DNA of 41,029 nt from Candidatus Hydrogenedentota bacterium (GTDB taxonomy: Bacteria; Hydrogenedentota; Hydrogenedentia; Hydrogenedentales; CAITNO01). Location of the stretch: positions 1-41,029 of the forward strand of contig JAAYBR010000016.1 of assembly GCA_012730045.1 (NCBI GenBank), in the 5' to 3' direction. Below, in pieces: positions 1 through 41,029 of this stretch. The notes beneath the pieces were generated by a model. It ran no database searches, was not told the origin of the DNA, and worked only from the letters and a program-made list of their open reading frames with translations. The translations under genes were made by a program, and so were the position numbers. How positions within the stretch are numbered: the stretch's first letter is position 1; every line of letters begins with the position of its first letter.

Positions 1-873
1 CGCAAGGGCGGCGAGAAGTTCGCCGTGATCTTCGCCGCCATGGGCATCACCTTCGAGGAGTCCGAGTTCTTCCAGGCCGACTTCCGCCGCACCGGCGCCA
101 TCGAGCGCGCCGTGCTCTTCATCAACCTGGCCGACGACCCGCCCATCGAGCGCATCGCCATCCCGCGCATCGCCCTCACCACGGCCGAGTACCTGGCCTA
201 CGAGAAGGGCATGCACGTCCTCGTCATCCTCACCGACCTCACCAACTACTGCGAGGCCCTGCGCGAGATTTCCTCCGCCCGCAAGGAGGTCCCCGGACGC
301 CGCGGATACCCCGGCTACCTCTACACCGACCTCTCGACCATCTACGAGCGCGCCGGACGCATCAAGGGCAAGGAGGGCTCCATCACCCAGATCCCCGTGC
401 TCTCCATGCCCGAGGACGACAAGACCCACCCGATCCCCGACCTCACCGGGTACATCACCGAGGGCCAGATCATCATCAACCGGTCCCTCCACGCCCAGGG
501 CATCTATCCGCCCGTGGACGTCCTCCCCTCCCTCTCCCGCCTCAAGGACAAGGGCGTCGGCGAGGGCAAGACCCGCGAGGACCACGCCAACGTCATGAAC
601 CAGCTCTACTCGGCCTACGCCCGCGGCAAGAACGCCAAGGAGCTGGCCGTCGTGCTCGGCGAGTCCGCCCTCAGCGACATTGACCTGCTCTACGTGAAGT
701 TCGCCGACGCCTTCGAGGACCGCTTCATCCGCCAGGGCGAGGACGAGAACCGCACCATCGAGGACAGCCTCCAGATCGGATGGGACCTCCTGGCCCTGCT
801 GCCCCGGACCGAGCTCAAGCGCGTCCGCGACGAGTACATCGAGAAATATCTGCCGAAACAAGAGAACGCGTGA
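1..873 (+). CDS. atpB: V/A-type ATP synthase subunit B (5' end outside window)
   Basis: This is the C-terminal ~290 residues of the non-catalytic B subunit of a V/A-type rotary ATPase, a cytoplasmic V1 component that alternates with catalytic A subunits. The frame is open from base 1, so the gene starts upstream; family members are about 430-460 residues, so roughly a third is missing. Recognisable family stretches are [14 protein letters not shown] near the start, the segment [17 protein letters not shown], and [18 protein letters not shown] in the C-terminal half. It is followed 60 bp downstream by subunit D on the same strand, the usual V-type order, so the two are probably co-transcribed. 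Codons are strongly biased to C or G in third position. Identification is secure; whether the complex makes ATP or pumps H+ or Na+ cannot be told from this piece. Confidence 0.96.
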
Positions 874-933
874 CCGGCGCGCGCGGCCCCCTGAACCGGC
901 CGCCCGCCCCCCGGACATGAGGAGTGCCGACAC

Positions 934-1563
934 ATGGCGCAAACCGTCAACCCGACGCGCATGGAGATGCTCCGGCTGCGCAAGCGGCTGGTCGTCGCCA
1001 AGCGCGGGCACAAGCTGCTCAAGGACAAGCTCGACGGCCTGATGAAGGACTTCTCGCGCTACGCGAAGGAGTACAAGGCCGCCCGCCACGCCGTGGACAG
1101 CGAGCTGCCCGCCGTCCTCAAATACTTCGTCCTCGCCGAGGCCACCTCCTCCCGCCGTATCACCGAGGACGCCCTCGACAACACCCGCCAGGACATGAGC
1201 ATCACCGTCAAGACGCGCCGCATCATGAGCGTCATCATCCCCGAGCTGGAGGTCTCCTACGGCGAGGCCGCCGGCGGCTACTCCCGCGTCCACACCTCCC
1301 CCGAGCTCGACAAGGCCATCTCCGGCCTCAAGGAGTTCATCGGCCGCCTCCTCAAGATGGCCGAGCTAGAGCAGACCGTGCGCCTCCTCAGCGCCGAGAT
1401 CGAAAAGACCCGCCGCCGCGTCAACGCCCTCGAGCACACCTTCATCCCCCGCATGGCCGCCTCCATCAACCTCATCAAGAACAAGCTGGACGAGGCCGAG
1501 CGCTCCAACACCAGCCGCCTCATGAAGATCAAGCAGCAGCGCCTCGCCCAGGAAGAGGCGTAG
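934..1563 (+). CDS. atpD: V/A-type ATP synthase subunit D
   Basis: Subunit D forms the central rotor shaft of V/A-type ATPases, coupling V1 hydrolysis to the membrane ring. The 209-residue product has the family length and is almost entirely helical, with heptad-like charged stretches, as expected for an antiparallel coiled-coil stalk. The N-terminus (NPTRMEMLRLRKRL, then KRGHKLLKDK) is the family signature. An AGGAG at 920-924 sits nine bases before the ATG at 934 and decides the start. It lies 60 bp downstream of subunit B. The membrane subunits I and K do not follow: the next genes are a restriction-modification pair, so either they lie upstream or the operon was interrupted here. Confidence 0.95.
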   Translation: MAQTVNPTRMEMLRLRKRLVVAKRGHKLLKDKLDGLMKDFSRYAKEYKAARHAVDSELPAVLKYFVLAEATSSRRITEDALDNTRQDMSITVKTRRIMSVIIPELEVSYGEAAGGYSRVHTSPELDKAISGLKEFIGRLLKMAELEQTVRLLSAEIEKTRRRVNALEHTFIPRMAASINLIKNKLDEAERSNTSRLMKIKQQRLAQEEA

Positions 1564-1602
1564 CCGGCCCATCCGCGGATTCCCCTCCGCAGTTGCAAAC
1601 AG

Positions 1603-1631
1603 TTGCCACGGGCATCCGTTTCTGGCATAAT
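1603..1631 (+). promoter_or_regulatory. sigma70-like promoter of the restriction-modification pair
   Basis: TTGCCA at 1603-1608 and CATAAT at 1626-1631 are separated by exactly 17 bases in the gap between subunit D and the methyltransferase. Transcription would begin near 1638, giving a leader of about 23 bases before the ATG at 1661. The gap is AT-richer than its surroundings. The promoter implies that the module is transcribed independently of the ATPase operon. Confidence 0.6.
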
Positions 1632-1660
1632 ACTGAAAAGATTTTCCGGTGGGTGTTTCT

Positions 1661-2623
1661 ATGAGCGGCTGGTCTTCCATCGAAATATGCGCGGGTGCCG
1701 GCGGACAGGCGCTGGGGCTTGAGCAGACGGGCTTCCATCATGTCCGGCTCGTTGAAATTGATCCGGACGCCTGTCAAACCCTCCGCCTGAACCGGCCCCT
1801 GTGGACCGTCACGGCGGGAGATGTCCGGCAGTTTGACGCAACCGCCTTCCGGGGCGTGGACCTTCTTGCCGGCGGCGTTCCCTGTCCCCCGTTTTCCGTC
1901 GCCGGACGCCAGCTGGGTCCGGAAGACGAACGGGATCTCTTCCCCGAGGCGCTGCGGCTGGTGGAGGAGACGGCACCGCGCGCCGTTCTTCTGGAGAATG
2001 TTCGCGGGATTCTTGACGCGCGCTTTGCCGAGTACCGCGCCGGCCTTCTGGCAACGCTGGGGAAGATGGGGTATGTCGGCGGGTGGAAGCTCCTGAACGC
2101 CTCGGATTACGGCGTCCCCCAGCTGCGCCCGCGCGCGATTCTGGTCGCCGTTCAGGCGGAGTTGTCAGATTCCTTCTCCTGGCCGGACAAGGTCTCCGTC
2201 CCCCCGCCCAGCGTGGGCAAATGCCTGCATGACCTGATGGCGGAGCGGGAGTGGCGGGGCGCGGACGCCTGGCGGGAGCAGGCGGCGGGCATCGCCCCCA
2301 CGCTTGTCGGGGGAAGCAAGAAGCATGGTGGACCGGACTTGGGGCCCACCCGCGCCAAACGGCAGTGGGCCGCGCTCGGCGTGGACGGCAACGGACTTGC
2401 CGACGCCGCGCCCCCCCCGGAATTCACCGGAATGCCCCGCCTCACCGCAAGAATGACGGCACGCCTGCAGGGGTTTCCGGACAGTTGGCTCTTCTATGGG
2501 AGGAAGACTGCGGCCTACCGGCAGATCGGCAACGCATTCCCCCCGCCCATGGCGGCGGCGGTGGGGGCGCAAATTGCCGAATGCCTGCGGATCGCGGCGG
2601 GAAGAAAGGTCAGAATCGCATGA
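1661..2623 (+). CDS. DNA (cytosine-5)-methyltransferase of a Type II R-M system (NgoMIV-like partner)
   Basis: A C5-cytosine methyltransferase of 320 residues that transfers methyl from S-adenosylmethionine to cytosine and protects host DNA. Motifs appear in order: motif I EICAGAGGQALGLE (~7-20), catalytic motif IV GGVPCPPFS with the nucleophilic Cys (~72-80), motif VI ENVRG, motif VIII QLRPR, then motif IX/X RMTARLQGFPDSW and QIGNAFPPPMA at the C-terminus. A variable target-recognition region lies between VIII and IX. ATG 1661 is preferred over an in-frame GTG at 1649 because it fits the promoter and a GGTGGG ribosome site. The stop overlaps the next start by four bases (ATGA), so translation is coupled to the restriction gene. 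Frequent GTT, CTT and ATT codons contrast with the C-ending codons of the flanking ATPase genes, consistent with horizontal transfer. Specificity for GCCGGC is inferred from the partner. Confidence 0.93.
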   Translation: MSGWSSIEICAGAGGQALGLEQTGFHHVRLVEIDPDACQTLRLNRPLWTVTAGDVRQFDATAFRGVDLLAGGVPCPPFSVAGRQLGPEDERDLFPEALRLVEETAPRAVLLENVRGILDARFAEYRAGLLATLGKMGYVGGWKLLNASDYGVPQLRPRAILVAVQAELSDSFSWPDKVSVPPPSVGKCLHDLMAEREWRGADAWREQAAGIAPTLVGGSKKHGGPDLGPTRAKRQWAALGVDGNGLADAAPPPEFTGMPRLTARMTARLQGFPDSWLFYGRKTAAYRQIGNAFPPPMAAAVGAQIAECLRIAAGRKVRIA

Positions 2624-3486
2624 GGCATGAAGCATCCGCCCTCTTGTCCCAGGAACGAAAACTCTTCCACAAGCGGCTTCTGGCCGACGTGTTGACGGTG
2701 GACAAGGACGGCGTCCCCAGCAATGCGGACAAAGCCTCGCGCCTCTCCGTGGAGCTGGCGCGTGGAATCGCGGAAAGGCTCAAGGCGGAAGTGGGGGTGA
2801 AATTGGCGGGACAGACCAGCGGTCGCGCTTTCGAGGCGGTCACGGCGGAGTTTCTGCAGGCCACGTTCCCCGCACTGTCAAATCTGCGTCCGGGAAACTG
2901 GCAGATCATTCATGTCGGCAACCGCAATCGTATGGCCATTGCCGAATATGAGCAGTACGCCCACCTGACCGAGCTTCAGGAGGCGACCCGCAAGAGCCCC
3001 GAACTGGCCGCCATCCTCGGAAGCGACTACACCATCACCCCGGACGTGATCGTTGTCCGGAACCTTCTGGAGGACGCGGAGATCAACCGGGACGCCGCCC
3101 TGGTGGATGACCGGTCCTGCCTGCGGGCCGCCCTGCGCCGGAAAAACGGCGGGAAGCCCCTGCTTCATGCCAGCATCTCGTCCAAGTGGACCATCCGGTC
3201 AGACCGAAGCCAGAACAGCCGGTCGGAGGCACTGAACCTCATACGGAACCGGAAGGGACACCTGCCCCATATTGTCGTGGTCACCGGCGAACCCATGCCC
3301 AGCCGCCTCTCCTCCATCGCCTTGGGCACGGGCGACATAGACTGCGTCTACCACTTCGCCCTGTATGAACTGCTCGCGTCCCTGGAAGGGCTCGGGGCGG
3401 AGGACGCCCTGGAGTCCCTGAAGATCATGATGGACGGCAAACGCCTCAAGGACATTTCCGACCTTCCCATGGACTTGGCCGTGTGA
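2620..3486 (+). CDS. Type II restriction endonuclease, NgoMIV/Cfr10I family
   Basis: A 288-residue nuclease predicted to cut DNA at unmethylated sites; NgoMIV itself is of very similar length and cleaves GCCGGC. The family active site is written PD-X46-K-X13-E; here the Asp of TPDVIVV is followed after exactly 46 residues by the Lys of SISSKWTIRSD, and after 13 more by the Glu of NSRSEAL, a full match to the NgoMIV spacing. The RSDRSQN stretch after the Lys is also typical. The start overlaps the methyltransferase stop in ATGA, which fixes ATG 2620 and indicates coupled translation. No controller (C) gene or Vsr endonuclease is visible. The gene converges on a minus-strand gene 37 bases away. 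The GCCGGC target is inferred from family resemblance, since recognition residues were not tested. Confidence 0.92.
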   Translation: MRHEASALLSQERKLFHKRLLADVLTVDKDGVPSNADKASRLSVELARGIAERLKAEVGVKLAGQTSGRAFEAVTAEFLQATFPALSNLRPGNWQIIHVGNRNRMAIAEYEQYAHLTELQEATRKSPELAAILGSDYTITPDVIVVRNLLEDAEINRDAALVDDRSCLRAALRRKNGGKPLLHASISSKWTIRSDRSQNSRSEALNLIRNRKGHLPHIVVVTGEPMPSRLSSIALGTGDIDCVYHFALYELLASLEGLGAEDALESLKIMMDGKRLKDISDLPMDLAV

Positions 3487-3490
3487 GAAT

Positions 3491-3529
3491 GGCCGCGCGG
3501 CGCTTGACGGTTCGCGGCCCGTTTATTTC
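3491..3529. terminator. possible bidirectional terminator between convergent genes
   Basis: GGCCGCG at 3491-3497 pairs perfectly with CGCGGCC at 3513-3519 across a 15-base loop, and is followed on the plus strand by GTTTATTT. It lies exactly between the convergent restriction endonuclease and glycosidase-like genes. The stem is short and the loop long, so activity is uncertain. Confidence 0.4.
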
Positions 3530-5475
3530 CCCCCGCACTCCCGCCACAGGGACGCGATCCGCTTCTTGCCTTCGTCCGGGGAGGACTCATAGGCCGTCAG
3601 GACGCCCCGTAACCCCTCCGCCAGTTTGTTGACGGTGTCCGTGTAGGCCTGGTCCGCGGCGGCCTGGGAGGCCCCGGGCAGCCTTTCCAGGGCGCCGGAT
3701 GCGAGCATCTCCCGGCGCGCCGCCGCCGCCGCAACATGGTCCAGGATGAGCCGCGCGTGGGCCGCCTCGTAGGTCCCGCCCAGACCGGCTTCCCGCAGGC
3801 GCGCCTCCAGCGCCCGGAACGGCTCCAGGTCCGCGGGCAGGCCGGGCGGCGGCGCGGCGGACGGCGGCGCATCCGGCACGGCGCGGGCCTCGGCGCCGCC
3901 CAGCAGGATCTGCACGCGCGCCGTGTCCGGTGTGCCGGCGTGGTCCAGAAAGACCGACCGCTCGTCGAAGGATTTCCAGGGGGCGCCGTTGACGAGCACG
4001 CCGGTCACGGGGCCGGTTCCGGTGGACGACAGGAACAGGCGCTTCGCGCCGAAGCGGATGGGGAAGCGCTGGTCGAGCTCCGTGATCCCCGCGGGAAGGT
4101 GCGGGCGCAACTCCAGCCCGTCGGCGCGGTAGAGGTACTCGAACAGGCCGCGGATGAGCGCGGCGGGCGCGCCCCAGTTGTCGTAGACGCAGTTGACCGG
4201 CTCCTTGGGCTGGTACACCTTGTTGCCGAAGTCCACCAGGGGGTTGTCGGTGCGCCACCGCTTGGCGAAGCCCAGCAGGTGCGCCACCGCGCGCCGCGCG
4301 TCGTCGTGCGCCCCCACGCGGCAGTACCCCAGGATCATGCGCGCCTCGGCCGTGGTCCAGTGGCCGCCGTTCACCCAGGTGCCGAAGGACCACAGCCAGT
4401 CCTTGGGCTCCGTGTACATGTCGTCAAGGCCGGGATAGTTGGTGATGATGACATCATGCGGGCGCAGCCCGGGAATGGACGCGATTTTCTCGTAGGTTTT
4501 CCGCGCCTGTGCGTCGTCCACAATGTTGAACGCCATGGCGTCGTGGTTGCAGACGGCCTCGAAATAGCCGTGCTTCTCCGCGCCGTACACGCCGTGGCGC
4601 GTGCCGTCGGGGTCCAACGACTTGATGAAATACCCCCCGTCCGTCTCCATCCGGGCGAGCCCCCGCCGCGCCGAATCGCGGCGGCCCGCGTACAGCGCCG
4701 CCTTCTCCGCGTTCCCCGCCAGCTTCTCCAGCTCCACCAGCCGGTCAAGCGCCGCGATGTACGTCACCGACAGGCCCGTGAGGTAGGACATGCCGTAGGT
4801 GCCGTCGGGCTTCTTCCAGCCCGCGTGGCTCGGCGCCAGCAGGTTGCCCGCCGGCCCCGCGAGAAACAGGTCGTTCTCCGGGTCGCGGCGCGTCTCGATG
4901 AAATGGACGCTGCGCTCCAGCAGGGGCAGGTAGCGCGCGGCGGCGGCGGCGTCCCGGCTGATGAGAAGCAGCTCCGCCTGCATGACCACGCCGGCCGCCG
5001 TGAACTCCATGCCCCAGTCGTGGATGTCAATGCGCCCGTCGCCCTGCTTGTGGTACACCAGCGTGGGCGACGCGGCGTCGCAGAGGCAGCCGTCCGGCCC
5101 GACCCATCCCTTCTCCCCCGCCGTCTTTCCGTCGCCGATGTGGGAGAACCACAGGTCCTGCGCGTTTTGCAGGAAGGTGGTGTGCGGCTCCGCGAGGAAC
5201 GGCAGCGCGCAGTAGGTGGTGCCGTAGCTGTTCTGGATCCACCACGCGCCCCAGGTGGGCCCCTCCACAAACCCGTTCCACACCGGGGTGTAGAGCATGG
5301 CGATGTCCTGGTATTCCGGGTCCGGGTGGAAGACGCGGGCGCTGGTCTCCAGCAGCCGCAGGTAGTCCGTGTCCCCCGCGCCGCCGAAATGCCGGCCCTC
5401 GAACCGCTCCGCCGCCCATCCCCCGGCGCATGCCAGCGCCGCCACAGCCATCGCAAGAGCAATGCTCTTCTTCAT
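3523..5475 (-). CDS. secreted six-hairpin (alpha/alpha-barrel) glycosidase-like protein
   Basis: A 650-residue exported protein. The N-terminus MKKSIALAMAVAALACAGGW followed by AAERF is a clear Sec signal peptide with cleavage likely after AWAA-type residues near 22. The body (about 40-540) reads like a six-hairpin alpha/alpha-barrel glycosidase of the trehalase/GH65/GH78-like superfamily: alternating helices with aromatic and acidic motifs such as IHDWGMEFT, CNHDAMAFNIVDD, FGTWVNGGHWTT and YDNWGAPAALIRGLFEY, then a beta-rich tail. Residues ~555-650 form a separate charged helical extension after an Ala/Pro linker. I cannot assign a family or substrate. The frame is open 47 codons further upstream, but AAAGGAG seven bases before ATG 5475 and the signal peptide fix this start. 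It is a lone minus-strand gene facing the R-M pair. Confidence 0.75.
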   Translation of the reverse strand: MKKSIALAMAVAALACAGGWAAERFEGRHFGGAGDTDYLRLLETSARVFHPDPEYQDIAMLYTPVWNGFVEGPTWGAWWIQNSYGTTYCALPFLAEPHTTFLQNAQDLWFSHIGDGKTAGEKGWVGPDGCLCDAASPTLVYHKQGDGRIDIHDWGMEFTAAGVVMQAELLLISRDAAAAARYLPLLERSVHFIETRRDPENDLFLAGPAGNLLAPSHAGWKKPDGTYGMSYLTGLSVTYIAALDRLVELEKLAGNAEKAALYAGRRDSARRGLARMETDGGYFIKSLDPDGTRHGVYGAEKHGYFEAVCNHDAMAFNIVDDAQARKTYEKIASIPGLRPHDVIITNYPGLDDMYTEPKDWLWSFGTWVNGGHWTTAEARMILGYCRVGAHDDARRAVAHLLGFAKRWRTDNPLVDFGNKVYQPKEPVNCVYDNWGAPAALIRGLFEYLYRADGLELRPHLPAGITELDQRFPIRFGAKRLFLSSTGTGPVTGVLVNGAPWKSFDERSVFLDHAGTPDTARVQILLGGAEARAVPDAPPSAAPPPGLPADLEPFRALEARLREAGLGGTYEAAHARLILDHVAAAAARREMLASGALERLPGASQAAADQAYTDTVNKLAEGLRGVLTAYESSPDEGKKRIASLWRECGGK

Positions 5476-5569
5476 GGTCCCGCTCCTTTCGCGCGCCCGC
5501 CGGGCGGCGACGCCGCCCCATTGTATGCCCCGGGCGCCGTTTCTTCCAACCGCCCGCCTCGCGCCCAAG

Positions 5570-5752
5570 ATCGCCGAATAAGCGACGGCGCATGCGTTCG
5601 CTCCAGGGCGCGGCAAGCGGCGCCCCTACATGCGCGCGCCGCGGGCATACGCGAAGAGACCGGGCGTTCCGCCCGTAGCGGCGCCCCTACGGGTGCATAC
5701 CCGAGGCGTGGGCAGGTAGGGGCGCCGCTTGCTGCGCCCTCTTCGCATGCTC
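5570..5752 (-). repeat. dispersed palindromic element, copy A (inverted relative to copy B)
   Basis: This fills most of the 365-base gap between the minus-strand glycosidase-like gene and ettA, which holds no gene that I can see. Two 25-base arms, 5605-5629 and 5716-5740, are inverted repeats with one mismatch (core GGCGCCGCTTG). A partial extra copy of the arm lies at about 5678-5692. The outer flank 5570-5604, read on the minus strand, matches the outer flank of copy B (13187-13222), including CCGTCGCTTAT and the GATCGCCG-type end. A fragment of the same arm recurs near 22806. Such an element could form a long hairpin; mobility is inferred only from its dispersal. Confidence 0.8.
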
Positions 5753-5789
5753 GGGAGAGCCTGCCGGTCGCGGCGGCCGCCCGCCGCGG

Positions 5790-5797
5790 TATACAAT
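5790..5797 (+). promoter_or_regulatory. possible -10 region for ettA
   Basis: TATACAAT just after copy A of the palindromic repeat offers a good -10 hexamer (TATACA or TACAAT) about 45 bases before the ettA ATG. No convincing -35 box stands 16-18 bases upstream in this very GC-rich stretch, so the call rests on the -10 and its position. Confidence 0.35.
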
Positions 5798-5840
5798 CTT
5801 GGCCTGCGGCGCGGCGCGCGCCCAACAGGGAGACTCCCCC

Positions 5841-7520
5841 ATGGCGGAACAGTTCATCTTCACCATGCTCGGCCTGAACAAGTTCTACGGCCAGAAGCAG
5901 GTGCTCAAGGACATCAACCTCTGCTTCTACCCCGGTGCCAAGATCGGCATCGTGGGCGAGAACGGCTCGGGCAAGTCCACGGTCCTGCGCATCATGGCCG
6001 GGCTGGACCCCGATTTCCAGGGCCGCGCCGAGCTGAGCCGGGGATACACCGCCGGCATGGTCGCCCAGGAACCCGTTCTCGACCCGGACAAGACGGTCCG
6101 CCAGACCATCGAGGCGGCCTTCGCGGGCACCATGGCCCTGCTGGACGAGTTCAACGCCGTCTCCATGAGCATGGGCGAGATCACGGACGACGACGAGATG
6201 CAGAAGGCCCTGGACCGCATGGGCGCCCTGCAGGACAGGCTGGACGCGGCGGACGCCTGGAACCTGGACCAGCGCCTGGCCCAGGCCGGCGAGGCCCTCT
6301 GCCTGCCCGACGACGACCGCCTCGTCGGCACCCTCAGCGGCGGCGAGAAGCGCCGCGTGGCCCTGTGCAGGGTCCTGCTGGAGCGCCCCGACCTCCTGCT
6401 GCTCGACGAGCCGACCAACCATCTGGACGCCGAGACGGTGGACTGGCTGGAGACCCAGCTCCGCGACTACCCCGGCACGGTGATCATCGTCACCCACGAC
6501 CGCTATTTCCTCGACAACGTCACCAAGTGGATCCTGGAGCTGGAGGGCGGCCACGGCATCCCCTGGGAGGGCAACTACTCCTCCTGGCTGGAGCAGAAGC
6601 TCGCGGGCCTCGCCGACCAGGAGAAGGGCGGCTCGCCGCGCGGCCGCGCCCTGCGCCACGAGCTGGACTGGATCCGCATGGGCAACAAGGCCCGCCGCGA
6701 GATGAGCCGCGCCCGCCTCGGCCAGTACGAGCAGCTCGTCGCCCGCGAGAACGCCGCCGCCCGCGGCGACAACGCCGTCATGCGCATCGCCCCCGGGCCG
6801 CCCCTGGGCGACCAGGTGATCGTGTTCAACGGCGTCTCCAAGCGCTTCGGCGAGCAGGCGCTCTTCGAGGGGCTGGACTTCATCGTGCCCAAGGCGGCCC
6901 TCGTGGGGATCATCGGCCCCAACGGCACCGGCAAGACCACCCTGCTGCGCATGCTCGTGGGCCAGGAGACGCCCGACGCGGGAAGCGTCACCCTCGGGGC
7001 GTCCGTCCGCTTCGCCTACGCCGACCAGGAGCGCACCGCCCTGCGCAACGACGTCAGCCTCCTCGAGGAGATCGGCGGCGGCATGGACGAGGTGGTCCTC
7101 GGCAAGGAGCGCATCCCCCTGCGGAAATACCTCGCCCAGTTCGGGTTCCGCGGCGCGGACCAGCAGAAGATGGCCGGCCAGCTCTCCGGCGGCGAGCGCA
7201 ACCGCTGCAACCTCGCCAAAGTGCTCAAGGAGGGCGGCAACGTCCTGCTCCTCGACGAGCCCACCAACGACCTCGACGTGAACACCCTGCGCCTGCTGGA
7301 GGAGGCCCTCCTCGACTTCAGCGGCTGCGCCCTCGTCATCAGCCACGACCGCTTCTTCCTCGACCGCATCTGCACCCACCTCCTCGTCTTCGAGGGCGAC
7401 GGACAGGTGCGCTGGTTCCAGGGCAACTACCAGGAATACGAGGAGTGGCGGCTCAACGAGCTCGGCACCCGCCTCTTCGAGAACCGCCGCGCCCGCTACC
7501 GCAAAATCGTCAAGGCCTGA
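5841..7520 (+). CDS. ettA: energy-dependent translational throttle protein EttA (ABC-F ATPase)
   Basis: ABC-F proteins have two ATPase domains and no membrane part; EttA binds the ribosomal E site and gates entry into elongation according to the ATP/ADP ratio. The 559-residue product is close to the E. coli length (555) and begins MAEQFIFTM, as EttA does. Domain 1 has Walker A GENGSGKST (~42-50), signature LSGGEKRRVAL and Walker B LLLLDEPTNHLD. A charged helical linker with the EttA-type arm insertion follows. Domain 2 has GPNGTGKTT, LSGGERNRCNL and VLLLDEPTNDLD, and ends with the H-loop SHDRFFLD and QGNYQEYEEW. ATG 5841 has AGGGAG eight bases upstream; an earlier in-frame start at 5799 would add an unrelated GC-rich leader. 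Other ABC-F paralogues are possible, but the termini favour EttA. Confidence 0.93.
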   Translation: MAEQFIFTMLGLNKFYGQKQVLKDINLCFYPGAKIGIVGENGSGKSTVLRIMAGLDPDFQGRAELSRGYTAGMVAQEPVLDPDKTVRQTIEAAFAGTMALLDEFNAVSMSMGEITDDDEMQKALDRMGALQDRLDAADAWNLDQRLAQAGEALCLPDDDRLVGTLSGGEKRRVALCRVLLERPDLLLLDEPTNHLDAETVDWLETQLRDYPGTVIIVTHDRYFLDNVTKWILELEGGHGIPWEGNYSSWLEQKLAGLADQEKGGSPRGRALRHELDWIRMGNKARREMSRARLGQYEQLVARENAAARGDNAVMRIAPGPPLGDQVIVFNGVSKRFGEQALFEGLDFIVPKAALVGIIGPNGTGKTTLLRMLVGQETPDAGSVTLGASVRFAYADQERTALRNDVSLLEEIGGGMDEVVLGKERIPLRKYLAQFGFRGADQQKMAGQLSGGERNRCNLAKVLKEGGNVLLLDEPTNDLDVNTLRLLEEALLDFSGCALVISHDRFFLDRICTHLLVFEGDGQVRWFQGNYQEYEEWRLNELGTRLFENRRARYRKIVKA

Positions 7521-7534
7521 CGGAAAAGGCGGGA

Positions 7535-7828
7535 ACACTCACACGGAGCCACGGGGGCGCGGAGAAGAGAGAAGAGAAAGAAGTGAGACGGAATAAACGA
7601 TTGGGCCGCCCCCCTGTCCGGAGTGTCGCCCCTTCTTTTGGGCGTTAACCCGCTCCGCGTGATCCACATCTTCCGCAGCCCCTCCTCCAGAGTCTCCGCC
7701 GCAAGACAAGAGGGCTGGACGGGGCTTGGCAACAACGACAGGCACCAGGGAAAAAGGAGCCGGTCTTCCCTGCTGTCCCCTCCCCTTTCTTCTCTTCGTG
7801 ACTCAGTGCCTCCGTGTGAGCACCTCCG
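7535..7828. repeat. gene-free gap with long imperfect inverted repeat
   Basis: The 320-base gap between ettA and the convergent epimerase gene has no convincing gene. Its two ends are inverted copies of one another: CTCACACGGAG followed by a GAGAAGAG-rich stretch at about 7538-7575, and the complementary TTCTCTTCG followed by CCTCCGTGTGAG at about 7790-7821. About 210 bases separate the arms. Repeats built from CACGGAG-like words are common between genes in many environmental bacteria; here it sits where both genes end, so it may help terminate transcription. Confidence 0.6.
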
Positions 7829-7840
7829 GAGAAACGCGGA

Positions 7841-8809
7841 TCAGTCGCCGCGCTTGATGCGGGCGCGCATGTCGGCGATGACGATGTCGAGGATCTCGTT
7901 CAGGCTGGTCTTGGGCGCGTAGCCGATGGCCTGGGCGATTTTTTCCAGGCTCGGCTCGCGGTGGCGCATGTCCTCGTAGCCCGGGCCGTAGGCCTGCTCG
8001 TAGGGCACGTAGCGGAGGACGGAGGCGCTGCCCGCCCGCTCGATCACGCGGGTCGCCAGATCCTCCATGGAGACCCGCTCGTTGTTCCCGATGTTGAACA
8101 CCTGCCCGTTCACGGCGTCGCTGCCCATGAGCGTGACCAGCGCGGGCACCACGTCGCCGACGTAGGTGAAGCAGCGGGTCTGTTGTCCGTCGCCGAACAC
8201 CGTGAGCGGCTCGCCCAGCAGCGCCTGGCGCACGAAGGTGGGGATCACCATGCCGTAGCGGCCCGTCTGGCGCGGGCCGACGGTGTTGAAGAGGCGCGAG
8301 ATGACCACGGGGTGGCGCTTCTCGCGCCAGTAGGCCAGCGCGAGGAACTCGTCAATCTCCTTCGACGCGGCGTAGCACCAGCGGTGCTTGTCCGTCGCGC
8401 CGATGACCCGGTCGTCCTCCTCGTGGAAGATGTCCCGCGAGCCCTTGCCGTAGACCTCGCTCGTCGAGGTGATCAGCAGCTTGCGCCGGTAGCGGCAGGT
8501 CTCCTCCAGCACCGTCTCCGTGCCCCGGATGTTGTTCACAATCGTGCGGATCGGGTGGTTTACCACCAGCTGCACCCCCACCGTGGCCGCCAGATGGTAC
8601 ACCACGTCCACCTCGCGCACGAGGTCCCGCACGATCTCCTGGTTCATGGTCGAGTCAATGATGCAGGTGATCTCCGGCAGGTGCTCGATGTTCTCGAAAC
8701 GGCCCGTGCTCAGGTCGTCCAGCACCCACACCTGGTCCCCCCGCCGCACCAGCTCCTCGCACAGATACGACCCGATAAACCCGGCTCCGCCGGTCACCAA
8801 CACGCGCAT
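7841..8809 (-). CDS. NAD-dependent sugar-nucleotide epimerase/dehydratase (extended SDR)
   Basis: A 322-residue cytoplasmic oxidoreductase of the extended short-chain dehydrogenase family acting on nucleotide sugars. The N-terminus carries the Rossmann motif TGGAGFIGS (~6-14). A catalytic Thr/Ser region follows (ITSTSEVYG), then the YxxxK dyad in WCYAASKEID and the substrate-side motif SRLFNTVGPRQ. The profile is close to UDP-glucuronate decarboxylase and UDP-glucose 4-epimerase-like enzymes (GDGQQTRCFTYVGDVV), but the exact reaction cannot be assigned. ATG 8809 is followed directly by the Rossmann strand; GGGAG lies ten bases upstream. The frame is open far upstream but reads through a repeat there. 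It probably supplies a precursor for surface polysaccharide (inference). It is transcribed divergently from the beta-propeller protein gene. Confidence 0.88.
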   Translation of the reverse strand: MRVLVTGGAGFIGSYLCEELVRRGDQVWVLDDLSTGRFENIEHLPEITCIIDSTMNQEIVRDLVREVDVVYHLAATVGVQLVVNHPIRTIVNNIRGTETVLEETCRYRRKLLITSTSEVYGKGSRDIFHEEDDRVIGATDKHRWCYAASKEIDEFLALAYWREKRHPVVISRLFNTVGPRQTGRYGMVIPTFVRQALLGEPLTVFGDGQQTRCFTYVGDVVPALVTLMGSDAVNGQVFNIGNNERVSMEDLATRVIERAGSASVLRYVPYEQAYGPGYEDMRHREPSLEKIAQAIGYAPKTSLNEILDIVIADMRARIKRGD

Positions 8810-8921
8810 GGTGTCTGTTCTCCCTGAAAAGAGGCGTCCCGCGGGGCGAACCGCCCCGCACCCATCCAGTATAACAGCCCCGCAGGCGGAAATGTCCGCC
8901 CTCCCGGACAGGAAAGAGGGA

Positions 8922-9032
8922 AACCACCGATGAACAGTGACGAACACCGATGGGGAAAGGGACGGAAGCTTCGCTTCACTGGCGGGCCGCCGCCGCCCAA
9001 CAAGTGTCTTCCATCGCCGTTCATCGGTGGTT
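8922..9032. repeat. imperfect palindromic intergenic repeat
   Basis: In the 322-base divergent gap between the epimerase and propeller genes, a 14-base arm at 8922-8935 (AACCACCGATGAAC) is inverted exactly at 9019-9032, with further partial pairing inside (ACCGATGG against CCATCG). The loop is about 80 bases. It is built from CACCGATGAACA-type words, resembling other wordy repeats in the window (17431-17548, 19020-19316). No gene is visible in the gap. Confidence 0.65.
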
Positions 9033-9059
9033 AAATCCCCCTCTCTCCAGGAAGATGAC

Positions 9060-9098
9060 ACCATTTCCCGGCGCGGCGGGTCAGGGAAATGGTATCTT
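9060..9098 (+). promoter_or_regulatory. operator-like inverted repeat overlapping a possible extended -10
   Basis: ACCATTTCCC at 9060-9069 is repeated in inverted form as GGGAAATGGT at 9084-9093, with a 14-base spacer. The right arm runs into TGGTATCTT (9090-9098), which reads as an extended -10 element (TG-N-TATCTT). The downstream gene starts at 9132. A regulator bound here could block transcription, or the repeat may act as a hairpin; both readings are inference. Confidence 0.35.
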
Positions 9099-9131
9099 GG
9101 CGGAACGACACGCAACGCAAGGAGGCCGGCC

Positions 9132-11498
9132 ATGGCGAAGACATCCCGGGGCATGACCCCATTGGCGCTGGCACTGCTGCTGGCGGCGGTGTGCGCGGGC
9201 GGCGCAGGAGCGGCGGACCCCGCCGACCCGTATGTCCATCCGCCGGAAAAGCGGTTCTGGGACCCCGCGGCGGATGACGCGTTCCTCCAGGAATGGGTGG
9301 AGCGCGTTCCCACGGAGAGCCCGGTCACCTCGGTGGCCGTGGCGGACGGCGCCGCCTTCGCCGTGCGCGACGGCGCGCTGTTCCGCGTGGCGGGCACGGC
9401 GCTGGAGACGGTGCCCGGCGCGCCGGAGGCCGTGGAGCGGCTGGCCGCGCCGGACGGCCGACTGTGGGTGATGGCGAAGGGCGGTCTCTTCGTGCGCGAG
9501 GGGGACGCCTTCCGCAGGGTGGACGACCGGCCCGTCGTGGATGTCTGCCTGCACGGGGACGGGGTGGTCGCCGCGACGCGCCAGGACCTCTTCCACGTCG
9601 GCGAGGACGGCCTGACGCCCTTCGCGCCCGAGGGCGGCTACCGCAGCCACAACGCCACCTACGACATGGAGGACGGCACCCAGCTGCTGGACGAGCCGGT
9701 GACCTTTGGCCCCGTGTCGCGCATCGCATCCCACGGCGGCACGGTCTACGGCCTGCGGCCGCGGCAGGTGGTCATGTTCGACGGCTTGGCCGTCACCCCG
9801 GAAGTGGCGGACTGGGGGCTGCTGCCCTCGCCCGTGGTGCGCGATTTGGCGTCCCTCGGAAGCCGCCTCTTCATCGCGACCGACCGCGGGCTGGGCGTGC
9901 TGCGCGGCATGTCGTTGACCACGCTCGACGGCGCCGGCGGCCTCCCCTTCGAGGACACCACCTGCCTCGCCCGGGGCTTCGACCGCGACCTCTGGATCGG
10001 CACCAGCCGGGGCGCGGTCCGCATGACCCGCGACGGCGACTTCCACTTCTTCGGCGAGGGGCTCTGGCTGCCCGACGGCCGCGTGAACGCCGTGGCGGCG
10101 GGGGACAAGACGGTCTATGTCGCCACCGACGGCGGCCTGGCGGTCCTCCACTACACGCCGTGGACCCTGGAGGCGAAGGCGAAGTTCTACGAGCGGCACC
10201 TGGAGGAGTGGGGCCACAAGCGCCTCGGCTTCACGCATGTCCTCCACTGGGGCGGGGATGAACTGGGCTGGGTCCGCGAGATCAGCGACAACGACGGCGG
10301 CCACACGGCCCCCTACCTCGCCGCCATGTCCTTCAAGTACGCCGCCACGGGCGACGAGGCGGCCCGCGCCGAGGCCGTGAACACCTTCCAGGCCATGGCC
10401 TGGCTGGAGGAGGTCACCGGCGTGCCGGGTCTCATCGCCCGCGCGATCTGGGTGCCCGGCGCGGACGCCGGGGAGCGGTCGCAGCACGGCTCCGGCGGGC
10501 TGCCCGCCCGGTGGTTCCCCGCCGCCGACCCCCGCTTCGAGTGGAAGGGCGACACGTCGAGCGACGAGGTGGTCGCCCATTTCTACGCCGTGGGCGTGTT
10601 CCACGACTATGCGGCCAAAGGGGCGGACAAACAGCGCGCCGCGGAGCACCTGCGGCGCATCGCCGACCACATCATCGGCAACGGCTGGAAGCTCCGCGAC
10701 GGCAACGGCGAGATGACGCGCTGGGGCCGCTGGGACCCCGAATACCTCCTGCGCCCCTACGGGGCCTACGCCATCGGCCTGAACGGCCTCCAGGCCCAGA
10801 CCTTCGCCACCGTGGCCGGCGGCGTCACGGGCGACCCGAAATACGACGCCGCCCTCCGCCAGACCGTGGAGTGGGGCTACCACCGCCACATCGGCAAGCA
10901 GAAGCTCACCTTCCCGCCGGAGTTCATCACCCCGTGGGACGACCGCCTCGCCTTTGAGAGCTACTTCGTCCTCCTGCGATACGCGAAAGACCCGGTGCTC
11001 CGGACCATCTACCTGCGGAGCCTCGAGCGGAGCTGGGCCGTCAAGCGCATGGAGCGCGTGCCCTGGTACGCCTTCGTCTACAGCGCCGCCACGGGCAATG
11101 ACTGCGACACGACGGACGCGGCGGACCACCTCCGCCAGTGGCCCCTCGACCTGCGCACCCACAGCTACAGCAACTCCCACCGGAGCGACCTCGACCCCGT
11201 TCCCGACCTGCCGAATTACGGCGGCGGCACGCGCGCCATGACCCCGCGCGATTCCGGCCCCAAATACGACAGCCGCAGTGCCCTGCCCCACGACGGCGGG
11301 TCCGGCGGCCGCACCGTCCTCTCCCCCGCCGTCTGGCTGGAGGACTACTGGATGGGCCGGTACTACGGGTTCATCCAGCCGCCCGCCGCCGAGGCCGCCG
11401 CGCTCCCCGGACCGCCCGACCCCGTAATCGCCGGGCCCAGGGGCGCCAAGCCCTACGCGGGTCCGCCCCGGCCCGAAGGGCTGATCCCCGGGGAATAG
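9132..11498 (+). CDS. large secreted beta-propeller plus alpha/alpha-barrel protein, function unknown
   Basis: A 788-residue protein with a signal peptide (MAKTSRGMTPLALALLLAAV, then a small-residue stretch ending AGAAD). Residues ~45-335 contain repeated blades resembling two-component-regulator propeller repeats: LFIATDRGLGVLRG, LWIGTSRGAVRM and VYVATDGGLAVLHY. From ~345 the sequence changes to a helix-rich domain with many Trp, Tyr, His and Asp residues (LHWGGDELGWVREISDNDGG, DEVVAHFYAVGVFHDYA, PYGAYAIGLNGLQAQ), suggesting an alpha/alpha-toroid like glycosidases or lyases. A Pro-rich tail closes it. AAGGAGG six bases before ATG 9132 and the signal peptide set the start. I know no characterised protein of this architecture. 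It may bind or process a polysaccharide in the periplasm or outside; that is inference from fold resemblance only. Confidence 0.65.
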   Translation: MAKTSRGMTPLALALLLAAVCAGGAGAADPADPYVHPPEKRFWDPAADDAFLQEWVERVPTESPVTSVAVADGAAFAVRDGALFRVAGTALETVPGAPEAVERLAAPDGRLWVMAKGGLFVREGDAFRRVDDRPVVDVCLHGDGVVAATRQDLFHVGEDGLTPFAPEGGYRSHNATYDMEDGTQLLDEPVTFGPVSRIASHGGTVYGLRPRQVVMFDGLAVTPEVADWGLLPSPVVRDLASLGSRLFIATDRGLGVLRGMSLTTLDGAGGLPFEDTTCLARGFDRDLWIGTSRGAVRMTRDGDFHFFGEGLWLPDGRVNAVAAGDKTVYVATDGGLAVLHYTPWTLEAKAKFYERHLEEWGHKRLGFTHVLHWGGDELGWVREISDNDGGHTAPYLAAMSFKYAATGDEAARAEAVNTFQAMAWLEEVTGVPGLIARAIWVPGADAGERSQHGSGGLPARWFPAADPRFEWKGDTSSDEVVAHFYAVGVFHDYAAKGADKQRAAEHLRRIADHIIGNGWKLRDGNGEMTRWGRWDPEYLLRPYGAYAIGLNGLQAQTFATVAGGVTGDPKYDAALRQTVEWGYHRHIGKQKLTFPPEFITPWDDRLAFESYFVLLRYAKDPVLRTIYLRSLERSWAVKRMERVPWYAFVYSAATGNDCDTTDAADHLRQWPLDLRTHSYSNSHRSDLDPVPDLPNYGGGTRAMTPRDSGPKYDSRSALPHDGGSGGRTVLSPAVWLEDYWMGRYYGFIQPPAAEAAALPGPPDPVIAGPRGAKPYAGPPRPEGLIPGE

Positions 11499-11561
11499 CA
11501 CGCGCCTGAGACGTTCCGACAAGGGATTGCCGCGCTGACCCAGAGCGCGGACCGGGGCGTT

Positions 11562-11646
11562 GGCGGGCACGAGATTGCTTCGCTTCGCTCGCAATGACGG
11601 GCGTTTTCAGTCATTGCGAGCGAAGCGAAGCAATCTCGTGCCCGCC
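11562..11646. repeat. perfect long inverted repeat (37-bp arms, 11-bp loop)
   Basis: Arms 11562-11598 and 11610-11646 are exact reverse complements, separated by GGGCGTTTTCA. The arms contain GCGAGCGAAGCGAAGCAAT, a word seen in dispersed palindromes of many bacteria. A degenerate third piece, GAGCGAAGCGAAGCCGTCTC, follows at about 11670-11689. The element lies in the 405-base gap between the propeller protein gene and asd; apart from this repeat and the asd promoter and leader, that gap holds nothing else I can recognise. Transcribed, it would form a very stable hairpin and might stop read-through into asd. Confidence 0.9.
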
Positions 11647-11779
11647 ACGACCCCGACTACACCCGTCAGGGCGAGCGAAGCGAAGCCGTCTCTTGACCGC
11701 CGCGCCTGCACCTCGCACGGCCCGGCGCCCGTGGCCCCGGCAACCGGGGTCTTTTTCGATTTTCTCCCCTGAAATGGGG

Positions 11780-11785
11780 TATAAT
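11780..11785 (+). promoter_or_regulatory. -10 element of the asd promoter
   Basis: A consensus TATAAT lies at 11780-11785 in an AT-richer patch. The -35 side is weak (TCGATT or nearby at 11756-11761). Transcription from about 11792 would leave a leader of about 110 bases before the asd ATG, containing the hairpin at 11802-11845. Confidence 0.55.
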
Positions 11786-11801
11786 CACACGACCGAAGTG
11801 C

Positions 11802-11845
11802 ATTCCGTCGCGCGCGTCGGCCCATGGGCCGCGCACGGACGGAAT
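11802..11845 (+). promoter_or_regulatory. hairpin in the asd leader
   Basis: ATTCCGT at 11802-11808 pairs with ACGGAAT at 11839-11845, and the GC-rich interior pairs imperfectly down to a GGCCCATGGGCC tip. It falls inside the predicted asd 5' leader, about 60 bases before the start codon. No oligo-U follows, so it is not a simple terminator. I do not recognise a known riboswitch class. Confidence 0.45.
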
Positions 11846-11903
11846 GTTTGTGTATCTGGGCGTCTTGGCCCTCCCCACGGAACCAACGAAGGAGCACCAC
11901 ACC

Positions 11904-12908
11904 ATGAGCGGCAAGGTTGTTGCAGTGGCCGGCGCCACGGGCGTCGTCGGACGGGAAATGCTGCGGGTCCTCGAGGACCGGAACTTCCCCGTGAAGTCCA
12001 TCAAGCTTCTGGCGTCGGAGCGCTCCCGCGGCAAGACCCTGAAATACAGGGGCGAGGACCTCCCCGTCGAGGTGCTGTCCGACGACTCGTTCAACGGCGT
12101 GGACATCGCCCTGTTCAGCGCGGGCGGCGGCACGAGCAAGCGCTTCGCCCCGTCGGCCGCCAAGGCCGGCTGCGTCGTCGTGGACAACTCCAGCGCCTGG
12201 CGCATGGACCCCGGGGTGCCGCTGGTGGTGCCCGAGGTGAACCCCGGCGACATCCAAAAGCACAAGGGTATCATCGCCAATCCCAACTGCTCGACCATCC
12301 AGATGGTCGTGGTTCTGAAGCCCCTGCACGACGCCGCCCGCATCAAGCGCGTCGTCGTGGCCACCTACCAGGCCGTTTCCGGCGCGGGCAGCGCCGCCCT
12401 CGGCGAGCTGGCCGGGCAGACCAAGGCCCTGGTCGAGGGGCGCCCGTACCCCCCGAAGATCTTCCCGCACCAGATCGCCTTCAACGTGATCCCACAGATC
12501 CCGCAGTCGGACGCCTTCACCGCGAACGGCTACACCAGCGAAGAGATGAAGATGATCAACGAGACCAAGAAGATCATGGGCGACGATTCCATCATGGTCA
12601 CCGCCACCACGGTCCGCGTCCCCGTGCACACCGGCCACAGCGAGTCCGTCAACGTGGAGACCGAGAAGAAGCTGACCGCCGGCCAGGCCCGCGAACTCCT
12701 CCGCAAGGCCCCCGGCGTCATCGTGCAGGACGACCCGGCCGCCCAGCTCTACCCGCTGGCCGTCAACGCCGCCGGCCAGTACGACACCTTCGTCGGCCGC
12801 ATCCGCGAGGACGTTTCACACCCCAGCGCGCTGGAGATGTGGGTGGTCGCCGACAACCTCCTCAAGGGCGCCGCGTCCAACGCCGTCCAAATCGCCGAAC
12901 TGCTGTAA
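11904..12908 (+). CDS. asd: aspartate-semialdehyde dehydrogenase
   Basis: Reduces aspartyl-4-phosphate to aspartate-4-semialdehyde with NADPH, the second step of lysine, threonine, methionine and diaminopimelate synthesis, in the cytoplasm. The 334-residue length is typical of the Bacillus-type enzyme. Seen: nucleotide-binding GATGVVGREML (~10-20), FSAGGGTSK (~71-79), VVVDNSSAWRMD, the nucleophilic Cys129 in ANPNCSTIQM, and RVPVHTGHSES with the catalytic His at about 245. ATG 11904 has AAGGAG nine bases upstream; an in-frame start at 11844 lies within the leader hairpin and is unlikely. The gene stands alone, with its own promoter and a strong terminator. It acts directly after LysC (35275-36594), which is not linked here. 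Confidence 0.96.
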   Translation: MSGKVVAVAGATGVVGREMLRVLEDRNFPVKSIKLLASERSRGKTLKYRGEDLPVEVLSDDSFNGVDIALFSAGGGTSKRFAPSAAKAGCVVVDNSSAWRMDPGVPLVVPEVNPGDIQKHKGIIANPNCSTIQMVVVLKPLHDAARIKRVVVATYQAVSGAGSAALGELAGQTKALVEGRPYPPKIFPHQIAFNVIPQIPQSDAFTANGYTSEEMKMINETKKIMGDDSIMVTATTVRVPVHTGHSESVNVETEKKLTAGQARELLRKAPGVIVQDDPAAQLYPLAVNAAGQYDTFVGRIREDVSHPSALEMWVVADNLLKGAASNAVQIAELL

Positions 12909-12927
12909 CTCCCCCCGTTATTCCCTC

Positions 12928-12966
12928 CGGGCGCGCGGTTTCGGCCGCGCGCCCGGTTTTCTTTTC
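12928..12966 (+). terminator. Rho-independent terminator of asd
   Basis: CCGGGCGCGCGG (12928-12939) and CCGCGCGCCCGG (12946-12957) form a perfect 12-bp stem with a six-base loop, followed immediately by TTTTCTTTT. It starts 19 bases after the asd stop. This is the clearest terminator in the window. Confidence 0.93.
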
Positions 12967-12973
12967 CCCCCTG

Positions 12974-13222
12974 ATCGCCGGATAAGGCGGGGGACGGGAT
13001 CAGGTGCGTTATGTGAACGCGCAGGGGAAGGCGCGCTGTCGTGAAAGGGATGCACCTCACCTACCGGGTGAGACGGTCCTGCCGGGAAAGAAGAGGGCGC
13101 GGCAAGCGGCGCCCCCACATGCGTGAACCGGGGCCCACGCAACAGCACGGAATCCCCGCCCGTAGGGGCGCCGCTTGCCGCGCCCTGGAGCGGACACATA
13201 GGCCGTCGCTTATCCGGCAATC
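12974..13222 (+). repeat. dispersed palindromic element, copy B, plus flanking sequence
   Basis: The gap from the asd terminator to the marR promoter has no gene. Arms 13094-13118 and 13162-13186 are inverted repeats with one mismatch and are nearly identical to those of copy A at 5605-5740, in the opposite orientation. The conserved outer flank 13187-13222 contains CCGTCGCTTATCCGG. A related end word, GATCGCCGGATAAG, occurs at 12974 and again inside the large repeats near 38836 and 40736. Core homology with copy A covers about 13085-13222; the remainder (12974-13084) has no match that I see apart from that word. Confidence 0.8.
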
Positions 13223-13240
13223 CGGGCCTCCCCCTACCGC

Positions 13241-13270
13241 TTGACTTCTAACAATGGCTGCGCTTACAAT
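13241..13270 (+). promoter_or_regulatory. sigma70-like promoter of the marR gene
   Basis: TTGACT at 13241-13246 and TACAAT at 13265-13270 are 18 bases apart. Transcription would start near 13277, which places an in-frame start at 13254 outside the message and supports ATG 13317. Confidence 0.65.
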
Positions 13271-13316
13271 GTGGGCGGAAGAACCGGAACAGACCGGCCA
13301 ACCCGGAGAATTCGCC

Positions 13317-13793
13317 ATGTCGCTCAACCAGGAACTTCAGCTCGAACGGCCCATGGACGACATCCGGCATGAGCTCATCCTCAATGTTGTGCGGACCGCG
13401 AACCTCATGTCGCTCCAGGGAAACACGCTTTTTCGACGCTACGGGCTCACAGAAGCGCAGTTCAACGTCCTCTTCGCCCTCAAGTACAAGATGCGGGACT
13501 GGACCCAGTCCGACCTGAGCAAGCGCCTCGTGGTCACGCGGGCCAGCATCACCTCCGTGCTCGACAAGCTGGAGGCCAAGGCGCTGGTGCGCCGGGTGGC
13601 CGTGGCGGGGAACCGCCGCATTTACCATGTGGAGCTGACGGACCGGGGTTGCACCATGGTGGACACGGTGGAGCCGGCCTACCGGAAGGCGGTGCATGAG
13701 GCCTGCCGGCCGTTGACAGACGCCCAGTGCCGGGCACTGATCCGGCAGCTGGAGGAATTGCGGGCAGGGGTCACCGGGGTTAACCAGGGCTGA
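13317..13793 (+). CDS. MarR-family transcriptional regulator
   Basis: A 158-residue dimeric winged-helix DNA-binding protein of the MarR family, which usually represses a neighbouring transporter or detoxification gene until a small ligand binds. The central part shows the family pattern: LTEAQFNVLFALK, then WTQSDLSKRLVVTRASITSVLDKLE (recognition helix), and the wing ALVRRVAVAGNRRIYHVELTDRG. The C-terminal helices form the dimer region. GGAG nine bases before ATG 13317 and the mapped promoter set the start. It sits 56 bases upstream of the acyl-lipid fusion gene in the same direction, with a 20-bp palindrome between them, so it probably controls itself or that gene. Its ligand is unknown. Confidence 0.9.
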   Translation: MSLNQELQLERPMDDIRHELILNVVRTANLMSLQGNTLFRRYGLTEAQFNVLFALKYKMRDWTQSDLSKRLVVTRASITSVLDKLEAKALVRRVAVAGNRRIYHVELTDRGCTMVDTVEPAYRKAVHEACRPLTDAQCRALIRQLEELRAGVTGVNQG

Positions 13794-13812
13794 CACGCAA
13801 AAACACCCACCC

Positions 13813-13832
13813 CCGCCGGGCGCGCCCGGCGG
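13813..13832 (+). promoter_or_regulatory. 20-bp perfect GC palindrome before the acyl-lipid fusion gene
   Basis: The palindrome CCGCCGGG-CGCG-CCCGGCGG occupies 13813-13832, between the marR stop and the AGGGAG ribosome site (13835-13840) of the next gene. It could be a MarR operator or an RNA hairpin that limits translation. It has no U-run, so it is not a standard terminator. Confidence 0.45.
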
Positions 13833-13849
13833 TTAGGGAGAACCGCCCC

Positions 13850-16800
13850 ATGCCAGGAAAATCCGGCCGGACCGCCGTCATGGACGCCTACCCCCGCAGG
13901 GGGTTCTGGGGGCTCTTCGCCACCCAGTTCCAGGGCGCGTTCAACGACAACCTGTTTCAATACATCATCATCTATTTCCTGCTGGAGGCCCACTACGCCG
14001 TGGACGGCGTGGCGGGGGCGGCGGAGATTTCCCTGTTCGGCCTGACGTTCAAGTCGGGGGATTTTGTCCCCAACGCGGCCACCGTCCTGTTCTCCCTGCC
14101 CTTCATTCTGTTCCCCTCGTTCTTCGGGGCGCTGGCCGACCGGCTGAGCAAGGGGACCGTGGCCCAGTACACCAAATACCTCGAAATTGTCATCATGATC
14201 CTGGGCGGGGTGGCGTTCTACGTCGCCCACGTGCCCGCGCTCTGGGTGGTCCTCTTCCTCATGGCCACGCAGAGCACCATGTTCAGCCCGGCCAAATACG
14301 GACTGCTGCCGGAGATGCTCCCCGAATCCCGCCTGTCCTGGGGCAACGGCATCCTCCAGATGGGCACGGTGGTCTCCATCATCGTGGGGGTCGGCATCGC
14401 GGGGCCGGTCTTCGAATGGTGCCGCGGGGCCCCCTACAAGGCCTCGGTGATATTGACGGGGCTCTCCGTGGTGGGCACCCTGACGGCCCTGCTGATCACG
14501 CGCCCCCCGGCGGCCAACCCCCAACAGCGCATCCCCCTGATGCCCTGGTCGGGCATGGGGCGCTACCTGCGCGTGATCTGGTCGGACTCCGTGCTGCTCA
14601 ATGTCACCATCGGCTACACCTACTTCTGGTTCGCGGGCACCCTGTCGCGCAACGCCATCACGACCTACTCCCTGACCGTGATGGACTACAGCGCGACGCG
14701 CAACTCCATCCTGCTGGCCGCGGTGGCGCTGGGTATCGGCGCGGGCGCCCTTGTGGCGGGCTATCTGTCGCGCGGCAAGATCGAGCAGGGATTCATTCTC
14801 ATCGGCGCGGTGGGCATGGCCGTCACGGGTGTGCTGGTCTCCATCCCGAAAGCCGTCATCGAGTCCACCCTGGTGCCCGCCGTGGCAGCCGTGGTTCTGC
14901 CGCTGGTCGGCGGCGCGGACGGCGCGGTCGGCGGCACGCTGGTGCAGGCGGGGGGCTACTTCCTTTTCCTGACAGCGGCGGCGACGGCGCTGGGCGCGTT
15001 CGCGGGCGTCTTTGACGTGCCCCTCGCGGCGACGCTCCAGCAGCGCGCGCCGCGCCAGATGAAGGGGGGCATCATCGCCGCGACCAACATGCTGACCTTT
15101 GTCGGCATGGCCGCGGCGGGCGGGCTCCTCCTGGGCCTCCGCCGCATTGGACTCACCCCGCTCCAAGTCTTCTTCATCCTCGGCATGGTCTCCCTCGGCA
15201 TGGGTGTCTACATCGCCTGGCGGATCCCCCTGCTGGTGCTGCGCGCCCTGCTCTGGCCGCTCGACGGCATCCTGTTCCGCCTCATGGTGACCGGACGAAA
15301 CCAGCTCCCCGAGGCCGGGCCCGCCCTGCTTGTGGCGGACCATGACTCCCTGATTGACACCCTGCCGCTCCAGATGGCCACGGAGCGCGAGGTGGTCGTG
15401 GTGCTGGAGCGGCGCGGCCTGGAGCATGCCTGGGTGCGCCGCCTCGGCAAGTGCCTGCACCTGCTGCCCGTGGACACGTCCACCGAGGAGGGCCTGCACG
15501 AGGCGGAGGCCGCCGTCCGGCGGATGCTGGCGGAGGGCTGGATCGTGTGCGTGAGCCGCGAGCGCCAGCTCCACGCCGACGGGCTCGAGGTGCCCTGGTT
15601 CCGCGACTACCACGCCCTGGCGGCGGAGGCGGGCGCGCCCGTGATTCCCGTCTCCATCACCCGCCTGTGGGAGCGCGTGTACATCTTCCGCGACAACAGA
15701 CTCCAGTGGCGCTGGTGGGGACGCCTGCGCTACCCGGTGCAGGTGGCTTTCGGCGCGCCGCTCCCGGCGGGCACCCCGGCGGTGGCCGTGCGCCACGCCG
15801 TCGGCGTGGAGGGCATGGAGGCCTATCTCCACCGGCCCTACGCGTACCGCCTGCTGCAGCACGGGTTTGTGCGCATGGCGCGCCGCCGCCTGCGCTTCAT
15901 GGCGACGGCGGACGGGCTCTCGGGCGAGCTTTCCTACTTCAAGGCCCTGGTCGGGGCCATCGTGTTCGCGCGCAAACTGAGAAAGATCCTCGGGCCCGGC
16001 GAGATGGTGGGGCTGCTCGTGCCCTCGACCGTCGGCGGCGCGCTGGCGAACATCGCGGTGCAGATGCTCGGGAAAATTCCGGTGAACCTCAACTACACGG
16101 CGACCTCCGAGACCATCGCCTCCTGCGCCCGCCGCTGCGGCATCACGCACACCCTCACATCGCGAAAGTTCCTGGAGCGCCTTCCCCTGGACGTGCCCGG
16201 CACCCCGGTCTACCTGGAGGACATCCGGGAATCCGTCACGGGACGCGACCGGGTCATCGGGATGCTTCTGGCACTGTTCGCCCCCGTGCACCTGCTGGAC
16301 CGCATCCTCGGCGCGGCGCGCCGGACCGACGAGGACCTGGCCACCGTCATCTTCTCCAGCGGCAGCGAGGGCGAGCCGAAGGGCGTCATGCTCACGCAGC
16401 GCAACGTGATGACCCTCGTCGAGTCCGCGCAGGAGGTCTTCCCCCACAACTGGAACTCCTGCGTGGTGGGTTTCCTCCCCCTGTTCCACTCCTTCGGCTA
16501 CGCCGTCTGCCTGTGGACCCCGCTCCTGGCGGGCATCCGTTCCGTGTTCCATCCGAACCCGCTGGAGCCCAAGGCCATCGGCAACCTCATCGAGAAGCAC
16601 GGCGGCTCCATCATGGTGTGCACCGCCACCTTCCTCCAGGGCTTCATCCGCCGCTGCGAGCCGGGCCAGCTCAAGTCCCTCGACTTCGTGGTGGGCGGCG
16701 CGGAGAAACTGCCCGCCCGCGTCCGCGACGCCTTCAACGAGAAGTTCGGCATCGTCCCCGTCGAGGGCTACGGCACCACCGAGTGCGCCCCCGGCGTTTC

Positions 16801-17419
16801 GGTCAACAGCCCCGACTGCCCCTCGCCGGGCTTCTTCGTGCGCAACCTGAAGCACGGCTCCATCGGCCGGCCCATGACCGGGCAGGCCGTGCGCGTGGCG
16901 GACCCGGACACGGGGGCGGACCTGCCCGCGGGCGAGGCGGGCGAGCTGCTGGTGAAGGGGCCCAACGTCATGAAGGGCTACCTGGCCGACCCGGAGCGCA
17001 CCGCGAAAGTGCTGCGCGACGGCTGGTACGCCACGGGCGACATCGCCGCCCTCGACGACGAGGGCTTCATCACCATCACGGACCGCATCGCGCGGTTCAG
17101 CAAGATCGCCGGCGAGATGGTGCCCCACACCCGCGTGGAGGAGAGCCTGCACGCCCTGCTCGGCCTCACCGAGCAGTCCCTCGTGGTCGCGGGCGTGCCC
17201 GACACCGCCAAGGGCGAGCGCCTCGTCGTCCTCCACATCCTGGAGGACGCGCAGCTCGACGAGCTGCTGGAGAAGCTGGACGCCTCGGACCTGCCCAACC
17301 TCTGGAAGCCCAAGGCGAACAACTTCTACCGCATCGAGGCCATCCCCGTCCTCGGCACCGGCAAGATGGACATCAAGCAGGCCAAGCGCATGGCCCAGGC
17401 CCTCGACCTCGGAGAATAG
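13850..17419 (+). CDS. MFS transporter / acyltransferase / acyl-ACP(CoA) synthetase fusion (Aas-like)
   Basis: A 1189-residue inner-membrane protein uniting three activities of lysophospholipid recycling. Residues ~15-430 form an MFS transporter of the LplT type (GLFATQFQGAFNDNLFQY at the start, about a dozen hydrophobic segments). Residues ~460-640 are a PlsC-type acyltransferase with the HX4D motif ADHDSLID (His498, Asp503). Residues ~660-1189 are an AMP-forming acyl ligase with SSGSEGEPKGVMLT (~836), GYGTTECAPGVS and GWYATGDIAALDDEGF. E. coli has LplT and Aas as separate genes; the triple fusion is known elsewhere. Acyltransferase motif III, normally PEGR, reads RERQ here (Glu at ~571), so that activity may be altered. 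The start has AGGGAG nine bases upstream. The marR gene just before it probably regulates it. Confidence 0.9.
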   Translation: MPGKSGRTAVMDAYPRRGFWGLFATQFQGAFNDNLFQYIIIYFLLEAHYAVDGVAGAAEISLFGLTFKSGDFVPNAATVLFSLPFILFPSFFGALADRLSKGTVAQYTKYLEIVIMILGGVAFYVAHVPALWVVLFLMATQSTMFSPAKYGLLPEMLPESRLSWGNGILQMGTVVSIIVGVGIAGPVFEWCRGAPYKASVILTGLSVVGTLTALLITRPPAANPQQRIPLMPWSGMGRYLRVIWSDSVLLNVTIGYTYFWFAGTLSRNAITTYSLTVMDYSATRNSILLAAVALGIGAGALVAGYLSRGKIEQGFILIGAVGMAVTGVLVSIPKAVIESTLVPAVAAVVLPLVGGADGAVGGTLVQAGGYFLFLTAAATALGAFAGVFDVPLAATLQQRAPRQMKGGIIAATNMLTFVGMAAAGGLLLGLRRIGLTPLQVFFILGMVSLGMGVYIAWRIPLLVLRALLWPLDGILFRLMVTGRNQLPEAGPALLVADHDSLIDTLPLQMATEREVVVVLERRGLEHAWVRRLGKCLHLLPVDTSTEEGLHEAEAAVRRMLAEGWIVCVSRERQLHADGLEVPWFRDYHALAAEAGAPVIPVSITRLWERVYIFRDNRLQWRWWGRLRYPVQVAFGAPLPAGTPAVAVRHAVGVEGMEAYLHRPYAYRLLQHGFVRMARRRLRFMATADGLSGELSYFKALVGAIVFARKLRKILGPGEMVGLLVPSTVGGALANIAVQMLGKIPVNLNYTATSETIASCARRCGITHTLTSRKFLERLPLDVPGTPVYLEDIRESVTGRDRVIGMLLALFAPVHLLDRILGAARRTDEDLATVIFSSGSEGEPKGVMLTQRNVMTLVESAQEVFPHNWNSCVVGFLPLFHSFGYAVCLWTPLLAGIRSVFHPNPLEPKAIGNLIEKHGGSIMVCTATFLQGFIRRCEPGQLKSLDFVVGGAEKLPARVRDAFNEKFGIVPVEGYGTTECAPGVSVNSPDCPSPGFFVRNLKHGSIGRPMTGQAVRVADPDTGADLPAGEAGELLVKGPNVMKGYLADPERTAKVLRDGWYATGDIAALDDEGFITITDRIARFSKIAGEMVPHTRVEESLHALLGLTEQSLVVAGVPDTAKGERLVVLHILEDAQLDELLEKLDASDLPNLWKPKANNFYRIEAIPVLGTGKMDIKQAKRMAQALDLGE

Positions 17420-17430
17420 GGCGGGGCGCC

Positions 17431-17548
17431 CACGGACCACGGACGAACACGGACCCGCACGGACGGACACGGACAAAAACTGAGCCCCTGACACGGTTTA
17501 TCTTGTCCGTTTTTCGTGTGTTCTGTGTGTTCCGTGGTTCCCCGTGTC
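17431..17548. repeat. imperfect palindromic intergenic repeat
   Basis: After the fusion gene stop, a run of CACGGAC-type words (17431-17476) is mirrored by TTGTCCGTTTTTCGTG, TCTGTGTGTTCCGTGG and CCGTGT words (17502-17548). Pairing is imperfect but extends over about 45 bases per arm. Its place directly after a long gene suggests a role in ending transcription. Confidence 0.65.
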
Positions 17549-17567
17549 TTTCTCCCCGCCTTCGCCG

Positions 17568-17573
17568 TATACT
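17568..17573 (+). promoter_or_regulatory. possible -10 element of the oxidoreductase gene
   Basis: TATACT stands at 17568-17573, 65 bases before the start codon and just downstream of the palindromic repeat. The -35 position is poor. Position and match suggest a promoter; nothing else supports it. Confidence 0.35.
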
Positions 17574-17637
17574 ATCCCCGGTGCGCGTCCGCCGGGGACG
17601 CGCCGTGCCGCAACCACCGACCACGGGAACACGCATC

Positions 17638-18990
17638 ATGGAAAAACTGGACCGCCGCTCCTTCCTGGGCGCCGGCGCGGGCCTGGCCGCCGCGTCCGCC
17701 TTCACCATCGTCCCCCGGCACGTGCTGGGCGGGGCGGGGTTCACCGCCCCGAGCGACAAGCTCAACATCGCGGGGATCGGCGTGGGCGGCATGGGCGCCC
17801 ACAACCTCAAGGCCATGAGCGGCGAGAACATCGTGGCCCTGTGCGACGTGGACCATATCTACGCCGCCAAGACCTTCGCCGAGTATCCGCAGGCGCGCCG
17901 CTACAAGGACTACCGCGAGCTGCTGGACAAGGAGAAGGACGTGGACGCCGTGCTGATCGCCACGCCGGACCACACCCACGCCGTGATCACCCTGGCGGCC
18001 CTGCGCGCGGGAAAGCACGTCTACTGCCAGAAACCCCTCACCCACACGGTCTTCGAGGCGCGCAAGGTGGCCGAGGAGGCCGCGAAGTCCGGGCTGCGCA
18101 CGCAGATGGGCATCCAGGGGCACTCGTCCGACGACATGCGCAAGCTCTGCGAGTGGGTCTGGTCGGGCGCCATCGGCCCGGTGCGCAAGGTGGCCGCGTG
18201 GTCCAGCATCTGCTACTACCCCTGGGGCCACGCCTACTGGAGCTCCCAGCTCGGCGTGCGGCCCGCGGAAACCCCGCCCCTGCCCGAGGGCATGGACTGG
18301 GACCTCTGGATCGGGCCCGCGCCCATGCGCCCCTACCACCCCACCTACCACCCCCTCACCTGGCGGAGCTGGCTCGACTTCGGGTGCAGCATGATGGGCG
18401 ACCGCGGGGTGCACACCCTCGACGTCATCTTTTGGGCGCTCAAGCTCGGCGCGCCCGAGACCATCGAGGCAAGCTGCACGGACCTCAACGACGAGACCCA
18501 CCCCGTGGCCGGGCTCGTGCGCTTCAACTTCCCCGCCCGCGGCGACATGCCCCCCGTGGAGCTCATGTGGTACGACGGCCTCATGCCCCCGGGATACCCC
18601 GGCATCGAGAACAGCCGCCTCCTCGGCGAGAATGAGGGCGGCATCCTCATGGAGGGCGACGACGGCTTCCTCACGGCGGGCATCTACGCCAACAGCCCCA
18701 TGCTCCTGCCGCAGGACAAGTTCAAGGGCACGCTCCCCGCGCCCGAGAGCATCCCCCGCATCAAGGGTTCCCACGAGGAGGGGTGGATCGCCGCCATCAA
18801 GGAGGACCGCCCCGCCTGTGCCGGCTTCGACTACGCCGGCCCCCTCACCGAGATGTGCCTGCTGGGCAACGTCGCCAAGCGGGTCCCCGGCGTGAAACTC
18901 CACTGGGACGCAGCCTCCATGACCTTCAAGGACAACGAAAAGGCCACCAAATTCGTCCACAAGGCCTACCGCGAGGGATGGACCCTGTAG
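17638..18990 (+). CDS. Tat-exported Gfo/Idh/MocA-family oxidoreductase
   Basis: A 450-residue NAD(P)-dependent oxidoreductase of a family acting on sugars, inositols and related compounds. The N-terminus MEKLDRRSFLGAGAGLAAAS has the twin-arginine motif and a hydrophobic stretch, so export of the folded, cofactor-loaded protein is predicted. The Rossmann motif GIGVGGMGAHN lies at ~45-55, and the EKP catalytic motif appears as YCQKPLTH (~125), a QKP variant. The C-terminal half (~150-430) has the mixed beta-sheet region with WDLWIGPAP and SMMGDRGVHTLD, frequent in the large secreted set of planctomycete-type genomes. The upstream ribosome site is weak (GGGAA). The substrate cannot be assigned; nearby rhamnose genes make a deoxy-sugar possible, but that is a guess. 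Confidence 0.9.
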   Translation: MEKLDRRSFLGAGAGLAAASAFTIVPRHVLGGAGFTAPSDKLNIAGIGVGGMGAHNLKAMSGENIVALCDVDHIYAAKTFAEYPQARRYKDYRELLDKEKDVDAVLIATPDHTHAVITLAALRAGKHVYCQKPLTHTVFEARKVAEEAAKSGLRTQMGIQGHSSDDMRKLCEWVWSGAIGPVRKVAAWSSICYYPWGHAYWSSQLGVRPAETPPLPEGMDWDLWIGPAPMRPYHPTYHPLTWRSWLDFGCSMMGDRGVHTLDVIFWALKLGAPETIEASCTDLNDETHPVAGLVRFNFPARGDMPPVELMWYDGLMPPGYPGIENSRLLGENEGGILMEGDDGFLTAGIYANSPMLLPQDKFKGTLPAPESIPRIKGSHEEGWIAAIKEDRPACAGFDYAGPLTEMCLLGNVAKRVPGVKLHWDAASMTFKDNEKATKFVHKAYREGWTL

Positions 18991-19019
18991 CGGACGCGGC
19001 GAAGCACAAGACCGTTTTT

Positions 19020-19083
19020 ACATGGATGGACAGGATGGGCAGGATAAGAACAAATCCTGTTTATCCTGTCCGTTCCTATTCAT
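19020..19083. repeat. hairpin-forming direct repeat, copy 1
   Basis: This is one of two near-identical 64-base units (the other is 19253-19316) in the 449-base gap between the oxidoreductase gene and rhaA. Each unit can fold on itself: GGACAGGAT near the start pairs with ATCCTGTCC near the end around an AAGAACAAATCCT-type loop. AGGATA/TATCCT repeat words of this sort are widespread between bacterial genes. No gene is convincing in the gap; the open frames here merely translate the repeat. Confidence 0.75.
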
Positions 19084-19105
19084 GCGCCCCCGCACCCCGG
19101 ACAGG

Positions 19106-19168
19106 GCAGGCGGGACGCCTGCGCTACGGAGAAAGGCCCACGCCCGTAGCGCCGCCGTCCCGGCGGCC
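19106..19168. repeat. imperfect inverted repeat (GCGGGACGCC type)
   Basis: GCAGGCGGGACGCCTGCGCT (followed by AC) at 19106-19127 is mirrored imperfectly by GTAGCGCCGCCGTCCCGGCG (followed by GCC) at 19146-19168. It lies between the two 64-base repeats and is a different palindrome type. Confidence 0.55.
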
Positions 19169-19252
19169 TTGTCTTTGGGCCTTACGTCACACCGGCGGCA
19201 TGATGGAACGCACAGAGAAGAACAAAAGAATAAGGAAATGGAAAGAGGTTCA

Positions 19253-19316
19253 ACATGGATGGACAGGATGGGCAGGATAAGAACAAATCCTATTTATCCT
19301 GTCCATCGGTGTTCAT
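19253..19316. repeat. hairpin-forming direct repeat, copy 2
   Basis: Second copy of the unit at 19020-19083; the first 50 bases differ at one position only. The last bases diverge into an ATCGGTGTTCAT word that recalls the palindrome at 8922-9032. It ends about 30 bases before the predicted rhaA promoter. Confidence 0.75.
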
Positions 19317-19347
19317 ACTCCCCCTCCCCCGCCGGTTCAGGGGGAAA

Positions 19348-19377
19348 TTGCCTCGGCCCGCCTCCGGCACATACAAT
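19348..19377 (+). promoter_or_regulatory. sigma70-like promoter of rhaA
   Basis: TTGCCT at 19348-19353 and TACAAT at 19372-19377 are 18 bases apart. Transcription from about 19384 would give a leader of about 55 bases ahead of rhaA. Confidence 0.5.
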
Positions 19378-19439
19378 AGGCTTCTAGGCATCCGCGGCCC
19401 CCGCGAGAGCGGGACGCATCACCAAGGAAAGGGTCAGCC

Positions 19440-20717
19440 ATGTTTGTCTCCCCCAGCGAAAAGCAGATTCAGGGCGCGTATGACCTCGCCCGCGAACGGT
19501 ATGCCGCCCTCGGCGTGGACACGGAGGCGGCCATGGCCCGCCTCGCAAAAATCCCCATTTCCCTGCACTGCTGGCAGGGGGACGACGTGGGCGGGTTCGA
19601 GAACCTGTCCGCCGCGTCCGGCGGGGGCATCCAGGCCACGGGGAACTACCCCGGCAAGGCGCGCACGCCGGAGGAGCTCCGCGCGGACGCGGAGAAGGCC
19701 CTCGGCCTGATCCCCGGAAAGCACCGGTTCAACGTCCACGCCATGTACGCCGAGACGGGCGGCAAGAAGGTGGACCGCGACGCCCTCCTGCCGGAGCATT
19801 TCCAGGGCTGGATTGACTGGGCGAAGTCCCTGGGCCTCGGCATGGACTTCAACCCCTCGTGTTTCGGCCACCCGCTGGCCGACGACGGGTTCACCCTGGC
19901 GCACTACGACCCCGCCGTGCGGAAGTTCTGGATTGACCACTGCGCCGCCAGCCGGGTCATCGGCGCGGCCATCGGCAAGGCCCTGGGCACGCCGTGCGTC
20001 ACGAACCTCTGGATCCCGGACGGGTTCAAGGACATCCCCGTGAACCGTTACCGCTCGCGCGAAATCCTGCGCGAGGCGCTGGACGCCGTCTTCGCCGCCC
20101 CCCTGGACCGGGCGCACAACCTGGACGCCGTCGAGTCGAAGCTCTTCGGCATCGGCTCCGAAAGCTGCGTCATCGGCTCCCACGAGTTCTACCTCGGCTA
20201 CGCCCTGCGCAACAACCTGCTCCTCTGCCTCGACGCGGGGCACTTCCACCCGACGGAGGTCATCTCGGACAAGCTCAGCTCCGTGCTGCTCTACCTCGAC
20301 GAGGTGCTGCTCCACGTCAGCCGCGGCGTCCGCTGGGACAGCGACCATGTCATCGTCCTGAGCGATGAGATCCGCGCCATCGCCGAGGAGATCGTCCGCA
20401 ACAACTTCGAGTCCCGCGTGCACATCGGGCTGGACTACTTCGACGCGAGCATCAACCGTCTCGCGGCGTGGGTCACGGGCACCCGCGTGATGGTCCGGGC
20501 CCTGCTCATCGCGCTGCTGGAGCCCGCGGACTCCCTCAAACAGCTGGAGGCCGAGGGCCGCTACGGCGAGCGCCTCGCCCTGCTGGAGGAGCTGAAGGCC
20601 CTGCCCTCCGGCGCCGTGTGGGACCAGTACTGCGTCCGCCAGGGCGTGCCCGCGGGCGGCGCCTGGATGGCCGACATCCTGAGCTACGAGGCCAAGGTCC
20701 TTTCCAAGCGCGGCTGA
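19440..20717 (+). CDS. rhaA: L-rhamnose isomerase
   Basis: Converts L-rhamnose to L-rhamnulose in the cytoplasm, the first step of rhamnose breakdown. The 425-residue length fits the family (419 in E. coli), and all main metal ligands are visible at nearly the same numbering as E. coli: Glu232 in VESKLFGIG, Asp265 in [10 protein letters not shown], His292 in LLHVSRG, Asp300 and Asp302 in RWDSDHV. The early [15 protein letters not shown] motif is also characteristic. AAGGAAAGGG precedes ATG 19440. It has its own promoter and is followed by a methyltransferase gene 83 bases on. The GH78 rhamnosidase at 23026 is the likely source of substrate; rhamnulokinase and rhamnulose-phosphate aldolase are not in the window. 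Confidence 0.95.
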
Positions 20718-20800
20718 CCCCGCACCGACACGAACATCCCCGCGCGGCGGCGGATCCGCAGTTGGCGGACCGCCCCGCGCCTTTTCATGGAGACCCGACA

Positions 20801-21943
20801 ATGCCGAACGACACCCCCGCCGCAACCCTGAATCCCCGCGAGGAGCGCCGCATCCTCCGCGGCCACTGCTGGGCCTACCGCAATGAGTTCGCCGCGGTCC
20901 CCGACGGACTGGCCGACGGCCAGGTGGTGGACGTGCTCGCGCACAACGGCCGCTTCGTCGGGCGCGGCTTCTACCAGGCCGACGGCGGCATCGCCGTGCG
21001 CGTCTTCAGCCGCCACGCCGACGATCCGGACACGGCCTTCTTCTCCCGGCGGCTGGCGGCGGCCCTGGAACTGCGCCGGCGGCTCTTCGCCGGGTCGGAC
21101 GTCTTCCGGTGGGTCTACGGCGACAGCGACGGCCTGCCCGGGCTGGTGGTGGACCGCTACGGCAGCGTGGCGGTGGCCCGCGCCTCGTCTCAGTTCTATT
21201 TCGACCGGTCCCAGCTCATCGCGGACTGCCTGATGGCCGGGGAGGGCGTCACCGCCGTGCATTTCGAGCTGGGCGGCGTGGTGCGCCGTTTCGGCGACCT
21301 GCCCGAGGCGCTGGAGCTGGAGGTGGACGGCGTGCGCGCCGAGCTGCGCCTCGGCGCGTCGCAAAAGACCGGGCTCTTCCTGGACCAGCGCCGCAACTGG
21401 CCGCTGGTGCGGGAGCTCGCCCGGGGCGCCCGCGTCTTTGACGGCCACTGCTACCACGGTTTCTGGTCCTGCCATGCCGCCCTGGGCGGCGCGGCGGCCG
21501 TCACCGCCGTGGACAGCTCCGCCGCAGCCGTGGAGCAGGCGCAAAGGAACCTCGAACTGAACGGCGTGGCGGACAAGTGCGCCGTGCTGTGCGGCGACGT
21601 GGAGAAGACGCTGGCGGGCGGCGCCCCCTACGACGTGGTCATCCTGGACCCCCCGGCCTTCGCCAAGACGCGCGCCCAGGCGGCCAAGGCCCTCGGCCGC
21701 TACCAGGCCCTGAACGCCGCCGCCGTGGCCCGCATCGCCCCGGAGGGCGGATTCCTCGTGACCTCGTCCTGCTCCCACTTCGTGGACGAGTCCATGTTCC
21801 TGGAGACGGTGAAGCGCGCCATTGTCAGCGCCGGGCGCTCCGCCCGCCTGCTGGAGCTGCGCGGCGCGTCGCCCGACCACCCCGTGCTCCTGGCCATGCC
21901 GGAGACGGCCTACCTCAAGTGCCTCGTGCTCCGCATAGACTGA
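20801..21943 (+). CDS. RlmI-like class I SAM-dependent rRNA methyltransferase
   Basis: A 380-residue member of the RlmI/RlmK-like family, which makes 5-methylcytosine in 23S rRNA in characterised members. An N-terminal PUA-like RNA-binding domain (~10-75, with GHCWAYRNEF) is followed by the RlmI-type linker VYGDSDGLPGLVVDRYG. A Rossmann methyltransferase domain (~190-380) carries SAM motif I as VFDGHCYHGFWSCHAA, the acidic AVDSS, and the catalytic motif ILDPPAFAKTR. A conserved Ser-Ser-Cys (VTSSCSHFV) near the end corresponds to the catalytic Cys loop. Motif I is unusual in having a HCYHGFW stretch where CYTGGFG is usual. GGAG lies eight bases before ATG 20801. The exact RNA position modified is not determinable. 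Confidence 0.88.
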   Translation: MPNDTPAATLNPREERRILRGHCWAYRNEFAAVPDGLADGQVVDVLAHNGRFVGRGFYQADGGIAVRVFSRHADDPDTAFFSRRLAAALELRRRLFAGSDVFRWVYGDSDGLPGLVVDRYGSVAVARASSQFYFDRSQLIADCLMAGEGVTAVHFELGGVVRRFGDLPEALELEVDGVRAELRLGASQKTGLFLDQRRNWPLVRELARGARVFDGHCYHGFWSCHAALGGAAAVTAVDSSAAAVEQAQRNLELNGVADKCAVLCGDVEKTLAGGAPYDVVILDPPAFAKTRAQAAKALGRYQALNAAAVARIAPEGGFLVTSSCSHFVDESMFLETVKRAIVSAGRSARLLELRGASPDHPVLLAMPETAYLKCLVLRID

Positions 21944-21999
21944 TGGAAATCACGGATGGGAATTCATACTTGAAGAGAGATTCCGGGAACGCGCGCCGG

Positions 22000-22075
22000 G
22001 GTGACACGGGCTTCCAGCCCGTGATTCTTGGGCCGCATCCATGACCCACACCACGGGCTGGAAGCCCGTGTCACC
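22000..22075. repeat. perfect inverted repeat (24-bp arms) between convergent genes
   Basis: Arms 22000-22023 and 22052-22075 are exact reverse complements (core CACGGGCTTCCAGCCCGTG) with a 28-base loop. The inner GGGCT/AGCCC also makes each arm partly self-complementary. It lies between the convergent methyltransferase (ends 21943) and CAP lipoprotein (ends 22116), so it could terminate both. Confidence 0.9.
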
Positions 22076-22115
22076 TCTGTGCCGGTGAGCGACATCCTCC
22101 TGAAATGGCCGGTCC

Positions 22116-22694
22116 TCACCCGCCGGGCAAGATTAGCGACCGCAGGACGTCCAGCCAGCCCAGGGCGGGCTCCGCGGCGCTCTTGGCGGCGGGCAGGGTC
22201 GCGAAGACCTGGGTGAAGTAGAAGGTGTCGCCCGACTGCGCCACCCCCACCCCCGTGTGCGTAAACGTCGTGCGCAGGATGTTGGCCCGGTGCCCCTCGC
22301 TGTTCATCCACCCCTCCACAATCGCGTCCACCGGGTCCGCCAGCCCCTGCGCCATGGCGATGTTCTCGCCCCACGCGGTCACGGCGATCCCCGTGTCCGC
22401 GATCCGGTCGCCCGGATTCTTCCCCTCGGGGTTGACGTGGCTGAGATAGTCCCGCGCCAGCATGTCCTCACTGTGCGCCCGCGCCACCCCGCCCAGTCCC
22501 GCCTGCGTCGTCAGCGCGTACAGGCCGTTTGCCTGGCGGATGCTGTTGATCGCGTCGAAAACCTGCTTCTCCACCGCGGAAAGTTCGGTCTCCGTGGGGG
22601 GCGTGTTGAAACACCCCGTCAACGCCAGCGGCGCAACCGCCAGGGCCAAAAGCATTCCCCACCCGCGCAGATTCGCTCTCATGGAACACTTCAC
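22116..22694 (-). CDS. CAP/SCP-domain lipoprotein
   Basis: A 192-residue exported lipoprotein with a CAP (SCP/PR1) domain. The N-terminus ends in the lipobox LTGC with Cys at about 28, so it should be lipid-anchored in the periplasm or outer membrane. Residues ~45-165 form the CAP domain: FDAINSIRQANGL, ARAHSEDM, YLSHVNPEGKNP, AWGENIA and the signature GWMNSEGHRANIL. The His and Glu residues of the CAP cleft are present. The GTG at 22694 is chosen because AAGGAGG ends five bases before it; the in-frame ATG at 22682 would lie too far from that site. Bacterial CAP proteins are common, but their molecular role is mostly unknown. It is antisense-oriented between two plus-strand rhamnose genes. 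Confidence 0.88.
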   Translation of the reverse strand: MKCSMRANLRGWGMLLALAVAPLALTGCFNTPPTETELSAVEKQVFDAINSIRQANGLYALTTQAGLGGVARAHSEDMLARDYLSHVNPEGKNPGDRIADTGIAVTAWGENIAMAQGLADPVDAIVEGWMNSEGHRANILRTTFTHTGVGVAQSGDTFYFTQVFATLPAAKSAAEPALGWLDVLRSLILPGG

Positions 22695-22805
22695 AACAAC
22701 CTCCTTGGGCCCGGCGGACCCTGTGAAATCCATGTCATGTTGTACCACAATTACCGGGGGAAAAGGGGAATGTGTCCGGAACCGCCCCCCCCGTCACCCC
22801 AAGGC

Positions 22806-22850
22806 GAAGAGGGCGCGGCAAGCCGCACCCCCACGCCTGCCTAACCTGGG
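22806..22850. repeat. fragment of the dispersed palindromic element
   Basis: GAGGGCGCGGCAAGC matches the left arm of copies A and B, followed by a degenerate GCACCCCCAC; no partner arm follows. The rest of the 331-base gap between the divergent CAP and GH78 genes holds GC-rich short hairpins and a weak -10-like TACACT at 22961-22966, but no gene that I can support. Confidence 0.55.
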
Positions 22851-23025
22851 CGCATGCAAGAACCCCGGGTGCCCCCCCCGCGTCTCTGCGACTTTGCGTT
22901 GAAATCCCGGGGCCATGGGAGCGCATGTCCGCCGCTTAGACGCGGCGGCGGGGTTTGGGGTACACTGCTGGCCAGCCGGGCGGCCGGTGCGCGGCCGGGC
23001 CCGCCACCAGAAGAGGAATGGAACC

Positions 23026-25965
23026 ATGGTCAAGACGGTAAGGGCGTTGGGAGCGGCGGGCCTGCTGGCCGCGGCATTGGCGGGAACTTTCATTTCGGGC
23101 GCCGCGGGCGCCGTGGAGGATGGTGCAATGGAGACAGCGCCCTGGAGCGCCTCGTGGATCTGGACGGCGGCGGACGCAACCCCCGCCTACAATGAGACCA
23201 TTGAGGCGCGGAAGTCGTTCGCCCTGCCCGAGCTGGCGTCCGCCTCGCTGCGGATCACGGCGGACACCACCTACCGCCTCTATGTCAACGGGCAGTGGGC
23301 GGGGGACGGCCCGGGACGGAGCTGGCCGAAGCATTACCAGTATGACGTGCTGGACGTGCTGCCGCTGCTGCGCGCCGGGGAGAATGAACTCCTGGTGGTC
23401 GCCAAGTTCTTCGGCATCGGCACCTTTCACCGGATTCCGCAGGAGCCGGGGCTGCTGGTGCAGCTGGACGCGCGGGCGAAGGACGGGTCGGCGGTGACCG
23501 TCGCGTCCGACGCCTCCTGGGAGGTGCGCCCCGCCGCCGGATGGACGCAGTACGCCCCGAAACAGTCGGTGCAGATGGGGCTCTATGAGATTTACGACGC
23601 GCGGCGCGCGGGCACGGGGGACTTCGTCCCCGCCACGGTGCGCCACGCCGCCACGGAGGGTCCGTGGAAGGACCTCCAGCCGCGGGACTGCCCGCCGCTC
23701 ACGCGCATCCCCGTGACGCCGTCGCTGCTGAAGTCCGGCGTGGTCGCCAAATTCGACGGCATGAGTTTCGTCTTCCCCACGGTGGTCTGGATTTATGACC
23801 AGCCGGTCCCGTCGAACAACCATGTGCAGGTCTCCGGCGCCTTCGCCACGGTGCTCGACCTGGCGGAGGCGGGAACGGTGCGCTTCGGCGCGGACGGCAA
23901 CGCGGTGCATGTGGACGGCAAGCGGGCCAAGGACGACACCTTCTCCCTGGAGAAGGGCCGCCATTTCGCGGTCGTGATCCTCTCCGAGGGCTTCGGCCAC
24001 TGGCGGCACGACACGGAGCTGGCGCTCTACCCCTCCGCGCCGCTCACCCTGCGCAACCCGCTGGACGACGACGCCGACGCCCCGTGGTGCTTCACGCCCT
24101 TCCCGGAGACAAAGCTCGTCATGAGCGACATGGAGTGGTCGCTCCTCGGGGACGAGAAGCGCGGCGAGATCGAGGCGCGCATTGACGGGGTGGTCAGGGA
24201 CCACCAGAAAAACAGCGCCACGGAGGAGGGCTGGAGGGCCCGCCTGGCCCCGGCGGCGCGCAAAGTCGCCGCAAACGAGACGACCGAAGCCGTCCACCGG
24301 CTCTTCCAGGAGCGGAAGCCCGTGGAGGGCGCCGCGCCGCGCCTCGAGGGGGCGGACGCCTACGCGGCGGGCTCCGGGCCCCTGACGGTTCCTCCCGCGG
24401 CGGAGGGCGACGTGGAGCTGGTTTTCGACCTCGGCGCGCAGAATGTCGGCTTTTTCGAGCTGGACCTGGAGGCGGAGGCGGGGCTGGAGGTGGACATCGC
24501 CGGGGTCGAGTACATCGCCCCGGACGGCCGCGTGCAGCACACGGAGCGCTACCGCAACAGCATGCGCCACGTCTGCGCCGGGGGCCGGAACGCCTTCACC
24601 AGCCTTTCACGCCGCGCGGGGCGCTTTCTGTTCGTCACGCTGCGGAAGCAGACCCGGCCCGCCGCGCTCTACGCTTTCCGGATGGTGGAGTCCACCTACC
24701 CCGTGCAGCCCGTCGAGGCCTTCACATGCAGCGACCCGCGCCTTGGGCAGATTTATGGCATCTCCGCGCTCACGCTGAAACTCTGCATGGAGGACACCTT
24801 CACCGACTGCCCGCTCTACGAGCAGACCCTCTGGGTGGGCGACGCGCGGAACGAGGCCCTCTTCGCCTTCACCACCTTCGGCGCCGAGGACCTCGCCCGC
24901 CGGTGCATCAAGCTGGCGGCCTACTCCCTGGACGACTACCCGATGGTCCAGTGCCAGGTGCCGTCCACCTGGGGCATCATCCTGCCCGCCTGGAGCTTCC
25001 AGTGGGTGCTCATGGTGTGGGACCACTATCTGGAGACGGGCGACCGCGACTTCCTCGCCTGGGCCTACCCCTACGTGGTGAAGAACCTGCGCGGCGCGGA
25101 CCAGTACAACGACGACCGCGGCCTTTTCAGCGCGCCGTTCTGGAACATGTTCGACTGGTCCGGCATTGACGACGGCCACCGGACCGTCACCCACAACGCC
25201 ATGTTCGCCGCGGGCGCGGCGGACGCGGCCGTCAAGTGCGCCCAGATTCTGGGCGACACGGAGCACCTGGAATGGCTGACGGCCTACCGCGACCGCCAGG
25301 CCGCCGGGGTCGAGGGGCTGTGGGACGCGGGGCGGGGCTGGTACGCCGACGCGGTGCGCGGCGACGGCACCCTCAGCCCGAAGACCTGCATGCACACGGG
25401 GTTCCTGAGCCTCCTGTTCGACCTCTGCCCGAAGGAGCGCCGCGGCGAAATTCTGGAAAAACTCCTCAACCCGCCCGAGGGCATGACGCCCATCGGCTCG
25501 CCCTTTGCCATGATGTACTTCCTCGACGCCCTGGAGAAGGAGGGGCGCGGCGAGGAGATCGTGAAGGCCATCTACCGCGACTACCAGCCCATGCTGGACG
25601 AGGGCGCCACGACGGTGTGGGAAACCTTCGCCCGGGGCACCACGGGCCGCGACGGCTTCCCCACGCGCAGCCACACCCACGCCTGGTCCTCCTCCCCCGT
25701 GCGCTTCCTGCCCCGCGTGGTGCTCGGCGTCACCCCCGAGGCCCCCGGCGGGACGGTCTTCCGCGTCAGCCCGCGCCTGTGCGGCCTGGAGTGGGCCAAG
25801 GGGGCCATTGCCACCCCGAAGGGGCCGGTGTCGGCGTCCTGGAGGCGCGAGGGAAGCCGGGTGGACATTTCCGCCGCCGGTCCCAAGGGTGTCATGCTGC
25901 ATTTCCGGCGCAACGAAAGCCTGGAGGGGCTGGATGTCTATCTGAACGGGGTTCCGCAGCGTTAA
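23026..25965 (+). CDS. secreted alpha-L-rhamnosidase (GH78-like)
   Basis: A 979-residue exported glycosidase predicted to release terminal L-rhamnose from polysaccharides or glycosides. A signal peptide (MVKTVRALGAAGLLAAALAG, then TFISGAAGA) leads. Beta-sandwich modules follow at ~40-560: SWIWTAADATPAYNETIEARKSF and TADTTYRLYVNGQWAGDGP are typical of the GH78 N-terminal domain. The catalytic alpha/alpha barrel occupies ~580-900 with DCPLYEQTLWVGDARNE, the GH78 counterpart of the DCPQRE..GWTGD motif, and later WETFARGTTGRDGF and SHTHAWSSSP. A C-terminal beta domain closes it. GAGG about eight bases before ATG 23026 supports the start. It is 18 bases upstream of a CoA-binding gene and about 2.3 kb from rhaA. 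Other six-hairpin activities are possible, but GH78 fits best. Confidence 0.85.
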   Translation: MVKTVRALGAAGLLAAALAGTFISGAAGAVEDGAMETAPWSASWIWTAADATPAYNETIEARKSFALPELASASLRITADTTYRLYVNGQWAGDGPGRSWPKHYQYDVLDVLPLLRAGENELLVVAKFFGIGTFHRIPQEPGLLVQLDARAKDGSAVTVASDASWEVRPAAGWTQYAPKQSVQMGLYEIYDARRAGTGDFVPATVRHAATEGPWKDLQPRDCPPLTRIPVTPSLLKSGVVAKFDGMSFVFPTVVWIYDQPVPSNNHVQVSGAFATVLDLAEAGTVRFGADGNAVHVDGKRAKDDTFSLEKGRHFAVVILSEGFGHWRHDTELALYPSAPLTLRNPLDDDADAPWCFTPFPETKLVMSDMEWSLLGDEKRGEIEARIDGVVRDHQKNSATEEGWRARLAPAARKVAANETTEAVHRLFQERKPVEGAAPRLEGADAYAAGSGPLTVPPAAEGDVELVFDLGAQNVGFFELDLEAEAGLEVDIAGVEYIAPDGRVQHTERYRNSMRHVCAGGRNAFTSLSRRAGRFLFVTLRKQTRPAALYAFRMVESTYPVQPVEAFTCSDPRLGQIYGISALTLKLCMEDTFTDCPLYEQTLWVGDARNEALFAFTTFGAEDLARRCIKLAAYSLDDYPMVQCQVPSTWGIILPAWSFQWVLMVWDHYLETGDRDFLAWAYPYVVKNLRGADQYNDDRGLFSAPFWNMFDWSGIDDGHRTVTHNAMFAAGAADAAVKCAQILGDTEHLEWLTAYRDRQAAGVEGLWDAGRGWYADAVRGDGTLSPKTCMHTGFLSLLFDLCPKERRGEILEKLLNPPEGMTPIGSPFAMMYFLDALEKEGRGEEIVKAIYRDYQPMLDEGATTVWETFARGTTGRDGFPTRSHTHAWSSSPVRFLPRVVLGVTPEAPGGTVFRVSPRLCGLEWAKGAIATPKGPVSASWRREGSRVDISAAGPKGVMLHFRRNESLEGLDVYLNGVPQR

Positions 25966-25983
25966 CCCCACGGAGACCTGAAC

Positions 25984-26361
25984 ATGCCCTCGATAGCCAT
26001 TGTCGGCGCCTCGACGGACCGCAGGAAATACGGAAACAAGGCCGTGCGCGCCTTCAAGCAGGGCGGCTGGACCGTGTACCCCGTGAATCCCGGGGCGGCG
26101 GAGGTGGAGGGACTTCCCGCGTTCCGGTCCGTGGCGGAGATTCCGGGCCCCGTGGACCGGGTGTCCATGTATGTGCCCGCCCCAACCGGCCTGGCCATGC
26201 TCCCGGACATCGCGGCAAAGGGGCCGGCGGAGTTCTTTCTAAACCCCGGGTCGGAAAGCCCCGAACTGGTGGCGGCGGCCCGCGCCCTGGGCTTGAATCC
26301 GCTGCTGGCGTGCAGTATTGTCAATATCGGCCTGCGTCCGGAGCAGTTTCCCGACGCATAG
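25984..26361 (+). CDS. CoA-binding domain protein (YccU-like)
   Basis: A small 125-residue single-domain protein of the CoA_binding_2 type, a Rossmann-like fold related to succinyl-CoA synthetase alpha. It begins IAIVGASTDRRKYGNKAV, where the GAS..R.K.G pattern is the nucleotide/CoA-binding loop, and contains VYPVNPGAAEVEGLPAF and FFLNPGSESPEL, all typical. The C-terminal part (CSIVNIG) is slightly unusual. No catalytic role is known for most members. GGAG stands about nine bases before ATG 25984. Only 18 bases separate it from the rhamnosidase gene, so the two may share a transcript, though a functional link is not obvious. Confidence 0.85.
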   Translation: MPSIAIVGASTDRRKYGNKAVRAFKQGGWTVYPVNPGAAEVEGLPAFRSVAEIPGPVDRVSMYVPAPTGLAMLPDIAAKGPAEFFLNPGSESPELVAAARALGLNPLLACSIVNIGLRPEQFPDA

Positions 26362-26400
26362 GCCGGGCATAGGCGTGCCGGGTAAATTGTTGCCACAGAC

Positions 26401-26439
26401 AAGGAGGTGACGCGCATGAAGTTGCCGCGGAACGGTTGA
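26401..26439 (+). other. perfect Shine-Dalgarno with a seven-codon mini-ORF
   Basis: AAGGAGGTGA at 26401-26410 is fully complementary to the 3' end of 16S rRNA. Six bases later an ATG (26416) opens a seven-codon frame, MKLPRNG, ending at TGA 26437-26439, whose stop lies inside the -35 box of the hpf promoter. It may be a leader peptide for read-through transcription from upstream, or the remains of a lost gene start. Confidence 0.25.
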
Positions 26440-26465
26440 CTGGTCCAGGCAGAAAATGATAGTAT
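26436..26465 (+). promoter_or_regulatory. promoter of the hpf-hprK-GH57-pts operon
   Basis: TTGACT at 26436-26441 and TAGTAT at 26460-26465 are 18 bases apart. TGA directly before the -10 makes it an extended -10. The start point would be near 26472 with a leader of about 47 bases before the hpf ATG. No other promoter of comparable quality was seen before lysC ends at 36594. Confidence 0.6.
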
Positions 26466-26518
26466 CCCCCCCCTGTATCTCCTAGAAAACACTGGCTTTG
26501 CCACGGAGTAAACCCGCC

Positions 26519-27082
26519 ATGAACGTGAAGATCACTGGTCGCCACATGGAGTTGTCGGACGCCCTCAAGTCGTACATAGAGACCGGCCTCCGGAAGGTGA
26601 AGGCCCATTTCGACCGGGTGATAGACGTGGACGTGGTCCTGGATGTGGAGAAGCACCGGCACACCGCCGAATTCAACCTGTACGCGAACGGCGTCCGCAT
26701 CAACTGCCGCGAGACCTCCCCCGACATGTACGCGTCCGTGGACGCGGCCCTGGACAAGCTGGAGCGGCAGACCCGCAAATTCAAGGACCGGATCAACCAG
26801 CACAAGCCCCGCTCGGCCAAGGAGACGCGCATCCTCCAGCAGTCGGTCATTTCGCTGGACTCGGGCAACGGCAACGGCGGCCGCGACGCCACCGGGCCCG
26901 ACCACCACGTCGTCCACCGCGAGAAGATCATGCCGAAGCCCATGTCGGTGGACGAGGCCATCATGCAGCTGGAGCTGGTGGAGGAGCCGTTCCTCCTCTT
27001 CATGAACGCGGACACGTTCCAGCTCAACGTGATCTACTCCCGGGGCGAGATGCAGTACGGCCTGATTGAGCCGGAATCCTGA
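26519..27082 (+). CDS. hpf: long-form ribosome hibernation promoting factor
   Basis: Binds the 30S decoding region in starved cells and, in the long form, pairs 70S ribosomes into inactive 100S dimers. The 187-residue product has the N-terminal HPF/YfiA domain (~1-105: MNVKITGRHMELSDALKSYI, then DVVLDVEKHRHTAEFNL and YASVDAALDKLERQTRKFKDR), a Gly/Asn linker (~118-132) and the C-terminal dimerisation domain (~137-187: REKIMPKPMSVDEAIMQLEL, then FLLFMNADTFQLNVIYSR). Both domains mark the long form. ATG 26519 with GGAG ten bases upstream is preferred to an in-frame TTG at 26498. It is the first gene of the run and lies 26 bases from hprK; HPF near PTS-regulator genes is a familiar arrangement in proteobacterial rpoN operons, but rpoN is absent here. 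Confidence 0.95.
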   Translation: MNVKITGRHMELSDALKSYIETGLRKVKAHFDRVIDVDVVLDVEKHRHTAEFNLYANGVRINCRETSPDMYASVDAALDKLERQTRKFKDRINQHKPRSAKETRILQQSVISLDSGNGNGGRDATGPDHHVVHREKIMPKPMSVDEAIMQLELVEEPFLLFMNADTFQLNVIYSRGEMQYGLIEPES

Positions 27083-27108
27083 GCCCGGCCCCGCCAGGAG
27101 GCCCTCCC

Positions 27109-28068
27109 ATGAACCTCAAGGCGCTTCCCATCAAGCGCAGGCAGAGCGTCCCTGTCGTTGACGTGTTCAACGGCATGGAGCGGGACATGGAATTCGAGCT
27201 GCTTGCGGGGTTCCAGGGCATGAACCGCCCGGTGTTTTCCTGGGACATCAACCGCCCCGGACTGGCCCTGAGCGGCTACCTCGACTATTTCGCGAACGAC
27301 CGGATGCAGGTGCTGGGGAACACGGAAATCCATTTCATGGAGCGCATGCGGCCCGCCGAGCTCGCCGCGCGCCTCCAGAGCATGTTCTCCTTTGAAATCC
27401 CCGCGTTTGTCCTTTCGCGCGGGCTCACCCCCCAGCCGATCCTCATGGACTACTGCAACCGCAGCGGCATCCCCGTGCTGCGGACGCAGCTGAGCACCGA
27501 CGAGGTCATCAGCCGCATCATCCTCTTCCTGACCCAGGAATTCGCCCCCGAAATCACCCTGCACGGCACCGTCGTGGACGTCTACGGCGTCGGCTGCCTC
27601 ATCGTGGGGACGCCCGGGGTGGGCAAGAGCGAGTCGGCCCTGGAACTCGTGGAGCGCGGCCACCGCCTTGTCGCGGACGACCGGGTGGACCTGAAGCGCC
27701 GGCGGTCGGACTACCTCTACGCGAAGACCAACCCGATGCTCCGCCACCACATGGAGATACGCGGGCTGGGGTTCATTGACATCCGGTCCATCTACGGCGT
27801 GGGCCAGGTGCGCAACTTCAAGCGCGTGAGCATGATCGTCCAGCTGGAGGAGTGGGACCCCGACGCAATCTATGACCGCACCGGCCTCGAGGACGAGTAC
27901 GAGGACATCATGGGCGTGAAGCTGCCGCTGGTCCGCATCCCCGTGCGGCCGGGCCGCAACATCGCCATCATCATCGAGGTGGCGGCCCTGAACCAGCGCC
28001 TCAAGGAGATGGGCGTGCACATGGCCCGCGACCTGGACGAGGAAATCCAGCGCAACAACCGCAGATAA
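27109..28068 (+). CDS. hprK: HPr kinase/phosphorylase
   Basis: Phosphorylates HPr on its regulatory serine using ATP or PPi and removes that phosphate, thus reporting metabolic state. The 319-residue product has family length. The N-terminal domain (~1-130) precedes a P-loop kinase domain with LHGTVVDVYGVGCLIVG (His152), Walker A GTPGVGKSE (167-175), RLVADDRVDL (186-195) and the family signature MEIRGLGFIDI. All catalytic elements are present, so both activities are plausible. A perfect AGGAGG seven bases before ATG 27109 sets the start. The HPr encoded downstream keeps the Ser target (Ser48), so substrate and enzyme are co-encoded. In Firmicutes HprK drives catabolite repression through CcpA; no CcpA is visible here, so its output is unknown. 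Confidence 0.96.
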   Translation: MNLKALPIKRRQSVPVVDVFNGMERDMEFELLAGFQGMNRPVFSWDINRPGLALSGYLDYFANDRMQVLGNTEIHFMERMRPAELAARLQSMFSFEIPAFVLSRGLTPQPILMDYCNRSGIPVLRTQLSTDEVISRIILFLTQEFAPEITLHGTVVDVYGVGCLIVGTPGVGKSESALELVERGHRLVADDRVDLKRRRSDYLYAKTNPMLRHHMEIRGLGFIDIRSIYGVGQVRNFKRVSMIVQLEEWDPDAIYDRTGLEDEYEDIMGVKLPLVRIPVRPGRNIAIIIEVAALNQRLKEMGVHMARDLDEEIQRNNRR

Positions 28069-28124
28069 GCCCCCCCGGCGGCGGCCCGCGACTCCGGGCC
28101 GGAGCCCCCGGCACGGAGTTTTGG

Positions 28125-30266
28125 ATGAACAAGGTCAGCCTCATATTCGGATGCCACGCCCACCAGCCGGTGGGCAACTTCGACTTCGTCTTCGCCGAGG
28201 CCTTCGAGAAGTCCTACCTCCCCTTCGTGGAGGTGCTGGAGCGTTTCCCCGCCGTCAGGGCCGTCCTCCATTTCACGGGCCCCCTCTTCGACTGGTTCGA
28301 GGAGCACCAGCCCGCCTTCCTGGACCGGCTCGGGGTCCTGGTCAAAGACGGACAGGTGGAAATCATGGGCGGCGCCTACTACGAGCCCCTCCTGTGCGCC
28401 ATCCCCGCGCGGGACGCCGCCGCCCAGATCCGGCGGATGCGCGACTACTGCGCCGCCCGCTTCGGGAGCGCGCCCCGGGGCATGTGGCTCGCCGAGCGCG
28501 TCTGGGAACCCCAGATGGCCTCCATCATGGCGCGCGCCGGGGTGGAGTACACCGCCCTCGACGACACCCATTTTCTCTGCTCCGGCCTGACCCCGGACGA
28601 CCTCTTCGGCTACCACATGACCGAGGATGAGGGGCTCACGGTCCGCGTCTTCCCCATCCAGGAGCGGCTCCGCTACCTGGTCCCCTTCCACAGCGTGGAG
28701 GAGACCATGGAATACCTCCGGGGCCTGTCGCGCCGCGGCGGCGAACTCTGCGCCGTGCTCCACGACGACTACGAGAAGTTCGGCGTGTGGCCCGGCACCC
28801 ACGGCAGCGTCTACACCGAGGGCTGGCTCGAGCGCTTCTTCCAGGCCCTCACGGACAACGCGGACTGGCTGGAGACCACCACCTACGCCGACTACCTGGA
28901 CCGCCACCCCGCCCGGGGCCGCGTCTACCTGACCTGCGCCTCCTACGACGAGATGATGGGGTGGGCCCTCCCCCCGGAGCGGCAGCGCACCCTCGCCCGC
29001 GTGCGAGGCAAACTGAAGGACTACCCCGCCCTCGCCAGGGACGCGGCCCTTTTCCTCCGCGGCGGGTTCTGGCGGGGCTTCCTCGCCCGCTACCCCGAGG
29101 CGAACAACCTTCAGAAGCGCATGCTCCGCGTGAGCAACCGCCTGGAGCGGGTCCGCGCCGCGCACCCCGGAGACGCCCGCCTGGGCGAGGCGGAACGCCT
29201 GCTGCACCAGGGCCAGTGCAACTGCGCCTACTGGCACGGCGTCTTCGGCGGGCTCTATCTCAACCACCTGCGGACGGCGCTCTATCAGCGCCTCATCGCC
29301 GCCGACGTCGTGCTGGACGCGGTGGAGGCGCTCCCCCCGGCCGGGGTCCGCGGGGAGCGCGGGGATTTCGACGGCGACGGCAACGATGAGGCCGTGCTGG
29401 AGAACGGCAGCGCCGCCCTCTTCTTCAGCCCGACAGACGGCGGCACCCTCTTTGAGGCGGACTACAAGCCGAAGCCGTTCAATTTCCTCAACACCCTGTC
29501 CCGGCGCGACGAACCCTACCACGACCTCCTGCGCGAGGGGGCGGCCCTCGTGGGCGGGGAGGACCAGGGCGACCTCAGCATCCACGAAATGGCGAAGGCC
29601 AAGGAGACGGACCTCAACCGTTTTCTGGTCTACGACGCGCACCGGCGCGTCTCGCTCCGCGACCGGTTTCTGGACCCCTCCGCCTCCGCGGACACCCTGT
29701 GGGCGGGCACGGCCCGGGAATACGGCGATTTCGCCGCGGGACGCTACGAGCTGGAGATGGGGGACGGAGAAGTGACGCTCACGCGGCGCGGAAAGGTGTC
29801 GGTGCCCGGGGGCGACCCCCTCCCCTTTACAGTGCGCAAGCGGGTCACCCTGGCGCCGGATGCATCGCGCGCCGGGATTCGGTATGATATTGAGGCCGGG
29901 GGTGCCTGGCCGGAGTCTTTGCTGTTTGGCGTGGAGTTCGCCGCCAACCTGCTCACCGGCTCAGCCGGCGACCGGTACTACCTGTCGGAGGACCGGGATC
30001 TCGGCGGCCCCCTGCTGGGAACCCGCGGGTGCGAAGAGGCCCTGGCGCACATCGCCGTGGCGGACGACTGGCAGCGCCTCCGGTGCGCGTGGCGCTTCGC
30101 AGCGCCCGCCCGGGTGTTCCGGTTCCCCCTGGACACGGTCAGCCAGTCGGAGGGGGGGCAGGAACGCGTGCACCAAGGGTGCGTGATGGTTCCCTGCTGG
30201 CCCCTGGTCCCCGGGGCCGGCGGGCGGTTTTCTTTGGAGATTCAGATGGCCTTTTACGAGGAATAG
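28125..30266 (+). CDS. GH57 alpha-amylase / 4-alpha-glucanotransferase-like enzyme
   Basis: A 713-residue enzyme of glycoside hydrolase family 57 acting on alpha-1,4-glucans. It has no signal peptide, so it is probably cytoplasmic and works on glycogen or imported maltodextrins. The catalytic barrel (~1-300) shows HAHQPVGN (11-18), GGAYYEP (~82-88), nucleophile Glu124 in WLAERVWEP and acid Asp214 in LHDDYEKFG. Numbering agrees closely with the Thermococcus litoralis 4-alpha-glucanotransferase (Glu123, Asp214). A helical middle part with FGGLYLNHLRTALY and a C-terminal beta-sandwich (~405-713, starting near GDFDGDGNDEAVLENG) match the DUF1925/DUF1926 layout of that enzyme. It is 56 bases after hprK and 42 before ptsH. 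Hydrolase versus transferase activity cannot be settled from sequence. Confidence 0.92.
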   Translation: MNKVSLIFGCHAHQPVGNFDFVFAEAFEKSYLPFVEVLERFPAVRAVLHFTGPLFDWFEEHQPAFLDRLGVLVKDGQVEIMGGAYYEPLLCAIPARDAAAQIRRMRDYCAARFGSAPRGMWLAERVWEPQMASIMARAGVEYTALDDTHFLCSGLTPDDLFGYHMTEDEGLTVRVFPIQERLRYLVPFHSVEETMEYLRGLSRRGGELCAVLHDDYEKFGVWPGTHGSVYTEGWLERFFQALTDNADWLETTTYADYLDRHPARGRVYLTCASYDEMMGWALPPERQRTLARVRGKLKDYPALARDAALFLRGGFWRGFLARYPEANNLQKRMLRVSNRLERVRAAHPGDARLGEAERLLHQGQCNCAYWHGVFGGLYLNHLRTALYQRLIAADVVLDAVEALPPAGVRGERGDFDGDGNDEAVLENGSAALFFSPTDGGTLFEADYKPKPFNFLNTLSRRDEPYHDLLREGAALVGGEDQGDLSIHEMAKAKETDLNRFLVYDAHRRVSLRDRFLDPSASADTLWAGTAREYGDFAAGRYELEMGDGEVTLTRRGKVSVPGGDPLPFTVRKRVTLAPDASRAGIRYDIEAGGAWPESLLFGVEFAANLLTGSAGDRYYLSEDRDLGGPLLGTRGCEEALAHIAVADDWQRLRCAWRFAAPARVFRFPLDTVSQSEGGQERVHQGCVMVPCWPLVPGAGGRFSLEIQMAFYEE

Positions 30267-30308
30267 CGGAAGTCACAGCAACGGCAAGGCCGGCGGAGAG
30301 CGGAGTAC

Positions 30309-30605
30309 ATGTCGGAAATTAGCGCCGAAGTCATGGTGGTGAATCCCCTGGGCATCCACGCGCGCCCCGCGGCCGCGCTCGTTCAGGCCGCGCTCAAATT
30401 CCAGAGCGAGGTCTACATCCACTTCCGGGGGGACACGGTGAACGCCAAGAGCATCATGGGCCTGCTCACGCTGGGGGCCGCGCAGGGAAGCCGGCTCCGC
30501 GTGATCTGCAGCGGCCCCGACGCCGAGGAGGCCCTCGCTGCGGTGCGCCAAATCTTTGCCACGGGCTTCGGCGAGATCAAGACGGACGCCCAGGTCAGGG
30601 AGTAG
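30309..30605 (+). CDS. ptsH: phosphocarrier protein HPr
   Basis: Small phosphocarrier of 98 residues that takes phosphate from Enzyme I on a histidine. The active-site motif LGIHARPAA gives His17 (His15 in E. coli numbering). The regulatory site [14 protein letters not shown] gives Ser48, the HPr kinase target (Ser46). Having both means it can work both in the PEP relay and as an HprK-controlled signal. It is flanked by the GH57 gene (42 bases) and ptsI (2 bases). No EIIA, EIIB or EIIC gene is in the window, so its downstream acceptors are not known; a regulatory role is likely. Confidence 0.97.
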
Positions 30606-30607
30606 GC

Positions 30608-32359
30608 ATGGAAACAGTGTTTCAAGGGTTGGGCGTCTCCCCCGGCATCGCCATCGCCCCCGCCCTGCCCTTCACAAGACGCCAGGTGGAAGCCCCGGAA
30701 TACACCGTGGAGGATCCCGAGCAGGAGTGGGACCGCTTCAAGGGGGCCGTGGACCGCACCCGCGAGGACCTGGAGCGCCTGCAGCTCCAGACCACCGAGA
30801 AGATCGGAAAGCGGCACGCGGACATCTTCCAGGCCCACCTCCTGCTCCTGGACGACCAGGTCATTCACGAGGAGATCCGGCGCCGCCTTTTCGACCAGGT
30901 GAAGAACGTCGAGCACATCCTCGCGGGCGTGGCCAGGCACTACGCCGGCCTCATGGAGTCCCTGGACGACCCCCAGCTCCGCGAGCGCTCCGCCGACCTC
31001 CGGGATGTGGCGGACCGCCTCCAGCGCCGCCTCCTTGACCAGGAGCACCCCGACCTCAAGTCGCTCCCGGGCCCGTGCGTCATCGTCGCCCGCGAGCTTG
31101 CCCCCTCGGACACGGCGAGCATGGACATGGAGCACACGCGCGGCCTCGCCCTCGACGCCGGCAGCGTCACCTCGCACTCCGCCATCCTCGCCCGCGCCCT
31201 CGGCATCCCCGCCGTCACCGGCGCCGCCAACCTCAGCGGACACGTCGCCCCGAAGTCCATGGTCATTGTGGACGGATCCCGCGGCGTCGTGGTGGTCAAC
31301 CCCTCGCCCGAAACCCTGGAGCGCTACCGCCGCGAGGAGCGGGAGTACTCCCGCCGCCGCGCCCAGCTCATGCGCGCCAGCCGCGGCGGCCCCGCCCGCA
31401 CGCTCGACGGCGAAACCGTCTCGCTCCAGGCGAACATCGAGCTGCCCCGGGAACTCCGCAACAGCGTGGCGGTGGGCGCCGACGGCATCGGGCTGTACCG
31501 GACCGAATTCCTCTTTCTCGACCGCGACGAGGCCCCGGGCGAGGACGAGCAGACCGAGGCCTACGAGGCGGCCGCCCGCGCCGTCGCCCCGCTTTCCGTG
31601 ACCCTGCGCACCATGGACATCGGCGGCGACAAACTGGCCGCCCACCTCCAGATCTTCCAGGAGGAGAACCCCCAGCTCGGCTGGCGCGCCGTCCGCTTCT
31701 GCCTCGCCCGGCCCGACATCTTCAAGACCCAGCTGCGCGCCATGCTTCGGGCCTCCGCCGCCGGCGGCATCCGCATCATGTTCCCCATGATCAGCGGCGT
31801 CGAGGAGCTGCGCGCCGTCAAGGCCATCCTCCGGGAGGTGCGCGACGGCATGGACCGGGACGGCCTCCCCTACGACCGCGACATCAAAATCGGCTCCATG
31901 GTGGAGGTCCCCTCGGCCGTCGTGCTGGCCGACGTGCTCGCCCGCGAGTGCGACTTCTTCAGCATCGGCACCAACGACCTCATCCAGTACTCCCTCGCCG
32001 TGGACCGCGGAAACGAGAAGATCGCCTACCTCTACGAGCCCGCCCACCCCGCGGTCCTGCGGCTCATCCGCCGGGTCACGGACGCCGCCCGCGGCGCGCA
32101 CATCCCCTGCGGCATCTGCGGCGAGATGGCCGGCGACCCGCTCTTCACCGAGGTGCTCGTCGGCCTCGGCGTCACCTCCATGAGCATGGCCCCCCTCTCC
32201 CTTCCAACCGTCCGGGCGGAACTCGCGATGATCTCCGCCAAGGAGGCCCGCGCCCTGGCCGACCGGGCGCTGCGCCTCCCCACGGCCGCCGAAATCCGGG
32301 AACTCCTCCGCGGCCGCCACGAGGCGCGCGCGGCCGGCGCCGTCGGACACCGGAAATGA
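30608..32359 (+). CDS. ptsI: phosphoenolpyruvate-protein phosphotransferase (PTS Enzyme I)
   Basis: Transfers phosphate from phosphoenolpyruvate to HPr. The 583-residue product has family length. The N-terminal HPr-binding and swivelling domain carries the active histidine at His190 (189 in E. coli) in [12 protein letters not shown]. The C-terminal PEP-binding barrel has [53 protein letters not shown] and the Cys motif [11 protein letters not shown]. Around the histidine, the usual GGRTSH reads GSVTSH, so the Arg is replaced by Val; the His itself is intact. It starts two bases after ptsH and its stop overlaps the dxr start by four bases (ATGA). It must serve the HPr just upstream; without EII genes nearby it may drive regulation rather than transport. 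Confidence 0.95.
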
Positions 32360-33525
32360 CCGGATCCCCCCCCCGACATATCACGGTGCTCGGGTCCACC
32401 GGGTCCATCGGCCGCAACGCCCTCGATGTGGTGCGGAACAGCCCGGGGGCCTATGTGGTGGACGCCCTCGCGGCGAACGCCAATGTGGACCTCCTCGCCG
32501 CCCAAATCCGCGAGTTCGCCCCCCGGGCCGTCGCCGTGCATGACCGCGGCGCCGCCGCGAAACTCCGGGAAATGATGCCCGGCCTGGACGTGCTCGAGGG
32601 GCAGAGGGGCCTCGCAGAGGCCGCCGCGCGGCCCGTGGACACGGTCCTGTGCGCCGTCGTCGGCGCGGCGGGCCTGCCCCCCCTGCTGGCCGCCATTGAC
32701 GCGGGCAACCGCATCGCCCTGGCAAACAAGGAGCCCCTGGTCATGGCCGGGGAGCTCGTCATGGCGCGCGCCGCGCGGCGCGGGGTGGACATTCTCCCCG
32801 TGGACAGCGAGCACAGCGCCATTTTCCAGTGCCTCGGCGGCCGGCGGGACGCCTCCGGCGTCCGCTGCATCCTCCTCACGGCCTCGGGCGGCCCCTTCTA
32901 CGGACGCACCCGGGAGGAGCTTGGCGGCATCACGCCGGAGCAGGCCGCCCGGCACCCCCGCTGGCGCATGGGCGCCAAGATCAGCGTGGACTCCGCCACT
33001 CTCATGAACAAGGGCCTCGAGATCATTGAGGCCATGCACCTTTTCGGCGTCCCCCATGACCGCATCGGCGTCGTTATACATCCGGAAAGCGTGGTCCACG
33101 GGCTGGTGGAGTTTTCCGACGGCAATATCCTCGCCCAGATGGGTGTTACCGACATGCGGGCCCCCATCGCGTACGCCCTCGCGTATCCCGAACGCGCGGC
33201 GGCGCCGGTGGAGCGGCTGGACCTCGCGAAACTGGGGTCCCTGACCTTTGCCGCCCCCGACACGGCGGCCTTTCCGTGCCTGGACCTCGCGCGCGGCGCC
33301 GCCCGGCAGGGGGGCGGCGCGCCCGCAGTGCTGAACGGTGCCAACGAGCAGGCGGTCGCCGCGTTCTGCGCGGGGCGCATTTCGTTTCTGGCCATTGGCG
33401 ATGTGGTGGCCTGCGCCCTCGACCGGGAATCCGGCTGCCCGGGGGGCGCGCTTGCGGAGATTTTGGACGCGGACCGGCGCGCGCGCGCCGCCGCGGACGA
33501 GATCATCACCCGTCTGGAGAATTGA
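32356..33525 (+). CDS. dxr: 1-deoxy-D-xylulose-5-phosphate reductoisomerase
   Basis: Second enzyme of the MEP isoprenoid pathway: rearranges and reduces DXP to 2-C-methyl-D-erythritol 4-phosphate with NADPH and a divalent metal. The 389-residue product shows NADPH-binding [15 protein letters not shown] (~11-25), [13 protein letters not shown], the metal-site motif [17 protein letters not shown] and [19 protein letters not shown]. Starts overlap: ATG 32356 sits in the ptsI stop (ATGA). rseP follows two bases on. The dxr-rseP pairing is common in bacteria, often with cdsA and ispU upstream; here those are missing and ptsI takes their place. Confidence 0.97.
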
Positions 33526-33527
33526 CT

Positions 33528-35222
33528 GTGATCTACAGCGTGTTCATCTTCCTGCTGGTGCTCAGCGTGCTCGTGTTCTTCCACGAGCTCGGACACTTCC
33601 TCGCCGCCAAGGCCTGCGGCATCTATGTCAAGCGGTTCAGCGTCGGCATGCCCCCCCGCCTCTTCGGCGTGCAGGTCGGCGAGACGGACTACTGCATCGG
33701 CGCCCTCCCCTTCGGCGGGTTCGTCATGATGGCCGGCCAGGAGGATGTGCCCCTGACAGACGAGGAGCGGGAAAAGCAGTACGGCGCCGTCCCGCCGGAG
33801 CGCTGGTTCCGCAACCGCCCCGTGTGGCAGCGCATCCTCGTGCTTGTCATGGGCCCCCTCATGAACCTCATCCTCGCCGTGGTCATCTACGGCCTCGTCG
33901 CCCTCGCGGGCGCCCAGGTCCCCGAATGGGACATGCACGCCAAGGTCGGCCTGGTCGCCCCAGGCTCCCCCGCCCTCACCGCCAAACTGCACCGCATGGA
34001 CGGCGACGCCGCCCCCGACCTGTCCGCGCCCCCGGATGCGGAGGGCTTCCAGGTGGGCGATGAGATCGTCCTCGTGGACGGGCGGCCCATCGAGAACCTG
34101 ACCGACCTCGCCGCCGTCGCCATTCTCGGCGGCGCGGGCCGGGAACACGACATCGTCATCGCGCGGGAAACCGCCCCCGGCACCGCGGAGCGCCTCTTCA
34201 CCCGCCTGGCCCCCGAAATCGCCCAGGGCGAGGAGCACCCCCGCTTCGGCGTGAGCCCCTTCGACACCGCCAAGGTGGGCTTCGTCCAGGAGGGGTCGCC
34301 CGCCGCGCGCGCGGGGCTCCGCGAGGGCGACATCATCCGCCGCGCCGACGGGCGCATCGTGTCCCGCGACTCCTTCATCGCCCTGATGGAGGGCATCCCC
34401 GCGGACAGCACCGCCGTCCTGGACGTCGAGCGGGACGGCGGCATGACCAGGGTGGAGGTGTTCCCCGAGACCGTCGGACGGGTGCTGGGCATGTTCACCG
34501 CGGCGCCCCCGGCGGAGGAGGGGGGCGACCCGCAGCCGCCGGAGATCCTCTCCGTGACGGACGACCTGCGGGAGAGGACGGGCCTGCGGCCCCGCGACCG
34601 GATTTTGAAGGTGAACGGCGAGCCGGCAACTGGAGAAAGCCTCTCTGAAATCGAGCGGAACAGCGCCGGCGGGGAGATGGTCTTCGAGGTGGCCCGCCCG
34701 GCCGTCATGATGGGCCTGGTGGAGAAATCCCAAACCCTGACGGTCACCGTGCCCGTGGACGCCGTCCGGGCGATCGGCATCGGGTTCAACACGGTGTTCG
34801 TGCTGCGCAAGTATTCGCCCGGCCAGGCGATGGTCCAGGCGTTCAAGGACAGCTATCTCGCCGTGGAGCGGACCGTGCTCACCCTCAAGGGGCTCTTCGT
34901 CCGCGATGTGCGCATGAAAGACCTTGGCGGGCCCCTCATGATCTGGGACGTGACCACCAAGGCCGCCGAGGCGGGATGGAGCTGGCTCCTGCGCATTACC
35001 GCCTTCATCAGCGTCAACCTCTTCATCTTCAACCTGCTGCCCCTTCCCGTGCTCGACGGCGGCCAGATCGTGACGAACACCATCGAGTCCATCCGCAGAA
35101 AGCCCCTCAATGAACGGTTTCTGGAGCGCTTCCAGCAGGCCGGGCTGCTTCTGGTCTTGGCCCTGATGGTCTTCGTGACGTATAATGACATCGTGCGCAA
35201 GGTGCAGGAATGGATTCCCTGA
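33528..35222 (+). CDS. rseP: RseP-like site-2 zinc metalloprotease with three PDZ-like regions
   Basis: An intramembrane protease of 564 residues that cleaves anti-sigma factors or signal-peptide remnants within the inner membrane. The first membrane segment carries the zinc motif HELGH in VFFHELGHFLAAKACG; the third carries NLLPLPVLDGG, which supplies the Asp ligand. Between them lie three PDZ-like segments, beginning near VGLVAPGSPAL (~140), VGFVQEGSPAARAGLREGD (~248) and ILSVTDDLRERTGLRPRD (~340). E. coli RseP has two and about 450 residues, so this is a longer form. The GTG at 33528 is chosen since dxr ends three bases before and GGAG is eight bases upstream. Its partner site-1 protease and anti-sigma factor are not in the window. 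Confidence 0.92.
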   Translation: MIYSVFIFLLVLSVLVFFHELGHFLAAKACGIYVKRFSVGMPPRLFGVQVGETDYCIGALPFGGFVMMAGQEDVPLTDEEREKQYGAVPPERWFRNRPVWQRILVLVMGPLMNLILAVVIYGLVALAGAQVPEWDMHAKVGLVAPGSPALTAKLHRMDGDAAPDLSAPPDAEGFQVGDEIVLVDGRPIENLTDLAAVAILGGAGREHDIVIARETAPGTAERLFTRLAPEIAQGEEHPRFGVSPFDTAKVGFVQEGSPAARAGLREGDIIRRADGRIVSRDSFIALMEGIPADSTAVLDVERDGGMTRVEVFPETVGRVLGMFTAAPPAEEGGDPQPPEILSVTDDLRERTGLRPRDRILKVNGEPATGESLSEIERNSAGGEMVFEVARPAVMMGLVEKSQTLTVTVPVDAVRAIGIGFNTVFVLRKYSPGQAMVQAFKDSYLAVERTVLTLKGLFVRDVRMKDLGGPLMIWDVTTKAAEAGWSWLLRITAFISVNLFIFNLLPLPVLDGGQIVTNTIESIRRKPLNERFLERFQQAGLLLVLALMVFVTYNDIVRKVQEWIP

Positions 35223-35274
35223 CCCCCGTTCCGGAGCGCACACCCCTTCGGCCATCCCTGAGGAGAGCAGCATC

Positions 35275-36594
35275 ATGAGTCGTGTCACCTGCAAGTTTGG
35301 CGGTTCCTCCCTGGCGGACGCGGCGTGCGTGCGGGGCGTGGTGGACATCATCCGCGCCGACGCCGGCCGCCGGTTTGTCGTCCCCTCCGCCCCCGGCAAG
35401 CGCAACGCGGGCGACAAGAAGGTCACCGACCTGCTCTACGCCTGGCACGGCCTGGCCCTGGGCGGGCTGGACCCCGCGGAGCCCCGGCGCATCATCGAGG
35501 AGCGCTTCCTGGAGCTGGCGCGCGACCTGGGCGTCACCTTCGACATCGCGTCGCACCTCGCGGAGATCGCGGAGAAGGCCGGCACGTATGAGGCCCCGGA
35601 CTACATGGCCTCCCGGGGCGAGTACCTGAACGGACGCCTGATCGCCGAGGTGCTCGGCGCGGAGTTCGTGGACCCCGCCGACTGCATCCGTTTCCGCGCC
35701 ACGGGCGAGCTGGACCCGGCCACCTACGACCTGCTGGGCGCGCGCCTCCAGGGGGGCGGACTGTACGTGGTGCCGGGGTTCTACGGCGCCCTGCCCGACG
35801 GGTCCATCAAGACCTTCTCCCGCGGCGGCAGCGACGTCACCGGGTCCATCGTGGCCCGCGCGTCGAAGTCGGACCTCTACGAGAACTGGACCGATGTGTC
35901 CGGATTCCGCATGACCGACCCGCGGATCGTGCCCTCCGCCCGCCGCATCGAGGAGGTCACGTACACCGAGCTGCGCGAGCTGTCCTACATGGGCGCGACC
36001 GTCCTCCACGAGGAGGCCATCTTCCCGCTGCGCGGGCCCGGCATCCCCATCCACATCCGCAACACCAAGGCCCCCTCGGAGCCCGGCACGATGATCGTGG
36101 CGGAGCGCGGGGCCACGCGGCCGGTCTGCGGCATCGCCGGGCGCGCGGGCTTCACGATGATCAACATCGAGAAGACCCTCATGAACCGGGAGAAGGGCTT
36201 CGGACGGCGCGTGCTCACCCTCCTCGAGGAGAGGGACATCAGCTGGGAGCACCTCCCCACGGGCATTGACACCATGTCCATCATCCTCCGCGACGACGAG
36301 CTGAAGGGCCGCGGCGAGGAGCTGGTGGCCACCCTGAAGAAGTTTCTCTCGCCGGATGTGATCACCCTCAGCCCGGGGCTGGCCATGGTCGCCACGGTGG
36401 GCCAGGGCATGAACCACCACATCGGCGTCGCCGCCACGCTCACCGCCGCCCTCGCAAAGGCCAACGTGAACATCCGCGTCATTGACCAGGGCTCCTCGGA
36501 AATGAACATCATCGTGGGCGTGGAGGAGAAGGACCTCGCGGCGGCGGTGAGGGCCATCTACGAGGCCTTCGAGGCGTGGGAGGGGCGGCACTGA
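35275..36594 (+). CDS. lysC: aspartate kinase
   Basis: Phosphorylates aspartate, the committed step toward lysine, threonine, methionine and diaminopimelate. The 439-residue monofunctional enzyme has the kinase domain (~1-285) with CKFGGSSLAD at the start, FSRGGSDVTGS (~185) and VSGFRMTDPRIV (~209). Two C-terminal ACT-type regulatory repeats follow (~305-439), including FTMINIEKTLMN and the ANVNIRVIDQGSSEMNIIVG segment typical of feedback-regulated kinases. GAGGAG nine bases before ATG 35275 sets the start. It is 52 bases after rseP and the last gene of the plus-strand run, ending 18 bases from the convergent histidine kinase. Asd (11904-12908) performs the next step. Which amino acid inhibits it cannot be told by eye. 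Confidence 0.96.
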   Translation: MSRVTCKFGGSSLADAACVRGVVDIIRADAGRRFVVPSAPGKRNAGDKKVTDLLYAWHGLALGGLDPAEPRRIIEERFLELARDLGVTFDIASHLAEIAEKAGTYEAPDYMASRGEYLNGRLIAEVLGAEFVDPADCIRFRATGELDPATYDLLGARLQGGGLYVVPGFYGALPDGSIKTFSRGGSDVTGSIVARASKSDLYENWTDVSGFRMTDPRIVPSARRIEEVTYTELRELSYMGATVLHEEAIFPLRGPGIPIHIRNTKAPSEPGTMIVAERGATRPVCGIAGRAGFTMINIEKTLMNREKGFGRRVLTLLEERDISWEHLPTGIDTMSIILRDDELKGRGEELVATLKKFLSPDVITLSPGLAMVATVGQGMNHHIGVAATLTAALAKANVNIRVIDQGSSEMNIIVGVEEKDLAAAVRAIYEAFEAWEGRH

Positions 36595-36612
36595 CCCCGC
36601 CCGGAGGGGCTT

Positions 36613-38700
36613 TCACCCCCCGTGGCCGCCGGTTCCCGGCCCGTCCCCCAGCATGACCGCAACCATGCGCAGCAGGTCCTCGCGCCCGTAGGGTTTCCCG
36701 AGAAACCAGGTGCCGGGGCCCGGATCCCCCCCGCAGGCCTGCCCCGCCGTGAAATAGCCGCTCACGATCAGAAGCCTCAGGCCGGGGTTGACCGCGCGGA
36801 GCCGGGAAATGTACTGGGCCGGGGGCATGCCGGGCATGTTCAGGTTGCTGACCACCGCCGCGGTTTCCCGTCCCTTCTCCGCGTACAGCGCCAGGGCCTC
36901 CTCGCTGTCCCGCGCCGTGAGCACCGCGTAGCCGCCCGACTCCAGGAACGCGGTGTTGATGGCAAGCAGCTCCGGTTCGTCCTCCACCAGCAGCAGGGTC
37001 TCCCCGCCCCGCCGCAGCGCGTCCGGAACGGGCTTCGGCTGGGGTTCGGGAAGCGACTGGGCCGGCAGCGCGGGCAGCAGAATCTCGAAACGGGCCCCCT
37101 CCCCGGGCGCGCTGCGGCAGAAGATGTGCCCCCCGTGGTCCGTCACAATCTCGCGCGCCATGTACAGCCCAAGCCCGGTTCCCTGCCCCTCGGCCCTGGT
37201 GGTGTAGAAGGACTCGAAAATGCGGCCCATCTGCTCCGGAGCCATGCCGCACCCCGTGTCGGACACGCTGACCCGGACCCACTCGCCCTGCAATGGCACG
37301 CCGCAGCAGGGGCAGGCTTGCCCCCCGCGCACGGTGTTCTCGGTGGTGACCGAAAGACAGCCGGAACCCCGCATCGCGTCCACCGCGTTGTTCGCCAGGT
37401 TCATCAGAATCTGGTCAATCTGGTTGGGGTCGGCGCTCACCGGCCACAGGCCGTCCGCCAGACGGAACTCCAGCCGGATGGAGCGCGGCAGGATCCGGCG
37501 CCACACTTCCCCAACATCCGCAATCTCACGGTTCAGGGAAACGGGCCTGTGGCGGGTCGCCGTCCGCCGGTTGAACGCGGCGATCTGGCGCACCAGCCGG
37601 CGCGCCCGTGCGGTCGCGTCCAGGATCTGCCCGATTTCGGGCCGGGGATCCCGCCCCTCCCCGCACCGGTCCGCCGCCAGCTCCGCATACCCCAGGATCA
37701 CGCCCAGCACGTTGTTGAAGTCGTGGGCAATCCCGCCCGCCAGCAGCCCCACGGCCTCCATCTTCTGCGCCTGGAGCAGCTGGAGCTCCAGCTGCTTGCG
37801 CTCCGTAATGTCCTGCAGCACCCCCGTGACCGCCACGCACGCCCCATCCCCATCAGACTCCGCCTCCGACCGGTTATACACCCAGCGCGTCTCTTTCCGG
37901 TCCGCTGTGAGAATCCGAAATTCGGTGTCCAGCGGGACACCCGTCAGGGCGGCCGCCCAGGCGGCGTCCACCCGCTCCCGGTCCTCCGGATGGGTCAGGT
38001 CGAGCATGTGCTGCGGGGTGACGTCCGTCCCCTCGGCATACCCGGTGATCTGGAAGGTCTTGGCGGAACAGCGCAGCCTTTCCGTCCCCAGGTCGTAATG
38101 CCAGCTCCCGATGCGGGCCACCTCCTGCGCCCGGCGCAGGTGCTCCTCCGTGTCCCGGAGCGCGTGCGCCGTGCGCCGCTGCTCCGTGACGTCCCGCACC
38201 AGCCCCTCCAGCGCCGCCGGGCGTCCCTGCGCATCGTTCACCACCCGGACATGGGGCTTCATCCACCGGATGTCCCCGTCCTTCGTGAACGCGCGAAACT
38301 CTTTCTCCGTGGGCGTGCAGCCCCGCCCCGAAACGATGCCCTCCCACTGCCGGAAGAACTCCTGGTGGTGGTCCGGATGCAGCACCTGTAGTGCCGACGC
38401 CGGATTGGAAAAAAGCTCCTCGCGGCTGCATTCGTAGTAGGCGATCGCGGCGCGGTTGAGGTAGATGTGGTTCCCCGCGGGCACAGCCATCCGGAAGACG
38501 ACATTCTCCGTGTGCTCCGCAAACCACTCGAAGCGCTCCTCACCCTCCGCGAGACGGCGCTCCAGCTCCGCACGCTCCGCGGCTGCGTCCTCCGCCGCGC
38601 ACCCTGCCTCCTCCCGCATGCGGCGCGCCCGCGCATGCTGCCGGACGTTGCACAATAGTGAACATCCCAGCAGAACCCCTATCGCCAGCGTCATGTACAC
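36613..38700 (-). CDS. hybrid PAS-PAS histidine kinase with Asn-substituted receiver
   Basis: A 695-residue sensor kinase. One N-terminal hydrophobic segment (~4-18) anchors it; a short coiled coil (~25-55) leads to two PAS domains (~55-175 and ~185-305, each ending in the DVTEQRR or DITERKQ type junction). HisKA follows with phosphoacceptor His326 in GGIAHDFNNVLGV, then an HATPase domain (N box LANNAVDAM, DTGCGMAPEQ, GTGLGL) containing a CPCCG insert (~463-467). The C-terminal receiver (~567-685) has VEDE acidic residues (573-574) and Lys669 in GKP, but the phosphoacceptor Asp is replaced by Asn619 (VSNLNMPGM; codon AAC). The GTG at 38700 fits AGAGGG about five bases upstream; ATG 38694 is an alternative. 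Its signal and output are unknown. A repeat with an extended -10 element lies upstream. Confidence 0.9.
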   Translation of the reverse strand: MYMTLAIGVLLGCSLLCNVRQHARARRMREEAGCAAEDAAAERAELERRLAEGEERFEWFAEHTENVVFRMAVPAGNHIYLNRAAIAYYECSREELFSNPASALQVLHPDHHQEFFRQWEGIVSGRGCTPTEKEFRAFTKDGDIRWMKPHVRVVNDAQGRPAALEGLVRDVTEQRRTAHALRDTEEHLRRAQEVARIGSWHYDLGTERLRCSAKTFQITGYAEGTDVTPQHMLDLTHPEDRERVDAAWAAALTGVPLDTEFRILTADRKETRWVYNRSEAESDGDGACVAVTGVLQDITERKQLELQLLQAQKMEAVGLLAGGIAHDFNNVLGVILGYAELAADRCGEGRDPRPEIGQILDATARARRLVRQIAAFNRRTATRHRPVSLNREIADVGEVWRRILPRSIRLEFRLADGLWPVSADPNQIDQILMNLANNAVDAMRGSGCLSVTTENTVRGGQACPCCGVPLQGEWVRVSVSDTGCGMAPEQMGRIFESFYTTRAEGQGTGLGLYMAREIVTDHGGHIFCRSAPGEGARFEILLPALPAQSLPEPQPKPVPDALRRGGETLLLVEDEPELLAINTAFLESGGYAVLTARDSEEALALYAEKGRETAAVVSNLNMPGMPPAQYISRLRAVNPGLRLLIVSGYFTAGQACGGDPGPGTWFLGKPYGREDLLRMVAVMLGDGPGTGGHGG

Positions 38701-38769
38701 CGCTTCCCTCTCCTGTGTCGCCGAGAATGTCGGCGGCCGCGGTCTAATTAAACACCCCCCCTGTCCGTT

Positions 38770-38778
38770 AGTATACCA
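38770..38778 (-). promoter_or_regulatory. extended -10 upstream of the histidine kinase gene
   Basis: Read on the minus strand, TGGTATACT (38778 to 38770) is an extended -10 element with TG-N before TATACT. No clear -35 is present, as is usual for extended -10 promoters. Transcription from about 38763 would give a leader of about 60 bases before the GTG at 38700. The element is part of the direct repeat. Confidence 0.5.
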
Positions 38779-39002
38779 CTACTTGGCAAAAACAAGGAAC
38801 AATTCCTAGAAGCATGGAATACCGGACGGAAAGTCTGATCGCCGGATAAGGAACGGTCTCGGATGTGTTTGAGGCAGGGCACGCCCTTTGGGTCCGAGGT
38901 GACAGCGTCGGCGCCGTCACAAGTGCTCGTCCACCCGTGAAATGCGCAGAGTCCAGGGCTTTCCGACAAGAGGTTGCCGCGTCGGCCGGGGCGGCCTCCT
39001 CG

Positions 39003-39056
39003 CAATGACCGTGGAAATGCAAGTCATTGCAATGACCGTGGAAATGCAAGTCATTG
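39003..39056. repeat. 27-bp tandem units, two copies
   Basis: Two adjacent identical 27-base units (39003-39029 and 39030-39056), each starting CAATGAC and ending GTCATTG so that each can fold into a small hairpin around CGTGGAAATGCAA. They lie within the palindromic end of repeat copy 1. The same unit occurs four times in copy 2. Confidence 0.9.
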
Positions 39057-39155
39057 CGAAGGAGCGCAGCGACTGAAGCAACCTCGTTCTCGCTCTGGCG
39101 TCGGTTCTCACGCCCTCTTATCCGGCGGCCAGGGGAACATCCGCGGCTTCCCTCC

Positions 39156-39248
39156 CTATTTCTTCCCCGCTTTTCTGCCGCGCGCTGCGGACTCCTTCTT
39201 CCGGCACCCTCCCGACAGCGCCAACGCCGCCGCCAGAACGAAAAACAC
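39156..39248 (-). CDS. possible 30-residue lipoprotein-like peptide
   Basis: A short minus-strand frame from GTG 39248 to TAG 39156 encodes a hydrophobic stretch, MFFVLAAALALSGGC, followed by a Lys/Arg-rich tail. It resembles the entericidin or short-lipoprotein pattern, and its codons prefer G or C in third position. The lipobox is imperfect (LSGGC) and no good ribosome site is visible. It is 90 bases downstream of the M23 gene on the same strand. It may well be chance. Confidence 0.2.
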   Translation of the reverse strand: MFFVLAAALALSGGCRKKESAARGRKAGKK

Positions 39249-39284
39249 CCCAACCCGTCCGGCAGTTTAAAACGCGCTCATCCT

Positions 39285-39338
39285 ACCCCCGCGGGGCCGT
39301 TTTATCAAGACGTTTTTCCGCGCTGAAACCGCGGGGGT
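39285..39338 (-). terminator. possible stem-loop at the M23 gene end
   Basis: ACCCCCGCGG at 39285-39294 is inverted exactly as CCGCGGGGGT at 39329-39338, which touches the M23 stop codon; 34 bases separate the arms. On the minus strand the loop contains AAAAAC and AAAAC rather than a U-run after the stem, so it is not a canonical terminator. Confidence 0.35.
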
Positions 39339-40510
39339 CAATCAAGCACCACCACCATGCCGTTAGAGAAAAACTCCCCGGCGCGCGGTTCCGGCGTCTC
39401 CCTGGGCGTCCAGGAGAAGTCCCGGGCCCACCCCGCAAAATCGGAGTCGTCACTGGTCCAATAGGGGAAGTCGGCCTGCCAGACGAAGTGGTCGGTCACA
39501 AAGGGCACCCCCTGGCTCCCGAAAAGGTCCAGACCGTCCGCCAAGTGAAAGTGCAGGTGGGGCAGATCGGAGTTCCCCGAGTTGCCCATGAGCGCCAACA
39601 CCTGGCCGGCGGCCACCTCGTCGCCCTCCCGCACCAGAATGCTCCCCGGAATGCAGTGACCGTAGAACGCATAGATATTTTCGGCGATCTGAAGCACCAC
39701 TAGGTTTCCCGCGATGGTCTCATCGGTGATCTCAATGTCCCGATCCGGCGGGGTCTGGTTGTCTGGAACGCCCTCCACCACCTTCACGACCGTGCCCGCA
39801 GCGACCGCCAGCAACTCCTGCCTGTACCCGGCGTAGCTCTCCAGGCCGGGGGCGGTTCCGCCGGCCATGGTGCCCTGTTCGGTGAGACGCACCCAGTCAA
39901 TGGCGAAACGCTGGGATATGAAGGGCTTCCCGTCCACCATCACGATGCCCTTCCGGTGGTGCGTGGACGGGGCAAGGCTCTCGGAGGCGGCCATGCGGTC
40001 GCCGCGCATGGGCGGCCCAATCACCGGCAGGGCGCCGTCCCGGACACCGGCGCGCCCTCCGCGCACCGAAAAAGCGTCCCCTCGCGGGAATGTGCCCCCG
40101 GTAAAGTGAAACCTGTGGGATATTTTTTCGGGAACCGCCTCATCTTGCCCCAGCAAGATGGAGAAATAAAGCACAGGCTGCGTGCAACGGACAGCCTGGG
40201 CTTTTGCCGGGGCGGCCTGGGGCAGGGCAAGCACGGCCTGCGCCGTGTAGTCCTCGGATAGGAGCTCCGCAGCCGTGTAGGTGCGCAGCAGGTCGCCATC
40301 GCCAAACACCTCCACCTCCTGCAACTCCAGCCCGGCGGCCGGATAATCGGACAGGAGCACCTCATAGACCAGTGAGGTCCCGGCGGCCGTTGGCACGGCC
40401 CAGGGGGGGGTTACCACCTGCATGCACAGGGAGTCCGTGCAGCATCCGGAAAGGACTGCGGCCGAGACTGCGGCAATCCCCAGTCCCCACGCCATCCGTG
40501 TGCATCGCAT
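39338..40510 (-). CDS. M23-like (LytM-fold) lipoprotein
   Basis: A 390-residue lipoprotein with a C-terminal M23/LytM-fold domain; active members cut peptidoglycan cross-links. The signal sequence ends in the lipobox AVLSGCC (Cys at 23). Residues ~30-140 form a beta-rich N-terminal part. The M23 domain (~185-335) has YGHCIPGSILVREGDEVAAG, LMGNSGNSDLPHLHFHL and therefore the HxH pair (His318, His320). The first zinc-ligand motif, normally HxxxD, reads RFAID (Arg201-Asp205), so the metal site looks altered. ATG 40510 is supported by AAGGAGG seven bases upstream; an in-frame frame extends further but lacks such a site. Direct-repeat copies lie upstream and downstream of the gene. Confidence 0.88.
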   Translation of the reverse strand: MRCTRMAWGLGIAAVSAAVLSGCCTDSLCMQVVTPPWAVPTAAGTSLVYEVLLSDYPAAGLELQEVEVFGDGDLLRTYTAAELLSEDYTAQAVLALPQAAPAKAQAVRCTQPVLYFSILLGQDEAVPEKISHRFHFTGGTFPRGDAFSVRGGRAGVRDGALPVIGPPMRGDRMAASESLAPSTHHRKGIVMVDGKPFISQRFAIDWVRLTEQGTMAGGTAPGLESYAGYRQELLAVAAGTVVKVVEGVPDNQTPPDRDIEITDETIAGNLVVLQIAENIYAFYGHCIPGSILVREGDEVAAGQVLALMGNSGNSDLPHLHFHLADGLDLFGSQGVPFVTDHFVWQADFPYWTSDDSDFAGWARDFSWTPRETPEPRAGEFFSNGMVVVLD

Positions 40511-40667
40511 CGCCCGCCCTCCTTGTTCCGGGACAACGGGAAGACGGGGGGATTCCCGCATCCCGGCGTTCCTGAAGGGTGTTCTAGCACGACCGGCGAA
40601 AAATGTCAACCCAAACGAAAATCATGGGGGCGGCCGCGGTCCAATTTAACACCCCCCCCTGTCCGTT

Positions 40668-40676
40668 AGTATGCCA
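40668..40676 (-). promoter_or_regulatory. extended -10 upstream of the M23 gene
   Basis: The counterpart of the kinase promoter reads TGGCATACT on the minus strand (40676 to 40668), one base away from the copy 1 version. Transcription from about 40661 would give a leader of about 150 bases before ATG 40510. Confidence 0.4.
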
Positions 40677-40900
40677 CTACTCGGCAAAAACAAGGGATAA
40701 TTCCTAGAAGCATGGAATATCGGACGGAACATCTGATCGCCGGATAAGGAACGGTCGCGGATGTGTTTGAGGCAGGGCACGCCCTTTGGGTTCGCGGTGA
40801 CAGCGTCGGCGCCGTCACAAGTGCTCGTCCACCCGTGAAATGCGCAGAGTCCAGGGCTTTCCGACAAGAGATTGCCGCGTCGGCCGGGGCGGCCGCCTCG

Positions 40901-41008
40901 CAATGACCGTGGAAATGCAAGTCATTGCAATGACCGTGGAAATGCGCGTCATTGCAATGACCGTGGAAATGCGCGTCATTGCAATGACCGTGGAAATGCG
41001 CGTCATTG
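40901..41008. repeat. 27-bp tandem units, four copies
   Basis: Four head-to-tail 27-base units (starts 40901, 40928, 40955, 40982). The first has AAGTCATTG at its end, the other three GCGTCATTG. Each has inverted CAATGAC and GTCATTG ends. Copy 1 of the surrounding repeat has only two, so the array has expanded or contracted by whole units. Confidence 0.92.
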
Positions 41009-41029
41009 CGAAGGAGCGCAGCGACTGAA

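Follow-up and report, generated by a model that had tools for sequence, protein, structure and literature searches.

Duplication of the uvrA-kinase spacer around an M23 lipoprotein gene in an uncultured Hydrogenedentota bacterium

A duplicated spacer between uvrA and a histidine kinase gene

In the Candidatus Hydrogenedentota assembly GCA_012730045.1, the spacer between uvrA and a histidine kinase gene was most probably duplicated along with the gain of one gene, coding for an M23 metallopeptidase lipoprotein, rather than being a control cassette that roams the genome. The window analysed was the whole of one contig (C16, JAAYBR010000016.1, 41,029 nucleotides). It held two direct copies of a repeat (R) in one orientation, copy 1 upstream of a gene for a PAS-PAS-histidine kinase with a receiver domain (36613-38700, minus strand, identified by Pfam) and copy 2 upstream of the M23 gene. 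The preliminary description had reported a direct repeat of about 95% identity, in the same orientation before both genes, and this was borne out: 433 of 456 aligned bases were identical (95.0%, 38732-39187 against the partner copy), a core of 300 bp aligned without gaps at 95%, and the E value for copy 2 was 5.6e-145, far past chance. Counted within the window up to the common ...GACTGAA, copy 1 covered 38732-39077 (346 bp) and copy 2 40629-41029 (401 bp), and the difference of 55 was, as had also been described, two 27-bp units plus one C. The full repeat delimited by BLAST ran to 39197 in copy 1 and, in copy 2, on into contig C122 as far as base 209, giving lengths of 466 and 521 bp, again 55 apart. 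Read along the minus strand, R was composite: the final 13 uvrA codons were followed by a MITE-like fold-back element, and this in turn by 104 bp that carry the extended -10 of the kinase. The 27-bp units, situated in the loop of the MITE-like element, numbered one in the sister species, two in copy 1 (39002-39057, found by TRF) and four in copy 2, the last being a count at a contig end where the assembler may have collapsed units.

The last 89 bases of the window were identical to the first 89 of C122, and the terminal 40-mer of the window occurred in the genome only at the ends of C16 and C122. C122 completed copy 2 and then entered uvrA (969 aa, with Pfam UvrA domains; stop codon at L037:168). 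With the two contigs joined on the strength of this overlap and of synteny, not of reads, the order along the minus strand was uvrA, copy 2 of R, M23, copy 1 of R with a uvrA tail at its outer edge, and kinase. That tail, a copy of the last 13 uvrA codons and the stop, was placed by alignment at 39156-39197 (minus strand), and 39150-39197 was 94% identical to C122:162-209. In the sister species, the only congeneric genome compared and a fragmented draft of 1350 contigs, a single contig (G001:C539) carried uvrA, one copy of R and the kinase gene, unbroken and in one direction. The kinase orthologue adjoining uvrA there was 84% identical over 128 aa; among named genomes, the best match to the kinase was in a Candidatus Hydrogenedentota MAG at 34% identity. 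The 1.4-kb segment between the two copies (39198-40628, minus strand) was missing at the sister's site, where the contig is continuous. A target that is single-copy in the sister thus stands here as long direct repeats on either side of an insert, and a relative has the empty site, both as expected of insertion with long target duplication.

Searched against its own and the sister genome, with 40 of 116 and 40 of 84 candidates scored, the inserted segment had no match better than E 9e-4 besides itself and the two uvrA ends. Downstream of the M23 gene, the list of open reading frames held a putative chimeric frame of 30 aa (39156-39248, minus strand), in which the uvrA tail follows a lipoprotein-signal-like start in the same frame (MFFVLAAALALSGGCRKKES-AARGRKAGKK); it is probably a by-product of the junction. 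A promoter-like site, TTGATA-17-TAGGAT, was present upstream of this frame at 39308-39280 of the window, one such site against 0.5 expected.

Origin of the M23 gene

The M23 gene (39338-40510, minus strand) encodes a metallopeptidase lipoprotein of 390 aa (Pfam PF01551, 51.4 bits; lipobox recognised by eye). No full-length match to it was found in the 67 other phylum genomes searched, sister included. At E <= 1e-12, the 68 genomes of that set (its own among them, all belonging to one order) returned four partial matches outside its own, all within residues 195-339, the catalytic region. At E <= 1e-8, matches appeared in 11 of 60 genomes, including its own and the sister's; the latter covered 58 residues of the catalytic domain (2.4e-9), with none in the sister at E <= 1e-12. 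A tblastn search returned 52 plasmid records, of which six covered at least 80% of the protein (81-89%) at 28-30% identity; the records covering most of it came from distant organisms (Mesorhizobium, Halalkalicoccus, Hymenobacter), and 32 of the 52 were predicted to be non-mobilizable. Phages gave three partial matches only, and none was confirmed in viral contigs. Third-position GC content was 0.80 in the M23 gene, compared with 0.88 in the kinase gene, 0.94 in that for aspartokinase and 0.95 in uvrA. Taken together, the scarcity of relatives in the phylum, the distant plasmid matches and the low GC3 point to horizontal acquisition of the gene, short of proof.

Proposed route of entry

We propose that the M23 segment entered by homologous recombination between uvrA and the kinase gene. 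Most simply, a DNA circle bearing M23 together with a related R would have integrated by one crossover, a route to which, within the wider reading of duplication with gene gain, we give a little less than an even chance; alternatively, a tandem duplication may have trapped the M23 segment. For the M23 insertion, neither an integrase nor a circular intermediate nor a donor locus came to light. Both flanking genes are intact because R spans the end of uvrA as well as the promoter region of the kinase: uvrA would have kept its 3' end, and copy 1 would supply the kinase with its old promoter. The MITE-like element would be an older resident of the spacer that was copied along with it. As DNA outside the element was copied on both sides, which its transposition alone would not achieve, the duplication did not arise by transposition of the element.

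An extension of this route, which we regard as unlikely, is that M23 can be reversibly excised from the locus, which would then be a gene cassette that maintains itself without a recombinase of its own. The 466-bp repeats, kept competent for recombination by their MITE-like core, would release an M23 circle with one R, and one crossover would suffice for this circle to integrate again at any uvrA-R-kinase locus. If so, the outer genes would be complete in either state and the kinase would always have its promoter.

Age and direction of the duplication

Copy 1 matched the sister's R at 396 of 426 bases and copy 2 at 394 of 427. Across 426 gap-free columns, 21 differences were unique to the sister, 12 to copy 2 and nine to copy 1, and the sister branch was the longest in 0.93 of 5000 bootstraps, a modest value that assumes no gene conversion. 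As the two copies resemble each other more than either resembles the sister's R, the comparison favours a duplication that postdates the species split.

It is also conceivable, though improbable in our judgement, that the order uvrA-R-M23-R-kinase was ancestral and that recombination between the R copies removed M23 from the sister. Deletions between direct repeats are to be expected, and the copies here have identical runs of up to 75 bp in common. Of 21 informative sites read from uvrA towards the kinase, the sister agreed with copy 2 at the first three and with copy 1 at the next eight, a pattern that a deletion hybrid would also give and that therefore weighs against a gain, as do the distance of the plasmid relatives of M23 and the prediction of non-mobilizable plasmids for 32 of the 52 records. 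The last 10 sites, on the kinase side, were mixed (six as copy 2, four as copy 1) and not hybrid-like. Against an ancestral M23 stand also the lack of a full-length match in those 67 phylum genomes and the greater similarity of the copies to each other than to the sister. We retain the reading of a spacer duplicated along with the gain of M23.

Promoters in and beside the repeat

The kinase-proximal part of copy 1 (38732-38835, minus strand, 104 bp) comprises the leader and promoter region of the kinase gene and contains an extended -10, TGGTATACT, at 38778-38770 on the minus strand. Its counterpart in copy 2 (40629-40733, minus strand) carries an altered -10, TGGCATACT, at 40676-40668, so that a minus-strand extended -10 does occur in both copies, as had been reported. 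The -10 of copy 2 lacks its first T, while copy 1 and the sister both read TATACT, and the surroundings of the -10 are likewise conserved in the sister. Such a departure from TATACT would be expected if the -10 of copy 2 were no longer needed. A TG-extended -10 of equal quality arose in 0.026 of 5000 mononucleotide shuffles of copy 1 and in 0.106 of 5000 of copy 2. Neither copy was strong as a -35/-10 pair, the best scores of 8 and 6 of 12 being reached in 0.37 and 1.0 of 1000 shuffles, respectively. That copy 1 holds the kinase promoter is plausible by virtue of conservation in the sister and not by statistics alone.

The M23 gene has a putative promoter-like site of its own outside the repeat (40581-40609, minus strand), between R and the start codon: TTGACA (40609-40604), 17 nt, and TAGAAC (40586-40581), with 10 of 12 matches. 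It did not appear in the general promoter scan because that scan demands T at the sixth position of the -10. In dinucleotide shuffles, a perfect -35 with at least four of six -10 matches occurred in 0 of 2000 and a score of 10 of 12 in 1 of 2000, figures that were computed post hoc with the site already seen. M23 may thus be transcribed mainly from its own promoter, with the promoter in copy 2 decaying.

When the part bearing the -10 (38732-38840) was searched alone, it had two real places in the genome, those of the two copies, with all five candidates scored; the other three matches were of 14 bases each, at E 5. In 60 genomes, its own included, it had one further place, in the sole other genome of the genus, and this was the site of the sister's orthologous kinase; the part was absent from the 58 relatives other than the sister. 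An exact 20-mer of the promoter part had no occurrence in named genomes.

The MITE-like element and its surroundings

The centre of R is a MITE-like element, recognised by paired terminal inverted repeats (TIRs), its predicted fold and its tandem repeats. In copy 1 it occupies 38836-39131, with inverted ends TGATCGCCGGATAAG and CTTATCCGGCGGCCA; in copy 2 it begins at 40734, runs to the end of the window at 41029 and continues into C122, where its right end lies at C122:129-143. The fold of the element (38838-39128) had a z score of -4.23. A 15-mer of the TIR with at most one mismatch was found at 50 places in the genome, against none for the reversed control. Searched with 38720-39140, the genome gave at least 53 match rows (40 of 191 first-look candidates scored), which were merged into 44 sites; among the rows listed, all but the two window copies began at query position 105 or later. 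The family therefore resembles MITEs in dispersal, in its terminal inverted repeats, of the type CCCTGATCGCCGGATAAG...CTTATCCGGCGATCAGGG with outer CCC/GGG discerned by eye, and in size: TIR pairs were sized at 30 TIR loci, and the loci examined included 14 TIR-bounded copies, whose lengths of 168-296 bp fall within the 50-500 bp of MITEs. No consistent direct repeat was visible by eye outside these 14 TIR pairs that could represent a target-site duplication. The sister genome gave 28 match rows, and of eight other genomes of the family, three had short core matches only and five had none. A literature search for Hydrogenedentota with MITE, or Hydrogenedentes with inverted repeat, found no publication, and the family is here described for the genus.

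As regards a possible link of the REP/RAYT kind, Y1_Tnp had five matches in the genome, none with a paired element nearby. One of the five Y1_Tnp genes (L216) and its sister counterpart (L217) were each followed, at a distance of about 390 bp, by a lone TIR-like end, CTTATCCGGCG, at about 2227-2238; a single end beside this gene in both species is a weak lead to a mobilising enzyme. Minus-strand frames of 84-161 aa cross the repeat, but protein coding seems unlikely: only eight of the 44 sites shared more than 40 bases with a called frame, and for one of these the frame was spurious. A search of 38600-41029 for known structured RNA gave one match, below the gathering score (E 0.97) and outside the repeat.

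Elsewhere in the window, a further MITE-like member of the TIR family described above, some 250 bp in length, lay at 12972-13223, with a GGGCGCGGCAAGCGGCGCCCC repeat in its interior. Another stretch, 5569-5744, is probably a further relative, having a TIR-like CGCCGAATAAG at 5572 and a 66-nt arm that is an inverted match to the end of the 12972-13223 element. A 46-nt inverted repeat with an 11-nt loop at 11553-11655, GATTGCTTCGCTTCGCTCGCAATGAC, resembled the GTCATTGC core of the element. A 78-nt direct repeat of the GGACAGGATGGGCAGGATAAGAACAAATCC type, 87% identical, lay at 19020-19097 and 19253-19330.

Orientation relative to neighbouring genes was assessed around the 44 merged sites with a gene caller based on codon usage. 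Three genes served as its seed, a fourth being left out on account of stops in its stretch, and it was retrained on window calls over 600 nt. As called, 20 sites lay in tandem gaps, 11 in divergent gaps and one in a convergent gap, and 12 had no called neighbour on one side. Copy 2 (C16:40733) had been miscalled as divergent through a spurious frame with a score of 0.9 and was recounted as tandem, giving 21 tandem, 10 divergent and one convergent. The element pointed with the genes in 10 of the 21 tandem gaps and against them in 11 (10 and nine without the two window copies), the sites not all being independent, as some are fragments and some are neighbours in one gap. The 10 divergent against one convergent are raw counts uncorrected for gap length.

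These counts bear on the proposal that R is a mobile or duplicated regulatory cassette spreading one promoter to several genes. Both copies do stand upstream of minus-strand genes with an extended -10 that, with its surroundings, is conserved in the sister; of that earlier proposal, the duplication holds. The mobile regulatory cassette is not supported: beyond these two, the genome has no copy of the part with the -10, and the 58 relatives other than the sister lack it, so that nowhere in the genome or the relatives searched did a promoter-bearing unit stand before three or more genes in one orientation. The element itself, which is what is dispersed, carries no such extended -10, this lying outside it, and disregards gene direction; further copies placed without regard to gene direction were what the preliminary description had named as speaking against its own idea. 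Its suggestion of separate genes under one control is doubtful, given the promoter-like site of M23 and the weakened -10 of copy 2, and we consider a promoter-spreading cassette very unlikely. A composite transposition, in which the two MITE-like elements that bracket M23 moved it as a unit, as published for other MITEs in the case of MITE-flanked integrons (in the part of PMC10969869 drawn on here), is most improbable, since the duplication reaches past the element on both sides into the uvrA tail and the kinase promoter region, which would not be copied that way, and the sister already has the element at the same site. On the reading that we prefer, of a spacer duplicated together with the gain of M23, two genes can come to "share" a promoter as a by-product of one gene gain and not through regulatory wiring.

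Comparison with known systems

Like the prokaryotic MITEs covered in the cited portion of PMC10969869, the element in the window is 250-300 bp long, has inverted ends, is intergenic and dispersed, and folds back strongly. It differs in that neither a target-site duplication nor a parent transposase was recognised, Y1_Tnp being the transposase searched for. Promoter-bearing MITEs such as Correia elements are known (same portion of PMC10969869), but here the -10 lies outside the element.

The locus also resembles the minimal mobile elements of Neisseria, as far as the sections consulted of PMC3898611 and PMC3082526 describe them, in being a whole-gene cassette between conserved genes, present or absent by genome, with an insert that has no visible recombinase, though the comparison on our side rests on two genomes. 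Those elements, according to the same sections, are defined by uptake through homologous recombination, with different cassettes per strain, and not by a duplicated intergenic repeat (PMC3898611, PMC3082526).

The event is of a known kind and neatly documented, with insertion with long target duplication and the sister's empty site now recorded together in little-studied uncultured bacteria. Insertion with long target duplication was reportedly described by Kobayashi's group for restriction-modification genes. In both cases a foreign gene block is bracketed by long direct copies of a sequence that the relative has once, and the genes on either side are intact. What sets the present locus apart is its insert, an M23 lipoprotein gene, and a duplicated target that includes a MITE-like element along with a promoter region.
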